From an uncultured Candidatus Saccharibacteria bacterium (lineage in GTDB: Bacteria; Patescibacteriota; Saccharimonadia; Saccharimonadales; Saccharimonadaceae): a stretch of DNA of 51,448 nucleotides. Shown here piece by piece: positions 1-51,448 of the stretch; within the stretch, counting starts at the first letter, position 1, and the number at the start of each line of letters is the position of its first letter. The position numbers and the translations under genes were made by a program. The notes beneath the pieces were generated by a model. It saw only the letters and a list, made by a program, of their open reading frames with translations. It had not been told where the DNA came from and did no database searches. The stretch lies in NCBI GenBank assembly GCA_947166895.1, contig CAMVFY010000002.1, positions 1 to 51,448 of the forward strand. Reading direction: 5' to 3'.

Positions 1-32
1 AAAAATGCCCCCTCTTAAGAGGGGGCATTTTT
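1..32. terminator. Strong bidirectional intrinsic terminator
   Basis: A perfect palindrome of the form AAAAATGCCCCC...GGGGGCATTTTT gives a GC-rich stem with A/T tracts on both sides, so it can terminate either strand. On the minus strand it is the second of two hairpins behind the orphan RNA. Confidence 0.85.
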
Positions 33-45
33 CAATAAAGAAATA

Positions 46-68
46 CCCCCACACTAAAAGTGTGGGGG
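46..68 (-). terminator. Terminator-like hairpin at the 3' end of the orphan RNA
   Basis: A 10-bp perfect stem (46-55 with 59-68, CCCCCACACT/AGTGTGGGGG) closes a 3-nt loop. On the minus strand it is followed by a moderately T-rich stretch and then by the stronger terminator at 1-32, so termination is doubled. Confidence 0.7.
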
Positions 69-719
69 GTGAGGCAGGGTTTCCCCTGGTACTGGACGTA
101 TTCTTACCTTACTTACTTCTTCGTATGGTGTTCTGTGGCATGCGATATTGAATTGTGACGCGATGTTGCTGCTGCTATGCTGCTAATTTGCTGTTAACCC
201 ACAGGAGAGACAGATTTGGATAGATTCGCGAATTATTGACGCGAACGACCGAAACGGCAGGTGGTCCTGCGTAAAGGTGGCTGAGCCACTAGGCGCACAT
301 AGGCTTGACCTACGACTGCTGCTTTCTTAGGCACGCCTACGTGCGCCAACAGCTAGTCAGGTAACATCTCTCGATAGAAGAAACATACTCCGTTAGGAGA
401 CGGCAACCGCGGAATCTCCGCGGGAACTCGGGCCGCATCCGCAGCAGAATTTTCCGTTCGCGTGACCAGATGGTTGCAGTCTACGTTAATGAGAAAATAC
501 AAGAAGCGTATCAACATCCTAGAGCCACCCTCCTTTCTTTGGGTAAGATTTTTGTAATCAGCCCCGTTCGCAGTTCTTCGCGCGTTCGTCATGACTGATA
601 CAAACCCCAGTACTTTAACGTACGACACTCTTGGAAACCTAGATCTCCCTCAGACCTTGTGGGGGCCAGAAAGCTCGACCACATTTTGCCAGTCTGGAGC
701 CGATTCCCAATCTGTGTGT
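69..719 (-). ncRNA. Unidentified large structured noncoding RNA (about 650 nt)
   Basis: No convincing gene lies between the gatB stop and the terminators at 1-68, yet the stretch starts at a consensus promoter (727-755) and is full of perfect short hairpins: 225-243 (TCGCG/CGCGA), 257-270 (GCAGG/CCTGC), 277-289 (GTGGC/GCCAC), 292-304 with 335-347 (13 bp, one mismatch, closing a ~30-nt loop), 407-421 (CGCGGA/TCCGCG) and 651-655 with 694-698 enclosing a second stem. Near the 3' end CAGGG-GAAA-CCCTG makes a GNRA-capped hairpin. I looked for landmarks of tmRNA (tRNA-like T arm with CCA), RNase P RNA (the GGAAAGTCC and ACAGAA core elements in order), SRP RNA and rRNA and did not find them. That it is transcribed and structured is inference from promoter, hairpins and terminators; the family is unknown. 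Confidence 0.55.
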
Positions 720-726
720 AACGCCA

Positions 727-755
727 ATTATATTCCTCTGTTCCTAAGATGTCAA
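727..755 (-). promoter_or_regulatory. Perfect sigma70-type promoter of the orphan RNA
   Basis: On the minus strand TTGACA (750-755) and TATAAT (727-732) are separated by exactly 17 bp, with transcription expected to start near 719. Both hexamers match the consensus in every base, unlike nearly all protein-gene promoters here, which pairs with a highly expressed stable RNA. It sits 3 bp after the gatB stop codon. Confidence 0.85.
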
Positions 756-757
756 GA

Positions 758-2170
758 CTATTTTAGCTTTTCTCGGATTATTTTTTGGGCAGACGAAGGG
801 TTGGCTTTTCCTTTTGATTCTTTCATCACCTGACCGACAAGGAACCCGATAACTTTTTCCTCTCCGTTTTTGAAATCCTGCTGAGCTTTCTTCGTCTCGG
901 GCCTAGCTAGTACTGTATCAACTATGGCTTCGAGTGCGCCCATATCATTTTCCTGGATTAAACCCAGTTCTTTCGCAATTGTTTTAGGCTCTCGTCCCCG
1001 CATTTGGGGGTCAAATAGTCGCAAGAAAACTTCCTTCGTGGCGGTAGAGGATAACTCCCCCGCCATATTCATCTCGGCTAGCTCCATCAAACTCTTTGCC
1101 GACGGTAAATCGTTCAGATACTCTGCCGATTTCTCTTCAGCTAGCAATACTGATGCAAATAGATTGGATATGGCTTTTACGTATTTTTCACTGATATCAT
1201 TAAGCCTTTGCATTAATTCTGGATAGTCTAGCAAGACCTCTAAAGTATCACTAGCTACGACACCATCAAACTTTTTCCGATAATCGGCCGGCATCAGTGG
1301 TAGTCCTGCAATCTCTCCCGCGATAAAATCAGGAGACAAACGAATTGGCGGGATATCTGGCTCCGGCATGTATCGGTAATCTTTGGCCTCTTCTTTGGAT
1401 CTTTGACCAGTCGTTTTGCCGGTCGCATCATTCCAGCCACGTGTTTCCTGGATAACCTTTTCGCCAGAATCCAAAATCTTAGCCTGACGACTAATTTCGT
1501 ATTCTACTGCTCTTTCTACCGAACGGAAAGAATTTAGGTTTTTAACTTCCGCCCTGGTGCCTAGCTTCTTTGAGCCTTCGGGTGCCAACGAAACATTCAC
1601 ATCAAAACGCATATTGCCATTATAAAGGTCGCCGTATGTCACGCCTGCAAAACGCATTAGTCGCCAAAGTTCCTTACAGTAATCGTGTGCTTCTTTGGCC
1701 GAATGAATGTCTGGTCGTGAAACAATCTCGATTAGGGGTGTATCCACTCGATTCAGATCGACCAAGGAATAAGTATCAAAATGGGTTAATTTTCCAGCAT
1801 CACCCTCAAGGTGTGCGTGTTCGATTCGAATCCGAACCCCCGACGGTAATTCAACATAGCCGGCTCCAATAATTGGTTGGTAAAACTGTGTAATTTGATA
1901 CCCCTTAGGTGAATCTGGATAGAAATAATGTTTGCGGTCAAAGCTGGACTCTAAATTAATTTCACAATTCATCGCCCTACCTGCTCGGACCGCATATTTT
2001 ATTGCTTCCCCATTTAGACGAGGCAACATTCCGGGCAAAGCATAGTCTACTGGCGATACGCAAGAATTAGGTTCCTTCCCCCTCGCATCATTATCAACTT
2101 CAGAGAATAATTTTGTTTTAGTGGATAATTGTACGTGGCACTCAATGCCAATTGTAGGTATGTATTTCAT
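758..2170 (-). CDS. gatB: Asp-tRNA(Asn)/Glu-tRNA(Gln) amidotransferase subunit B
   Basis: GatB binds misacylated Glu-tRNA(Gln) (and Asp-tRNA(Asn)), phosphorylates the side chain and amidates it with ammonia from GatA. The 470-aa protein is normal length: it opens with the family start IGIECHVQL, carries the catalytic cradle (SRPDIHSAKEA, YRYMPEPDIPP) and ends in the tRNA-binding helical/YqeY-like region (GFLVGQVMKESKGKANP). Its ATG overlaps the stop of the upstream gene in a TAATG junction, so it is the last, translationally coupled gene of gatC-gatA-orf-gatB. The operon implies that this organism makes Gln-tRNA (and perhaps Asn-tRNA) by transamidation. Confidence 0.97.
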   Translation of the reverse strand: MKYIPTIGIECHVQLSTKTKLFSEVDNDARGKEPNSCVSPVDYALPGMLPRLNGEAIKYAVRAGRAMNCEINLESSFDRKHYFYPDSPKGYQITQFYQPIIGAGYVELPSGVRIRIEHAHLEGDAGKLTHFDTYSLVDLNRVDTPLIEIVSRPDIHSAKEAHDYCKELWRLMRFAGVTYGDLYNGNMRFDVNVSLAPEGSKKLGTRAEVKNLNSFRSVERAVEYEISRQAKILDSGEKVIQETRGWNDATGKTTGQRSKEEAKDYRYMPEPDIPPIRLSPDFIAGEIAGLPLMPADYRKKFDGVVASDTLEVLLDYPELMQRLNDISEKYVKAISNLFASVLLAEEKSAEYLNDLPSAKSLMELAEMNMAGELSSTATKEVFLRLFDPQMRGREPKTIAKELGLIQENDMGALEAIVDTVLARPETKKAQQDFKNGEEKVIGFLVGQVMKESKGKANPSSAQKIIREKLK

Positions 2171-2589
2171 TATATCGCTCCTAAATCCTTTAGTGCTTGT
2201 TTGTAGATGGCCAGGGCGTTTGTGGCTTGCTTGTAACTTACTTCTGTATCGGATTCATGCGCAATCATGTTTCGCAGTTTATGTGCCCGCCAAACGCCAT
2301 TTAAATTCGTGAATCTTCCGCCAATTTTCTTAAGCCGATCCCCCATAGTTTTTCCAGAAACCCCCATCTCTACCATCGCTTTATCAAGGAGCTTATCTGC
2401 CTCAATGACGGTAGAAATGAAACTGGCCGGATTGTCCTGTCGGAGCTTATTTTCTATTTCCAAAAATTTAGTTTGATATGTAGTGACATTAAAGCGATAA
2501 CCGCGCTTACCCGTTAATAGAATTGAGACAAATACCAAAACTGCTACAATCAGCACTGCCACTATAAAAGTTACTACACCACCATCCAT
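2170..2589 (-). CDS. Membrane-anchored HEPN-like protein in the gat operon
   Basis: 139 aa. One membrane helix at residues 5-26 is followed by a basic residue pair and an all-helical cytoplasmic domain. Residues 106-111 read RNMIAH followed by E, an exact match to the RNxxxH signature of HEPN domains, many of which are RNases or RNA-binding proteins. The overall sequence is not one I recognise, so nuclease function is inference from one motif. It lies between gatA and gatB in an operon that otherwise makes only a tRNA-modifying complex, and shares a TAATG overlap with gatB. A purine-rich AAGAGGGGG stretch precedes the ATG. No partner antitoxin is visible. Alternatively it could be a structural or tethering accessory for the amidotransferase. 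Confidence 0.7.
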   Translation of the reverse strand: MDGGVVTFIVAVLIVAVLVFVSILLTGKRGYRFNVTTYQTKFLEIENKLRQDNPASFISTVIEADKLLDKAMVEMGVSGKTMGDRLKKIGGRFTNLNGVWRAHKLRNMIAHESDTEVSYKQATNALAIYKQALKDLGAI

Positions 2590-2637
2590 TACTGCCCCCT
2601 CTTGACTTTTATGAATATCTGTGATATAATATAAGAA

Positions 2638-4017
2638 TTAGTCATCCTCTATCAACTCCTTGCTGAATTCAATCAGTCCCTTGTCACTTCGCCTTGGCCC
2701 AACTATTTGTAAACCAATAGGAAGTCCAGCACTAGTTTTGCCGGCCGGTATAGCTAATCCGGGCACCCCAGCAAGATTTAGCGATACGCTCATCATGTCC
2801 TCTAGGTACATTGCAACCGGATCTCCGATTTTCTCACCTAGCTTAAATGCAGGGTTTGGCGAAACTGGCGTCAGGATATAATCTACCTGCGAAAAAGCCT
2901 TATCATATTCATCAATAATAATAGTACGTGCCTTAGCTGCTTTTAGAAAATACGCATCGTAAAAACCCGACGACAATACGAAGTTTCCGATCATGATTCT
3001 GCGTTTATTTTCCGGCATAAATCCTTCGCTACGCGTGTTGTCATATAACTCATCTAAAGTTTCAGACTTCTCTGAACGAAAACCGTAGCGCACTCCATCG
3101 TATCGGGATAAATTGGAAGCCACCTCAGCTGGCACGATGATATAATATGCCGCAAGTGCGTATCGAAGACTCGGCATTTTTAGTTCAACGATTTCATGGC
3201 CTTCCGATTTCAATAATTCAACCTTATGCTTCAACGCCTTCCGAATTTCCGGATCTACCGATTCATTATCGAACTCTTTGATAATTCCAATTTTTTTAGC
3301 TCTAGTTATTTTACTTTCGTTATAATAGTCTGGTAAAGTCGTTAAATCTTTCGGATCTTGTCCCGAAGCCACTTCCATCAGAAGGTTCATATCGTCTGGC
3401 GTTTTAGTAAAAAATCCAATACAGTCGGTCGACGAAGCCATTGCTACCACGCCATAGCGCGAAATACATCCGTAGGTCGGCTTCAGACCGTAGATCCCGT
3501 TAAACGATGCTGGCTGTCTAATTGAACCACCAGTATCTGTTCCGGTTGCAAACTCAACAATGTCCAGTGCGACTGCTACCGCCGAACCTCCCGAAGATCC
3601 GCCAGCCACTCGCTCTTTGTCAAAAGCGTTTAGGGTGGGTCCAAAATAGGAGTTTTCTGTTGATGACCCATGCGCGAAGGCGTCAAGGTTAGTGCGACCA
3701 ATCATAATCGCGCCCTCGTCTTCTAGTTTTTTTACAGAAGTGGCAGTAATCGGTGAATCAAACCCTTCTAGAATGTGTGCCGAGGCCGTAGTTTGTCCCT
3801 CGGTACTCAAGAAATTATCTTTCAAAGCATAAGGCACTCCTGCTAACCGCCCGACCTTCTCGCCATTCGCGATTTTACGATCAATCTCACGGGCTTTATT
3901 AATTGCATTTTCTTCATTTATGTATGTAAAAATATGATAGTCCGCAAAATGTTTCGCTTTCTCCAGCGCATCCCTTACTAATCTTTCTGCTGATACGGTC
4001 TTGTTTGCTATTTTCAT
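2638..4017 (-). CDS. gatA: Asp-tRNA(Asn)/Glu-tRNA(Gln) amidotransferase subunit A (glutaminase)
   Basis: GatA hydrolyses glutamine and channels ammonia to GatB. The 459-aa protein is an amidase-signature enzyme with the complete Ser-cisSer-Lys triad: Lys66 in VPYALKDNF, the glycine/serine-rich GGSSGGSAVA around residues 139-148, and the nucleophile Ser165 in DTGGSIRQPA. The length is slightly short of the usual 480-490 because of a trimmed C terminus. It starts directly after the gatC stop codon. Confidence 0.97.
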   Translation of the reverse strand: MKIANKTVSAERLVRDALEKAKHFADYHIFTYINEENAINKAREIDRKIANGEKVGRLAGVPYALKDNFLSTEGQTTASAHILEGFDSPITATSVKKLEDEGAIMIGRTNLDAFAHGSSTENSYFGPTLNAFDKERVAGGSSGGSAVAVALDIVEFATGTDTGGSIRQPASFNGIYGLKPTYGCISRYGVVAMASSTDCIGFFTKTPDDMNLLMEVASGQDPKDLTTLPDYYNESKITRAKKIGIIKEFDNESVDPEIRKALKHKVELLKSEGHEIVELKMPSLRYALAAYYIIVPAEVASNLSRYDGVRYGFRSEKSETLDELYDNTRSEGFMPENKRRIMIGNFVLSSGFYDAYFLKAAKARTIIIDEYDKAFSQVDYILTPVSPNPAFKLGEKIGDPVAMYLEDMMSVSLNLAGVPGLAIPAGKTSAGLPIGLQIVGPRRSDKGLIEFSKELIEDD

Positions 4018-4305
4018 TTATAGTACCTTTGGAACCTTAATTTGGTCATCTTTTGCTTCTTTGGTGAGTGCGAGTAGTTGCTCTCGATTCGCTTCTTGTT
4101 CTTTTATTTCATCCTCTCGCCAGACGTTATGCATTTCAAATACTTGATAGGTTGGTTCTATGTTTTCGGTGTTCAACGCATCAAGCTGCGAAATGTACTG
4201 AATGATTTTTTGCAAATCGTCGCCCAGTGAATCGATTTCTTTTTCTGAAAGCGAAAAATTCGACAATTCTGCCAGATGAATAATATCCTCGCGTTTGATA
4301 TCCAT
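4018..4305 (-). CDS. gatC: Asp-tRNA(Asn)/Glu-tRNA(Gln) amidotransferase subunit C
   Basis: GatC is the small belt subunit that wraps GatA and GatB together. The 95-aa reading starting MDIKREDIIHLAELSNFSL has the family's N-terminal helix and the later LDALNTENIEPTYQ. A longer in-frame start 14 codons upstream exists, but the chosen ATG lies 6 nt after an extended -10 box (TGTTATAAT), which would make the mRNA leaderless, and the extra residues do not resemble GatC. First gene of the gat operon. Confidence 0.95.
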   Translation of the reverse strand: MDIKREDIIHLAELSNFSLSEKEIDSLGDDLQKIIQYISQLDALNTENIEPTYQVFEMHNVWREDEIKEQEANREQLLALTKEAKDDQIKVPKVL

Positions 4306-4352
4306 GCAAGTATTATAACACAAAAAAGATCTTCGGGCGGAACCCACTCTTA

Positions 4353-5993
4353 CTACTTTACGTTCCTAAATAAAATCTTTTTTATGTACCTTAGGATAGG
4401 TTTAGCTTCCTTTAGGTCAAGAAAATAACTTGCAGCCAAATAAGCGAATGATGAAATCGCAGCAATCAGCAAGAATTTTGGAATGGTGATAACAAGCGAC
4501 GTATCAGTAGACATCAAAGGTACGAATTTCGTCATCGAAAAGGCCACGCACCCAGTTATAATTGTGGCGAATAACATCCTAAGAGAAGCCCTCAAAAAGG
4601 CTCGGTCGATAAGTTCGCCGTGCGATCTTTTTTGCAAAATAAATAATAATATAATAATCTCAGCGATTGCCCCGATTGATTGTGCCGCACCGAGCCCCTC
4701 TACTCCCCAGCCTAGTAAATAAAACCAAATTGATAACACGATGGTAAAGCCAATCGCCACAATCGACACTACAAAGGGCGTCTTGGTGTCCTGGAATGCG
4801 TAAAACCCTCTTGAGGCGATATGAAATACTGACCTCGCAAAAATCGCAATTACGAGCGTCCCGAGAATCGAAGCTATAGTCCAGTTGCTATCATTATTGC
4901 CGATATTCGAAATGAAGCTCACCACATACCCTCGCGTAAAAAATGTAATTATAGATACCGGCAATGCAATCCAAATAATCGTTCGAAGTGCTGTCCTGAA
5001 GGTATCGTAAAACTCTTTTTTATCACCACCACCAAGCTGTTCGGTTAGCTTCGGGAAGAAAGCGGTCGAAATTGCCACGCCAATCAAATTTATCGGCATC
5101 TGGTGCAAGGAGGTTGCCTGATTGAACGACCTGACCGCACCGGCTCCCATCCGTGACGACAGGTTAGTATTTACGATGCCGTTAATATAGTCAATCCCCT
5201 GGTCGAGTGAGCGAGCGGGTAGCAACTTCAAGATTGACCGGAAGCCCTGGTTGCGCCAGTAAATCTTAAATTCATAGTCCATTCCAAGACCAAATAAACC
5301 AATTAGGGCTACAATAAGCTGCATTACGGCGCCCAAAATCACACCCAGCGCCACACCCATAATTCCCCCTTCAAAAATTTGCACACCAAATAGATTTATC
5401 CCACCCGTAAACCAAGTAATCCCAATAATAATCCCTATGTTATAAATAGCCGGGGCAAAGGCATAAAATACAAAGCGCCCAACTGCTTGTTGAACAGAAG
5501 TTAAGACTGTCGCGATACTAAAGAGGAACGGGTTTATTGCAATTACGCGCGTCATATTAATCGCAAGTATCATTCCACTTTCGTCAAGGCCGGGGCTTAC
5601 GATATAACGTATTAATGGGTCAGCAAAAATCATAATCAGTGCACTGGTAATTAGCGTCAAGATTGCAAAAAGATTCAGCAAACTTGACGATAGTTCCCAG
5701 GCGGATTTTTTGTTACCTGTTGCTAGCCTCTGATTAAAAACTGGTATAAACGAGACCGCAAGTGCGCCGGAAGTCAAGATAAAAAACATAAAATCAGGAA
5801 TTGTAAAGGCCGCTGTATAGGCATCAATACCAGTTGGATAAGTGCCGAGATAGTAAGAGTTTAGTAAGCGATCCCGAAACAAACCAAGCAACGCCGAAAT
5901 AAGCGTTGATGATGCAAGCACCACAGCCGCCGACTTTACCGACAGCTTCATGTTGGCCAACTGGACCACCGATCTGAACTTAAAACGCCGCAT
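4353..5993 (-). CDS. murJ: Lipid II flippase MurJ (MviN family)
   Basis: MurJ moves lipid-linked peptidoglycan precursor across the cytoplasmic membrane. The 546-aa product is almost wholly hydrophobic with about 14 predicted membrane helices and carries the family's N-terminal GLFRDRLL and the conserved QATSLHQMPINLIGVAIS loop followed by FFPKLTE. The start used here (MRRFKFRSVVQLANMKLSV) is 21 codons inside the longest frame: it lies 8 nt after a TGTTACAAT extended -10, giving a leaderless mRNA, and the skipped residues look non-coding. A 17-bp palindrome lies upstream at 6031-6047. It is divergent from the PBP gene, which uses the lipid II it exports. Confidence 0.95.
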   Translation of the reverse strand: MRRFKFRSVVQLANMKLSVKSAAVVLASSTLISALLGLFRDRLLNSYYLGTYPTGIDAYTAAFTIPDFMFFILTSGALAVSFIPVFNQRLATGNKKSAWELSSSLLNLFAILTLITSALIMIFADPLIRYIVSPGLDESGMILAINMTRVIAINPFLFSIATVLTSVQQAVGRFVFYAFAPAIYNIGIIIGITWFTGGINLFGVQIFEGGIMGVALGVILGAVMQLIVALIGLFGLGMDYEFKIYWRNQGFRSILKLLPARSLDQGIDYINGIVNTNLSSRMGAGAVRSFNQATSLHQMPINLIGVAISTAFFPKLTEQLGGGDKKEFYDTFRTALRTIIWIALPVSIITFFTRGYVVSFISNIGNNDSNWTIASILGTLVIAIFARSVFHIASRGFYAFQDTKTPFVVSIVAIGFTIVLSIWFYLLGWGVEGLGAAQSIGAIAEIIILLFILQKRSHGELIDRAFLRASLRMLFATIITGCVAFSMTKFVPLMSTDTSLVITIPKFLLIAAISSFAYLAASYFLDLKEAKPILRYIKKILFRNVK

Positions 5994-6030
5994 ATAAATA
6001 CATTGTAACATATAATTACATTCCGCTTTT

Positions 6031-6047
6031 GTTGTAAAATTTACAAC
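6031..6047. promoter_or_regulatory. 17-bp palindrome upstream of murJ, possible operator
   Basis: GTTGTAAAATTTACAAC is a near-perfect dyad about 24 bp upstream of the murJ -10 box (rc of 6002-6007), next to where its -35 would be. A one-mismatch copy, GTTGTAAAATCTACAAC, occurs at 42076-42092, and a looser version at 42006-42023. The regulator, if any, is unknown. Confidence 0.4.
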
Positions 6048-6065
6048 AATAAACAAAAAAACAAA

Positions 6066-6094
6066 TTGACCATCTGCGGCGTCGATGCTATACT
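6066..6094 (+). promoter_or_regulatory. Promoter of the candidate 6S RNA
   Basis: TTGACC (6066-6071) and TATACT (6089-6094) are spaced by exactly 17 bp, predicting a start near 6101. No start codon follows closely; the next structure is the long hairpin RNA at 6124-6254. Confidence 0.7.
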
Positions 6095-6100
6095 GATAAA

Positions 6101-6262
6101 AGATAGGCTATGTATTAAAAATAGGTGAAGGCACTAGTAGCACAAATTAGTCCTCTCTTCTGGGGCTATAAACAACCCCAGCGTATTACCAAGACGATCG
6201 TTTGGACGCCTGGGGAATAGTATGACCAATAACTTCGCTACTGGTGCCCTCACCGGGTATCC
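6101..6262 (+). ncRNA. ssrS: Candidate 6S RNA
   Basis: The ends of this stretch pair with each other: GGTGAAGGCACTAGTAGC (from 6124) with GCTACTGGTGCCCTCACC (to 6254), leaving two unpaired flanks of about 20 nt that make a central bubble, and an inner CCCCAG...CTGGGG stem-loop with CCAA...TTGG above it. An overlapping TGGGG...CCCCA hairpin (6161-6180) offers an alternative fold. A closed stem, large central bubble and terminal hairpin is the promoter-mimic layout of 6S RNA, which binds sigma70-type RNA polymerase in stationary phase. Size (about 150-160 nt) fits. The family call rests on architecture, not on sequence match. Confidence 0.5.
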
Positions 6263-6339
6263 TGATGTATTTAATCTTAATTTAATTTATAAACCAACGA
6301 TATTTTCATTTCTAAAACATAAATGCTATAATAGTTTCT

Positions 6340-9042
6340 ATGAAAAAGAAAAAATCCGAAGTGATTTTGCCGTCAAAAAAGTCTGAAACGGCCAAATCCT
6401 CGAAAAAAACTGCGAAATCCTCGTCAAAGACTGCGAAAAACATGAGGCTCTACTCCAGTTTGGCCTACAAACATCGAGCCAAAAAAGAGGCTAATGCTCG
6501 CCAGCGGGCCGAAGAATTAGCCAAACTCCCCAAAGAGCCAGTCAAACGTTTCTTTGCGCGTCTCCACCCCAAACGTGTTTTTAAGTGGTGGTTTTCTTGG
6601 CGTGGTCAAAAAGCGATTCTCAAATTCTTTGCAGCTTGTATACTTATAGGTATTATTTTTATTGGCGGGCTCTTCCTTTATTATAAAAAGGATCTTGATC
6701 AAATCCGTCTTGATGAGATGTCTATCTCCGAAACCGTTAATACATACCTAGACCGTAACGGGGTGGTTTTGTGGCGTGATACTGGTACCGAAGACTACCG
6801 GCTAGTTGTAGACAAAGATGATATTTCCCCGTACATGTATCAGGCGACCGTCGCAATCGAGGACAAGAATTTCTACAACCATATCGGTGTAGACTTTTCA
6901 GCACTAATCCGCGCGACCTTATCGACTCTCACTGGGCACGGGGTTCAAGGCGGCTCTACCCTAACTCAACAGCTAATCAAGCAAGTATATTTTTCGGACG
7001 AAGCGCAAAGCGAAAACCGTGGTGGGCTTTCGCGTAAAATCAAGGAATTAATTCTCTCGATCGAACTAGAGCGTATGTATTCCAAGGACCAAATTATCAC
7101 CATGTATCTCAACCAGTCACCCTACGGCGGTCGTCGTAACGGGGTTGAGTCTGCCGCCAAAACTTACTTTGGCAAATCCGCCAAAGATTTAACTTTAGCC
7201 GAATCAGCACTCCTTGCTGCAATCCCAAATAATCCAGGCGTTTTGAATCCATATAATGTATACGGTAACGAAATGCTAATAGCTCGGCAACACAAAGTTT
7301 TGGACGATATGGTCTCGATGGGTTATATTTCCGAAGAAGAAGCGGCAGCGGCCAAAGAAGTCGCAATATTGGATACAATTCAACCGGAAGCTAGCCAATA
7401 TGCGGGTATTTTAGCGCCTCACTTTGTCTTGGAAGTTAAGTCTCAGCTCGAGGATAAATACGGAATTCAGACAATGCGTGCTGGTGGCTGGACAATTACC
7501 ACTACCCTTGACTACCGTGCCCAACAAGTCGCCGAAGCCGCTGTCGCCGCTGGGGCCAGCATTTTCTACGACAACAACTCCGACAACATCGCACTAGCCT
7601 CACTAGACGTGGAGACCTCGCAAGTGATTGCAATGGTTGGATCGGTAGATTTTAACAACGTTGAGTACGGTTATTATAATGCCGCTAACGCTTTGCTTGA
7701 GCCAGGTTCCACTATTAAGCCAATTCTTGACTACACCCCGCTTTTTACCCAACGTGAAGGCATTAATTACGGCCCCGGGACTGTTCTCAAAGACGAAAAC
7801 ATCGATAGCATATATTGTGCTGGCAATACTAGTGGCTGTCGTCTTCGAAATTACACCGGCAGGTTTTACGGGAATATTACCATTCGCCAGGCTCTTTCCA
7901 ACTCACTCAATATCCCGGCCGTCAAGGCCCTTTACATCAACGGCATCGACAATTCTTTGGAGATAGCTCATGCACTGGGTGATAAATCCTACTGCGAAGA
8001 CAGGTCCGGCTACGGCCTATCTATTGCTATTGGTTCCGGGTGTAACATCCGCTTGACTGAACATGCAAATGCGTATGCTTCGATCGCGCGCGGCGGTACC
8101 TATAAGGATATCACGTACGTGTTGGAGATAAAGAATAGTTCAGGTGAAGTAATAGAAAAATGGACTGATAGTGAAGGTAAGCGTGCAGTTGACAATCAAG
8201 TGGCGTACATGATCTGGGATATTTTACACGATGCAAGTGCTAGAGCGTCACTCGTTTTTGGCAGCCAATCCTATGCTTTTGGGTTTAAAGTTCCCGGCGT
8301 CGAGACCGCCTCCAAAACCGGCACCACGACTACCTCTAACGCCAATGTTACCAAAGACTCATTAATGATCAGCTTTTCGTCTGCGATTTCAACAGTAGTT
8401 TGGAATGGCCGCCACGATGGCTCTGGGCTTAAAAATTCCAATAACACCATAGTAAGACGCGTCATCAATAATTATATGGAAGGCGTACACAAAGATGTTT
8501 ATGCCGCTGATGGCAAATGGAAATCGGGCGATATGCCGGTTAAGCCAGCCGGAATTAAGACTCTTACCGTCAATGGCAAGACCGATATTTGGCCCAGTTG
8601 GTACAACGAATCTAAAAATTCCGGTGTAGTTAAGGAAACTTTAACTTTTAACCGCTATAATCACCTGTTAGCCGCTGAGTGTACTCCTGAAGCCTACAAA
8701 ATCGAGGTCGAAATTACCAAAGTGACAGATCCGATGACTGGCAACGAAGTTTACAATGTGCCGGAGCCGTACAATCGCGAGGTTAGTGATACGTGTACCT
8801 ACGTTCCGCCCACTGTTTCCATATCCACTGTTGGCAATCAAATTGTTGCTGTGATCAACAAAGGCACCTACGATATTTATGGACATACGCTCTATGTTAA
8901 CGGTGTCGAAAAAGAAGGTACTTCACTAGATCTCGCGAGCGGTGTTGTCGGTGGGTTTACTCTCGATGGTACCGAATCGTCAATCAAATTAGTCATCTCC
9001 GACACCGCTGGATATATGGCGTCAGACGAAAAGAATTTCTAG
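6340..9042 (+). CDS. Class A penicillin-binding protein (PBP1A-type transglycosylase/transpeptidase)
   Basis: Bifunctional peptidoglycan synthase: it polymerises lipid II and cross-links the stem peptides outside the membrane. The 900-aa product has a Lys/Ser/Ala-rich cytoplasmic tail (1-90), one signal-anchor helix (about 93-115), a GT51 glycosyltransferase domain with EDKNFYNH (about 174-181) and GGSTLTQQL, and a transpeptidase domain with STIK (nucleophile Ser about 457), SLN (about 522) and KTGTT (about 659), so all three catalytic boxes are intact. The C-terminal ~150 residues form a beta-rich extracytoplasmic tail with Cys. The ATG lies 7 nt after TGCTATAAT: a leaderless start. It faces murJ across the 6S candidate. 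Confidence 0.95.
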   Translation: MKKKKSEVILPSKKSETAKSSKKTAKSSSKTAKNMRLYSSLAYKHRAKKEANARQRAEELAKLPKEPVKRFFARLHPKRVFKWWFSWRGQKAILKFFAACILIGIIFIGGLFLYYKKDLDQIRLDEMSISETVNTYLDRNGVVLWRDTGTEDYRLVVDKDDISPYMYQATVAIEDKNFYNHIGVDFSALIRATLSTLTGHGVQGGSTLTQQLIKQVYFSDEAQSENRGGLSRKIKELILSIELERMYSKDQIITMYLNQSPYGGRRNGVESAAKTYFGKSAKDLTLAESALLAAIPNNPGVLNPYNVYGNEMLIARQHKVLDDMVSMGYISEEEAAAAKEVAILDTIQPEASQYAGILAPHFVLEVKSQLEDKYGIQTMRAGGWTITTTLDYRAQQVAEAAVAAGASIFYDNNSDNIALASLDVETSQVIAMVGSVDFNNVEYGYYNAANALLEPGSTIKPILDYTPLFTQREGINYGPGTVLKDENIDSIYCAGNTSGCRLRNYTGRFYGNITIRQALSNSLNIPAVKALYINGIDNSLEIAHALGDKSYCEDRSGYGLSIAIGSGCNIRLTEHANAYASIARGGTYKDITYVLEIKNSSGEVIEKWTDSEGKRAVDNQVAYMIWDILHDASARASLVFGSQSYAFGFKVPGVETASKTGTTTTSNANVTKDSLMISFSSAISTVVWNGRHDGSGLKNSNNTIVRRVINNYMEGVHKDVYAADGKWKSGDMPVKPAGIKTLTVNGKTDIWPSWYNESKNSGVVKETLTFNRYNHLLAAECTPEAYKIEVEITKVTDPMTGNEVYNVPEPYNREVSDTCTYVPPTVSISTVGNQIVAVINKGTYDIYGHTLYVNGVEKEGTSLDLASGVVGGFTLDGTESSIKLVISDTAGYMASDEKNF

Positions 9043-9052
9043 CCACGATTCG

Positions 9053-9742
9053 CTAGGCTCTGCGTTTACTGATTTTTGCAAAAATCATCTTGCCTGCTGA
9101 TGTTTCATGGAATCTAACAAATTCAACGGATAACTCTTTCCCTAACTTGTTGGCAGCCTTATCGACCACGACCATTGTCCCATCAGGCAGGTGGCCAACG
9201 CCTTGACCCTGGTTAGCTCCTCTGTCTGTAATTTTAAGCCGGATCGTCTCACCTGGCAAAAATTCGGTTCTCACAGCGAGGGCTAAATCGTTGATGTTTA
9301 GGGTTTCAACTCGTTCCGCTTCGGCAACCTTGATGAGATTGTAATCTAGCGTCAGTATAGCCCCCTTGTTGGTCTTTGCAAACTTCAGCAATTCATCATC
9401 AACTAATTTCTTTTCGTCACCATCGTCAATAATATCTACATTGGCATTTATTACACGCTCAAGCTCCGAAACGGTTTCAAGCCCAGCCCTAGCTCGGCTA
9501 CGCTTATCCGAATCCTTGCCATCCGCCAAAAGTTGAAGTTCCCTTAAAACGCTCTTCAAAATGATTAAATCACCATTTAAAAAACCAGTTCTTGCGATAT
9601 TCAGTATTCTCCCATCGATTAGTGCCGAGGTATCGACATAAATTTTGCGATAGCCATTACTTAGTTGACGATATTTTCTCAAAACTAAAATAGTAGTTTC
9701 ACCAAAAATTATTAAACAAATAAATAAAATCAAATATTCCAT
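9053..9742 (-). CDS. Membrane-anchored PIN-TRAM domain protein (YacL-like)
   Basis: 229 aa: an N-terminal membrane helix (1-20), a PIN domain starting at YVDTSALIDGR (Asp37, the first metal ligand) with later acidic residues (VDDELLKFA, TLDYNL), and a C-terminal TRAM domain (about 165-229). The family resembles Bacillus YacL but has one membrane helix instead of four. PIN domains are Mg-dependent nucleases and TRAM binds RNA, so an RNA-related role is likely, but the substrate is unknown. It follows the phosphoketolase genes closely on the same strand and is convergent with the PBP gene. Confidence 0.85.
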   Translation of the reverse strand: MEYLILFICLIIFGETTILVLRKYRQLSNGYRKIYVDTSALIDGRILNIARTGFLNGDLIILKSVLRELQLLADGKDSDKRSRARAGLETVSELERVINANVDIIDDGDEKKLVDDELLKFAKTNKGAILTLDYNLIKVAEAERVETLNINDLALAVRTEFLPGETIRLKITDRGANQGQGVGHLPDGTMVVVDKAANKLGKELSVEFVRFHETSAGKMIFAKISKRRA

Positions 9743-9749
9743 TCGTCAA

Positions 9750-10919
9750 CTATTTTACCAAATCTTCACCAAAATGAACAGCGTGGAGATGATTTTGCTC
9801 CAAAATCGCTTGATACTTCGAAACTAAACCTTCCTTACCTTCAACTCTCGCAACATCAATTGCTAGATCATATCTAGAAGCCATATTTTTTCTTAACATC
9901 TCAAATGGTGTTGTAGTAGAACCTTCTTCGTTGAAACCATGCACTCGAAGTCTTCGTCTTTCCGTGTAGTTTTCCAAAATGTTCTCCAGCGTTTCCGGAT
10001 ATCCATGGAAATTAGCCAAAATTGGCTTATCGACCGTAAACAACTCCATAAATTTTTCCTTTGAAAGTTTAGTGGAGGTTGTTCCGATTGCTCGATATGA
10101 CAAAGAATTAATACCTACGAATCGAATCCGAATTTCCGGCAAATCATTTTTTAAAATCCTAATCGCCTCAAGTGCTTCATGAGTTGCAATATCTCCAGCG
10201 GCCGTAAAAACATAATCGGGATTATCGTCGGAAGCAAATTGATATACTGAAGCACCACCATTATCAAACAGGTATTTTGCATGGTGGGAATCGATATACC
10301 GCGGTCGTGGATTCTTATCAAACGTTGTAAGATTTACAACGTCCCTCGAATTCAACATAAAGTAAAAGGCTTCTTCAGAAGCTACATCGTCAACTGGAAA
10401 AATACAGTTGACGAGATTGGACGGTATTGATAATAGAGTAGAAATTAGAGCCGGCGATTGATGCGTAAATCCGTTATGGTCTTGTCGCCAGCATGTTGAG
10501 GTTGAAAGCAAATTGACTGCCGGCAAAGATTTTCGCCAGGCTACCGACCTAGACTGTTTGATGAACTTAATTTGCTGCAAAAGCTGCGCAGTAATAATGG
10601 GCAAAAATGCTTCATAACTTCCAAACATGGCCTTCTCATTATTTAGTAGGTGCCCTGTCATCACGCTAAACAAAACATTTTCCGACAGCATCTCAATGAT
10701 TCTACCATTTTTATCCTCAGGTAAATCCCATGGTTCGCGAGGCAGACTCCAGGCTCTTTTTTCTACATCAAAAACTGCATCAAATTTATTTGACGTAGTT
10801 TCATCCGGTGAAAAGAAATAAAAATGAGGATCGCTTTTGAACTGCTCAGCCAAAAGTTCGCCAATCTTGCACGCCGACGAATAGGATTCGGCCCCAGGAT
10901 TATCGACTCGATCTATCAT
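9750..10919 (-). CDS. Phosphoketolase, C-terminal half (split xfp)
   Basis: Phosphoketolase cleaves xylulose-5-phosphate (or fructose-6-phosphate) with phosphate into acetyl phosphate and glyceraldehyde-3-phosphate (or erythrose-4-phosphate). These 389 aa match the middle and C-terminal domains of the ~790-aa enzyme: FSPDET (substrate phosphate loop), SYEAF at 101-105 with the thiamine-activating Glu, WRQDHNGFTHQ at about 144-154, and VHGFNEEGSTTTPFEML near the end. The ATG overlaps the stop of the N-terminal half in an ATGA junction, so the two halves are translationally coupled and presumably form one enzyme. Confidence 0.85.
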   Translation of the reverse strand: MIDRVDNPGAESYSSACKIGELLAEQFKSDPHFYFFSPDETTSNKFDAVFDVEKRAWSLPREPWDLPEDKNGRIIEMLSENVLFSVMTGHLLNNEKAMFGSYEAFLPIITAQLLQQIKFIKQSRSVAWRKSLPAVNLLSTSTCWRQDHNGFTHQSPALISTLLSIPSNLVNCIFPVDDVASEEAFYFMLNSRDVVNLTTFDKNPRPRYIDSHHAKYLFDNGGASVYQFASDDNPDYVFTAAGDIATHEALEAIRILKNDLPEIRIRFVGINSLSYRAIGTTSTKLSKEKFMELFTVDKPILANFHGYPETLENILENYTERRRLRVHGFNEEGSTTTPFEMLRKNMASRYDLAIDVARVEGKEGLVSKYQAILEQNHLHAVHFGEDLVK

Positions 10920-11848
10920 ATCTTTATTCCTTCTTCCCCGCTGAATAGTTCATCAAAATGGTAGGACTTCAACCAATCCTCAAGGGTTTTCAGCTCCTCC
11001 TCATCTGTTCTGGGTTTTTTAAGTGGAATTTGATGTGAATCTTGGTATTGGTTTGGTCCGCCGCTACCTTTTTTATTGTCATAGATATAAAACGGATAAT
11101 CTATCTGCTCGTCCAAAGCCTCTTGAAATGTTTCTGGATCATCACCATGAATCCAAATTGGGGTATATCCAAAACCACGCACCATCTCATTAAGCTCTCG
11201 TTCCGATTTACGCGCGTATATGGATGGGGCTGAAATTTTATAGCCGTTAAGATGAAGAATAGGTAAAATCTTCCCATTTTTAGGACCACCCAACAAGTTT
11301 TTCAAATTCAAAGAGTCGATTGCTGTTGCGGTTTCCAGTTCGCCGTCACCAATCAAAACAGCAACGGTTTTTTCTGGATGCCCCAAGCAGTAGCCGTAGG
11401 CATTAGCTAGTGCATAACCTAGTTCTCCCCCTTCTGTAATCACGCCCGGTGTTAATGGGCTAGCATGGCTCGGAAAACCGTCTGGCCATGAAAAACTCTT
11501 ACAAATATACTCTAACCCGGCCAGGTTTCGCGTCGCCATCGAATCCATTCTCTCAAGATCACCATCTAGCCATAAGTTCGCCTGTAATGCCGGAAAACCA
11601 TGCCCAGGCCCTAAGACAAAATAATAATTATGATCATCCCGGAAATGCGTCTTCAGGTTTGCATAAACTACGTTTATGCCGTGGCACGTTCCCCAATGGC
11701 CTAGCAGTCGAGGTTTAATATCGGTGAATTTTAATGGGCGCGTTAACAAAAAATTATCCTGCAAAAACAACTGTGCCACCACCAAATAATCGCAGAGCCG
11801 AACTCGCTTTTTAATCTGTTCAATTTCGGAGATACCCACCGCAATCAT
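10916..11848 (-). CDS. Phosphoketolase, N-terminal half (thiamine diphosphate domain)
   Basis: These 310 aa match the N-terminal domain of phosphoketolase: GHWGT (50-54), GPGHG (80-84), the SHASPLTPGVITEGGELGYA region, the diphosphate-binding GDGE (167-170) and LPILHLNGYK (to 204). Relative to one-piece enzymes the ~45-residue linker between the domains (with its PKG...NPHANGG stretch) is missing exactly at the split. The start lies 7 nt after TGGTATAAT, so the mRNA is leaderless. With RpiB, the Rpe-like protein and Gap elsewhere in the window it fits a pentose-phosphoketolase route making ATP through acetyl phosphate. Confidence 0.85.
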   Translation of the reverse strand: MIAVGISEIEQIKKRVRLCDYLVVAQLFLQDNFLLTRPLKFTDIKPRLLGHWGTCHGINVVYANLKTHFRDDHNYYFVLGPGHGFPALQANLWLDGDLERMDSMATRNLAGLEYICKSFSWPDGFPSHASPLTPGVITEGGELGYALANAYGYCLGHPEKTVAVLIGDGELETATAIDSLNLKNLLGGPKNGKILPILHLNGYKISAPSIYARKSERELNEMVRGFGYTPIWIHGDDPETFQEALDEQIDYPFYIYDNKKGSGGPNQYQDSHQIPLKKPRTDEEELKTLEDWLKSYHFDELFSGEEGIKI

Positions 11849-11856
11849 ATTTTACA

Positions 11857-13824
11857 TTATACCATAAACTCTTTAATGCGTTCAATTTCATCCCGAAGCC
11901 CCGCCGCGCGTTCAAACTCTAAATTGGCCGCCGCGAGCTGCATTTCGGTCGATAGTTGCTTTACTAATTTTGGTAATTCGTCTTTTGGAATTCGTTTGAT
12001 ATCTAATTTATTTTCTTTTTCCTTTTCAGGTATGATAGCCCGAAGTCCTGCCGAAATATCTTTTTGTACCGAATGCGGCACAATCCCATGTTCTTCGTTG
12101 TATTTTTTCTGTATCTCGCGTCGACGATTTGTCTCAAAAATCGCTTTTTCCATACTCTCGGTGATAAAATTGGCATACATGATGACTTTCCCCTCCTCAT
12201 GGCGTGCCGCCCTACCGATTGTTTGAATTAGAGCCGACTCTGAGCGAAGGAACCCTTCCTTATCGGCATCCAATATTGCCACCAATGACACCTCAGGTAA
12301 ATCAAGCCCCTCGCGAAGCAAGTTAATGCCAACCAAAACGTCATACACGCCCGCGCGTAGGTCCCTCAAAATATCACCACGCTCTAACGTGTCGATGTCG
12401 GAATGTATGTAGGCGGTCTTTACACCACGCTCCTTTAAGTGATCCGTCAAATCTTCCGCCATTCGTTTGGTCAGTGTTGTAATCAAAGTCCGCTGACCTT
12501 TAGCGATTCGACGGTCAATTTCCTCCATCAAATTATCGATTTGCCCATCCGGATCACGCACCTCGATTTCGGGATCAAGCAACCCAGTTGGTCTAATCAC
12601 CTGCTCGGCTGGCTTTGGCGAAACTTCAAGTTCATATTCACCCGGTGTCGCCGATACATAGATTGCTTGATTTATACGCTTTTGAAACTCTCCGTAGGTG
12701 AGAGGGCGATTGTCTAAGGCCGAAGGTAAGCGAAAGCCATAGTCAACTAATGTCATTTTTCTAGCATGGTCACCGTTGTACATACCTCTTACTTGTGGCA
12801 GTGTCATATGTGATTCATCAACAATTAACAAAAAATCTTTCGGGAAAAAATCAAGCAGGGTTGATGGCGGTTCGCCCGGTTGTCGGCCATCAAGGTGCCT
12901 AGAATAATTTTCAATACCTTTGACGAACCCGGTCTCTTTCAGCATCTCGAGGTCGTATTTCGTCCGCTGCGATAATCTTTGCGCCTCCAGGTATTTTTGA
13001 TGTCTTTCAAAATATTTTAACCGGTCTTCATACTCAGCCCGAATTGTGGTCAGCGCCTTTTCTAGCTGTGATTCAGGAGTGGCATAATGTGTGTTGGGAA
13101 AAATATGTACACTACTTGGTTTATTTTTAATTTCAAAAGTTAAAGGGTCCACAATTTTAATCTCTTCCAAGTTATCAAATCCAAATTCAAATCGGATGGC
13201 CGCCTCGCCGTTAGCTGGGTATAGGTCAATTGTATCGCCCATCACGCGGAAATTTCCACGTTCAAAAGCCAGATCGTTGCGATGATATTGTATAGAAACC
13301 AGCTTGCGAATAAAATCTAGCTGCGTCATTGTATCGTTCTTAGAGACTTCGAATGACATTTCAAGGTAATGCGCCGGCGAACCTATACCGTAAATACAAG
13401 AAACCGATGCCACCACAATCACATCACGTCGTGTCAAGAGGGCCTCCGTTGCTCCATGTCTTAAGCGGTCGATCTCGTCATTGATTGCAGAATCCTTTTC
13501 AATGTACGTGTCGGTTGAGGCGATGTAAGCCTCAGGCTGATAATAATCAAAATACGATACGAAATAATGCACTTCGTTTTCGGGGAAAAACTCACGAAAT
13601 TCCGAATAAAGCTGAGCCGCCAAAGTCTTATTATGCGCTAAAACCAAAGTCGGCCGCTGGACGTTTTGGATTACGTTCGCCATCGTGAAGGTCTTGCCGG
13701 AACCTGTCACACCGAGTAAAGTTTGTTCGTGTACCCCAGAAAGAACCCCACCCGTAAGCTGTTTAATTGCGGATGGCTGATCGCCCGTCGGCTGATACTT
13801 CGACACTAGCTTAAACTTCGTCAT
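11857..13824 (-). CDS. uvrB: Excinuclease ABC subunit B
   Basis: UvrB is the helicase-fold subunit that verifies DNA damage and hands it to UvrC in nucleotide excision repair. The 655-aa product has the Walker A GVTGSGKT (about 38-45), the beta-hairpin [15 protein letters not shown], the DESH box in [12 protein letters not shown], helicase motifs V-VI ([18 protein letters not shown]) and the C-terminal UVR helix that contacts UvrC ([17 protein letters not shown]). Full length and intact. The ATG lies 7 nt after TGTTATAAT (leaderless). The downstream phosphoketolase has its own promoter. Confidence 0.98.
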
Positions 13825-13927
13825 ACTCTAGATTATAACATATAGGCTATCGACGAAAATAACCCAAAAATTGTGGAAAACCCCAAGATTGTATTAAGTT
13901 TTATCACGCTCGTGCTATAATAAAAAC

Positions 13928-13954
13928 ATGCGTATGTGGAGTATGCTCCGGTGA
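13928..13954 (+). CDS. Possible 8-codon leader ORF coupled to the surface protein gene
   Basis: ATG CGT ATG TGG AGT ATG CTC CGG TGA would encode MRMWSMLR. Its ATG lies 6 nt after the extended -10 TGCTATAAT, the spacing seen at 16 other starts here, whereas the downstream gene has no start codon at that spacing in its own frame. The TGA overlaps a GTG (13951) that begins an excellent signal peptide, forming a GTGA junction. Reading it as a translated leader that couples translation into the big gene is inference; a shadow of the true start is possible. Confidence 0.4.
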   Translation: MRMWSMLR

Positions 13955-16806
13955 GGAGCTTTTGGAAAGTAACAATTTCTTTAACCACCGCTCTACTCAG
14001 CCTGATTTTAGGCAGTCAGGCGGTTTTTGCTGAAGAAGAAATCACTATTTCCTTGTCGCCAGACAGCGCAACGTTATCACTGTTGCCCGGTAATTTTGGC
14101 TTCGTTAACCAGACCATATCCGTATCAAGTACCAGCTTAGCGGGTTACAACATCAAACTACGGACATTGAGCGCATCGCTTGTCCACCAAGACGACGAAA
14201 CTTTGTCTATCCCCACCTTTAGTTTGCCAGAAGGAGCTAGTTCACTGCCGGCCGAAAGCACGGGCTACGGCTATGGATATAGCATCGATAGCGGACAAAA
14301 TTATTATCCTGCGCCAGGACCTAACACTAGTGGCAAACAAATTTTTAAAACAAACGAACCGGGACAATATCAGCACACTATAACCTTTGGAGCAAAAGTG
14401 CCCACCAACACAATTTCCGGTATTTATAGTAATACATTCATATTTTTCGTAGTTGCCAACCTCGATCCATGCCCTGCTAACAGTATTTGCTATTACGGTA
14501 ACAACGACGACGGAACTGGGACGATGGCTAATCAACCGGCCAGCTCAAACACGGAAGTTACACTCATGGCCTCCAATTATTCCCGCCTAGGTTACGGTTT
14601 TGTCGGTTGGAACACTGAGCTAGATGGCTCAGGTACCACTTACGGCCCCAGTCAGACCATCGAAACCGATGATTTATCCGCGGTCGGCCTGCAACTATAT
14701 GCAAAGTGGATACCTTCTTCTGGAAATCTTCAACTTTGGCACGGATGCGAGTCTATGAATATAGGCGATATTACCGCACTCACCGATGCTAGAGATGGGA
14801 GTACCTATGCAGTCGCAAAATATCCTGATGAACAATGTTGGATGATGGAAAATTTACGTCTTGATCTTTCCGATCCCAAAATTGAAATTAGCGCAATTAA
14901 TACGAACAACCCTACGGCTACATTCACAACCGCCGTGAACACTCACCCGTCTTCGACTAATAGCTTCTGCACCGCCAATGGCTCAGGCTGCGCGGATCAA
15001 ATTCTGTTTAATACGAACAACACCAACCGTAGCTTGACGGCAGCTTATGACACTAATGATACTAGCAGTTCTTGGTATTCATACGGTAATTATTATAATT
15101 GGTACACTGCAACTGCGGGTAACGGTACTTACGCTATGTCAATTGGCGGATCTGCAACGGACGGCGATCTTTGTCCTGCCGGGTGGCGTTTACCAACTGG
15201 CTATGGCAGCAACGGAGATCTTTCTCAACTTGATAAAAAATTGGGTGGTACGGGTATCAATCAAGAAAGCGGTAATGCTGGTATTGCCGCATCTAAACGT
15301 TGGCGCAGCTTCCCGCTTAATTATATTTATAGTGGCGAGCAAAACGGGGCGTCTGCCTATAATCGCAACGTATCTGGAAGCTACAATACCTCAAATACAA
15401 CCAATAACCAACGTTCGGTGAACCTTTGGGTAAGGCCAAGCGCAGTTAATGTTTTATCTAATTCCACCCTCAAAACTCGTGGTCAAACCATTCGCTGCGT
15501 AGCCAAGGAACACTATTCTGCAACTGGTAATATCCATTATGACGGCAATGGTGGCGTCGGTACAATGGCGGACGCAGAAAATGTGGATCTAGCAACCGCA
15601 ACGGCGGCAAATAATGAATTTACCAAACCAAATTCTGTCTTTGTGAGTTGGAACACAAAGGCGAACGGTTCCGGTATAACTGTTGCTGAGGGTGGGTTGG
15701 TTGTAAACGCCGCTAGCGAAATGGGGATCACCGAAGGTGAAACGCTGACTCTTTACGCTATTTGGAAGTCGGTTTACAGAATCATATATGCCGGGAACAA
15801 CGCTGATGCTGGAGCTATGACCGTCTCTCACGATGATGTCACTGGGGATGTGGGTCTAATTGCCCCCAATTTTTCGCGGGTCGGCTACGGTTTTGCTGGG
15901 TGGAGTCTTGATCCTAATGCCGGGACCAAAATACAAAATCACGAAACGGTTACGGTTTATGGGCCCAATCAGGTTATTCGTCTAGACAGCGCGTTCCTCG
16001 CTGCCGCTGACGCGAACAATAATATTTCTCTATACGCCACCTGGCTACCTGCCGATACGACTTACACCTTGCAAACTTTTGATTCAACGCAATGCAATGC
16101 TATGGCCACCAACGATATTCTTGCCCTCACTGATGAACGTGACAACAACACTTATGCGGTAGCAAAATTGGCCGACGGCAATTGTTGGATGGTTGAAAAT
16201 TTACGGCTTAATCCCTCTACGACGGCGTTTACTAGTGTAAATACCAATAATCCTACTGCAAGTTTTATTAACGAAGCAGCGCAATCGAGCGACTCCAACA
16301 CACTTTGTAACACCAATGATAGTGCCTGCATTGATCAAGTTCTCTTTAACGGAAATAATATCAATCGGGCACTTAATGCATCGCCTACTAGCAACAATGC
16401 AAACTCCTGGTATGGTTACGGTATGATGTATGGCTGGTACACTGCCACTTCGGGTAATGGCACTTTCGCAATGACTAGCGGCAATGTTGTTGGCGACATT
16501 TGTCCGGCTGGCTGGCGTCTGCCCATCGGTGGGAACTCTGGCGAATTTGTCTCCTTGAACTCAGCCCTCAATAACGCTTCATCAAGTACGGATGCTGGAT
16601 TACTAAAATTCCCAGGCAACTTTATCTATTCTGGAGACTACAATTTTAATAAGCCCGGTGGCAGGGGCACCTACGGACGTTACTGGAGCGCAACCCCCAA
16701 CGGTCAAAATAATGCGTACCGACTAGGTGTTGCTCCGGGCGGAGCTACCCCAGCTGGCTCTTGGAATAAATGGGACGCCTTCGCTGTCCGCTGCATCCTA
16801 AAATAA
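13951..16806 (+). CDS. Large secreted protein with InlB-type repeats and FISUMP domains
   Basis: About 951 aa. A signal peptide (VRSFWKVTISLTTALL... ending near SQAVFA before EEE) directs export. Next comes a beta-rich domain, then two copies of an arrangement of (a) Listeria-Bacteroides/InlB-type B repeats (GYGFVGWNTELDGSG...LYAKW; GYGFAGWSLDPNAGT) and (b) a Fibrobacter succinogenes major-paralogue (FISUMP) domain, recognised by CWMMENLRLDLS and LCPAGWRLPTG in the first and CWMVENLRLNPS and ICPAGWRLPIG in the second. Paired cysteines suggest disulfides. There is no C-terminal membrane helix or sorting signal, so it is either released or held by its repeats. Start: GTG at 13951 chosen because the signal peptide follows at once; GTG 13936 is an alternative. 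Function unknown; surface attachment or host contact is plausible. Confidence 0.85.
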   Translation: MRSFWKVTISLTTALLSLILGSQAVFAEEEITISLSPDSATLSLLPGNFGFVNQTISVSSTSLAGYNIKLRTLSASLVHQDDETLSIPTFSLPEGASSLPAESTGYGYGYSIDSGQNYYPAPGPNTSGKQIFKTNEPGQYQHTITFGAKVPTNTISGIYSNTFIFFVVANLDPCPANSICYYGNNDDGTGTMANQPASSNTEVTLMASNYSRLGYGFVGWNTELDGSGTTYGPSQTIETDDLSAVGLQLYAKWIPSSGNLQLWHGCESMNIGDITALTDARDGSTYAVAKYPDEQCWMMENLRLDLSDPKIEISAINTNNPTATFTTAVNTHPSSTNSFCTANGSGCADQILFNTNNTNRSLTAAYDTNDTSSSWYSYGNYYNWYTATAGNGTYAMSIGGSATDGDLCPAGWRLPTGYGSNGDLSQLDKKLGGTGINQESGNAGIAASKRWRSFPLNYIYSGEQNGASAYNRNVSGSYNTSNTTNNQRSVNLWVRPSAVNVLSNSTLKTRGQTIRCVAKEHYSATGNIHYDGNGGVGTMADAENVDLATATAANNEFTKPNSVFVSWNTKANGSGITVAEGGLVVNAASEMGITEGETLTLYAIWKSVYRIIYAGNNADAGAMTVSHDDVTGDVGLIAPNFSRVGYGFAGWSLDPNAGTKIQNHETVTVYGPNQVIRLDSAFLAAADANNNISLYATWLPADTTYTLQTFDSTQCNAMATNDILALTDERDNNTYAVAKLADGNCWMVENLRLNPSTTAFTSVNTNNPTASFINEAAQSSDSNTLCNTNDSACIDQVLFNGNNINRALNASPTSNNANSWYGYGMMYGWYTATSGNGTFAMTSGNVVGDICPAGWRLPIGGNSGEFVSLNSALNNASSSTDAGLLKFPGNFIYSGDYNFNKPGGRGTYGRYWSATPNGQNNAYRLGVAPGGATPAGSWNKWDAFAVRCILK

Positions 16807-16854
16807 TAGAGAAAAACTAGACAAATAAGCAAAAGTGTGATATAATATAAAGAT

Positions 16855-17073
16855 ATGACAAAATACTTAGTGACGGTCAAGCCTGGCTCTAGTCAAGAAA
16901 AAATTATCGAAACCACCCCGAACGAACTCGTCGTATATCTCCGAGCCAAACCTCACGATGGCGAAGCCAACGAGGCACTCATTAAGGCTGTCTCGAAAAA
17001 CTTTGGAGTACCCAAAACTAGCATCAAAATTTCGCGAGGTCAAAAATCTCGTATCAAGACCATCGAATTTTAG
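16855..17073 (+). CDS. DUF167 (YggU-family) protein
   Basis: 72 aa matching the DUF167 family: the alternating strand pattern, KPGSSQEKI, then AKPHDGEANEALIKAVS and SRGQKSRIKTI. The fold is known but the function is not. The ATG lies 8 nt after TGATATAAT (leaderless). The last 4 bp overlap the 3' end of lysS on the opposite strand (convergent). Confidence 0.9.
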   Translation: MTKYLVTVKPGSSQEKIIETTPNELVVYLRAKPHDGEANEALIKAVSKNFGVPKTSIKISRGQKSRIKTIEF

Positions 17074-18545
17074 TCAAGCCGTTTCATCGTCGGGAACGGT
17101 ACTGCTTCCCTGCCCGGCACACCTTCAAGAAGCCAGAAATTTCGCTCAGAATTACCCCAACCACAAGCTGGAGGCATGCCATATTCAAGCATTTCAACAA
17201 AATCACGATCTAACATTTGCGCCTCATTGTCGCCAGCATCCCGTGCGGCTTGCTGTTCCTCAAAGCGCTCTAACTGATCGAGTGGATCGTTCAACTCTGA
17301 AAAACCGTTACCCATTTCGGTTCCGGCAATCACTGGATGGAATCTTTCCGTCACCAAAGGATTGGCAGCAGATTTTTTAGCTAGCGGAGACAGGCTGAGT
17401 GGTTCTTCAATTACCCAGTACGGGCCTGCTGACGTTTTACGGATTAATTTCCATACGTCATCTATCAGATGTGGTGTCGTGGTGTTTTTTAGCTTTTGCA
17501 CGAACTCATCGCGCTTTAAGTCCTTGGCATCCCAGTTCTCCATCAGGATGTTTATTAGTTGCTCTCGGTCCGGGTTGAATACGTCTACGTTGTATTTTTC
17601 GCGCAATAAATCAGCATACTTATAACGTGGCCATTCTTGGTCAAGATCAATTTCAAACCCACCCACGTTAAATTTCAAAGTTCCCCAAGTCTCCATTGCC
17701 ACATACTTCATCATTTCCTCATAAAATCGCATGCCGTCTTCGTAGTTCTCGTAAGCTGCATAAGCCTCGAATGCGATATGTTCTGGCAAATGTTCATCAT
17801 CTACTCCTTCATTTCGGAAGCGTGGGCCAATATCGTACACTTTTTCAAAACCGCCGCCAAGTAAACGCTTCAATGGTAGCTCATGCGAGATTCGTAAGTA
17901 AAAATCTTCATCCAGAGCATCCATGTGTGTTACAAATGGATTAGCATCAGCTCCGCCCGTCGTGTGCTCAAGCACCGGGATATTTATCTCGATAAACCCA
18001 TGCTTATTCATAAAATCTCGCGTTGCCTGCCAAAATTTGGATCGTCGCACCAACCGCTCACGTACTTCTGGATTCACATTCATGTCGACGTAACGTCGGC
18101 GATAACGTTCTTCCTTATTTGTGAATTTTTCCGGCAATGGCCTTAGTGATTTTGTAAGTAGACGCACGTAATTTGCAAACACCGAAATCTCTCCCGTTTG
18201 CGATTTGTCGACTACACCAGTCGCCTCAATGAAATCTCCCACATCTAAAAGTTTAATTTCTTTTGCGCCGAATTTTCCTTCAGGAGTTTCACCTTCGGCC
18301 TTCATAAAAATCTGTACTTCGCCAAAATAATCACGCAGTTTAATAAAAACAAGCTTGCCAAATGAACGGATGGCAACAATTCTTCCTGCTATCGTTACTT
18401 CCTGGCCCCGCTTTTCATCAAAATGATTTGTGATATCAGAAATTCTAGTATTACGATTAGATTTTGCCGGATACGGATCAACTCCGCGTTCGCGAATCTC
18501 TGTTAGTTTTCTTAGTCTTTCGTTGCGATAATCTTCAAGTAACAT
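17070..18545 (-). CDS. lysS: Lysyl-tRNA synthetase, class II
   Basis: Charges tRNA(Lys) with lysine. The 491-aa product has the N-terminal OB-fold anticodon-binding domain (VTIAGRIVAIRSFGKLVFI...), class II motif 1, motif 2 (RFRNEGVDDEHLPEH) and a C-terminal motif 3 ending GWGNSER; motif 3 normally reads GxGxDRL, so the C terminus is modified here (GNSERNFWLLEGV). A sequencing-independent cause cannot be told from the sequence. The ATG lies 7 nt after TGATATAAT, and this promoter runs into the 3' end of greA. Confidence 0.96.
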   Translation of the reverse strand: MLLEDYRNERLRKLTEIRERGVDPYPAKSNRNTRISDITNHFDEKRGQEVTIAGRIVAIRSFGKLVFIKLRDYFGEVQIFMKAEGETPEGKFGAKEIKLLDVGDFIEATGVVDKSQTGEISVFANYVRLLTKSLRPLPEKFTNKEERYRRRYVDMNVNPEVRERLVRRSKFWQATRDFMNKHGFIEINIPVLEHTTGGADANPFVTHMDALDEDFYLRISHELPLKRLLGGGFEKVYDIGPRFRNEGVDDEHLPEHIAFEAYAAYENYEDGMRFYEEMMKYVAMETWGTLKFNVGGFEIDLDQEWPRYKYADLLREKYNVDVFNPDREQLINILMENWDAKDLKRDEFVQKLKNTTTPHLIDDVWKLIRKTSAGPYWVIEEPLSLSPLAKKSAANPLVTERFHPVIAGTEMGNGFSELNDPLDQLERFEEQQAARDAGDNEAQMLDRDFVEMLEYGMPPACGWGNSERNFWLLEGVPGREAVPFPTMKRLD

Positions 18546-18563
18546 AATTCATATTATATCATG

Positions 18564-19010
18564 TTACTTGATTTCAACAATCTTAACCTTTTTTCCGTTA
18601 AAATCAAATTCCTCACCGGCTTTTCGTCCTAGTAATGCCTTGCCAATTGGGGATTCGTTCGAAATTTTTCCTTCTAGCGGATTCGCCTCAGTCGGTCCAA
18701 CTAAAGTATACGTAACTTTGCGGCCATCCATATCTAAATTAATGCATGTTCCAAGGTCAACTTTGTCCTTTTTACCACCGCGAATAATTTTTGCGTTTTT
18801 TAGTATATCTTGTATCTCTAAAATTCGTCCCTCAGCCATCTTTTGTTCGTTGCGAGCCGATGAATACTCCTCATTTTCGGATAAGTCACCAAAAGCTCGA
18901 GCCGTGGCAATCTTCTCCGCCATCGCTGGCCGACTTTTTATTAAGCTATCTAGCTCTTGCTCTAGTTCCTTTTTGCCTTCGGATGTCAAACTAATACTTT
19001 TTCTAATCAT
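18564..19010 (-). CDS. greA: Transcription elongation factor GreA
   Basis: GreA inserts its coiled coil into the RNA polymerase secondary channel and stimulates cleavage of backtracked RNA. The 148-aa protein has the N-terminal coiled coil with the acidic tip (ARAFGDLSENEEYSSAR, carrying the D/E pair that acts at the active site) and the FKBP-like C-terminal domain (SPIGKALLGRKAGEEF). It is about 10 residues shorter than the E. coli protein. AGGAG precedes the ATG, and a TTGACT-N17-TAAACT promoter lies upstream. Confidence 0.97.
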   Translation of the reverse strand: MIRKSISLTSEGKKELEQELDSLIKSRPAMAEKIATARAFGDLSENEEYSSARNEQKMAEGRILEIQDILKNAKIIRGGKKDKVDLGTCINLDMDGRKVTYTLVGPTEANPLEGKISNESPIGKALLGRKAGEEFDFNGKKVKIVEIK

Positions 19011-19040
19011 AAAACTCCTACGTTTAGTAGTTCTTACAAG

Positions 19041-19069
19041 AGTTTACTTGAAAACTGCGCACTAGTCAA
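19041..19069 (-). promoter_or_regulatory. greA promoter
   Basis: On the minus strand TTGACT (19064-19069) and TAAACT (19041-19046) are 17 bp apart. It gives a short 5' UTR with an AGGAG ribosome-binding site before greA, in contrast to the leaderless neighbours lysS and proS. Confidence 0.65.
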
Positions 19070-19085
19070 CCCCCCGTTTTAAGAA

Positions 19086-20303
19086 CTACAAATCTGAAAT
19101 TTTAATGAGTTCTGTTTTGCCGGTCTGTCGGCTAGTTAGTTCGGCTGCGTTCTCGGCTAATGTTTTGTCGGAAAAAACTATACGATATGGTAACCCAATT
19201 AACTCTGAATCTGCAAATTTTTCGCCTGGCCGTACATCACGGTCGTCGTAGAATGTTTCATGCTCATGGCTAGCATAAAACTTCTCTGCTGCCTGCACTC
19301 CATTTTCACCGATGCCAACCAAATAATATTTAAATGGCGCAACTGATTCCGGCCACACTAACCCTTTTTCATCGGCGAATTTTTCCGCAATTACGCCCAT
19401 AAGTCGCGACACGCCAATCCCATAGCAACCCATATAGACAGTTTTTTGAGAGTTTTCTTCATCAATGTATTTTAGGCCAAGTGGTTCAGAGTATTTAAAC
19501 TTTAACTTAAAAATGTTTCCCACCTCGGCCGCCGTAGTCTCGCTGAGCTCCTTACGCGATACTCCAAGGTCCCTCAAAACTTCTTCGTTAAGGACTTCCT
19601 TGTTGAGAACTATCGACTTATCTGCATTGTAATAAACGGTGTCTTCCCCGACCGGTAAAAAAGTCTGGAATTCGTGCGAGTATTTAGAAAAGATTCCGCC
19701 CGAAGCGAAGGTTTCAAAAGTTGAGTCGCCAATTCCAAGTCTTGCAAAAATACGCCTGTACGCATTTTCAACTTCTGCGTAAAAACGATCTAAATCTGCC
19801 TCTGAAGCGTGAAAGCTATACAAGTCTTTCATCAAAAATTCACGTCCGCGCAGAATGCCTGACTTCGCCCGAAGCTCATTGCGAAACTTCGTCTGGAACT
19901 GATAAATATAAAGCGGCAAATCCCGATAGCTCGAAACATACGATTTTAATAATTCTGTGATAGGCTCTTCGTGTGTCGGAGCCAACCCTAAAACCCCACC
20001 AGACGAAAGCTCGGTCTTAAACCAAATATCAACCTCTTGGTCGCTAAATCGCCCCGTTTTTTCCCACGGTTCCGGATTTTGTAAAGAGGACATCAAAACT
20101 TCCTCACATCCAAGTTTATTAAGCTCATCGCGGATTATGTTTTTGATGTTTTCGATCACTTTAAGTCCCAGTGGTAAATAATCGTAAACCCCTGCCATTT
20201 CCTTATGAATATACCCCGCCCTTGTTAGCAAGGCGCCATTTCGCGCTATCTCGTCTTTTGGCGCTCCCCTCAAAGTCTTTAAAAAAGTTTTCGAAAATCT
20301 CAT
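19086..20303 (-). CDS. proS: Prolyl-tRNA synthetase, short bacterial form
   Basis: Charges tRNA(Pro). The 405-aa protein has the class II catalytic core (KEMAGVYDYLPLG, PTHEEPITEL, motif 2 TKFRNELRAKSGILRGREF, motif 3 CYGIGVSRLMG) and the C-terminal anticodon-binding domain (FYDDRDVRPGEKF). It lacks the ~180-residue editing (INS) insertion of E. coli ProS, so cis-editing of Ala-tRNA(Pro) is not expected from this protein. The ATG lies 7 nt after TGGTATAAT (leaderless). Confidence 0.96.
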   Translation of the reverse strand: MRFSKTFLKTLRGAPKDEIARNGALLTRAGYIHKEMAGVYDYLPLGLKVIENIKNIIRDELNKLGCEEVLMSSLQNPEPWEKTGRFSDQEVDIWFKTELSSGGVLGLAPTHEEPITELLKSYVSSYRDLPLYIYQFQTKFRNELRAKSGILRGREFLMKDLYSFHASEADLDRFYAEVENAYRRIFARLGIGDSTFETFASGGIFSKYSHEFQTFLPVGEDTVYYNADKSIVLNKEVLNEEVLRDLGVSRKELSETTAAEVGNIFKLKFKYSEPLGLKYIDEENSQKTVYMGCYGIGVSRLMGVIAEKFADEKGLVWPESVAPFKYYLVGIGENGVQAAEKFYASHEHETFYDDRDVRPGEKFADSELIGLPYRIVFSDKTLAENAAELTSRQTGKTELIKISDL

Positions 20304-20311
20304 GGATACTA

Positions 20312-21064
20312 TTATACCATACCGAGCACAAACAACAGATAAAAAGCCACCCCGTTCTTAATCATATGTAGTAAAATTCCAGAGTAAATCGTCCCAGTTA
20401 TTTCTCGAAGCCCGCATAAAATCACCGACATCGCAAACACATTTACTCCTACATTCCACTGAAAATGCACGACACCAAATAGTAAAGAAACTAAAAATAT
20501 CGAAATCACCATCGAAATATTATTTGAGGTTTTTTCTGATAATTTACTACGAATTTTGCCATATAGCCAACCCCGGAATATAATCTCTTCGGCAATCGGA
20601 GCAACGACGACCAACGTGATGAAAGCCACTATTCGATCAACACCCACCGCATACACGCTAAAACCAAGCTCTTGAGTTTCGGTGGCATTAAACCACGGGA
20701 ATAAGCTAAAAATTGCCGTTAGGCCAGCCGCTAATAATAGGTAGGCAATAAACCCAACAGGAGCCAGTCCAATATCGGTCCATGTTGGAAAATTTTTCAA
20801 ACCTAGCTCGGATCGGTTGGTTTTATACTTTATATTCGGTATCAATATAACTAATACCATTGCGACCGTATAGGATAGGGCCGAATAAACCGCCGTCCAG
20901 ACCGGCTGCACAAACTTTTCGGCACCCAATATGAGGACCATTGTTTTACCAATAATAAGCTGCGCTACGATTACAGATGTGACAACCCAAATCAACATAC
21001 CAAGTACGCCAAAAAAAACCCGGAGCCAGCTATTTTTTGGTATAATCCGACATATATTTTTCAT
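20312..21064 (-). CDS. CPBP-family intramembrane metalloprotease
   Basis: 250 aa with about seven membrane helices. The CPBP (ABI/CAAX protease-like) motifs are present: APIAEEIIFRGWLYG gives EExxxR and FGVVHFQWNVGVN gives FxxxH and HxxxN. Members cleave within the membrane or process peptides; the substrate cannot be told from sequence. The gene begins directly after the rseP stop (TAGATG), so the two membrane proteases are co-translated. Confidence 0.9.
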   Translation of the reverse strand: MKNICRIIPKNSWLRVFFGVLGMLIWVVTSVIVAQLIIGKTMVLILGAEKFVQPVWTAVYSALSYTVAMVLVILIPNIKYKTNRSELGLKNFPTWTDIGLAPVGFIAYLLLAAGLTAIFSLFPWFNATETQELGFSVYAVGVDRIVAFITLVVVAPIAEEIIFRGWLYGKIRSKLSEKTSNNISMVISIFLVSLLFGVVHFQWNVGVNVFAMSVILCGLREITGTIYSGILLHMIKNGVAFYLLFVLGMV

Positions 21065-22333
21065 CTATTGCACTATCCTTACGATATCCAAAATCGTTAC
21101 AATAAAGAATATTGCAAGAAGCACAATCAAAGCCCGTGATACAATTTTTTCCTCTACCTCTTTAGTGAGTTTCCTTTTGCGTAGTTTATAAATTGCGATA
21201 AGTAGCCATCTTCCACCATCCAAAGCTGGGATTGGCAGTACGTTCATGCAAGCCAAAGAAACTGAGATAAGCGCTGCAAGAAAAGCAAGATTTGTTGGCC
21301 CGGCCGAAGTAAAGGTTGGAAACAGTACCCCAATTATTCCAACTGGTCCGGACACAGAGTCGCCAACCGCCGATATGGCCTCCTGCCCATTTTCACGCAC
21401 TCCCGCATCAAAACTAAACTGTGCACCGACTCCAGAAACTAAATTCCAAAGCATAATCCCAACCCCCTTAAACGTTTCGCCAGTCAGTTGCAGGGTTAAT
21501 CCTGCTCCCACAATCGGTGCTGACCAGGTCGAATAAGACAGTGATTGAGTAGTTGCCATGGAAACACCGAGTAGGTAATCCGCACCCTTTCCATTTAGTT
21601 CGACCGTAAACTCTTCGTTTGTATCACAATTACATCCCTCTTCGCCACGACGGTAGATTTTATAAGTTACTTCTTCCCCAGCATGTTTATCGTTATAATC
21701 CATAATTTCACTGGCACGCAAGAATTCATTCCCATCCACCGCTACGATATAGTCACCACTTTGTATCCCGGCTCGTGCGGCTGGGGAATCTTCTGCCACC
21801 GTCACAACTTCCACAGGGGTAGACTCTGTCCTAGTATCTATTGGCAACCTAAACTGCCCGTCTAAGAATTCTGGCATTCCCGTCCAAGCTAACACTGTAA
21901 AAATTACAAACGCTGTCAGCCAGTTCATAGCTACGCCGGCAAATAATATTTTAGTCTTAGACCAAAAACTAGCCTTGCCGAACGTTCCTTTCCTCTCATC
22001 TTCAGCCGATTCGCCGTCCATCTGGCAAAAGCCACCAATCGGCAACCAATTCAGACTAAAAACCATCCCTTTTTGAGCAAATTCCCTGTCTTTACCGTCT
22101 GAATATACGACTTTTGAAACCTTGGCCTCCTGCCACTCGCTTCTGCGTAGTCGTCGCCATTTACCGGTTTTTTCGTCCTTAATCCAGGCGATGGCTCGCG
22201 GTGGAAATCCGATACCGAATTCTAATACATTTACACCGTTTCGTCTTGCTGCTAAAAAATGCCCAAACTCATGCAAGACTACCAACGTCATCAATACCAA
22301 CAGACCAACAACAACTCCGATAAATATATCCAT
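21065..22333 (-). CDS. rseP: Site-2-type zinc metalloprotease RseP
   Basis: Intramembrane protease that cuts membrane-bound anti-sigma factors or signal-peptide remnants. The 422-aa protein has the zinc motif HEFGH (residues 21-25) in the first helix, one PDZ domain (DSPAARAGIQSGDYIVAVDG), and the second catalytic motif NVLPIPALDGG near the C terminus. A Cys pair (EGCNC) in the extracytoplasmic part is unusual. The ATG lies 7 nt after TGATATAAT (leaderless). Confidence 0.95.
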   Translation of the reverse strand: MDIFIGVVVGLLVLMTLVVLHEFGHFLAARRNGVNVLEFGIGFPPRAIAWIKDEKTGKWRRLRRSEWQEAKVSKVVYSDGKDREFAQKGMVFSLNWLPIGGFCQMDGESAEDERKGTFGKASFWSKTKILFAGVAMNWLTAFVIFTVLAWTGMPEFLDGQFRLPIDTRTESTPVEVVTVAEDSPAARAGIQSGDYIVAVDGNEFLRASEIMDYNDKHAGEEVTYKIYRRGEEGCNCDTNEEFTVELNGKGADYLLGVSMATTQSLSYSTWSAPIVGAGLTLQLTGETFKGVGIMLWNLVSGVGAQFSFDAGVRENGQEAISAVGDSVSGPVGIIGVLFPTFTSAGPTNLAFLAALISVSLACMNVLPIPALDGGRWLLIAIYKLRKRKLTKEVEEKIVSRALIVLLAIFFIVTILDIVRIVQ

Positions 22334-22349
22334 AAACTAAATTATATCA

Positions 22350-23021
22350 CTATTTGCCGAATCTTCGGTTACGTTTATTGTATTCTTTTAAGATTTCTTT
22401 AATGTCATCGCCGGTCATTTCGGGGAAGTATTTTTTCATAAACAAAAATTCTGCATAAGCAGCGCGCCACAACATGAACCCCGATATTCGTTCCTCGCCG
22501 GACGTCCTTACTACCATATCGACATCAGGCACTTCCGGCTTGTATAAATGTTTGCGAATAGTTTCAGGCGTGATTTCCTCACCGGCTTCAAGGGCCTTAT
22601 TTGCGGCATCGGAAATTTCCTGCTCTCCTCCATAATTGAAGCAAAAACATGCGGTAGTTCCAGTACACTCTTCGGTCATTTTTTCGGCCTTTTCAGCTAA
22701 TGATATCAATTTCGGGCTAACCTTTTTTTTGGAGCCCAAAATCAGCAATCGGACGTTGTTTTTGGCCATCTTTTCTGCCATTTTAATAATCATGGTTTCG
22801 GCCAATTTCATAATATGCGACACCTCCGCCTCGGCTCGCCCCCAGTTTTCAGTTGAAAAAACGTAAAACGTTACATAAGGTATGTTTAGTTTTGTTGCTG
22901 CTATAACTAAATCCTCGATAACCTTAAACCCACGAGTATGGCCCTCGATTTTTGGCAACCCCTGAGCTACCGCCCACCGTCGATTGCCATCTGCAATAAT
23001 TCCTAAATGTGTTAAGCTCAT
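22350..23021 (-). CDS. uppS: Isoprenyl (undecaprenyl) diphosphate synthase
   Basis: Cis-prenyltransferase making the C55-type lipid carrier needed for lipid II, the substrate of MurJ and the PBP. The 223-aa protein starts with GIIADGNRRWA (catalytic Asp11; most bacteria have MDGNGRWA) and has VFSTENWGRAE and the C-terminal VRTSGEERISGFMLWRAAYAE. The ATG overlaps the frr stop (ATGA), so frr-uppS is a coupled pair. Confidence 0.95.
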   Translation of the reverse strand: MSLTHLGIIADGNRRWAVAQGLPKIEGHTRGFKVIEDLVIAATKLNIPYVTFYVFSTENWGRAEAEVSHIMKLAETMIIKMAEKMAKNNVRLLILGSKKKVSPKLISLAEKAEKMTEECTGTTACFCFNYGGEQEISDAANKALEAGEEITPETIRKHLYKPEVPDVDMVVRTSGEERISGFMLWRAAYAEFLFMKKYFPEMTGDDIKEILKEYNKRNRRFGK

Positions 23022-23563
23022 ATTTTCATTATCTCGTCAGACTTAACTTTAAATTCGGCATCTATTTTGTCGCTAAATTCTTTGGTGAGCTCGTCTATTT
23101 CTTTTTCTGCTCGCTTCTTCACATCCTCGCTCATCTCGGCTGCAACTTTTATCGCCTTTCTTGCATCTTCGCGCACATTACGAAGTGCCACCTTTGCTTC
23201 TTCAACTTTGGCTGAGGCTGTTTTTACGATTTCTTTGCGCCGCTCTTCGGTAAGTGCCGGAATTGGCACCCGAATCACCCGCCCATCATCGGCTGGGTTA
23301 AGCCCTAAGGCTTGGTCGGCACGAATAGCCGCTGCGATGGCCTGAATATTTGATGGGTCAAAAGGAGTTACTACAAGGAGTGTTGCATCGGCGGCTGTAA
23401 TATTGGCTACCTGGTTTAACGGCATAAACTGACCATATACTTCAGCTTTGACTCCCGACAACATGTCTGGGTGTGCACGCCCTGTTCGTACTTTCTTCAT
23501 TTCATCCCTAAACCGCTCAACTACGCCTTCCATTTTCTTACGATCTTCTTTAGTGTCAAACAT
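23018..23563 (-). CDS. frr: Ribosome recycling factor
   Basis: Splits post-termination ribosomes together with EF-G. The 181 residues cover the usual three-helix bundle plus small domain: VRTGRAHPDMLSGV, VTPFDPSNIQAI, LNPADDGRVIRVPIPALTEERR. An AAGGAG site precedes the ATG, and a TGATATAAT -10 box lies directly after the tsf terminator, so frr has its own promoter. Confidence 0.97.
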   Translation of the reverse strand: MFDTKEDRKKMEGVVERFRDEMKKVRTGRAHPDMLSGVKAEVYGQFMPLNQVANITAADATLLVVTPFDPSNIQAIAAAIRADQALGLNPADDGRVIRVPIPALTEERRKEIVKTASAKVEEAKVALRNVREDARKAIKVAAEMSEDVKKRAEKEIDELTKEFSDKIDAEFKVKSDEIMKI

Positions 23564-23593
23564 AAAACTCCTTGTTTATACCGCTATTATATC

Positions 23594-23622
23594 AAAAAAT
23601 AGCCCCGCGGGGCTATTTTTTT
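23594..23622 (-). terminator. Terminator after tsf
   Basis: AAAAAATAGCCCCGCGGGGCTATTTTTT is a perfect stem with T-tracts on both sides, overlapping the last bases of tsf. On the minus strand it is followed at once by the frr -10 box, separating rpsB-tsf from frr-uppS. Confidence 0.85.
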
Positions 23623-24211
23623 ACTCAGTTACGCCAAGTTCAATTCGCTTGAACTGTCGGACAGTGATATTTTCACCAGTTTTTGCAATTGCTTCTTTAA
23701 TAAACTGTTCGACGGTTTTAGTATCATCCAAGATGTACGGCTGATTCATGAGCACTTTATCCGAAAAGGCTTTTTTCATTTGGCCTTCAAGGATTTTGTC
23801 CTTCATATTTTCCGGCCCCTTGAAGTTGGCTTCAAGCTCCTTAATCTTAGCAGCACGCACTTCTTCTGGGATGTCGTTTTCGGAAACATAGAGCGGATTC
23901 ATTGAAGCAACTTGCATCGCAACCTGGTGTACCAAGGTCTTAAATTCGTCGGTTTTTGCAACGAATGAAGTTTCACAGTTAACTTCCACGATTGCGCCAA
24001 GTCGTCCATCGTGAATGTAAGCGTCCACTAATCCCTCACGAGTTTCGCGGTCACCTCGTTTTTCAGCTTTGGTAAGGCCTTTTTTGCGCATAGCGTCAAG
24101 CGCTTTATCAAAGTCACCATCGGCTTCCACTAAAGCTTGCTTAGCGTCGGTCAATCCAGCTCCTGATAGCTCTTTTAGCTTTTTAATTTGTTCAACTGAA
24201 ATTTCAGCCAT
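23621..24211 (-). CDS. tsf: Elongation factor Ts
   Basis: Nucleotide exchange factor for EF-Tu. The 196-aa protein has the N-terminal UBA-like domain (VEQIKKLKELSGAGLTDAK), the hallmark CETSFVAKTDEF and the core that contacts EF-Tu. It is the short form, as in Thermus, rather than the 283-aa E. coli form. A strong AAGGAGG site precedes the ATG. It is second in rpsB-tsf. Confidence 0.97.
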   Translation of the reverse strand: MAEISVEQIKKLKELSGAGLTDAKQALVEADGDFDKALDAMRKKGLTKAEKRGDRETREGLVDAYIHDGRLGAIVEVNCETSFVAKTDEFKTLVHQVAMQVASMNPLYVSENDIPEEVRAAKIKELEANFKGPENMKDKILEGQMKKAFSDKVLMNQPYILDDTKTVEQFIKEAIAKTGENITVRQFKRIELGVTE

Positions 24212-24244
24212 AATTTTTGCCTCCTTAAATTTAATTTACGCAAA

Positions 24245-24931
24245 TTATTTTTTTCCTTCTTTTATTGCTTCGGCAAAATAGCCAAGGATAAGTTTGGTTG
24301 CTTTTATTGAATCGTCGTTCGCCGGGATCACATAGTCAATGTTGCTTGGATCGACATTGGTGTCAACGATTGCGAAGACTGGAATATTTAGGGTATTAGC
24401 TTCTTTTACGGCATTCTTATCCTCGGAAGCATCCGTTACGATAATTGCAGCGGGTTGTTCGGTCATATCTTTTATTCCGCCGTAACGTTCATTCAAAAGA
24501 TCAATTTCTTCTTGAAACCTCTGGACTTCAAGTTTAGAATAACGGTTCTCAAGTTCACCAGATGCCATGCGGCGTTCCAAATCTTTCAGCTTTTTGATTT
24601 GGCGGTTAACCGTCTCGACATTAGTAAGAGTTCCGCCAACCCAACGTACCGTAACGTACGGCATTGACACAGATTCGGCCGTTTCCTTTACAACATCTTT
24701 CATCTGCTTCTTGGTGCCAACGAAAAGTACCTTTTTGCCATTTTTAGCAATCTCGGTGATTTTTGGCAGAGCCTTTTCTAGGCCTTCGACTGTTTTTTCG
24801 AGATTAATAATATGGGCATCTTGTCGCTTAGAGTGAATGTAAGGCGCCATTTTTGGATGCCACCTGCTAGTTTTATGCCCAAAATGAGCACCGCTTTCCA
24901 GCAACGTTTTCATATCGACAGCTACTGTCAT
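24245..24931 (-). CDS. rpsB: 30S ribosomal protein S2
   Basis: uS2, bound late in 30S assembly at the back of the head. 228 aa with the family blocks LLESGAHFGHKTSRWHPKM, VLFVGTKKQ, WVGGTLTN and the C-terminal PVFAIVDTNVDPSNIDYVIPANDDS. Preceded by GGAAAGGA and a ~78-nt leader with a hairpin, which may serve autoregulation; co-transcribed with tsf as in most bacteria. Confidence 0.97.
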   Translation of the reverse strand: MTVAVDMKTLLESGAHFGHKTSRWHPKMAPYIHSKRQDAHIINLEKTVEGLEKALPKITEIAKNGKKVLFVGTKKQMKDVVKETAESVSMPYVTVRWVGGTLTNVETVNRQIKKLKDLERRMASGELENRYSKLEVQRFQEEIDLLNERYGGIKDMTEQPAAIIVTDASEDKNAVKEANTLNIPVFAIVDTNVDPSNIDYVIPANDDSIKATKLILGYFAEAIKEGKK

Positions 24932-25009
24932 CTATGATTTCCTTTCCCTTTGTCCTCGAGCCATTCATAAGGAAACCCCTCGAGAACTGTTTCATTAAAA
25001 TTAATTTAT
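24932..25009 (-). promoter_or_regulatory. rpsB 5' leader with hairpin (possible autoregulatory element)
   Basis: The predicted rpsB transcript begins near 25009 and runs ~78 nt before the ATG. It contains a perfect 6-bp arm pair CTCGAG...CTCGAG (about 24954-24983) enclosing an 18-nt loop, close to the ribosome-binding site. rpsB leaders are autoregulated by S2 in other bacteria; that this one is so is inference. Confidence 0.4.
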
Positions 25010-25015
25010 ACTCCC

Positions 25016-25057
25016 ATTATAGCACATCTTTACTTTTTTGTAAACCTCTGGTATAAT
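25016..25057. promoter_or_regulatory. Interlocked divergent promoters of rpsB and rpmE
   Basis: Minus strand (rpsB): TTTACA at 25039-25044, TATAAT at 25016-25021, spacer 17, TG extension. Plus strand (rpmE): TTTACT at 25029-25034, TATAAT at 25052-25057, spacer 17. Each -35 lies inside the other promoter's spacer, so the two polymerase footprints overlap and should exclude each other. Confidence 0.7.
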
Positions 25058-25068
25058 AAAGCCCAGTT

Positions 25069-25401
25069 ATGAGTAAAAAAGAATTGCATCCTAAAGATTA
25101 TCGCTTTGTCGTTTTTTCTGACGAATCAGCAGGATTTTCGTTTTTAACTAAATCCACTGCTAAAAGCGAAGAAACCATCAAATGGGAAGACGGAAACGAA
25201 TATCCCCTAGTTAAGGTACAGATTTCTTCCAAGAGCCACCCATTCTTTACTGGCGAAGAGAAGATTATCGATACCGAAGGTCGCGTTGATCGCTTCAAGG
25301 CTCGCGCCGAGAAGGCTAAAAAAATGAAAGAGGCCCTCGAAAACAAAGCCAAGAAAGCCGCAAAAGAGGCCAAGAAAAAATCCGAAGCTAAGGATAAATA
25401 A
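25069..25401 (+). CDS. rpmE: 50S ribosomal protein L31 (type B) with extended basic tail
   Basis: bL31 bridges the large subunit central protuberance and the small subunit head. The first ~80 residues match type B L31 ([64 protein letters not shown]) and have no zinc-binding cysteines. A further ~30 residues are almost pure Lys/Ala/Glu, giving 110 aa in total. The predicted transcript starts about 5 nt before the ATG. Divergent from rpsB through interlocked promoters. Confidence 0.93.
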
Positions 25402-25430
25402 AAAATAACCCCTTAAGGGGTTATTTTTTT
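25402..25430. terminator. Shared bidirectional terminator between rpmE and the PNTG protein gene
   Basis: AAAAAATAACCCC TTAA GGGGTTATTTTTTT forms a perfect stem with T-tracts in both directions between two convergent genes. Confidence 0.85.
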
Positions 25431-25441
25431 ATGTAGAGTAT

Positions 25442-26338
25442 TTAACGGCGCTTTTTTGAGCTCTTATTTTTTCTTGCAACAAAGGCCAATCCGCTAACGC
25501 CCGCTACAAAGAATACGAATAATCCTGTAACTAAATAATCCGTACGCGAAATATTAAGTCCAGCGAGCAAACTACCTGTATTTGGCACCAAGGTTGGTTC
25601 ATAAACATAGGTTAATCGCTTCACGTAAAGTACTCCATCTGCATCATAAGAAGTCACGACTATCGTATATGTCCCAGCCGGCAACTTGTTATCCGCAAAA
25701 GGTATATTAGTTATTTTTTCTGGGGGCGTGAGGGTGATTGTTGGCATTCCTGGCACTATCTGGCCGTTTTCATCGCGCACTTCCACCTCGAATCTCTCAA
25801 TATCCGTATCATCTTCATCGTAGTCCAAAGTCAAAATCGCGTTGTCGCTCTCATCGTCTTCTTGAACTGTTGCCGTGAACGGATAGTAAGAAAACGCAAT
25901 TGAATCCTCATCGGGTATAGCGCTTTGATGATCGCCAGTGATTCTTATTACATAATCCCCATAGCCATAATTCGGCGCTGAAAGATCTAGATTGACGACG
26001 CCCGAACCCACCGTATAGTCTGCATCAATCGTTTCTAGGACGTATTCATGGGTGTTGCCGTCTGTATCGGTATGCTCAAGTGTAATCGTTACGGTTTTAG
26101 TATTGTCGTAAATAAACGGAAAAGTTTGAACAGGTGCGAAAAATGTCTCGCCACTTGTGGCGCCGGTAAATTCCACATGTGGTGTCGCACCGATCACTCT
26201 TACCACAAGTGTGTCTGTTACAGTTGTTGGTGTCGCGGCGATCGCCCCTGGCACTGTAATAGTTGCGGCATAAACTGTAGTCACAGCCACCAACAACAAA
26301 CCAAAGAGTCCAAACGCCTTCTTGTTGTGTGTTTTCAT
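25442..26338 (-). CDS. Secreted surface protein with C-terminal PNTG-type anchor signal
   Basis: 298 aa. A signal peptide (about 1-34) precedes a beta-rich, acidic extracytoplasmic region of two or three Ig-like domains (VEFTGATSGETFF..., TLTPPEKITNIPF...GTYTIVVTSYDADG). The C terminus reads LVPNTGSLLAGLNIS, then a membrane helix and a KNKSSKKRR tail, the three-part layout of a sortase substrate (LPxTG-like motif, helix, positive tail). No sortase gene is in the window. Follows the next gene by 76 nt, probably one operon. Function unknown; surface adhesion or structural role is plausible. Confidence 0.8.
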   Translation of the reverse strand: MKTHNKKAFGLFGLLLVAVTTVYAATITVPGAIAATPTTVTDTLVVRVIGATPHVEFTGATSGETFFAPVQTFPFIYDNTKTVTITLEHTDTDGNTHEYVLETIDADYTVGSGVVNLDLSAPNYGYGDYVIRITGDHQSAIPDEDSIAFSYYPFTATVQEDDESDNAILTLDYDEDDTDIERFEVEVRDENGQIVPGMPTITLTPPEKITNIPFADNKLPAGTYTIVVTSYDADGVLYVKRLTYVYEPTLVPNTGSLLAGLNISRTDYLVTGLFVFFVAGVSGLAFVARKNKSSKKRR

Positions 26339-26414
26339 ACTCTACACTCTCTTTTTATGTTTAATGTTTATTTTGGTTTTGTAAAGACTTACTCACTCGC
26401 TGTAAGTAGCCAAC

Positions 26415-27410
26415 CTAGACAGCCAATCTAGACCGGCGTTCTTTACGCTTCCTAACGCCGATTATAATCCAAACAATAATAATTGTCAAGAAGATTATGG
26501 CTATAATAGCTATTGCGGGAGAAATTAAAAACACGACTCGCTCTATAGATTCCGTAGTCTCACCAGCTGTTACCGTCCAGGTGATTTTGTATAAACCAAA
26601 GCTCGGTGTCTCCGTCCACTCATCTGAAATCACCAACTCAGCCTCGGGGATTATGGACAACCTACTGACATTTGCCGGGGTTTCATAACCTCCACCGCCA
26701 AAAATTGGTTCTACTTTTAATACCCCAGTAGCGCTAAAGTCCACATTTCCAGTATTTTTAACCTTTGCAGAAGCGTAAAAATTGTTTCTGGTTGCCCCAT
26801 TCTCAGTTATCCCCCTATCAATTTTTAAGTTTGTGACATCCGCAGAGATAATAGATTCGCCTTCCGACGAACGACCATAAACCACCATTCCGGGGCTAGC
26901 CTCTGTGCGAATACCGCTCGTGGAGGCAGCATCAGACAAGGTGTGCGCAAAGATCACTGCATATTGGCCACCATTAGGAATATTAGATGGAGTAGAAATC
27001 CGATATTTAATTTCAAGCGAGCCCTGGGGTTCAATCGTAAAAGTTGTCGTTTTGACGTAGTTGCCAGACGTATCTTGGAAAGTAATCCAACGTGCTATTT
27101 GCGTATAATTATTTTCGTTGCTGAAACCCAACTTGTATAGGTCCTCTTCTTCGGAGTAAACGTAAGAATACGGCGCCGCATAAACCTCTATTCGGATCTG
27201 ATTATTGCCACCATTTTTTACAGTAAAACTGCTATCATAAATCGAACTAGATGCAATTTGAAGAATTTTGCTGACTGGCGTTAAGCTGATGCTCGTCCCG
27301 GCATTTGTCGGCGCGCTTTCATTCTCTTCGGCATAAGAGTTCACCGGACTAAAAACGGCCAAGCCTGCTATTACCCCAAGCAACAAAATTTTTAAAATTG
27401 TTTTTCTCAT
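26415..27410 (-). CDS. DUF916-like secreted membrane-anchored protein
   Basis: 331 aa: signal peptide (1-27), then a domain that resembles the N-terminal beta domain of DUF916/WxL-associated proteins (GTSISLTPVSKILQI, followed by repeated NGG/NNQIRIEVY strand patterns and SLEIKYRISTPSNIPNGGQY), a second beta domain (VKNTGNVDFSATGVLKVEP) and a C-terminal membrane helix (about 297-317) with a basic RKRKERRSR tail. It is therefore exposed outside and anchored. AAGGAGG lies very close to the ATG (TAG in between). A TTGACA-N17-TAGAAT promoter lies ~115 nt upstream. Likely partner of the PNTG protein downstream. Confidence 0.75.
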   Translation of the reverse strand: MRKTILKILLLGVIAGLAVFSPVNSYAEENESAPTNAGTSISLTPVSKILQIASSSIYDSSFTVKNGGNNQIRIEVYAAPYSYVYSEEEDLYKLGFSNENNYTQIARWITFQDTSGNYVKTTTFTIEPQGSLEIKYRISTPSNIPNGGQYAVIFAHTLSDAASTSGIRTEASPGMVVYGRSSEGESIISADVTNLKIDRGITENGATRNNFYASAKVKNTGNVDFSATGVLKVEPIFGGGGYETPANVSRLSIIPEAELVISDEWTETPSFGLYKITWTVTAGETTESIERVVFLISPAIAIIAIIFLTIIIVWIIIGVRKRKERRSRLAV

Positions 27411-27526
27411 CTACCTCCTTTTTAACCGCACGTTAATTATGTGGTGCGCGTAATCCAAATCTCTACGAACCACTCTGTAATACAACTGATTACATAATTT
27501 CGCATTCGGACTACCACCCCACCTAT

Positions 27527-27555
27527 ATTCTAGTCAAAAGTAATATTATTGTCAA
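27527..27555 (-). promoter_or_regulatory. Promoter of the DUF916-like/PNTG operon
   Basis: TTGACA (27550-27555) and TAGAAT (27527-27532) on the minus strand are separated by 17 bp. It implies a 5' UTR of about 110 nt, long for this window, which contains G-rich and inverted segments and an AAGGAGG site. Confidence 0.6.
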
Positions 27556-27870
27556 TGAACGAGACTTTACATATTAGGATCATGACAACCAACGCATTTA
27601 CGAACCAGTAGTATAAAATTGAGTGAAAGATATCGGGTGAGGCAGCATCTCATAATCCATCAAAAGAAGGTTGGATCGGTTTGCTATATATAAAGCCAGA
27701 CTATAGAGGTGATTAACAACGCAGTAAAAACGGCAAGAAAATTGAGGAAGCATTTGCTGATAAATATATTGATTTTAGAATCACTTTATAGACAAAGGAA
27801 TCATAATATCCATAAACGGAATGGTTCGGGAGCTAGTTAGCGCCGTAAAAAATGTAAGTTTTAAAAAAAC
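27556..27870. other. Gene-free stretch, possibly decayed coding sequence
   Basis: Between the promoter at 27527-27555 and the terminator at 27871-27898 no frame stays open for a plausible protein on either strand. Short interrupted frames with protein-like runs (for example KKIEEAFADKYIDFRI near 27735-27785) suggest a decayed gene, in keeping with the islet border, but I cannot name it. Confidence 0.3.
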
Positions 27871-27898
27871 AAGAAAAAGGCACGGAATTTTCCGTGCC
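27871..27898 (-). terminator. Terminator of the islet P-loop kinase gene
   Basis: A perfect 9-bp stem GGCACGGAA/TTCCGTGCC (27879-27887 with 27890-27898) is followed on the minus strand by TTTTTCTTG. It lies 12 bp after the kinase stop codon. Confidence 0.85.
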
Positions 27899-27909
27899 CA
27901 GGATGGCAT

Positions 27910-28497
27910 TTATTGATATTTTTCTTTCACGAAAGCGATGGCTTCCTCAATCGAATTATTACTGTAGGCTTCTTCGTAAATAAGCTTGCAGCACTCTGGG
28001 TGTTCGATAACGTATTGCCTGACCGAGCCGAGTTTTTTATCTGGTCCAGAATGCAAAATTGTCTCAAATTCTTCATCTGTCAAAATCGCCTTTGTGCGTA
28101 GTTCGTAACCGCCTTTTATTACTGAGACTGGTTTTTCTAGATAAAGAACCAGTGATGGCTTCTTGTGTGGCAATCTTTCTGATAGAAACAGAATGGTTTC
28201 GATATCTCTATTGCCTACTATGAACAATAATTCTTCAGAAGAAATGCGGTCCTTAATGGCCATAAGCAATAACTCGTCATCCCATTTCTGCCCAAATCTC
28301 TGTTCCATATTTTGCACCCAGCCGTCAAAAGAATTAAAGCCGCTTTCATAAAAAACGTCTCGTATGATCGGTCCACAATCCATAATTCTGGCATTAAAAC
28401 TTTCAAGCATGGCGGTTGCAGTATATGTCTTACCGACACCGTGATAGCCCGAGAAGAACACGACTCCTTCGGGAGCTCGCTTTTGTTTGCTAAGCAT
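27910..28497 (-). CDS. P-loop nucleotide-kinase-like protein
   Basis: 195 aa. The N terminus holds a Walker A motif GYHGVGKT (about 17-24) and later parts follow the small-molecule kinase layout, with a putative lid region rich in charged residues and LVLYLEKP as a Walker-B-like strand. It is not one of the recognised kinases (adenylate, guanylate, thymidylate, dephospho-CoA). It has its own promoter (TTGTAA-N17-TATAAT) and a GGGGGAGGTG ribosome-binding site, and its own terminator. Last gene of the tRNA-Leu islet; substrate unknown. Confidence 0.65.
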   Translation of the reverse strand: MLSKQKRAPEGVVFFSGYHGVGKTYTATAMLESFNARIMDCGPIIRDVFYESGFNSFDGWVQNMEQRFGQKWDDELLLMAIKDRISSEELLFIVGNRDIETILFLSERLPHKKPSLVLYLEKPVSVIKGGYELRTKAILTDEEFETILHSGPDKKLGSVRQYVIEHPECCKLIYEEAYSNNSIEEAIAFVKEKYQ

Positions 28498-28563
28498 ATG
28501 GCGTCACCTCCCCCTAACGCAGTTTTATTATTAAGTTTCTAGAATGCCAATCCTATGTTATAT

Positions 28564-28592
28564 ATTATAGCATATTTCATATATTTTTACAA
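28564..28592 (-). promoter_or_regulatory. Promoter of the P-loop kinase gene
   Basis: TTGTAA (28587-28592) and TATAAT (28564-28569, TGC extension) on the minus strand are spaced by 17 bp in a strongly A/T-rich stretch. A ~65-nt 5' UTR with a GGGGGAGGTG site follows. Confidence 0.65.
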
Positions 28593-28662
28593 ATATAATA
28601 TGGGGTATGCCCTGGGCACCAAAAATAGTTCATTATCGACGGTTAATTAGTTACAATCTTAC

Positions 28663-29877
28663 CTATTGATTGTATTTATTTAATACAAAATCTATGTCCT
28701 TATCACCACGTCCGGAAAGATTTACTAAGAATGTTTCTCCTGGATGGCTTGGGGCCATTTTTATAGCTAATGCCAATGCGTGCGAAGACTCTAGAGCAGG
28801 TATTATTCCTTCAGCTCTTGATAGTTGATAGAATGCATCAATCGCCTCTTCGTCGTTTATTGTTTCAAAACGGACTTTGCCCAATTCTTTGAGGTATGCC
28901 AATTCTGGTCCAAGCCCTGGGTAGTCAAGGCCAGATGCAACCGAGTACGCAGGGCGTGGAGTTCCGTCTTCGTCGGCTAAAGCCAAGCTCTTGAATCCAC
29001 TCATCGTGCGATATTTGCCATATGTGGCTGTTGCTGCATGTTCGCCCGCCCGTTCTTCTTCTCCATTTCTCATTCTGCCTAATGCTTCAGCTGCAATAAG
29101 CTCAACATCTTCTTCTTCAAGGAAACCACTAAATAAACCCATAGCATTGGATCCGCCACCAACTACGGCTATTACCTTGTCGGGCAGCCTATTATTGGTC
29201 ATTTCTTTGAATTGCTCTCTAGCCTCTATCCCAACGATAGACTGGAAATCTCTAACCATCTGAGGAATTGGAGCTGGTCCAAGCGCAGAGCCAATCGGAT
29301 AAAAACACCGCTTATAATCTTTTTCATATGCCGCAAAAGACGCGGCAGCAGCATCTATTAACTTACCGGCCCCATCTTCGACCACAATGACATTTGTGCC
29401 CATTATTTTCATACGGTCAACGTTGGGTGCTTCTTTTTCTGCATCAACTTTACCCATATAAATATCGCATTCCATGCCAAAATACGCAGCGGCTGCGGCC
29501 ATTGCAACACCATGTTGACCGGCGCCAGTATCAGCGATAATTTTTGTTTTGCCCATCTTTTTGGCTACTAAAGCATAGGCCATAGCATGGTTTATCTTAT
29601 GAGCACCAGTGTGGTTGAGGTCTTCACGCTTTAAATAGATAGTAGCTCCACCGAGTTTATCGCTAAGGTTTTTGGCATATGTAATTGGCGTTGGGCGACC
29701 TTGATAATGTTTTCTTATATATTTTAGCTCATTGATAAATTCGGCATCGTTTCTTATTCTTTGATAAAAATCATTTATTCTTCTGAATTCCTCGTTTATT
29801 TCTGGAGAAAGAAATCTACCACCATATTTACCATAAAACCCATCTTTATCTGGATAATCCTTTACTTTATATTTCAT
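28663..29877 (-). CDS. TrpB-like PLP enzyme (tryptophan synthase beta family) without trpA
   Basis: 404 aa aligned along the whole TrpB fold: PLP lysine Lys94 in HTGAHKINHA, GAGQHG (His122), the phosphate-binding GGGSNAMG, ESSHALA and NLSGRGDKD. TrpB normally condenses indole with serine. Departures from the family: the catalytic Glu of AETGAGQHG (Glu109 in Salmonella TrpB) is Asp116, and the usual GPHPYPT stretch reads GPAPIPQ. No other trp gene is present. Arginine and isoleucine codons are largely AGA and ATA (for example residues 32-43), unlike the CGN/ATT/ATC use of the neighbouring core genes, which suggests transfer. Either a stand-alone TrpB or a beta-substituting relative with another nucleophile. 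Starts 2 nt after the HAM1-like stop, in one operon. Confidence 0.85.
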   Translation of the reverse strand: MKYKVKDYPDKDGFYGKYGGRFLSPEINEEFRRINDFYQRIRNDAEFINELKYIRKHYQGRPTPITYAKNLSDKLGGATIYLKREDLNHTGAHKINHAMAYALVAKKMGKTKIIADTGAGQHGVAMAAAAAYFGMECDIYMGKVDAEKEAPNVDRMKIMGTNVIVVEDGAGKLIDAAAASFAAYEKDYKRCFYPIGSALGPAPIPQMVRDFQSIVGIEAREQFKEMTNNRLPDKVIAVVGGGSNAMGLFSGFLEEEDVELIAAEALGRMRNGEEERAGEHAATATYGKYRTMSGFKSLALADEDGTPRPAYSVASGLDYPGLGPELAYLKELGKVRFETINDEEAIDAFYQLSRAEGIIPALESSHALALAIKMAPSHPGETFLVNLSGRGDKDIDFVLNKYNQ

Positions 29878-29879
29878 CC

Positions 29880-30446
29880 TTACTTTTCCTTATTTAATAA
29901 ATAATCGGCTAATTGTTGTTTTGCATCGCCCCAGTATTTGTTGGACTCTTCATAATTTTCATCACGAATAGCACTAATTGTCCTAGTCTCGCCATCGGGA
30001 ATAAAGAATTTATCCACCCAGCGGCTACTTTTGCCAGACTCTTCTGTAGAAATCGTGCCTTCGCTACCACCAATGAACACCTCCGGCTCCTTGCCTGGCT
30101 CACAATAGGCCCAACAATGTTCAATCCTTGCTTTGCGATTAGTTTCATCTTTTAGTATATGTAGAAATTTCTCTACGCCAATTTGCTTATCAAAGAACTT
30201 ACTGTATGGACCAGGTAATCCACCGAGCGCATCGGCATAAAATCCAGCATCTGATTTTATGACCGCTTTTCCTAATCGATTTGCTGCATCCTTAACTGTA
30301 TATGCGACCACTTCGGCGCATGTTGAGGCTTGTATTTCTACCGGTTCAAAATCTGGATTTAGTATTTCGACCTCAAGGCCATATTTTTTCTCGAAGAACT
30401 CCTTGGCTTCTCGCATTTTGTCTGGATTTGACGTCAAATAAATCAT
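29880..30446 (-). CDS. HAM1/RdgB-family non-canonical purine NTP pyrophosphatase
   Basis: 188 aa beginning MIYLTSNPDKMREAKEFF, matching the SNxxK substrate loop at the N terminus of the HAM1 (ITPase) family, with KSDAGFYADALGGLPGPYSKF as the metal/purine site, and a C-terminal WGDAKQQLADYL. It would hydrolyse XTP/dITP to monophosphates. A longer in-frame start overlaps the kinase gene, but AAGGAG sits 5 nt before the ATG used here. Second gene of the GHMP-HAM1-TrpB operon. In this setting it may act on a pathway intermediate rather than for housekeeping. Confidence 0.88.
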   Translation of the reverse strand: MIYLTSNPDKMREAKEFFEKKYGLEVEILNPDFEPVEIQASTCAEVVAYTVKDAANRLGKAVIKSDAGFYADALGGLPGPYSKFFDKQIGVEKFLHILKDETNRKARIEHCWAYCEPGKEPEVFIGGSEGTISTEESGKSSRWVDKFFIPDGETRTISAIRDENYEESNKYWGDAKQQLADYLLNKEK

Positions 30447-30459
30447 ATTGCTCCTTTCC

Positions 30460-31542
30460 TTATTTAACTTTTTCAATAATTTGATATTTATCATTATGAA
30501 TATCCGCAACGAATGTTTTCATATCTAGTCTCTTAAAAATATTTTCGGCTTTGTCTATATCTTTGGTAACTATACAAAATCCAGGGCCTGCTGTAGAGAG
30601 AAAAATAAAGTCTATATCGTTATCGTTCCGTAATGGTCTCATCTTTTCTGCCAAATCAACAATGCCAGGATATGCATAAGAACAGTTTCTAATACTGCCC
30701 ATATCCCAACGATAATCAAAAATAAATTCCTTCAGTGGTCTACAATTTCCATCCATCAACTCTGGAATGGCGTCGTTCAAGAGTCTATACGCAATTTCTC
30801 TTGAGTAATCTGTGCTGGCTTTCTTAAAACTTTCTGACGCCATAATTTCATCTGTGATTAATGTGTTAGCATCGGGATGCAAATATTGATTTGGAATACC
30901 AAAAACAATTTTTAAACCTTCTGGCAAATTTACCCTTATTATGGGCACTGCTCTACCCGTCATAATGATTAGTCCACCATCATAATGTCCGCAGACTCCA
31001 GAACCGCCAACCGATTGCACAAACACAAGATGCTCGTTATCCCCATCTATTTCTTCAGCATGATTGCCGGCAAGGTATCTAATCAAGTCCATTGGTTCTA
31101 TCGGATTATTGTATAATTCATTAATTGCAGCGCCCACCCCTTGTATAGCCGAGGCACTTGATCCTAAACCGCAATGTCTAAGGTCTAGGTCTGTGTCTAT
31201 ATTAATGGAAAAACCAGTAGTTATATCTAAGGCTTTCTGCATCAACATAGCAGCATGTTTGACCAAAGCTATTCGACCGTAATTGCCAGTAATAACAATA
31301 GCGTCATCTTTTCTGGGTTCTACGGCAATTTTTTTACATATATTTACACAAAAATTAATCTGTCCTGTTGGGAAAATATTATCTTTTGGTTTTATGCTGT
31401 ATAATTTCCCAGGGTCAGTACAAGCGGCATCCAACCTAGAAGGGTATTCAATGGTGATTTTTTTAAAAGGGGGCTCAGAAACAGGTCTTTTAAACTCGAC
31501 TAATACATCGCCGACGTTGATAACATGTGGTTTCTTTTCCAT
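30460..31542 (-). CDS. GHMP-family small-molecule kinase
   Basis: 360 aa with the GHMP ATP-binding motif CGLGSSASAIQGVGAAI (about 127-143) and a C-terminal substrate domain (LSTAGPGFCIVTKDIDKAEN resembles the third GHMP motif). The substrate is not recognisable; beta-RFAP synthase is a related family, as are sugar and mevalonate kinases. The ATG lies 8 nt after CGTTATAAT (leaderless), and it heads a three-gene operon with HAM1 and TrpB-like genes. AGA and ATA codons are common, as in the TrpB-like gene. Confidence 0.82.
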   Translation of the reverse strand: MEKKPHVINVGDVLVEFKRPVSEPPFKKITIEYPSRLDAACTDPGKLYSIKPKDNIFPTGQINFCVNICKKIAVEPRKDDAIVITGNYGRIALVKHAAMLMQKALDITTGFSINIDTDLDLRHCGLGSSASAIQGVGAAINELYNNPIEPMDLIRYLAGNHAEEIDGDNEHLVFVQSVGGSGVCGHYDGGLIIMTGRAVPIIRVNLPEGLKIVFGIPNQYLHPDANTLITDEIMASESFKKASTDYSREIAYRLLNDAIPELMDGNCRPLKEFIFDYRWDMGSIRNCSYAYPGIVDLAEKMRPLRNDNDIDFIFLSTAGPGFCIVTKDIDKAENIFKRLDMKTFVADIHNDKYQIIEKVK

Positions 31543-31616
31543 TAGAGACGATTATAACGTATTTTCCTAATTCAGTCTATTATAGATGCGGTATAATAAA
31601 ATCAGCTTCGAGTTAG

Positions 31617-32000
31617 AAATACTCTCGAAGACCAAGTAATGCGGCAGTTGAAAAATTGCGCGCATTTTTGTTTACGCGCATAAATGCTAATTGCCAAAGA
31701 GATATTATTGAGTTCTGGCGCCAAAACGACGTTCACCGCATGACGAAAATTAATCGCAAAAATAAAAACAAACGAAAAATCACTGTCTATAACAGCGTTT
31801 CTATCCTCGGCTCAATCTTAGGTGATCCATTTTACTACGGCATTCTCGTTCAGGGCGGACAAAAGGTAGATCTAAGAGAAATCTTACCAGATTTCAAGCC
31901 AATGATTACCGAAGAAGAATTTGGACTAATTCAGGCAAAACAGATGGAAGAAACCTCTAAAGCATATATTCAACAATGCTTCGACCGAAGAATTTCGGTC
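31617..32000 (+). pseudogene. Serine recombinase remnant at tRNA-Leu
   Basis: An open frame of about 130 codons carries a fragment of the Recombinase domain of a large serine recombinase: DIIEFWRQNDVHRMTKINRK, then ILGDPFYYGILVQGGQKVDLREI and PMITEEEFGLIQ. The N-terminal resolvase domain with the catalytic serine and most of the C-terminal part are missing and there is a stop just upstream, so it cannot be active. Its 3' end is fused directly to the encoded CCA end of tRNA-Leu(GAG), on the opposite strand, typical of an integration scar. Confidence 0.75.
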
Positions 32001-32091
32001 TGGTGCACCTGACTGGATTTGAACCAGCACAGCCGTAAATATGGCCACTACCACCTCAAGGTAGCGTGTCTACCAATTCCACCACAGGTGC
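32001..32091 (-). tRNA. tRNA-Leu (anticodon GAG)
   Basis: Acceptor stem GCACCTG/CAGGTGC, D arm, anticodon stem-loop CTACC-TTGAGGT-GGTAG (anticodon GAG), long type II variable arm (TGGCCATATTTACGGC...), T loop GGTTCAAATCC, discriminator A and encoded CCA. A TGGTATAAT -10 box lies just upstream. The hairpin GACCGAA/TTCGGTC (31983-32000) after CCA lacks a T-run. Confidence 0.97.
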
Positions 32092-32120
32092 ATACATTAT
32101 ATTATACCATACAATTCTGG

Positions 32121-33857
32121 TTACGGGGTTTTATTTTTGGTCGTCTTATTGACCGCCCACTCAGTAATATCTGAAAAGCGGTCAAGCGCTGTCACCAATC
32201 TTACATCGTTGCTAAACGTCCGCACGTTTTTATTATAAAAATAGGTCAAATTTGGTTGATAGAGCGCAATTGCTGGCACTCCAGTGACCCAATATTCCAA
32301 AAAAGTTTCATATTTTTTTATACGCAAAGCCTCGTTGGTAGTGTCGCGAGCTCCGAGCAGCAAATCATCTACCAGCGGATTGCGGTAGTTGGATAAATTT
32401 AATCCACTCGTTGAAACCTGAGAAGAATGATAGTATGGCAAAAGATCTGGGTCTGCCCCTAATTCTATCTCGTAGACCAAAATATCATAATTTCTCCTCG
32501 CAATTACATTGGTAATAAATTCTTGATTTTCATCGTAAACCGTAATATGAGCGTTAATCCCCAACGCGTTTAGGGATTCTGCCACCGCATCAGTAACATC
32601 GGGCAGATATCCAGAATTGACGGTGGCGATTTCTACTTGGATTTCACTTTCGCCCGCTAACTCATGCACCTTATTTTTTCCCGTCTCAAAGTCTTGTTCG
32701 GGGATAGCTGGGTAATTCGTAAGTTGTATTTGTGATTCAGTCAAGGGATAATCCAGTTTTGTAGTTCCCGGAGCTGCAGCACGAATTGAATCCAAATCTA
32801 TTCCCTGTCTGATGGCGGCACGCAGGGCAACGTCCCGAACCGACGCATTAGTAGTGTTGAAGAAGATGAAAGCCCCCGAATTAAGTTTCGAGTCCTTCCG
32901 ATAAAATTGCCCAGAAGTGATTTTGCTAGCATCTGCCCCCGATAGCTCGGCGGTTGCAGTTACCGACCCGGTATTCACCGCATTTAGAAGGGCAGTTTTA
33001 CTAGGATATGTATGAACAGCAAAGCTATTTAGCATCGGGCGACCTTTGTAATAGTAAGGATTAGCAGATAAATAAAAAACCTGTTCGTCGGCAACATCTG
33101 TCCCCTGTAGAGCATTAAAAGAAAACGCCCCCGAAGTCACGGGCGAGCTTGAAAAATCATTTTCAATCAGTGTTCGAGGGTCAGTTCCGTCGAGTATATG
33201 TTTAGGCAATACAGGTATATTTAGCGCCGTGATAAAATCGGCGTAAGCCGTTGGCAAAGTAAAAACAACCTCGCCATTTTCGTTTTCCGAAACTTTGACA
33301 TTTGATAAGTTTGAGCTATAAGCCGAATTTACAGCCGGATTTTTCACCAGCCCCACAGTGAAAATCACGTCGTCGCTAGTAAGCGGTTCTCCGTCCGACC
33401 ATTTTAATCCATCTCGCATCTTAACCGTCCAAACTTTGCCGTTTTCACTCGGAATAATTGATTCGGCAAGGCCGATCCCAGGATGACCAGAATAATCAAT
33501 CGTCGAAATCGTCGCAAATAATAACCGACTCAAGACTTTTTCGCTGTCTGTTACTGCAAACAATGGGTTCATCGAATTAACTTCTCCGATCGTTGCCTCA
33601 ATATAGGTACCCCCCACCGTGTAAACGTTTTCGGCGTAAGAGTCGCCAAACCAAAAAGCCTGCGTCACCGCCAGCATTATCAGGGCGAATACGAGAAGTC
33701 CCCACTCCAATATCAAAAGTTTGATATCTTCAATGTGCGACAAACGACCAATCAAATTTTCTCGGATGTGCTCTTTGCTTTCTTCCCCAGCTTTATAAGA
33801 TGCCCGAGAAAATCTTTTTAAAAATTTTTGCCCACGCTTTTTGAGAGAACTCACCAT
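32121..33857 (-). CDS. Membrane-anchored peptide-type substrate-binding protein
   Basis: 578 aa. A charged cytoplasmic start (1-45) is followed by one membrane helix (about 48-70) and an extracytoplasmic SBP_bac_5 (oligopeptide/dipeptide-binding) domain: NPLFAVTDSEKVLSRLLF, GLKWSDGEPLTSDDVIFTV and the C-terminal FLEYWVTGVPAIALYQPN. It would bind peptides or similar ligands outside the membrane. There is no lipobox; the helix does the anchoring. No ABC permease genes are near. Its ATG lies 1 nt after the secG stop, so it is co-translated with secG. Confidence 0.88.
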   Translation of the reverse strand: MVSSLKKRGQKFLKRFSRASYKAGEESKEHIRENLIGRLSHIEDIKLLILEWGLLVFALIMLAVTQAFWFGDSYAENVYTVGGTYIEATIGEVNSMNPLFAVTDSEKVLSRLLFATISTIDYSGHPGIGLAESIIPSENGKVWTVKMRDGLKWSDGEPLTSDDVIFTVGLVKNPAVNSAYSSNLSNVKVSENENGEVVFTLPTAYADFITALNIPVLPKHILDGTDPRTLIENDFSSSPVTSGAFSFNALQGTDVADEQVFYLSANPYYYKGRPMLNSFAVHTYPSKTALLNAVNTGSVTATAELSGADASKITSGQFYRKDSKLNSGAFIFFNTTNASVRDVALRAAIRQGIDLDSIRAAAPGTTKLDYPLTESQIQLTNYPAIPEQDFETGKNKVHELAGESEIQVEIATVNSGYLPDVTDAVAESLNALGINAHITVYDENQEFITNVIARRNYDILVYEIELGADPDLLPYYHSSQVSTSGLNLSNYRNPLVDDLLLGARDTTNEALRIKKYETFLEYWVTGVPAIALYQPNLTYFYNKNVRTFSNDVRLVTALDRFSDITEWAVNKTTKNKTP

Positions 33858-33858
33858 A

Positions 33859-34086
33859 TTATGCTGGAATTAATAATAACCCTAGAATTGACGCTACAAA
33901 CACAACCGCCGAAATGACCGTTGTTACGAAAAGTGATTTTTCTAGTCCACGCCTGGTAGTGTAAAGCTCGCCAGAGCTACCCGAACCCGCACCGAGAGAA
34001 GCCCCGCGTTGTTGCAATAAAATCAAAAGAATAGTCAGAACCGCGGAAATAAAGATGACTGTTTCCAAAAAACTTCCTATTTGCAT
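33859..34086 (-). CDS. secG: Preprotein translocase subunit SecG
   Basis: 75 aa with two membrane helices (about 6-26 and 52-72) and the loop LLQQRGASLGAGSGSSGELYTTRRGLEK typical of SecG. It assists SecYE translocation. An AGGAGTT site precedes the ATG. Followed by the peptide-binding protein. Confidence 0.93.
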   Translation of the reverse strand: MQIGSFLETVIFISAVLTILLILLQQRGASLGAGSGSSGELYTTRRGLEKSLFVTTVISAVVFVASILGLLLIPA

Positions 34087-34102
34087 AATATAACTCCTGG
34101 CT

Positions 34103-35359
34103 CTACTTTAGCATATTTTTTCTTTTGAGTAAAGAATGATAAGTGATTGCAAACCGATGCGACTCCTCGTCTACCCTAGCGATCAGCCGAGCAATATGAG
34201 ATCCAGTTGGCAGCAGCAAGGAATCTTTGTTTGGGATTACCAATCGTACTCCTGCCGATTTGCTGTGGTCGCCCGACTTATCGCGCCCTATTATCGGGAT
34301 CCCAAATGGCTCGACTAGCGACAAAATTGCATTAACCTGAGTCATGCCACCATCTAAAATAATTAAATCCGGAAACCCCCATTCTTCGTGCTTGAGTCGT
34401 CTCGTAATTACTTCCTGCATGCTCTTAAGGTCATCATTGGTCGAAGTACGCACCTTAAACTTACGGTATTCACTGCGCGCCGACGCGCCATTGATAAACA
34501 CTACCATGCTTCCGACCGTATCCGTTCCGGATTGATGTGAAATATCGTATCCCTCAATTCTACGTGGTGGTTTCTCGAGCCCCAGCAGCTCCTGTAACTG
34601 TCTCAATGCCTGATCGGAAGAAATAGCCAAAAACTCCTTGTCCGAAAACACAATTTTCTTCTTAAGTTCCCGTAGTCCAAATAATTGATTACGAGCCTCT
34701 GCTGCCAATTCGTAATTCCCTCTGCTAGCCTCATCGTACATCGTTTTTTCAAGCTCACGAAGAAGTTTCTCGCGGTCACCCTCAAGGTAGCGAATTAATT
34801 TTCGGAGATTTCTTTTGTAATCACGTGGCGTTGTTTTACCAACTTCAATACCCGGAGTGAGCCCTAAATCCGTATTAAGAGTTTTTTTGCCGGAGTATGG
34901 CTTGTCATAATACGGAAAAACACGCCTCAAAATCCTCAGCGCCTTCTCGACCGCCGATTTTCCATAAAAAGGTCCGACATAAGTTGCTTTGTCGTCCATC
35001 GGGGTTCGCGTAAATGAAATGTATGGCACTTCCTCGTTCATCGAAATTCGGACATAGCTCACTGTTTTATCATCACGAAGTAATATATTCCACTTTGGCA
35101 TGTATCGTTTGATCATTTCCGATTCAAGAAATAGTGCGTCCATTTCGGTATCGACCATGATCCAATCCGTATCGTATATCTCGCGTACCAGGGCTTCGGT
35201 TTTTATATCCTTATGTGATTTTTGAAAGTATTGCCGTACTCGATTCTTAAGAACCGCTGCTTTCCCCACGTAAATAATCTCTCCCGCCCGATTCTTATGA
35301 AAATAAACTCCCGGTTCCACCGGGAGTTTAGCAAGTTTTTGTTTTAAGGCCTCGTTCAT
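34103..35359 (-). CDS. uvrC: Minimal UvrC excinuclease lacking HhH domain and Fe-S cysteines
   Basis: Makes the two incisions of nucleotide excision repair with UvrB. 418 aa against the usual ~600. Present: N-terminal GIY-YIG nuclease (PGVYFHKNRAGEIIYVGKA), UVR motif region (EASRGNYELAAEARNQL) that binds UvrB, and the RNase H-like domain with the expected Asp (EGYDISHQSG), Asp (ILDGGMTQ) and His (EESHRFAITYH). It ends right after this His block, so the tandem helix-hairpin-helix domain is absent. The protein contains no cysteine at all, so the linker Cys cluster that binds 4Fe-4S in E. coli UvrC is missing. The ATG lies 6 nt after TGCTATAAT (leaderless). Confidence 0.93.
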   Translation of the reverse strand: MNEALKQKLAKLPVEPGVYFHKNRAGEIIYVGKAAVLKNRVRQYFQKSHKDIKTEALVREIYDTDWIMVDTEMDALFLESEMIKRYMPKWNILLRDDKTVSYVRISMNEEVPYISFTRTPMDDKATYVGPFYGKSAVEKALRILRRVFPYYDKPYSGKKTLNTDLGLTPGIEVGKTTPRDYKRNLRKLIRYLEGDREKLLRELEKTMYDEASRGNYELAAEARNQLFGLRELKKKIVFSDKEFLAISSDQALRQLQELLGLEKPPRRIEGYDISHQSGTDTVGSMVVFINGASARSEYRKFKVRTSTNDDLKSMQEVITRRLKHEEWGFPDLIILDGGMTQVNAILSLVEPFGIPIIGRDKSGDHSKSAGVRLVIPNKDSLLLPTGSHIARLIARVDEESHRFAITYHSLLKRKNMLK

Positions 35360-35400
35360 CTTCTAATTATAGCACACTTTGCCGTAAAAGTCAAGAAATA

Positions 35401-36789
35401 TCAATAGCTGCTCCAGGCCGCCTGCAATATCTCAGACAAATCCTGATATTCTAGTGGTTCAGAGATATTGATGTTGACTGGATAGCTGAAGGCTAAATCG
35501 ATAGTTATATTGTCATTTTTCACATATAGTCTGGTGAAGTCATTGTCGCTATTTATTTCTACATAAATATCTGGCAAATTCTCTACTACTTCTAAGACAT
35601 CGTCTGTGTTGATATTGACGTTACCATCCCAACCGTAGCAAGAATATAAATCATTCAGAATAGTAGTGTTTTGTATGGATTCAATGTAATTGGTGAATTT
35701 CTCGCTATCAATTCCTAATTTATAAATTGGATCACGGCGACTAATCACCGTCATATTTTCAGTTGAGGACGTGACGAATGGGTTTTTGCTGTATAGCTCG
35801 GCTGCACTGTTGCTACTAGTGTCAATATCATTTACTAAATCAACTAAGCAACTCAAAGGCCCCTCGCTAGAAAATGCGTCCGTCATGGATTCTAACTCAG
35901 TAGTCGAAAGTCGTATCCAGCTACCCTCGATCGACTCGATCGTGTCCAAAATTGCAGAAAAGAAGACAAAACCCGAATCGTCTAGCGTTCCGGTTGTTTC
36001 ACAGCTAGCATCATCGTCGCATATCAAAGAACCGTCATCGTTTGTCTCGACGACTTCAGGAACAAGTTCGGCATCAGCTTGATTTTCGTTCCCCATATTC
36101 ATCATCTCATCCAGCGAGTCGGACAGACCATCAAGTTTAACAAACACGTCGCCACTTTCAGCATATATTTCGTTTACACTAAAGGTTAAATCCTGTTCGC
36201 CCTGGGACGGCGTTAATGTGACAGACGCGTCTATGGCGTTAATTGAGGAATTGGCCACGAGTTTAGCGTCTAATCCGATTTGTACCTCAGAAAACGGAGA
36301 CGCCACATCGTCATTCAGTATATTGATATCCCCATTAACTACAATATTCGTAGGCGTCTGCCCACTCATCAGTTTATTCATGGCTGCAGCAACCGGATCG
36401 TTGTTGTTTTTATTTAGCATAAGTAGAACAGCTGCTACGCCACACCCAACCGCAATAAGTAAACATATTAAAACTGCAACAATCAAACCAGTTTTTTTCT
36501 TTTTTGGCGCCGCCACTGGCTCCGCCATCGGTTCCGGCATACTATTCATCTGTTCATCAACCGGGCTACTTGGTTGCACCGGCTGCAAAGGTTCCACTAC
36601 TAAATCTGTTTCTTCAACAACTGCCTGAACCGGGGTATGATTATTATCGACCATTCCGTCAACTGAGCGCCCCCCGCCCATTCGGTAATTTGGTTCCGAT
36701 GGATTCGCATCAAGCATCTCCGGATTTTGTCCAGTTGGTTCTGGATTTGGGTTGAGAGGGTTTGGTGTGCCACCAGGCTTTTCATTCAT
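35401..36789 (-). CDS. Membrane-anchored protein of unknown function
   Basis: 462 aa. A Pro/Asn/Glu-rich disordered cytoplasmic segment (1-95) is followed by KKKK, a membrane helix (about 99-125) and an extracytoplasmic domain rich in Asp/Ser/Asn with one probable disulfide pair (CDDDASC). I recognise no family. AAGGAGTT precedes the ATG, and TGTTAAAAT lies ~35 nt upstream. Confidence 0.75.
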   Translation of the reverse strand: MNEKPGGTPNPLNPNPEPTGQNPEMLDANPSEPNYRMGGGRSVDGMVDNNHTPVQAVVEETDLVVEPLQPVQPSSPVDEQMNSMPEPMAEPVAAPKKKKTGLIVAVLICLLIAVGCGVAAVLLMLNKNNNDPVAAAMNKLMSGQTPTNIVVNGDINILNDDVASPFSEVQIGLDAKLVANSSINAIDASVTLTPSQGEQDLTFSVNEIYAESGDVFVKLDGLSDSLDEMMNMGNENQADAELVPEVVETNDDGSLICDDDASCETTGTLDDSGFVFFSAILDTIESIEGSWIRLSTTELESMTDAFSSEGPLSCLVDLVNDIDTSSNSAAELYSKNPFVTSSTENMTVISRRDPIYKLGIDSEKFTNYIESIQNTTILNDLYSCYGWDGNVNINTDDVLEVVENLPDIYVEINSDNDFTRLYVKNDNITIDLAFSYPVNINISEPLEYQDLSEILQAAWSSY

Positions 36790-36862
36790 AATAACTCCTT
36801 CAAAAATTAATCCTTACGCTTATTTTAACATAGTTTTTTAAAAACTGATATAATATTTATGT

Positions 36863-38140
36863 ATGGACAATAATTTCGTAATTTCAGATATTAAAGCAAG
36901 ACAGGTTTTAGATTCTCGGGGCAACCCCACCGTCGAAGCTGAAGTTTATCTAGAAAATGGAGGCTTCGGTCGTGCAATCGTACCATCAGGTGCCTCCACT
37001 GGCATCGGTGAGGCCTTGGAGCTCCGCGATGGTGACAACTCTCGCTACGGCGGTAAGGGTGTACTAAAGGCCGTCTGGAACGTTAATTCCAAAATTCGTG
37101 ATGTTCTAGTTGGTAACACTTCCGATCAAAGAACCGTAGACCAAATTATGCTCGAGCTTGACGGCACTGATAATAAGTCTAGCCTCGGCGCCAATGCTAT
37201 GTTGGCAGTTTCTCTTGCTAACGCCAAAGCCAATGCCAAGACCGCTAGGTTACCATTTTATCAATATGTAGCCGAGTTGGCTGGCACCACCGACCAAATG
37301 TCCATTCCTATGCCAATGATGAATGTGATGAATGGTGGCGAGCACGCAAATTGGGCAACCGATTTTCAAGAATATATGATTATTCCAAAGGGTGCAGGAA
37401 ATATTGCCGAAGCTGTCAGGATGGGTGCCGAGATTTTCCATGCACTTGGCAAAGTATTAGAGGATCGTGGTTATCCCACCACTGTTGGTGACGAAGGCGG
37501 TTATGCTCCCCGAGTCCGTGACGGCGACAACGAGCCCCTTGAATGTATCAAACAGGCCGTCGAACGCACTGGTTATACTTTTGGTGATGACGTCGCCATC
37601 GCGATGGATATTGCAGCAAGCGAATTCTACGATGGTGAGCACTACATCCTAAAAACTAACGGTGACTGGAAGTCTGCAGACGATCTCATCAACTGGTATA
37701 CTTGGATCATTGATAACTATCCGGTTACTTCTATTGAGGATGGCCTCGCTGAAAACGATTGGGCCAACTGGAAAATTATGACCGAACGGCTTGGTAATCG
37801 CGTCCAGCTAGTTGGTGACGATTTATTCGTAACCAACACCGAGCTCCTTGCAAAAGGTATCGAAAATCACATCGCAAACGCCATCCTAATTAAACCCAAC
37901 CAAATTGGCACGCTGTCAGAAACCATAGGAGCTGTCCTTATGGCCAAAAATGCTGGTTACCGCACTATCATGTCACATCGCTCTGGCGAAACTGAAGATG
38001 TTTCAATTGCGCATCTCGCCGTGGGCCTTGGTACCGGCCAAATTAAAACCGGCTCACTTTCACGCTCCGAACGCATCGCTAAATATAATGAACTAATCCG
38101 GATTGCCGAAACTAATTCTCGGCTTGGTCTAGCGCACTAG
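36863..38140 (+). CDS. eno: Enolase
   Basis: Converts 2-phosphoglycerate to phosphoenolpyruvate. 425 aa with the N-terminal RQVLDSRGNPTVEAEV, the metal and substrate sites (VGDEGGYAP, IEDGLAENDW, VGDDLFVTN, IKPNQIGT) and SHRSGETED. Intact. The ATG lies 8 nt after TGATATAAT (leaderless). Its last 29 bp overlap the LOG gene tail-to-tail. Confidence 0.98.
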   Translation: MDNNFVISDIKARQVLDSRGNPTVEAEVYLENGGFGRAIVPSGASTGIGEALELRDGDNSRYGGKGVLKAVWNVNSKIRDVLVGNTSDQRTVDQIMLELDGTDNKSSLGANAMLAVSLANAKANAKTARLPFYQYVAELAGTTDQMSIPMPMMNVMNGGEHANWATDFQEYMIIPKGAGNIAEAVRMGAEIFHALGKVLEDRGYPTTVGDEGGYAPRVRDGDNEPLECIKQAVERTGYTFGDDVAIAMDIAASEFYDGEHYILKTNGDWKSADDLINWYTWIIDNYPVTSIEDGLAENDWANWKIMTERLGNRVQLVGDDLFVTNTELLAKGIENHIANAILIKPNQIGTLSETIGAVLMAKNAGYRTIMSHRSGETEDVSIAHLAVGLGTGQIKTGSLSRSERIAKYNELIRIAETNSRLGLAH

Positions 38141-38828
38141 CTTCGCGAAAACCATCGTAAAAGTTTTCCGAAATTTTTGGATGCCCAACTTTATTTGCCG
38201 CCTTTACCACTTCCCGTACGTCATCGGTAATTTTGAAAATTTTAGTATCCGGCAGATGTATTAGCTCCATTTCCAGCATCTTTTTGATAATCCTATCAAA
38301 ATTCCGCCAATATTGCTTGCCAATCAAAAATACTGGCATTTTTGGCATTTTGGTTTCTTGCATTAAGCATAATATTTCCGAAAGCTCGTCCATCGTTCCA
38401 AACCCGCCCGGGAAGAAAACGAACACTTTTGCCGCCATTGCTAGCGTTACTTTGCGGGCAAAGAAATATTCAAAAGTAAGACAATCGGTTAAAAATGGGT
38501 TTGGATGCTGTTCATGCTTTAACGTGATATTTAAACCAATCGTTCGCCCACCAATTTCATAGGCACCATGCGAAGCGGCCTCCATGATACCTGGACCGCC
38601 ACCAGTGATTACTGCGTGCCCGTTCTCAGCAAGTAAACGACCAAGTTCAAAAGCCATCTTACAGTATTTATTTTCTTGCGGTAATCTGGCCGAGCCAAAA
38701 ATGGTCACTCCTTGAGGGAATGATCTAACTATCTGCAACCCTCTAGTTAAATCTTTCGCATAAGCATTTGCTCTTTCCAAATCTGCAATTGATAATTTTT
38801 TTAGCAGTTCAGCCTCTGACTGCAACAT
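38112..38828 (-). CDS. LOG-family nucleotide phosphoribohydrolase-like protein
   Basis: 238 aa of the TIGR00730/LOG family, with GGGPGIMEAASHGA and FPGGFGTMDELSE (the PGGxGTxxE motif) as the phosphoribohydrolase active site. Relatives release free bases from nucleoside monophosphates; the in vivo substrate is unclear. Last gene of gap-rpiB-rpe-pfkB-LOG; AGGAGG lies in the 9-nt gap after pfkB. Confidence 0.9.
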   Translation of the reverse strand: MLQSEAELLKKLSIADLERANAYAKDLTRGLQIVRSFPQGVTIFGSARLPQENKYCKMAFELGRLLAENGHAVITGGGPGIMEAASHGAYEIGGRTIGLNITLKHEQHPNPFLTDCLTFEYFFARKVTLAMAAKVFVFFPGGFGTMDELSEILCLMQETKMPKMPVFLIGKQYWRNFDRIIKKMLEMELIHLPDTKIFKITDDVREVVKAANKVGHPKISENFYDGFREASALDQAEN

Positions 38829-38837
38829 AATCCTCCT

Positions 38838-39800
38838 TTATATTTTTTGTATTGGCATTGGATGTAAATCTTCTGAGCCAGTTAAAATTCCTTTGTTTGC
38901 ACCAATCTTCGAGACCACGGCTGTAGAATTGGCCGACGCAAAAATCAGAGAATTTCTAAATGAGTAGCCGGCAGCGAAGTGCGCCAAAAATCCTGATCCG
39001 AAAGCGTCGCCTGCACCAGTCGAATCCTTTACTTTTGTGTCCTCATAAATACCGAAACGATAAACTACCTCTCCATTACTAGCAATTCCCCCCATCGGTC
39101 CGTCCGTGATAATCACGGTCTTTACGTAGCCACCAAGTCTTAAGAGTAGCTCCACCAGTACACTACCAGGCACCAGCATTGCTGCCTCCGATTTATTAAT
39201 GTTTAGAACATCAACATAGCTTAGAATTTTTAACAAGGCTTTAGGTTGCTCTAGCTCTTTAATGCCTGGGTTAAACATGATTTTTATTCCCATCGATTTT
39301 GCCTTAGCAAAAAACCGTTCCAAAGTTTTTAGATCTCCTCGAAGCGTTGTCACATACAGCCAGTCCGGGTTAACGCCTTCAAGGTCATCTTCCGAGAAAT
39401 TGCCAAACTGTTCCGATGCCCCACGGTGAGTCAAAATAGTCCGTTCACCGCTTTTTGAGTCAAGTAGTATTACGGAGGTCCCAGTCGACTTGCGTTCTAG
39501 AAGATTTAAGTAACTAGTGTCCACCCCTTCTTGATCTAAAATTTTCATAATTAAAGCTCCGGCTGGATCGCGGGCGATATTTCCTAAAAATACTACTTCG
39601 TGACCGTGTCTCGCAAAAGAAATTGACGAATTAACTCCACCACCCCCCACGCCATAACAGATTTTATCGATATCGACTTTGGAGCCCACGACGATTTTGC
39701 CGAGGATTGCTGTTTCATTTAGCGCGGTCGGGGTTAAGTCATCGTGGTCGATAAGATATACATCCTGCAAAGCTGCCCCCAAAGAAACGATTCGTGCCAT
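38838..39800 (-). CDS. PfkB-family sugar kinase
   Basis: 320 aa with the ribokinase fold: the N-terminal GGGGVNSSISFARHG and the C-terminal DSTGAGDAFGSGFLAHF (anion hole and catalytic Asp). It is not a 6-phosphofructokinase of the PfkA type; ribose, fructose or nucleoside are possible substrates. Its ATG overlaps the stop of the Rpe-like gene (TAATG). The setting in a pentose-phosphate operon favours ribose or a similar sugar. Confidence 0.88.
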   Translation of the reverse strand: MARIVSLGAALQDVYLIDHDDLTPTALNETAILGKIVVGSKVDIDKICYGVGGGGVNSSISFARHGHEVVFLGNIARDPAGALIMKILDQEGVDTSYLNLLERKSTGTSVILLDSKSGERTILTHRGASEQFGNFSEDDLEGVNPDWLYVTTLRGDLKTLERFFAKAKSMGIKIMFNPGIKELEQPKALLKILSYVDVLNINKSEAAMLVPGSVLVELLLRLGGYVKTVIITDGPMGGIASNGEVVYRFGIYEDTKVKDSTGAGDAFGSGFLAHFAAGYSFRNSLIFASANSTAVVSKIGANKGILTGSEDLHPMPIQKI

Positions 39801-40456
39801 TAAATTACCACTCCGTTTTTATCTATTTCGGCCACCATCTGCTGAAAAACAGCAGCAGGATTTTCGGATTTCGAAATAGCAGAGCCTACGTTGATAATGT
39901 CAAGATCAGCATGGGCTAGCGCCCTTACGTTTGACATATTCACTCCGCCATCCCAACCAATCTCTACTTCCGGCTTCATGTTGCGAATTAGGGGGATTTT
40001 TTCCATTTGCATCATATCGGCGGGCGAACCTTGTCGACCAAGTTGTCCGGCGAAAATTAAAACATGGTCCACGACGTCTATGTAGCGTTTTACCGAACCC
40101 GGAAAAGTTGATGCGACCAAAGCTAGTCCGGTTTTGATACCAGCATCCTTTAACGCCGAAAAAGAAGGTATTAAGTCTTCGCCGGCCTCAGCGTGTAGGA
40201 TGCAGAGCGAGGGCGACAGTTTCAGAATTGTATCCAAATGCTCAGAGGGCTTCGCTGCCATCAGATGTAAATCTGCATCCCAGTTTTTGGGCCACCAGAC
40301 GTTAGTGACATCCAGCGTTGCCGCCGGCGCAAAGACGCCATCTGTTACATCTATCTGTACACGCCTGGTGAAAACGTTAATACGCTCTACCTGCTTACGA
40401 TAATCCACTTTGTTATCTGTCAAAATTGTTGGTACGATCGAAACAGTTCTAAGCAT
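39800..40456 (-). CDS. Ribulose-phosphate 3-epimerase-like protein
   Basis: 218 aa of the Rpe TIM-barrel family, interconverting ribulose-5- and xylulose-5-phosphate in typical members. Three of the four metal/catalytic residues are in place (Asp36 in VQIDVTDG, His64 in DLHLMAAKP, Asp in GWDGGVN), but the His of the usual HxDxMDG is Gln34 and the phosphate loop GFGGQ reads GQLGRQG. It may be an active divergent Rpe or act on a related sugar. Overlaps rpiB by 8 bp and pfkB by 1 bp. Confidence 0.82.
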   Translation of the reverse strand: MLRTVSIVPTILTDNKVDYRKQVERINVFTRRVQIDVTDGVFAPAATLDVTNVWWPKNWDADLHLMAAKPSEHLDTILKLSPSLCILHAEAGEDLIPSFSALKDAGIKTGLALVASTFPGSVKRYIDVVDHVLIFAGQLGRQGSPADMMQMEKIPLIRNMKPEVEIGWDGGVNMSNVRALAHADLDIINVGSAISKSENPAAVFQQMVAEIDKNGVVI

Positions 40457-40898
40457 AATCCTCTCTTTCGTCTAAACGATTGATTCGCCTTACTCGGCGT
40501 TCTAAATTTTCAAAACCCGTTTTTAGGAACGAATCGACAATTCTCTGCATACTTTTATCATCTAAAAAATGGGCTGATAAACACAATACATTTGCATCAT
40601 CATGCTCGCGTGCCAGTTTTGCGGATTCGACACTATCACAGTGGGCTGCTCTGATGCCTTTGAAGCGATTTGCTTGCATCGTTACACCGTGTGCTGAATC
40701 GCAAATCAAAATCCCCCTTGAGCCTGGTTCTTCGCGGACCGCCTTTGAAACGGCAATAGCTGCATCGTTAAAATCATCACCTTCGACATATTCGTAAGCA
40801 CCCATATCAATCACTCCAAAATCACTTCCGCTCAGATACCCAAGTAGCACCTTCTTCTTTTCGTATCCGCGATAATCTGATCCAATGTAAATATTCAT
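40449..40898 (-). CDS. rpiB: Ribose-5-phosphate isomerase B-like protein
   Basis: 149 aa of the RpiB/LacAB family, converting ribose-5- to ribulose-5-phosphate. The catalytic Cys66 (GILICDSAHG) and His99 (AKLAREHDDANVL) are present, but the usual DHAG of the N terminus reads DYRG and GTGIG reads DSAHG. The ATG overlaps the gap stop (TAATG). Substrate identity is therefore likely but not certain. Confidence 0.87.
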   Translation of the reverse strand: MNIYIGSDYRGYEKKKVLLGYLSGSDFGVIDMGAYEYVEGDDFNDAAIAVSKAVREEPGSRGILICDSAHGVTMQANRFKGIRAAHCDSVESAKLAREHDDANVLCLSAHFLDDKSMQRIVDSFLKTGFENLERRVRRINRLDEREDYA

Positions 40899-41902
40899 TA
40901 ATTCTCTTTCCCGAAGTCAACTGTTAGTTCAACTAGACGATTTGAATATCCCCATTCATTGTCGTACCAAGCGACTACCTTTGCCATATTACCACCCACC
41001 ACATCAATCAAAGGCAAATCAACGATACAGGAACGTGGATCGCCAATAAAATCAGAAGATACCAACTCCTCATTTGTTATCCCAATAATACCCTCGTAAT
41101 ATGGTTCCCTCGCCATTTTCTTAAAAATACTCACAAGTTCTTCCTTGGTAGTGTTACGCTTCAAGATCACGGTGATATCTGATAATGATACCACTGGTGT
41201 TGGCACCCGGATTGAGAGACCGTTAAATTTTCCTACGAGACTCGGGATAGTGAGCGCCGCGGCTTTGGAGGCACCAGTGGTCGTCGGTACGATATTTTCA
41301 GCCGCGGAACGAGCCTCGCGAAGATCTTTTGCTGGCGCATCAAGAATCCGTTGTGAGCCGGTATAAGAATGTACGGTTGTCATCATCGCCTTCTCGATAC
41401 CGAATTCGTCTTCTAGTACCTTCATAATCGGCGCGATGCAGTTAGTGGTACAAGATGCGTTGGAAATAATTTTGTCGTCACTTTTAACTACATCTTCATT
41501 CACACCGAGCACGACAGTTTTAGCTCCTTCGCCTTTAGCTGGAGCCGAAATCACTACTTTCTTTGCGCCGGCCTTAATATGTGCCTTCGCATCTTCAGGC
41601 TTTGTGAAAAACCCAGTTGACTCAATCACTACATCTACTCCGAGCTCCTTCCAGGGTAATTTTGCCGGATCCTTTTCAGCAAAAACCGGAATTTCTCGTG
41701 TGTTTATAATAATTGATTTATCGGTGTATCCAACTCGCTTGTCGTAAGTACCGTAAGACGAGTCATGTTTCAAGAGGTGAGCTAACGTCTTTGCGTCAGT
41801 AATATCATTAATTGCCACCACCTGCGCATCGCGACGCTCTAACAAAATTTTAAGGGCATTTCGGCCGATTCTGCCAAAACCATTTATCGCCACCTTTACC
41901 AT
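40898..41902 (-). CDS. gap: Glyceraldehyde-3-phosphate dehydrogenase
   Basis: Oxidises glyceraldehyde-3-phosphate to 1,3-bisphosphoglycerate with NAD(P). 334 aa: NAD-binding INGFGRIGRNALK, catalytic Cys in SNASCTTNCIAP (about 150), His in SYTGSQRILDAPAKDLREAR, and GFTVD-like end EWGYSNRLVELTVDFG. A TGCTATAAT -10 box and TAGGAGGT precede it. First gene of gap-rpiB-rpe-pfkB-LOG. The upstream gene-free stretch holds the inverted repeat at 41955-42127. Confidence 0.98.
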   Translation of the reverse strand: MVKVAINGFGRIGRNALKILLERRDAQVVAINDITDAKTLAHLLKHDSSYGTYDKRVGYTDKSIIINTREIPVFAEKDPAKLPWKELGVDVVIESTGFFTKPEDAKAHIKAGAKKVVISAPAKGEGAKTVVLGVNEDVVKSDDKIISNASCTTNCIAPIMKVLEDEFGIEKAMMTTVHSYTGSQRILDAPAKDLREARSAAENIVPTTTGASKAAALTIPSLVGKFNGLSIRVPTPVVSLSDITVILKRNTTKEELVSIFKKMAREPYYEGIIGITNEELVSSDFIGDPRSCIVDLPLIDVVGGNMAKVVAWYDNEWGYSNRLVELTVDFGKEN

Positions 41903-41954
41903 TTTTACCTCCTAAAAAATCTACTTATGCTAATTATAGCACGGGTTGGAGAAA

Positions 41955-42127
41955 AGATTAAAAGTTTCTTTCTGAAACATAATGAGATTTAGAACAGATT
42001 TGTATGTTGTAGATTTTATCAACCTAACAATGAAAAAATACCCCCAAACTATAAGGGTATTTTTTCTTGACTTATGTTGTAAAATCTACAACAAACAAGT
42101 CCGGTTTCAGAAAGAAACTTTTAATCT
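41955..42127. repeat. Inverted-repeat element between rpsG and gap (possible MITE)
   Basis: Two perfect 24-bp arms (41955-41978 and 42104-42127, core AAAGTTTCTTTCTGAAAC) face each other. Inside are two imperfect copies of GTTGTA(A/G)A..TTTA..AC (42006-42023 and 42076-42092) and, at the centre, a terminator. The right arm overlaps the rpsG stop codon by 2 bp. It may be a miniature inverted-repeat element, or a large regulatory structure on the rpsG mRNA. Confidence 0.6.
42033..42066. terminator. Terminator of rpsL-rpsG
   Basis: An 11-bp stem AAAAAATACCC/GGGTATTTTTT (42033-42043 with 42055-42065) with T-tracts on both strands sits at the centre of the inverted-repeat element. Confidence 0.8.
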
Positions 42128-42602
42128 ATCGTGCAAAATGCGCAAATGCGCGGTTGGCTTCTGCCATGCGGTGAGTGTCTTCCTTCTTCTTGAAGGCTGC
42201 ACCGGTTTCGTTGTAAGCATCAACTATTTCGGCTTCAAGACGCTTAGCATAAGGCATTCCACTACGTGCACGGGCGGATTGTACTAGCCACGAAAAGGCA
42301 AAATGCATCTGCCGATGCCCAGCGATTGGGAACGGGATCTGGTAGTTGGCGCCACCAACCCGGCGCGATTTAACCTCAAAATCTGGTGAAATATTTGCAA
42401 TGGCTTTCTCGAGCACTTCGACTGGATTCTCTGATTTTAATTTCTTAGCTGCGCCTTCAATAGCGGTATAAACCGCACGCTCAGCAACTTGTTTCTTGCC
42501 ATCAAGCATTGACTTGTTAATAAGCCTTTGCACCATAATCGACTGATATTTGCGATCTGGGTTAACTTTACGAACGAGTGATTTAGTAGTCTTACGTGGC
42601 AT
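42126..42602 (-). CDS. rpsG: 30S ribosomal protein S7
   Basis: uS7 nucleates the 30S head and contacts E-site tRNA. 158 aa with the family blocks KSLVRKVNPDRKYQS, INKSMLDGKKQVAERAVY, RRVGGANYQIPFP and the C-terminal ANRAFAHFAR. It follows rpsL by 2 nt. No fusA (EF-G) gene follows, unlike the usual str operon. Confidence 0.97.
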   Translation of the reverse strand: MPRKTTKSLVRKVNPDRKYQSIMVQRLINKSMLDGKKQVAERAVYTAIEGAAKKLKSENPVEVLEKAIANISPDFEVKSRRVGGANYQIPFPIAGHRQMHFAFSWLVQSARARSGMPYAKRLEAEIVDAYNETGAAFKKKEDTHRMAEANRAFAHFAR

Positions 42603-42604
42603 AA

Positions 42605-43018
42605 TTAATTCCCCTCCTTTTTGGCGCCGTATTTAGAACGACCTTGTTTACGACCTTGGACGCCTTGCAAATCGAGCGTACCGCGGACAATATGGTAACG
42701 CACACCTGGAAGATCCGGCACGCGACCGCCTCGCACTAGCACTACAGCGTGCTCCTGCAAATTATGGCCTTCGCCGCCAATGTATGCCCAAACTTCTTGA
42801 CCATTAGTAAGGCGCACGCGTGCGACTTTACGCATAGCGGAGTTTGGCTTCTTTGGTGTTTTGGTAGTAACCTTGATACACACACCACGCTTTAATGGTG
42901 CGGCGGTCTCATATCGCTTGGTCTTAAGGGTGTTGACGATTGACCCTAAGGCTGGCGACTTTGATTTCTTAGCAGCCTTCTTCCGAGGCTTCCTAATCAA
43001 CTGATTAATAGTTGGCAT
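42605..43018 (-). CDS. rpsL: 30S ribosomal protein S12 with unusual Pro at the accuracy site
   Basis: uS12 lies at the decoding centre. 137 aa with [19 protein letters not shown] and [18 protein letters not shown]. The conserved [13 protein letters not shown] reads [13 protein letters not shown] here (codon CCG), so the Lys that E. coli numbers as 87 is Pro. Changes at this Lys cause streptomycin resistance in E. coli. First gene of rpsL-rpsG; GGAGAGC lies before the ATG. Two palindromic boxes lie upstream. Confidence 0.97.
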
Positions 43019-43039
43019 CTAAAATGCTCTCCTTTTGTT

Positions 43040-43123
43040 AGTATAAATAATATAGTGAATATGTCACACTATATCTAGCGTCTGGGTGGCTCAAAACCAA
43101 CTTCCAAACGCTATATCTAGCGT
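43040..43123 (-). promoter_or_regulatory. rpsL promoter with tandem NrdR-box-like palindromes
   Basis: Two 16-bp near-identical palindromes, ACACTATATCTAGCGT (43066-43081) and ACGCTATATCTAGCGT (43108-43123), start 42 bp apart, four helical turns. They match 12-14 of 16 positions of the NrdR box (ACACWATATATWGTGT). On the minus strand GTGACA (43062-43067) and TATACT (43040-43045) make a plausible promoter with a 16-bp spacer, so the near box overlaps its -35. Identity of the regulator is inference. Confidence 0.6.
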
Positions 43124-43251
43124 TCACTATTTTGCTGGTCTGCGTGCAGCAATTACAAACCAGCCGAAACTCTTCACCCCATTATAGCACACTTTGCCAA
43201 AAAAGTCCAAATTATTCCCCCTGAACACTTAAACTACATAGGTAACCACCG
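43124..43251. other. Gene-free stretch between rpsL operators and tig
   Basis: About 130 bp with no open frame. Apart from the palindromic boxes next to it and an AT-rich run near 43185, nothing specific is visible; it may hold an upstream part of the rpsL control region. Confidence 0.3.
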
Positions 43252-44529
43252 CTAACTGTTGGCCTTGACGAGAAAATCCAAAGTCTTTTCAATAATCATC
43301 CGATTCTTAATGTCCATCTTGACGTTTGGGTCTTTCAAACTCTTCAAAGCTTCAGGTGATTTTTTGTAAACATCCCTTAGCTCAGCAATTTTTGCTGCCA
43401 CCAAATCATCTGATATGGTAATTTTTTGTTCCAAAGCTAAATTTTGCAAAACCAGTGATGCTTCCACTCTCTCCTTGGCTATTTCGCGGGCTTGTTTTTC
43501 CCAATTTTCCATCGTTTCATTGTTTTGTTCTAGATAGTTTTCAAAAGTCATTCCCTGTGCTGCGGCATTTCGATTCATGTCCTCGCGAATCATTCGCATT
43601 TGGTCGTCAATTAAAACCTCTGGTGCTGGAACCTTGGATTTCTTTACTAGGGCTTTGATCAGATCGTCTTTATACTTTTCTTCGGTGCGATGAGCGTTTT
43701 GCGATTCCAGATTTTTCTTGATATCCGACTTAAGCTCATCTAGACTTTTGAACGGACCGCACTTCTTGGCTAACTCATCATTAATTTCAGCCTTGGTCAC
43801 TTCATTGACCTGTTTTAATAGCACTTCAAATACTGTCTTCGCACCGGCTAGGTCTTTTACGCCATAATCCTCCGGAAAAGTCAGTTTTAAATCAAATTTA
43901 TCGCCTGGCTCATGTCCGACAATTCCGTCCTCAAATCCGGGGATAAAAGTATTGGAACCCAGCACCAGCTTATAGTCTTTAGCCGAACCACCTCTGAAAG
44001 CTTCACCGTCTTTTTTACCAACAAAATCAATAATTACTTCATCGGTTAATTTTGCGGCACGTTTAGTTACCTTCTTTTCGGCAAAAGAGCTAGCGAGATT
44101 ATTCAAGACTTCATCAATGTCTTTAGTAGTAACCTTAATTTCTGGACGTTTCACGCCGAGGTTTTTATAATCCCCTAGCTTTACTTCTGGTACGATATCA
44201 GCCGCCGCGGTATATTCGGCCATTTCGCCAGGAACATATTTAGTAACATTAACTGACGGTATCACGAGCGGTGACTTTTCGGCTTGTTTGAAAGCCTCGA
44301 TTACAGTCGTGCGCACGGCTATATCGATTGCCTCTGCATTTAGATCATTCTCCGGAATAAACTTTGCTGCTACTTCAGTTGGAACCTTCCCTTTACGAAA
44401 ACCCTCTACATGTATTTCCTTAGCCAGCTTTTCAAGAGCTTTCTTTTGCGCCACTTTTAAATCTTCACTATCCAAAGTTACAGTGATTTCGACACGCGAA
44501 TCAGAAAGCTTTTTTGATTTTATTTTCAT
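43252..44529 (-). CDS. tig: Trigger factor (ribosome-associated chaperone)
   Basis: Binds the ribosome exit tunnel and folds nascent chains. 425 aa: N-terminal ribosome-binding domain with EGFRKGKVPTEV (the GFRxGxxP signature), a PPIase (FKBP-like) domain (IIDFVGKKDGEAFRGGSAKDYKLVLGS... about 160-240) and the C-terminal helical arms. AGGAGTT and a TGATATAAT box lie upstream with a short UTR. Confidence 0.97.
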   Translation of the reverse strand: MKIKSKKLSDSRVEITVTLDSEDLKVAQKKALEKLAKEIHVEGFRKGKVPTEVAAKFIPENDLNAEAIDIAVRTTVIEAFKQAEKSPLVIPSVNVTKYVPGEMAEYTAAADIVPEVKLGDYKNLGVKRPEIKVTTKDIDEVLNNLASSFAEKKVTKRAAKLTDEVIIDFVGKKDGEAFRGGSAKDYKLVLGSNTFIPGFEDGIVGHEPGDKFDLKLTFPEDYGVKDLAGAKTVFEVLLKQVNEVTKAEINDELAKKCGPFKSLDELKSDIKKNLESQNAHRTEEKYKDDLIKALVKKSKVPAPEVLIDDQMRMIREDMNRNAAAQGMTFENYLEQNNETMENWEKQAREIAKERVEASLVLQNLALEQKITISDDLVAAKIAELRDVYKKSPEALKSLKDPNVKMDIKNRMIIEKTLDFLVKANS

Positions 44530-44553
44530 AATAACTCCTGTATATTGTGTATA

Positions 44554-46140
44554 TTATATCATAATCTTCGGACGATTCGTGTCCCGAAAATGCGTCAAGG
44601 TGAATTTCGAGCTGGCACCAAGTTTTATGTCCGGATTCAAAATACAATTTTTATCAAAAATCTGCTTAATTTCACTGTACAATTTTTGCTCGGCGCTCGG
44701 CATTTCAGTATTTGTCACTATTGCCTTGAGGCGGCCCTCCGGAGTGCCGCCAGTCAGTGAGCCTCCTTGACGATTTATAATATAGGCTCCCGCCTTAAGA
44801 AAAGTGGCAGCCTTACGATTAAAATCCTTATCTTCTAGATTAAACTTTGGCCTAAGACTATAAATTGAATTGCCAAACGAACCAAATAAAGCCAAATCAA
44901 GGTTCAGTTTCTCCTCCAATATCGTCAAATCGTTCAGGAAATTTTTGAGATTATATGCTGGCAAATAAAAATCTGTCAGAATTGGCACGCGTTCGCCATT
45001 CTTAACATAGCCAAGATAATTAGTCAGTGAATTCTCAAACTCGTTCAGGGTAGTTTGGTTTTCTGGTGTTTCAAAAATAAACCTCACATTGCGCGGCAAA
45101 GTATTTCTAATATTCAAAATTTTTTTCATATATCCAGCGCGCTTATCGTCAAAGTTCGCAAAAACAACATACCCATCGTCGAGACGCCTGATTACTCCGT
45201 CCAGATTTTTACCGCTCTCGCGAGCCTCCATGATAATCTTAAGATCGTAAAGATTTAGTTTTCTTGGCACCAACTCGACAACTTCTTCCAAGTATTTTAA
45301 TGCACTGTCGATTTCCTTAAACGTAGCAACCACTCGGCTTGCTTTGGTTTTTAGTGGTATAGCTCTAAGAATTACTTCCGAAATAATCCCAAGTGTGCCT
45401 TGCGCGCCAAAGAACAATGGCATAAGATCCAGGGTTTCGCGCTTTGGCGCTTGCAGGATTGTAGGATATCCAGCTAGACCCATGTTGTGCTTGCTGATTT
45501 CGGCCAAAAGAGTATCATTTTCTTTTAGAATTTTTGAAATTTTACGATAAATTTCACCCTCTAATGTTTTTTCGACTGCTTTTTTCGCGACGGCATATTT
45601 CTTTAATCGTTCGGTTTGCAAGCAATCACCATTGGCTAAAATTACTTCAATCCGTTCAACATAGTTCATGATGCCACCGTACTTACCAGCCGCTTCGTCT
45701 TTTGGGTAATTAGAAATTAACCCGCCAATCGTTTCGCCATCTTCGCCGTCAATCGGCACAGTGAGCCCAGATACCGATAATGCAGTATTTAGCTCCTTCA
45801 AGGTTATTCCGGACTGCACACGTACTAATCGCTCACGCGGATCGATTTCGAGTAGTTTGTTAAGTTTTTCGGTTGAAATCACTATACCATTCGTGAGATC
45901 CGCACCACCCTCATCGAGTCCCGAGCCACGTGCGGTTACGGCAACTTTGATATCCTTTGTCGCTAATTGGTTAAAAAAACGCATCAATTTTTGAATATCA
46001 GCAGTCGACTCTGGAAAGGCCACAAATTTAGGTTTAATCTTTAGCGCAGAGTGATCCGTGGAATAATTTTCCAAAATTTCCGGATTGTCAAAAACGTTCC
46101 CTACCGTGAGTTGATTCAAGTACTTTGCAATTTTGCCCAT
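44554..46140 (-). CDS. FAD-binding (GlcD/PCMH-type) oxidoreductase
   Basis: 528 aa. The N-terminal FAD_binding_4 (PCMH) domain is clear: VAVTARGSGLDEGGADLTNGIV, VRVQSGITLKELN, GGLISNYPKDEAAGKYG; the C-terminal FAD-oxidase substrate domain ends in NRQGGSLTGGTPEGRLKA. Relatives oxidise lactate, glycolate or other 2-hydroxy acids. No partner subunits or iron-sulfur protein lie nearby. A TGTTATAAT box lies 10 nt before the ATG, nearly leaderless. Confidence 0.85.
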   Translation of the reverse strand: MGKIAKYLNQLTVGNVFDNPEILENYSTDHSALKIKPKFVAFPESTADIQKLMRFFNQLATKDIKVAVTARGSGLDEGGADLTNGIVISTEKLNKLLEIDPRERLVRVQSGITLKELNTALSVSGLTVPIDGEDGETIGGLISNYPKDEAAGKYGGIMNYVERIEVILANGDCLQTERLKKYAVAKKAVEKTLEGEIYRKISKILKENDTLLAEISKHNMGLAGYPTILQAPKRETLDLMPLFFGAQGTLGIISEVILRAIPLKTKASRVVATFKEIDSALKYLEEVVELVPRKLNLYDLKIIMEARESGKNLDGVIRRLDDGYVVFANFDDKRAGYMKKILNIRNTLPRNVRFIFETPENQTTLNEFENSLTNYLGYVKNGERVPILTDFYLPAYNLKNFLNDLTILEEKLNLDLALFGSFGNSIYSLRPKFNLEDKDFNRKAATFLKAGAYIINRQGGSLTGGTPEGRLKAIVTNTEMPSAEQKLYSEIKQIFDKNCILNPDIKLGASSKFTLTHFRDTNRPKIMI

Positions 46141-46203
46141 ATCGCTTATGATTATAACACAAAATTATTTAAGGATTTGTTTATAGCTTAGATTTCGACT
46201 AAT

Positions 46204-46446
46204 TCATGCTTTTTCAATTTTTTGCAATTCGAACCGGTATTTTTGCTTCACTTGCGGGTACTTATCGTGATCAACTTCGCTCAAAAACATTTTAAGTGGT
46301 CTCACATATAGTTTACCTTCACCATACAAGGCTCGGTATAAAACCATTTTTTCACTTGTTTCCGAATGCTCGCAGATATCCTCCACAATGTATAAATCCC
46401 CCTTAAAATGTTTATAGACGTGATGAATTTTTGGCTCATTCTTCAT
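46204..46446 (-). CDS. DUF1653-like small protein
   Basis: 80 aa starting MKNEPKIHHVYKHFKGDLYIVEDICEHSET, the pattern of DUF1653 (VYxHFKGxxYxV..., YxALYGEGKLYVRPL). Function unknown. An in-frame upstream extension of 30 codons is rejected because TATAAT lies 6 nt before this ATG. Confidence 0.8.
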   Translation of the reverse strand: MKNEPKIHHVYKHFKGDLYIVEDICEHSETSEKMVLYRALYGEGKLYVRPLKMFLSEVDHDKYPQVKQKYRFELQKIEKA

Positions 46447-46511
46447 ACTATAATTATACATCAAAATAAGTTGAAAACTCGACGTGGACCCGGCCATCAT
46501 ATCAAATTCCA

Positions 46512-46709
46512 CTACCGTTTTGCGGTTAAATGCCAATGGTCACCATACTCGCATTTATACACGGATAGCCTGGGTGCATTATGTTCATATTCCGCCACCC
46601 GCGCCGCCGCCTCCGCTTCTTCACGAGTCGCATAACAAATTTTTTGCTCCTCTCCCACCCAGCACTTTTCTGGCTCATACGTTCCGAGATTAAAGTTTTT
46701 CTTCCGCAT
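46512..46709 (-). CDS. Small conserved-looking protein with CxxxxHWHLT tail
   Basis: 65 aa: MRKKNFNLGTY...ICYATREEAEAAARVAEYEHNAPRLSVYKCEYGDHWHLTAKR. The alpha/beta layout and the Cys plus HWH at the end suggest a small metal- or nucleic-acid-binding protein; I do not recognise a named family. The ATG lies 6 nt after TGTTAAAAT, in keeping with leaderless genes around it, which supports that it is real. Confidence 0.6.
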   Translation of the reverse strand: MRKKNFNLGTYEPEKCWVGEEQKICYATREEAEAAARVAEYEHNAPRLSVYKCEYGDHWHLTAKR

Positions 46710-46730
46710 CAACTAATTTTAACACGAAAG

Positions 46731-47375
46731 TTATCTATACCGCCAGCCCAGCGAGTAGTAAAAATCCATCGCGGTCGGCAAACCAAGATTTTTTAGTGTT
46801 AGATTAGTTATATCATCGACCACCACGAGCGTAAAAAGTGTAATCGCAAGCGTCAAAAATGCCCGTTTTGACATTTCCTGTGCCAGACGTATACAAAAAG
46901 GTAACAGTGCGTAGATTAAAAGTAGGGCTCCAATTCCGAACACGGTCGCACTTAAGGGGCAAACAAACCCATTAATGTTGCCTACACCCCACCAATCTTT
47001 TGTGTAATCCCAATAACGCGTGCCATTACCGAATGTATAAACCGCCCACCCAGCAAATAGTTCTAGTAGCCCCGTTGCCAGTGCCGAAATTATAAACACC
47101 AGCCAAGGTTTTTTACGAAACCAATACGCAATCGCCATAATTAGCAGTGCTCCATATGCGTAGATGTTTAGCCATGGCAACAAGTTCCCTCCTTTGATAT
47201 ACAGATGCTTAAAGCCTCCTCCAATTTCGGCTAGGCTAAACTCCCACACCCATCCAGCAAATCCCGAAATCACCACCACCAAGAACAAAACCCCAATTTT
47301 TTGGTAAGTTTTCAGTTTGATTTTCCCATCCAAATAGTCATGATAAGTTTTTAAAATCGATTGCCTTTTTACCAT
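46731..47375 (-). CDS. CmpB-type putative ABC transporter permease family (PF06541) membrane protein
   Basis: 214 aa with about five membrane helices, WVWEF in the first, the strongly conserved YWDYTK and NINGFVCPLSATVFGIGALL. Function of the family is unknown. A longer in-frame reading would run through tRNA-Leu(UAG); the ATG used here lies 6 nt after TGTTATAAT (leaderless), so it is preferred. Confidence 0.82.
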   Translation of the reverse strand: MVKRQSILKTYHDYLDGKIKLKTYQKIGVLFLVVVISGFAGWVWEFSLAEIGGGFKHLYIKGGNLLPWLNIYAYGALLIMAIAYWFRKKPWLVFIISALATGLLELFAGWAVYTFGNGTRYWDYTKDWWGVGNINGFVCPLSATVFGIGALLLIYALLPFCIRLAQEMSKRAFLTLAITLFTLVVVDDITNLTLKNLGLPTAMDFYYSLGWRYR

Positions 47376-47402
47376 AAGTCCATTATAACAGAAAAAATAA
47401 GC

Positions 47403-47426
47403 CAAACAAAAAACCGCCAAAGCGGT
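47403..47426 (-). terminator. Terminator of tRNA-Leu(UAG)
   Basis: A 5-bp stem ACCGC/GCGGT (47413-47417 with 47422-47426) closes a CAAA loop and is followed on the minus strand by TTTTTTTGTTTG, seven bases after the encoded CCA. Confidence 0.75.
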
Positions 47427-47433
47427 AAAAACA

Positions 47434-47518
47434 TGGTGCCCGAGACTGGACTTGAACCAGCACGCCGTAAGGCATATGCTCCTAAGGCATACGTGTATAC
47501 CAATTTCACCACTCGGGC
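47434..47518 (-). tRNA. tRNA-Leu (anticodon UAG)
   Basis: Acceptor stem GCCCGAG/CTCGGGC, D arm, anticodon stem-loop TATGC-CTTAGGA-GCATA (anticodon TAG), type II variable arm (TGCCTTACGGCG), T loop GGTTCAAGTCC, discriminator A and encoded CCA. TGATATAAT lies 7 nt upstream of the mature 5' end, so almost no leader. Confidence 0.97.
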
Positions 47519-47546
47519 ATGTGCTAATTATATCATAAACCACCAA

Positions 47547-47571
47547 AAAAGCGAGGATAAACCTCGCTTTT
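47547..47571 (-). terminator. Terminator of the PSTG protein gene
   Basis: AAAAGCGAGG/CCTCGCTTTT makes a perfect stem with a T-run on the minus strand, 17 bp after the stop codon of the next gene and upstream of the tRNA promoter. Confidence 0.8.
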
Positions 47572-47588
47572 GGCAAGAAAATGTAAAA

Positions 47589-48002
47589 TTAAGCTTCCCG
47601 TTTAGCAAGAATTGCCGAAGAACCGTAAGTCACCAAAGCACCTAAAACCAGCGCAACAGGCAAAAAATCTTCCGGACCAGTGCTTGGAATATCCGACCCA
47701 GCAATAACGGCTGGAACATCGTTGTCTGTATTTGTATTTGTGGTGTCGTTGGTCAGATTCCCGACATTACTTTGAGACGTTGTTGTTTTGTCCTCGGTTT
47801 TTTCGGTTTCGGTCTTTTTCTCGTCAGAGTCCGAAATCTCAAAAGCTGAATTTTGTGTGTTGCTGATGCTAGTCTTAGATGATTTTTTTGTTGCCACAAC
47901 AATAATTGCAACCACCAAAATTAAGATGAGAATAACGGCCACTGTTGCAACGGCGATAATTTTGCGGCGTTCTTTTTTCTCCGCTTCTCCCTGATAATAC
48001 AT
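47589..48002 (-). CDS. Small membrane protein with PSTG-type C-terminal signal
   Basis: 137 aa: MYYQGEAEKKERRK, then a membrane helix (about 15-37), a Thr/Asn/Asp/Ser-rich linker, and a C terminus reading IPSTGPEDFLPVALVLGAL..., a helix ending in KREA. The PSTGP plus helix plus basic tail resembles sortase-type signals in Saccharibacteria surface proteins. A helix at both ends makes topology ambiguous. AAGGAG and TGATATAAT precede it. Confidence 0.75.
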   Translation of the reverse strand: MYYQGEAEKKERRKIIAVATVAVILILILVVAIIVVATKKSSKTSISNTQNSAFEISDSDEKKTETEKTEDKTTTSQSNVGNLTNDTTNTNTDNDVPAVIAGSDIPSTGPEDFLPVALVLGALVTYGSSAILAKREA

Positions 48003-48055
48003 AATAAAAACTCCTTATAATTCCATTATATCACACTTTTGCTAAAAAAGCAAGA

Positions 48056-48589
48056 TTATTTCACGTAAATAGAAATATGCGCAACCGCATATTGACGTGT
48101 TTTCAGGAGTTTTAGTCCAGGCATTTCCGGTGCTTCTCCGGGGTGAGACAGTACCAAAATTCCTCCAGGATCGGCAACTACGCGAGCCAAGACTTGAAGC
48201 TTTTTTTCGTCGTATTGGTCGTATGGCGGGTCAGCTAGCACGATTCCCCATCTATCAGTGGCGGTTTTTAACACTGTGTAAACGTCGTATTTTAAAACTC
48301 CACCTTTGTGCGGGTAAAGGTTTAGATCAATAAGATTTTTTTCGATAGTTTTACAGGCTCGTGCATCCTTTTCCATAAAAACTACAAATCCAGCTCCTCT
48401 CGAAATCGCCTCAATCCCCAATGCCCCAGAACCAGCAAAGGCGTCTAGCACAAAATTCCCCGGCAAAAACTCGGCAATCATATTAAACAATGCCAACCGT
48501 TCTCGCTCCCCCATCGGGTGAGTGTGGCCACCAGGCGTCTGTATGGAGCGCCCTTTTAAATCTCCAGATGTAATTTTAACCGTGTTCAT
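48056..48589 (-). CDS. rsmD: 16S rRNA (guanine-N2)-methyltransferase RsmD
   Basis: Methylates G966 of 16S rRNA in E. coli. 177 aa with the SAM-binding VLDAFAGSGALGIEAISRGA and the catalytic ADPPYDQYD (DPPY). Starts 1 nt after the recG stop, forming trmD-recG-rsmD. Confidence 0.95.
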   Translation of the reverse strand: MNTVKITSGDLKGRSIQTPGGHTHPMGERERLALFNMIAEFLPGNFVLDAFAGSGALGIEAISRGAGFVVFMEKDARACKTIEKNLIDLNLYPHKGGVLKYDVYTVLKTATDRWGIVLADPPYDQYDEKKLQVLARVVADPGGILVLSHPGEAPEMPGLKLLKTRQYAVAHISIYVK

Positions 48590-48590
48590 C

Positions 48591-50642
48591 CTAATTCAAA
48601 GTCGTGATTTGCTGATATTTGGTAATGCCTTGCATCAACTCTTTGTATTTTAGCATATTTTCAGGCTCCATCAGAAACTTCTTGACATCCTCCTGCGCTC
48701 TGTGAATTAATTTTGTGTCGGATAAAGAGGCAATCCTTAGGTCCAGCGCGCCATGCTGCAAAGACCCATAGATCTCGCCGGGACCGCGGAGTTTTAGATC
48801 CACTTCGGCCAGATGAAACCCATCGTTCGATCTCTCAAGTTCCAAAAGGCGCTTTGATGGCCTGGCATCACCAGAAGTTAGCAAAAAACAAAATGATTCT
48901 GAAGCGCCACGCCCCACTCGTCCACGAAGCTGATGTAGCTGTGCCAAACCATACGATTCTGCATTTTCGACCACCATTAGAGTAGCGTTTGGAACATCCA
49001 CTCCCACCTCTACAACCGTAGTTGAGACCAAAATATCTATTTCACCACTAGAAAATCGCTCCATTACCGCATCCTTGTCGGCCGGCTTCATCTTGCCATG
49101 CAAAAATTCTACGCGGCATTTTGGAAAAGAATCTTGTAGTTTTTTGCAACGAGTTTTAACTGAGGTGGTCTCTGAAATGCCGTTTTCTTCAATCGCCTTG
49201 CAAATCCAATAAACTTGTTGCCCATGCGCTCTGTCGCCGTGTTTTTTTGCATCCGGCCTGCGAGATAAAACCTCGCGTATTGCTGGATACAGTCGCTCTT
49301 TTGTCTCTACCTCAGTGATCAAAGAGGTTTTGACGGGCTGCCGCCCTGCCGGGAGCTCATTTAGTATCGACACATCCAAATCTCCAAATAAAGTGAGCTG
49401 TAGCGATCGCGGAATCGGCGTAGCAGTCATCGCAAGGAGATGTGGCGCCAGTCCGGGAGGAGACTTTAGCATCAATTTTTGCCGTTGTTCCACTCCGAAA
49501 CGGTGTTGTTCATCAATTACCACTAGCCCCAAATTCAAAAAATCCGTATCATCAGTCAGCAGTGCGTGCGTGCCGATTACCAAGCTGATCTTGCCCTGCG
49601 AAATCGCAACCTTTAAGTTTTTTTTGTCCTTGGTCGCGCCAGTTAGTAGCGCCACAGTAATATGAAATGGTTCCAATAATTTTTTCAGACTTTCATAATG
49701 CTGTGTTGCGAGAATCGCCGTTGGTGCGAGCAAAGCCACCTGTGCCCCGCCCGAAATCGCCTCATAGGCCGCCATCGCTGCCACCATGGTTTTTCCGGAG
49801 CCTACATCACCTTGTAATAGCCGATTCATCGGCGTGGGTCTAGTCATATCCTGAAAAATTTCCCAGCTCGCCAGCCTTTGTGCGTTCGTGAGCTTGAAAG
49901 GTAAACTCGCCACAAACTCCCTCACCAGGCTAGCATCAAAAGGGATCTCGGTCGCTCTCAGTCTATCGTTTTCCTGCCGATTAAGCTTCGCTGCCAAAAT
50001 CAGCTCAAACAACTCTTCGTAAGCTAAATACTCTCGCGCCCCCTCTGCCGATTTCAGAGAATTTGGAAAATGTGCGAAAAATAGTGCATCCTTCCTTACC
50101 CCTGGTCGCACCGTAGGCAGCAAATCCGGAATCAAAGCAAACTTATCTCGCGAGCCGTTCATCAATCTCTTAAAATCAGAGGATTTCAGCTTGCCGTGCG
50201 CTACGTAAACGGGGCTAAGCCCCGACGTTGTATCTACATCCGAAGCCAGCACCGCAGAAGGTGAAGTGAGACTATATTTCCCGTTTCGAAATTCGTAATC
50301 ACCGGTAAAAAAATACTCCTTTTCCGGTTCAAATTGACGAATTCGGTAACTTTGGTTAAACCAAACCACCTTGATGGCTCCAGTCTTGTCGCGAATCACC
50401 CCCTCAGTAATAGATAAATTCCGTCTGCGTGCTCGCCTAGTGGATAGTGAGTCAATTTTGCCTTTTACTATCACCTTGCCAGGGCGAATACCGGCAATCG
50501 AAACCGGCCTGGCGTAGTTTTCATAATCGCGTGGGAGGTTGTAAAAAAAATCCCGCACGGTCCGGATGCCGTATTTTTTCAGAACTTCGGCAGTTTTTGG
50601 CCCGATACCTTTTAGAGTATCAACTGAATCAAAAAGATTCAT
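48591..50642 (-). CDS. recG: ATP-dependent DNA helicase RecG
   Basis: Remodels stalled replication forks and branched DNA. 683 aa from the ATG that overlaps the trmD stop (ATGA): N-terminal OB-fold wedge domain, Walker A LLQGDVGSGKTMVA, DEQH box IDEQHRFGVEQR, and C-terminal motif VI (QLRGRVGRG). A longer start nine codons upstream lies inside trmD and is not preferred. Confidence 0.97.
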   Translation of the reverse strand: MNLFDSVDTLKGIGPKTAEVLKKYGIRTVRDFFYNLPRDYENYARPVSIAGIRPGKVIVKGKIDSLSTRRARRRNLSITEGVIRDKTGAIKVVWFNQSYRIRQFEPEKEYFFTGDYEFRNGKYSLTSPSAVLASDVDTTSGLSPVYVAHGKLKSSDFKRLMNGSRDKFALIPDLLPTVRPGVRKDALFFAHFPNSLKSAEGAREYLAYEELFELILAAKLNRQENDRLRATEIPFDASLVREFVASLPFKLTNAQRLASWEIFQDMTRPTPMNRLLQGDVGSGKTMVAAMAAYEAISGGAQVALLAPTAILATQHYESLKKLLEPFHITVALLTGATKDKKNLKVAISQGKISLVIGTHALLTDDTDFLNLGLVVIDEQHRFGVEQRQKLMLKSPPGLAPHLLAMTATPIPRSLQLTLFGDLDVSILNELPAGRQPVKTSLITEVETKERLYPAIREVLSRRPDAKKHGDRAHGQQVYWICKAIEENGISETTSVKTRCKKLQDSFPKCRVEFLHGKMKPADKDAVMERFSSGEIDILVSTTVVEVGVDVPNATLMVVENAESYGLAQLHQLRGRVGRGASESFCFLLTSGDARPSKRLLELERSNDGFHLAEVDLKLRGPGEIYGSLQHGALDLRIASLSDTKLIHRAQEDVKKFLMEPENMLKYKELMQGITKYQQITTLN

Positions 50643-51286
50643 GCTTTCCCCGAATGTTCTGCGCGCCACTTTGCAATCTCGCCATGATTACCCGAGAGTA
50701 GCACTTCCGGCACCTTCATTCCGCGAAATTCCTCTGGTCGCGTGTACTGCGGGAATTCCAAGTTGTCCCCATCCGAAAAGGATTCAATCTCGGCGGACTT
50801 TTCTCCACCTAATACGCCCGGGATTAAGCGAACAACAGAATCAATAATAATTAATGCTGGCAATTCTCCGCCAGTTAACACGTATTTTCCAAGTGAAATT
50901 TTGTAATCCACAATCGACATAATCCGCTCGTCGTACCCTTCGTAGTGTGGGCATAGGATTATGTAATGAGCGTCCTTAGCGAGCTCTCTCGCAAACTCCT
51001 GGTTCCAAATTTCGCCTACCGGCGTCGGCAAGATGACTTTTGCCGAAGGGTCTTTAGCTTTCACGGATTCAATCGCTGCAAACACCGGCTCACATCGAAG
51101 TAACATCCCATCTCCACCCCCATACGGCGTATCATCTACTGACTTGTGTGGCCCCAAGCCAAAATCTCGCAAATTCACAAAATCAAACTTCGCCAAACCC
51201 TTATCAACCGCTTTCCACATCATTGACGTCTTGAGGTATGGCTCGACTGCTTCTCTAAATAGTGTTATTACGGTAAACTTTATCAT
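50639..51286 (-). CDS. trmD: tRNA (guanine-N1)-methyltransferase TrmD
   Basis: Methylates G37 of tRNAs ending their anticodon with G, preventing frameshifts; uses SAM in a trefoil knot. 215 aa with FVNLRDFGLGPHKSVDDTPYGGGDGM, HYEGYDERI, and GKYVLTGGELPALIIIDSVVRLIPGVLGG (knot). The ATG lies 7 nt after TGGTATAAT (leaderless). Heads trmD-recG-rsmD. The usual rimM/rplS neighbours are not in view. Confidence 0.98.
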   Translation of the reverse strand: MIKFTVITLFREAVEPYLKTSMMWKAVDKGLAKFDFVNLRDFGLGPHKSVDDTPYGGGDGMLLRCEPVFAAIESVKAKDPSAKVILPTPVGEIWNQEFARELAKDAHYIILCPHYEGYDERIMSIVDYKISLGKYVLTGGELPALIIIDSVVRLIPGVLGGEKSAEIESFSDGDNLEFPQYTRPEEFRGMKVPEVLLSGNHGEIAKWRAEHSGKA

Positions 51287-51301
51287 ATATCATATTATAC
51301 C

Positions 51302-51336
51302 AAAAATAACCTGGAATTCACTTCCAGGTTATTTTT
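51302..51336 (-). terminator. Terminator upstream of trmD
   Basis: A perfect 15-bp stem (51302-51316 with 51322-51336) of the form AAAAATAACCTGGAA/TTCCAGGTTATTTTT ends a minus-strand transcript that enters from outside the window, just before the trmD promoter. Confidence 0.8.
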
Positions 51337-51448
51337 CGAGGTAAGTTTCTCTCGTCGGGGCTCTCTTTTTAGAAGAGAGCCCCAGGGCTGTTACGCGCCC
51401 ACCCTTGGGGCACATTGTTTTGTTTTAATCCGCTGTTTGTTTTTAATG
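51337..51448. other. Gene-free window end with a strong hairpin
   Basis: A perfect 11-bp stem GGGGCTCTCTT/AAGAGAGCCCC (51357-51367 with 51373-51383) and an alternative pairing GCCCCA/TGGGGC nearby. No open frame of note. It may be the 3' part of a structured RNA or 3' UTR whose body lies beyond the window edge. Confidence 0.35.

Follow-up and report, generated by a model that had tools for sequence, protein, structure and literature searches.

Arrest peptides characterized so far regulate a gene in cis. In published examples, a conserved C-terminus is carried on variable bodies, some peptides stall the ribosome with a stop codon in the A site (e.g., NSP-stop and NAP-stop), and several of the regulatory peptides have a proline beside the stop (PMC10987492). 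The locus described here lies at the start of contig C2 of a 0.66 Mb Saccharibacteria genome, in a stretch of 51,448 nucleotides that was analysed as a whole and is referred to as the window; the relatives used for comparison are also Saccharibacteria, many of them from ruminant guts. Very probably, this locus is a structured RNA that encodes a 54-amino-acid peptide, as opposed to a non-coding RNA. With arrest peptides (SecM, TnaC and the RAPP/RAPG, NSP-stop and NAP-stop groups of PMC10987492) it shares a short open reading frame (ORF), a conserved C-terminus with a proline near the end, a variable body and structured RNA after the stop, and one feature by which such peptides are recognized, a conserved C-terminus on a divergent N-terminal part, was found. 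It differs from them in its motif, (F)YYR[K/E]xxPx-stop, and in having no regulated gene in its transcription unit.

Like the dual-function RNAs RNAIII, SgrS and VcdRP, the element is a free-standing structured transcript of some hundred nucleotides with a small peptide inside, and two characters expected of such RNAs, a promoter and terminator of their own and an encoded small protein, were both found, the protein by comparative evidence only. In contrast to these RNAs, it has no known target or base-pairing region, and no relation to them was seen in Rfam. The large structured RNAs ROOL, GOLLD and OLE are similar in length and rich in hairpins, but the element has no Rfam match and encodes a peptide; the original prediction could not match it to any large ornate RNA, and no link to ROOL, GOLLD or others of that kind was found. 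Another structured RNA of comparable length with an internal reading frame is tmRNA, but here the frame has its own Shine-Dalgarno sequence and start codon, there is no tRNA-like domain, and ARAGORN found no tmRNA in the element. A housekeeping RNA, of which no landmarks had been seen originally, was rejected because this genome carries its tmRNA and its RNase P RNA on contig C19. None of the Rfam covariance models reached its gathering score in the window element, searches of the relatives' elements gave no match, and the sub-threshold matches reflect the terminator end (1-119), bar one weak lncRNA match. By analogy, the closest functional models would be an arrest-peptide leader and a dual-function RNA, and the element is not filed as a member of either class. 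Within the limits of the collection searched, the open literature held no similar regulatory RNA or small-protein family in Saccharibacteria and nothing on this locus.

The transcription unit beside gatB

The minus-strand unit spans position 755 to approximately 1, where the contig ends, and the predicted transcript of ~690 nt (<700 nt) runs to the terminator at 68-46 (Table 1). A sigma-70-type promoter begins 2 nt past gatB and is the sole 12/12 match within the first 3 kb, and relatives have a near-consensus promoter at the equivalent place. This is the consensus promoter originally predicted on the minus strand. Promoters matching both boxes had also been called few, and the whole window has just one further 12/12 match, at 26489-26461 on the minus strand in the transmembrane end of a 331-amino-acid gene. 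Because this second match lies inside a coding gene, a perfect promoter match alone is weak evidence. For the window unit, the promoter and terminator are consensus matches only; their layout recurs in relatives. In addition, the two predicted terminators and the GNRA-capped stem, here with a GAAA loop, were located, and of the predicted bounds, 69-755, the promoter edge stands while the unit itself continues past the other edge to approximately 1. Sequence comparison supports an independent transcription unit made up of a strong promoter, a structured leader of ~200 nt, a strong Shine-Dalgarno sequence, the 54-codon ORF, a structured tail of ~300 nt and a terminator.

The window contig stops just before the expected fusA, which is absent from the draft genome. 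On contig C19 of the same genome (G000), the RNase P RNA is cut by the contig end at 14190, with only model positions 67-218 matched. Both the missing fusA at the start of C2 and the cut RNase P RNA look like assembly gaps.

Table 1. Features of the element and its upstream neighbour, in window coordinates.
Feature	Positions	Strand	Basis or detail
gatB, upstream neighbour anchoring the syntenic site	758-2170	minus	gatB present in 35/36 relatives
Promoter	727-755	minus	TTGACA (755-750), 17-nt spacer, TATAAT (732-727); 12/12 consensus match
Structured leader	518-720	minus	predicted transcription start ~720, inferred from the -10 box; conserved part 625-515
Leader hairpin just 5' of the Shine-Dalgarno sequence	551-604	minus	TTTGTA.TCAG (604-595) with CTGA.T.TACAAA (561-551)
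Shine-Dalgarno sequence AGAAAGGAGG within conserved motif ATCTTACCCAAAGAAAGGAGG	529-538	minus	read from sequence
54-codon ORF MLIRFLYFLINVDCNHLVTRTENSAADAARVPAEIPRLPSPNGVCFFYREMLPD	353-517	minus	ATG 517-515, TAG stop 355-353; preceded by AGAAAGGAGG
Hairpin directly after the stop codon, 13-bp stem	292-347	minus	347-335 with 304-292; relatives have a hairpin there too
Small hairpin GTGGC-TCA-GCCAC	277-289	minus	identical hairpin in L047, L049, L055
GAAA-capped hairpin CAGGG-GAAA-CCCTG near the 3' end	75-88	minus	read from sequence
Intrinsic terminator	46-68	minus	consensus match
Bidirectional terminator at the end of the contig, a perfect inverted repeat with T runs in both directions	1-32		read from sequence

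Selection on the peptide and on the RNA

Across five homolog pairs, the ORF has 38/24/76 substitutions at codon positions 1/2/3 (chi-square 31.5, p 1.5e-7, a value that is somewhat optimistic because L049 was used in two of the five pairs), and the same count in the control flanks is even (5' p 0.63, 3' p 0.41). All three indels within the ORF are 3 nt long, and the 5' flank has 11 indels, none of a length divisible by three. The nearest relative of the window peptide, L195, is 36% identical over 55 residues (E 5e-6 as a single comparison). A profile of the last ten residues, built without the window, scored the window ORF at 16.2 bits, compared to 14.9 for the best decoy in a set of 50,054 distinct ORF ends from non-family sequences. 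Third codon positions are free in the conserved C-terminus (F)YYR[K/E]xxPx-stop, the N-terminus is conserved too (FLxFP), and proline at the penultimate position occurs in 0 of 41 window genes. The combined Shine-Dalgarno and C-terminus pattern, which is partly circular as it was derived from the same loci, occurs in 40 ORFs (20 distinct) in ~1.4 Mb, all within the element. The peptide body varies in sequence and length among relatives, and a leave-one-out profile HMM of the full-length peptide failed to recover the window ORF, the central part being too divergent. The codon-position counts and the 3-nt indels show that the ORF is evolving as coding DNA in close relatives.

Searches of the peptide against Pfam, PHROG, NCBIfam and PADLOC gave no family match, and a PHROG match for the peptide of one relative (E 0.16) was set aside as noise. 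AlphaFold predicted no confident fold (pLDDT 55.6), with a helix at residues 2-22 at low confidence. A preference for TAG as the stop was discarded, as 18 of the 41 window genes likewise end in TAG, and so was stop-codon read-through, as relatives share no open frame past the stop.

To describe the leader, a covariance model of the region up to the start codon (R1) was built from eight relatives with the window excluded. In the 51-kb window it found one strong site, at 625-515 on the minus strand (48.8 bits, E 6.8e-9), which ends on the ATG of the ORF, and across 174 congeners it found a single copy in each of 11 genomes, all at already-known gatB-fusA loci. The Shine-Dalgarno sequence is complementary to the 3' end of the genus 16S rRNA (ATCCTTCTCAAGAAAGGAG, found near contig ends and read as 16S by inference). 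In a nucleotide search of 60 relatives, the single 26-nt match turned out to be the G026 copy of the leader motif, located at the syntenic site.

The leader stem is kept with different letters, TTTGTA-TCAG/CTGA-T-TACAAA in the window and TTTCG-CTAG/CTAG-T-CGAAA in L193, and the hairpin is also formed, from different sequence, by L193/L195 and the six elements of cluster A (L128, L049, L057, L151, L055 and L153). Cluster A also contains covarying hairpins (helices 6 and 7) at the place matching the GAAA-capped hairpin, and the counterpart of the small hairpin at 277-289 carries a compensatory change in L057/L151 (helix 4). In total, the cluster A structure has 56 pairs in eight helices, 97.3% of them standard, with both-side changes in 14 pairs, a number reached by 0/500 shuffles; the structure slid by 1-3 columns gives at most 4. 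As this structure was drawn from the same six sequences, which are few and related, these counts are good support and not formal proof, and the window itself is too distant from cluster A to enter them. The predicted fold of the element has a minimum free energy of -229.8 kcal/mol and exceeds shuffled sequences in stability (z -2.9 against only 20 shuffles). The long stem after the stop codon, previously described as 13 bp with one mismatch, was found with its length intact, but the supposed mismatch is a G-U pair alongside 12 Watson-Crick pairs. By these comparisons, the hairpins appear to be conserved in their own right. A long-range pairing between the Shine-Dalgarno sequence and the tail is plausible by eye in some relatives, shows no covariation and is not claimed.

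The original prediction is partly supported by these results. It was right in pointing to a predicted transcript (here ~690 nt) that stands by itself between a strong promoter and a terminator; the structure of this RNA is conserved and belongs to no Rfam family, with leader homologues at the gatB-fusA site and hairpins that covary in relatives. It had also been read as an orphan, non-coding RNA in ~650 nt without a credible gene; instead, the C-terminus profile, the codon-position pattern and the homology to L195 place the ORF at 517-353 in a coding family, and about 20 relatives have the same gatB-fusA site occupied.

Distribution within the genus

The region was fetched via gatB in relatives and then via fusA in 120 further genome stretches. 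Among 146 distinct intervals upstream of fusA, about 20 have the same layout and many congeners are without the element. The common layout consists of a near-consensus promoter, a structured leader, a AAGAAAGGAGG-like Shine-Dalgarno sequence, an ORF of 52-68 codons (15 once), a hairpin at or directly after the stop, a structured tail and a terminator, usually followed by fusA. In most relatives fusA is on the same strand, 232-542 nt past the ORF stop and behind the terminator, and in the intervals that were read it appears to have a separate promoter; four relatives carry another gene between the element and fusA. Each genome that has the element carries a single copy, always at this site. Presence is clustered on the gatB tree yet patchy (at least 8 changes, compared to 16 for shuffled labels). 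An order-wide profile search gave strong matches within the same genus only, with none convincing outside it, and the element was not found in phage and viral collections. A search with a single relative's peptide reached just two close species because the body diverges too fast, and the flanks of the ORF evolve fast as well. This distribution supports a family apparently confined to the gatB-fusA interval of one Saccharibacteria genus. In sum, the element is a structured mRNA limited to one genus, patchily present and in one copy per genome, and the small peptide it encodes has an end like that of arrest peptides.

L018/L050 (L050 ~7012-7400) have a miniature element made up of a promoter, a short leader, a 15-codon ORF (MKFTRFYYRRIMAPG-stop) and a terminator, followed by fusA, and this ORF retains the conserved C-terminal end. 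L071 and L020 are apparently decayed copies, L020 retaining FRYLKIIPT with the stop out of frame.

The best overall explanation, which we favor tentatively, is a structured mRNA unit with a peptide that would act in cis as a regulatory nascent chain. Its likeliest mechanism, offered provisionally and by analogy with published arrest peptides, is ribosome arrest at termination, a ranking that follows from the fixed C-terminus on a variable body, the 15-codon form and the hairpin right after the stop. The (F)YYR[K/E]xxPx end would occupy the tunnel while the stop codon sits in the A site; in that state the ribosome would slow or arrest, and the arrested ribosome would cover the hairpin directly after the stop, leading to refolding of the remaining RNA. 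Candidate outputs of this refolding are fusA expression by read-through, RNA stability or activity in trans. The element may act directly on fusA, but this idea is weakened by the terminator, the apparent promoter of fusA itself and the four relatives with an intervening gene. The low-confidence predicted fold would be compatible with a nascent-chain role, as weak evidence, and the conserved N-terminus FLxFP is unexplained by arrest alone. It is improbable, but conceivable, that this RNA functions in the state in which a ribosome sits on the RNA's own stop codon, which would make it a novel class of arrest element lacking a cis gene, or a sensor of translation status beside the EF-G gene, particular to these episymbionts. 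With protein-level and RNA-level selection packed into <700 nt and natural variants down to 15 codons, the element is a ready test case for stop-codon arrest in a reduced genome, and it cautions against taking a lack of long ORFs as proof that a region is non-coding.

An ordinary small-protein gene, whose peptide would work after release (through partner binding or export) and whose folded untranslated regions would merely stabilize the mRNA, fits the coding selection and the conservation of the N-terminus along with the C-terminus. We consider it rather unlikely, as the body varies freely and shrinks to 15 codons, the peptide has neither a confident fold nor a family match, and the RNA hairpins are conserved separately. 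A dual-function RNA, whose structured parts would target other RNAs in trans, like RNAIII and SgrS, with the peptide as a second product, would account for the promoter and terminator, the covarying structure and the internal peptide, and CTCCTTTCT stretches in cluster A tails could pair with Shine-Dalgarno sequences; it is nonetheless unlikely, with such stretches not evident in the window's own tail and flanks that evolve fast. Covariation and the decayed or shortened copies in L020 and L071, which have no clear ORF, would suit a purely non-coding structured RNA with an incidental ORF, the view taken originally, but a codon-position bias limited to the ORF, 3-nt indels and a C-terminus conserved with free third positions make this very improbable. 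A type I toxin mRNA, suggested by the long structured untranslated regions around a short ORF and the hydrophobic N-terminus of the window copy, is just as doubtful, given that a consensus scan found no promoter-like site on the plus strand in 1-757, the N-terminus is short and not membrane-like in most relatives, and each genome has one copy at a single fixed site.

Other RNAs and genes in the interval

Further predicted RNAs lie between gatB and fusA. L201 and L241 have two related RNAs in which 16-codon ORFs, identified by eye, follow AAAGAAAGGGGG (MPRLCYFIPRLTGLPP-stop and MSYLCYFMSGPTGLPP-stop), both ending in Pro-Pro-stop. Other strongly promoted RNAs with no clear ORF are found in L090, L159 and L172 (also L089, L091 and L094); in RNAs of this type a 5' purine-rich stretch (e.g., AAAAGAGGAGAAC) is complementary to a pyrimidine-rich stretch before the terminator, GTTCTCCTCTTTT. 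In L047, L049, L055, L057 and L174, a gene of ~150 amino acids follows gatB, ahead of the element or fusA, and presumably resembles small multidrug export proteins. Finally, L052, L053 and L245 (and L068) have a separately promoted gene of ~190-260 amino acids and unknown family between the element and fusA, which shares GMPVRxFLxWxxG...EWSGIP.
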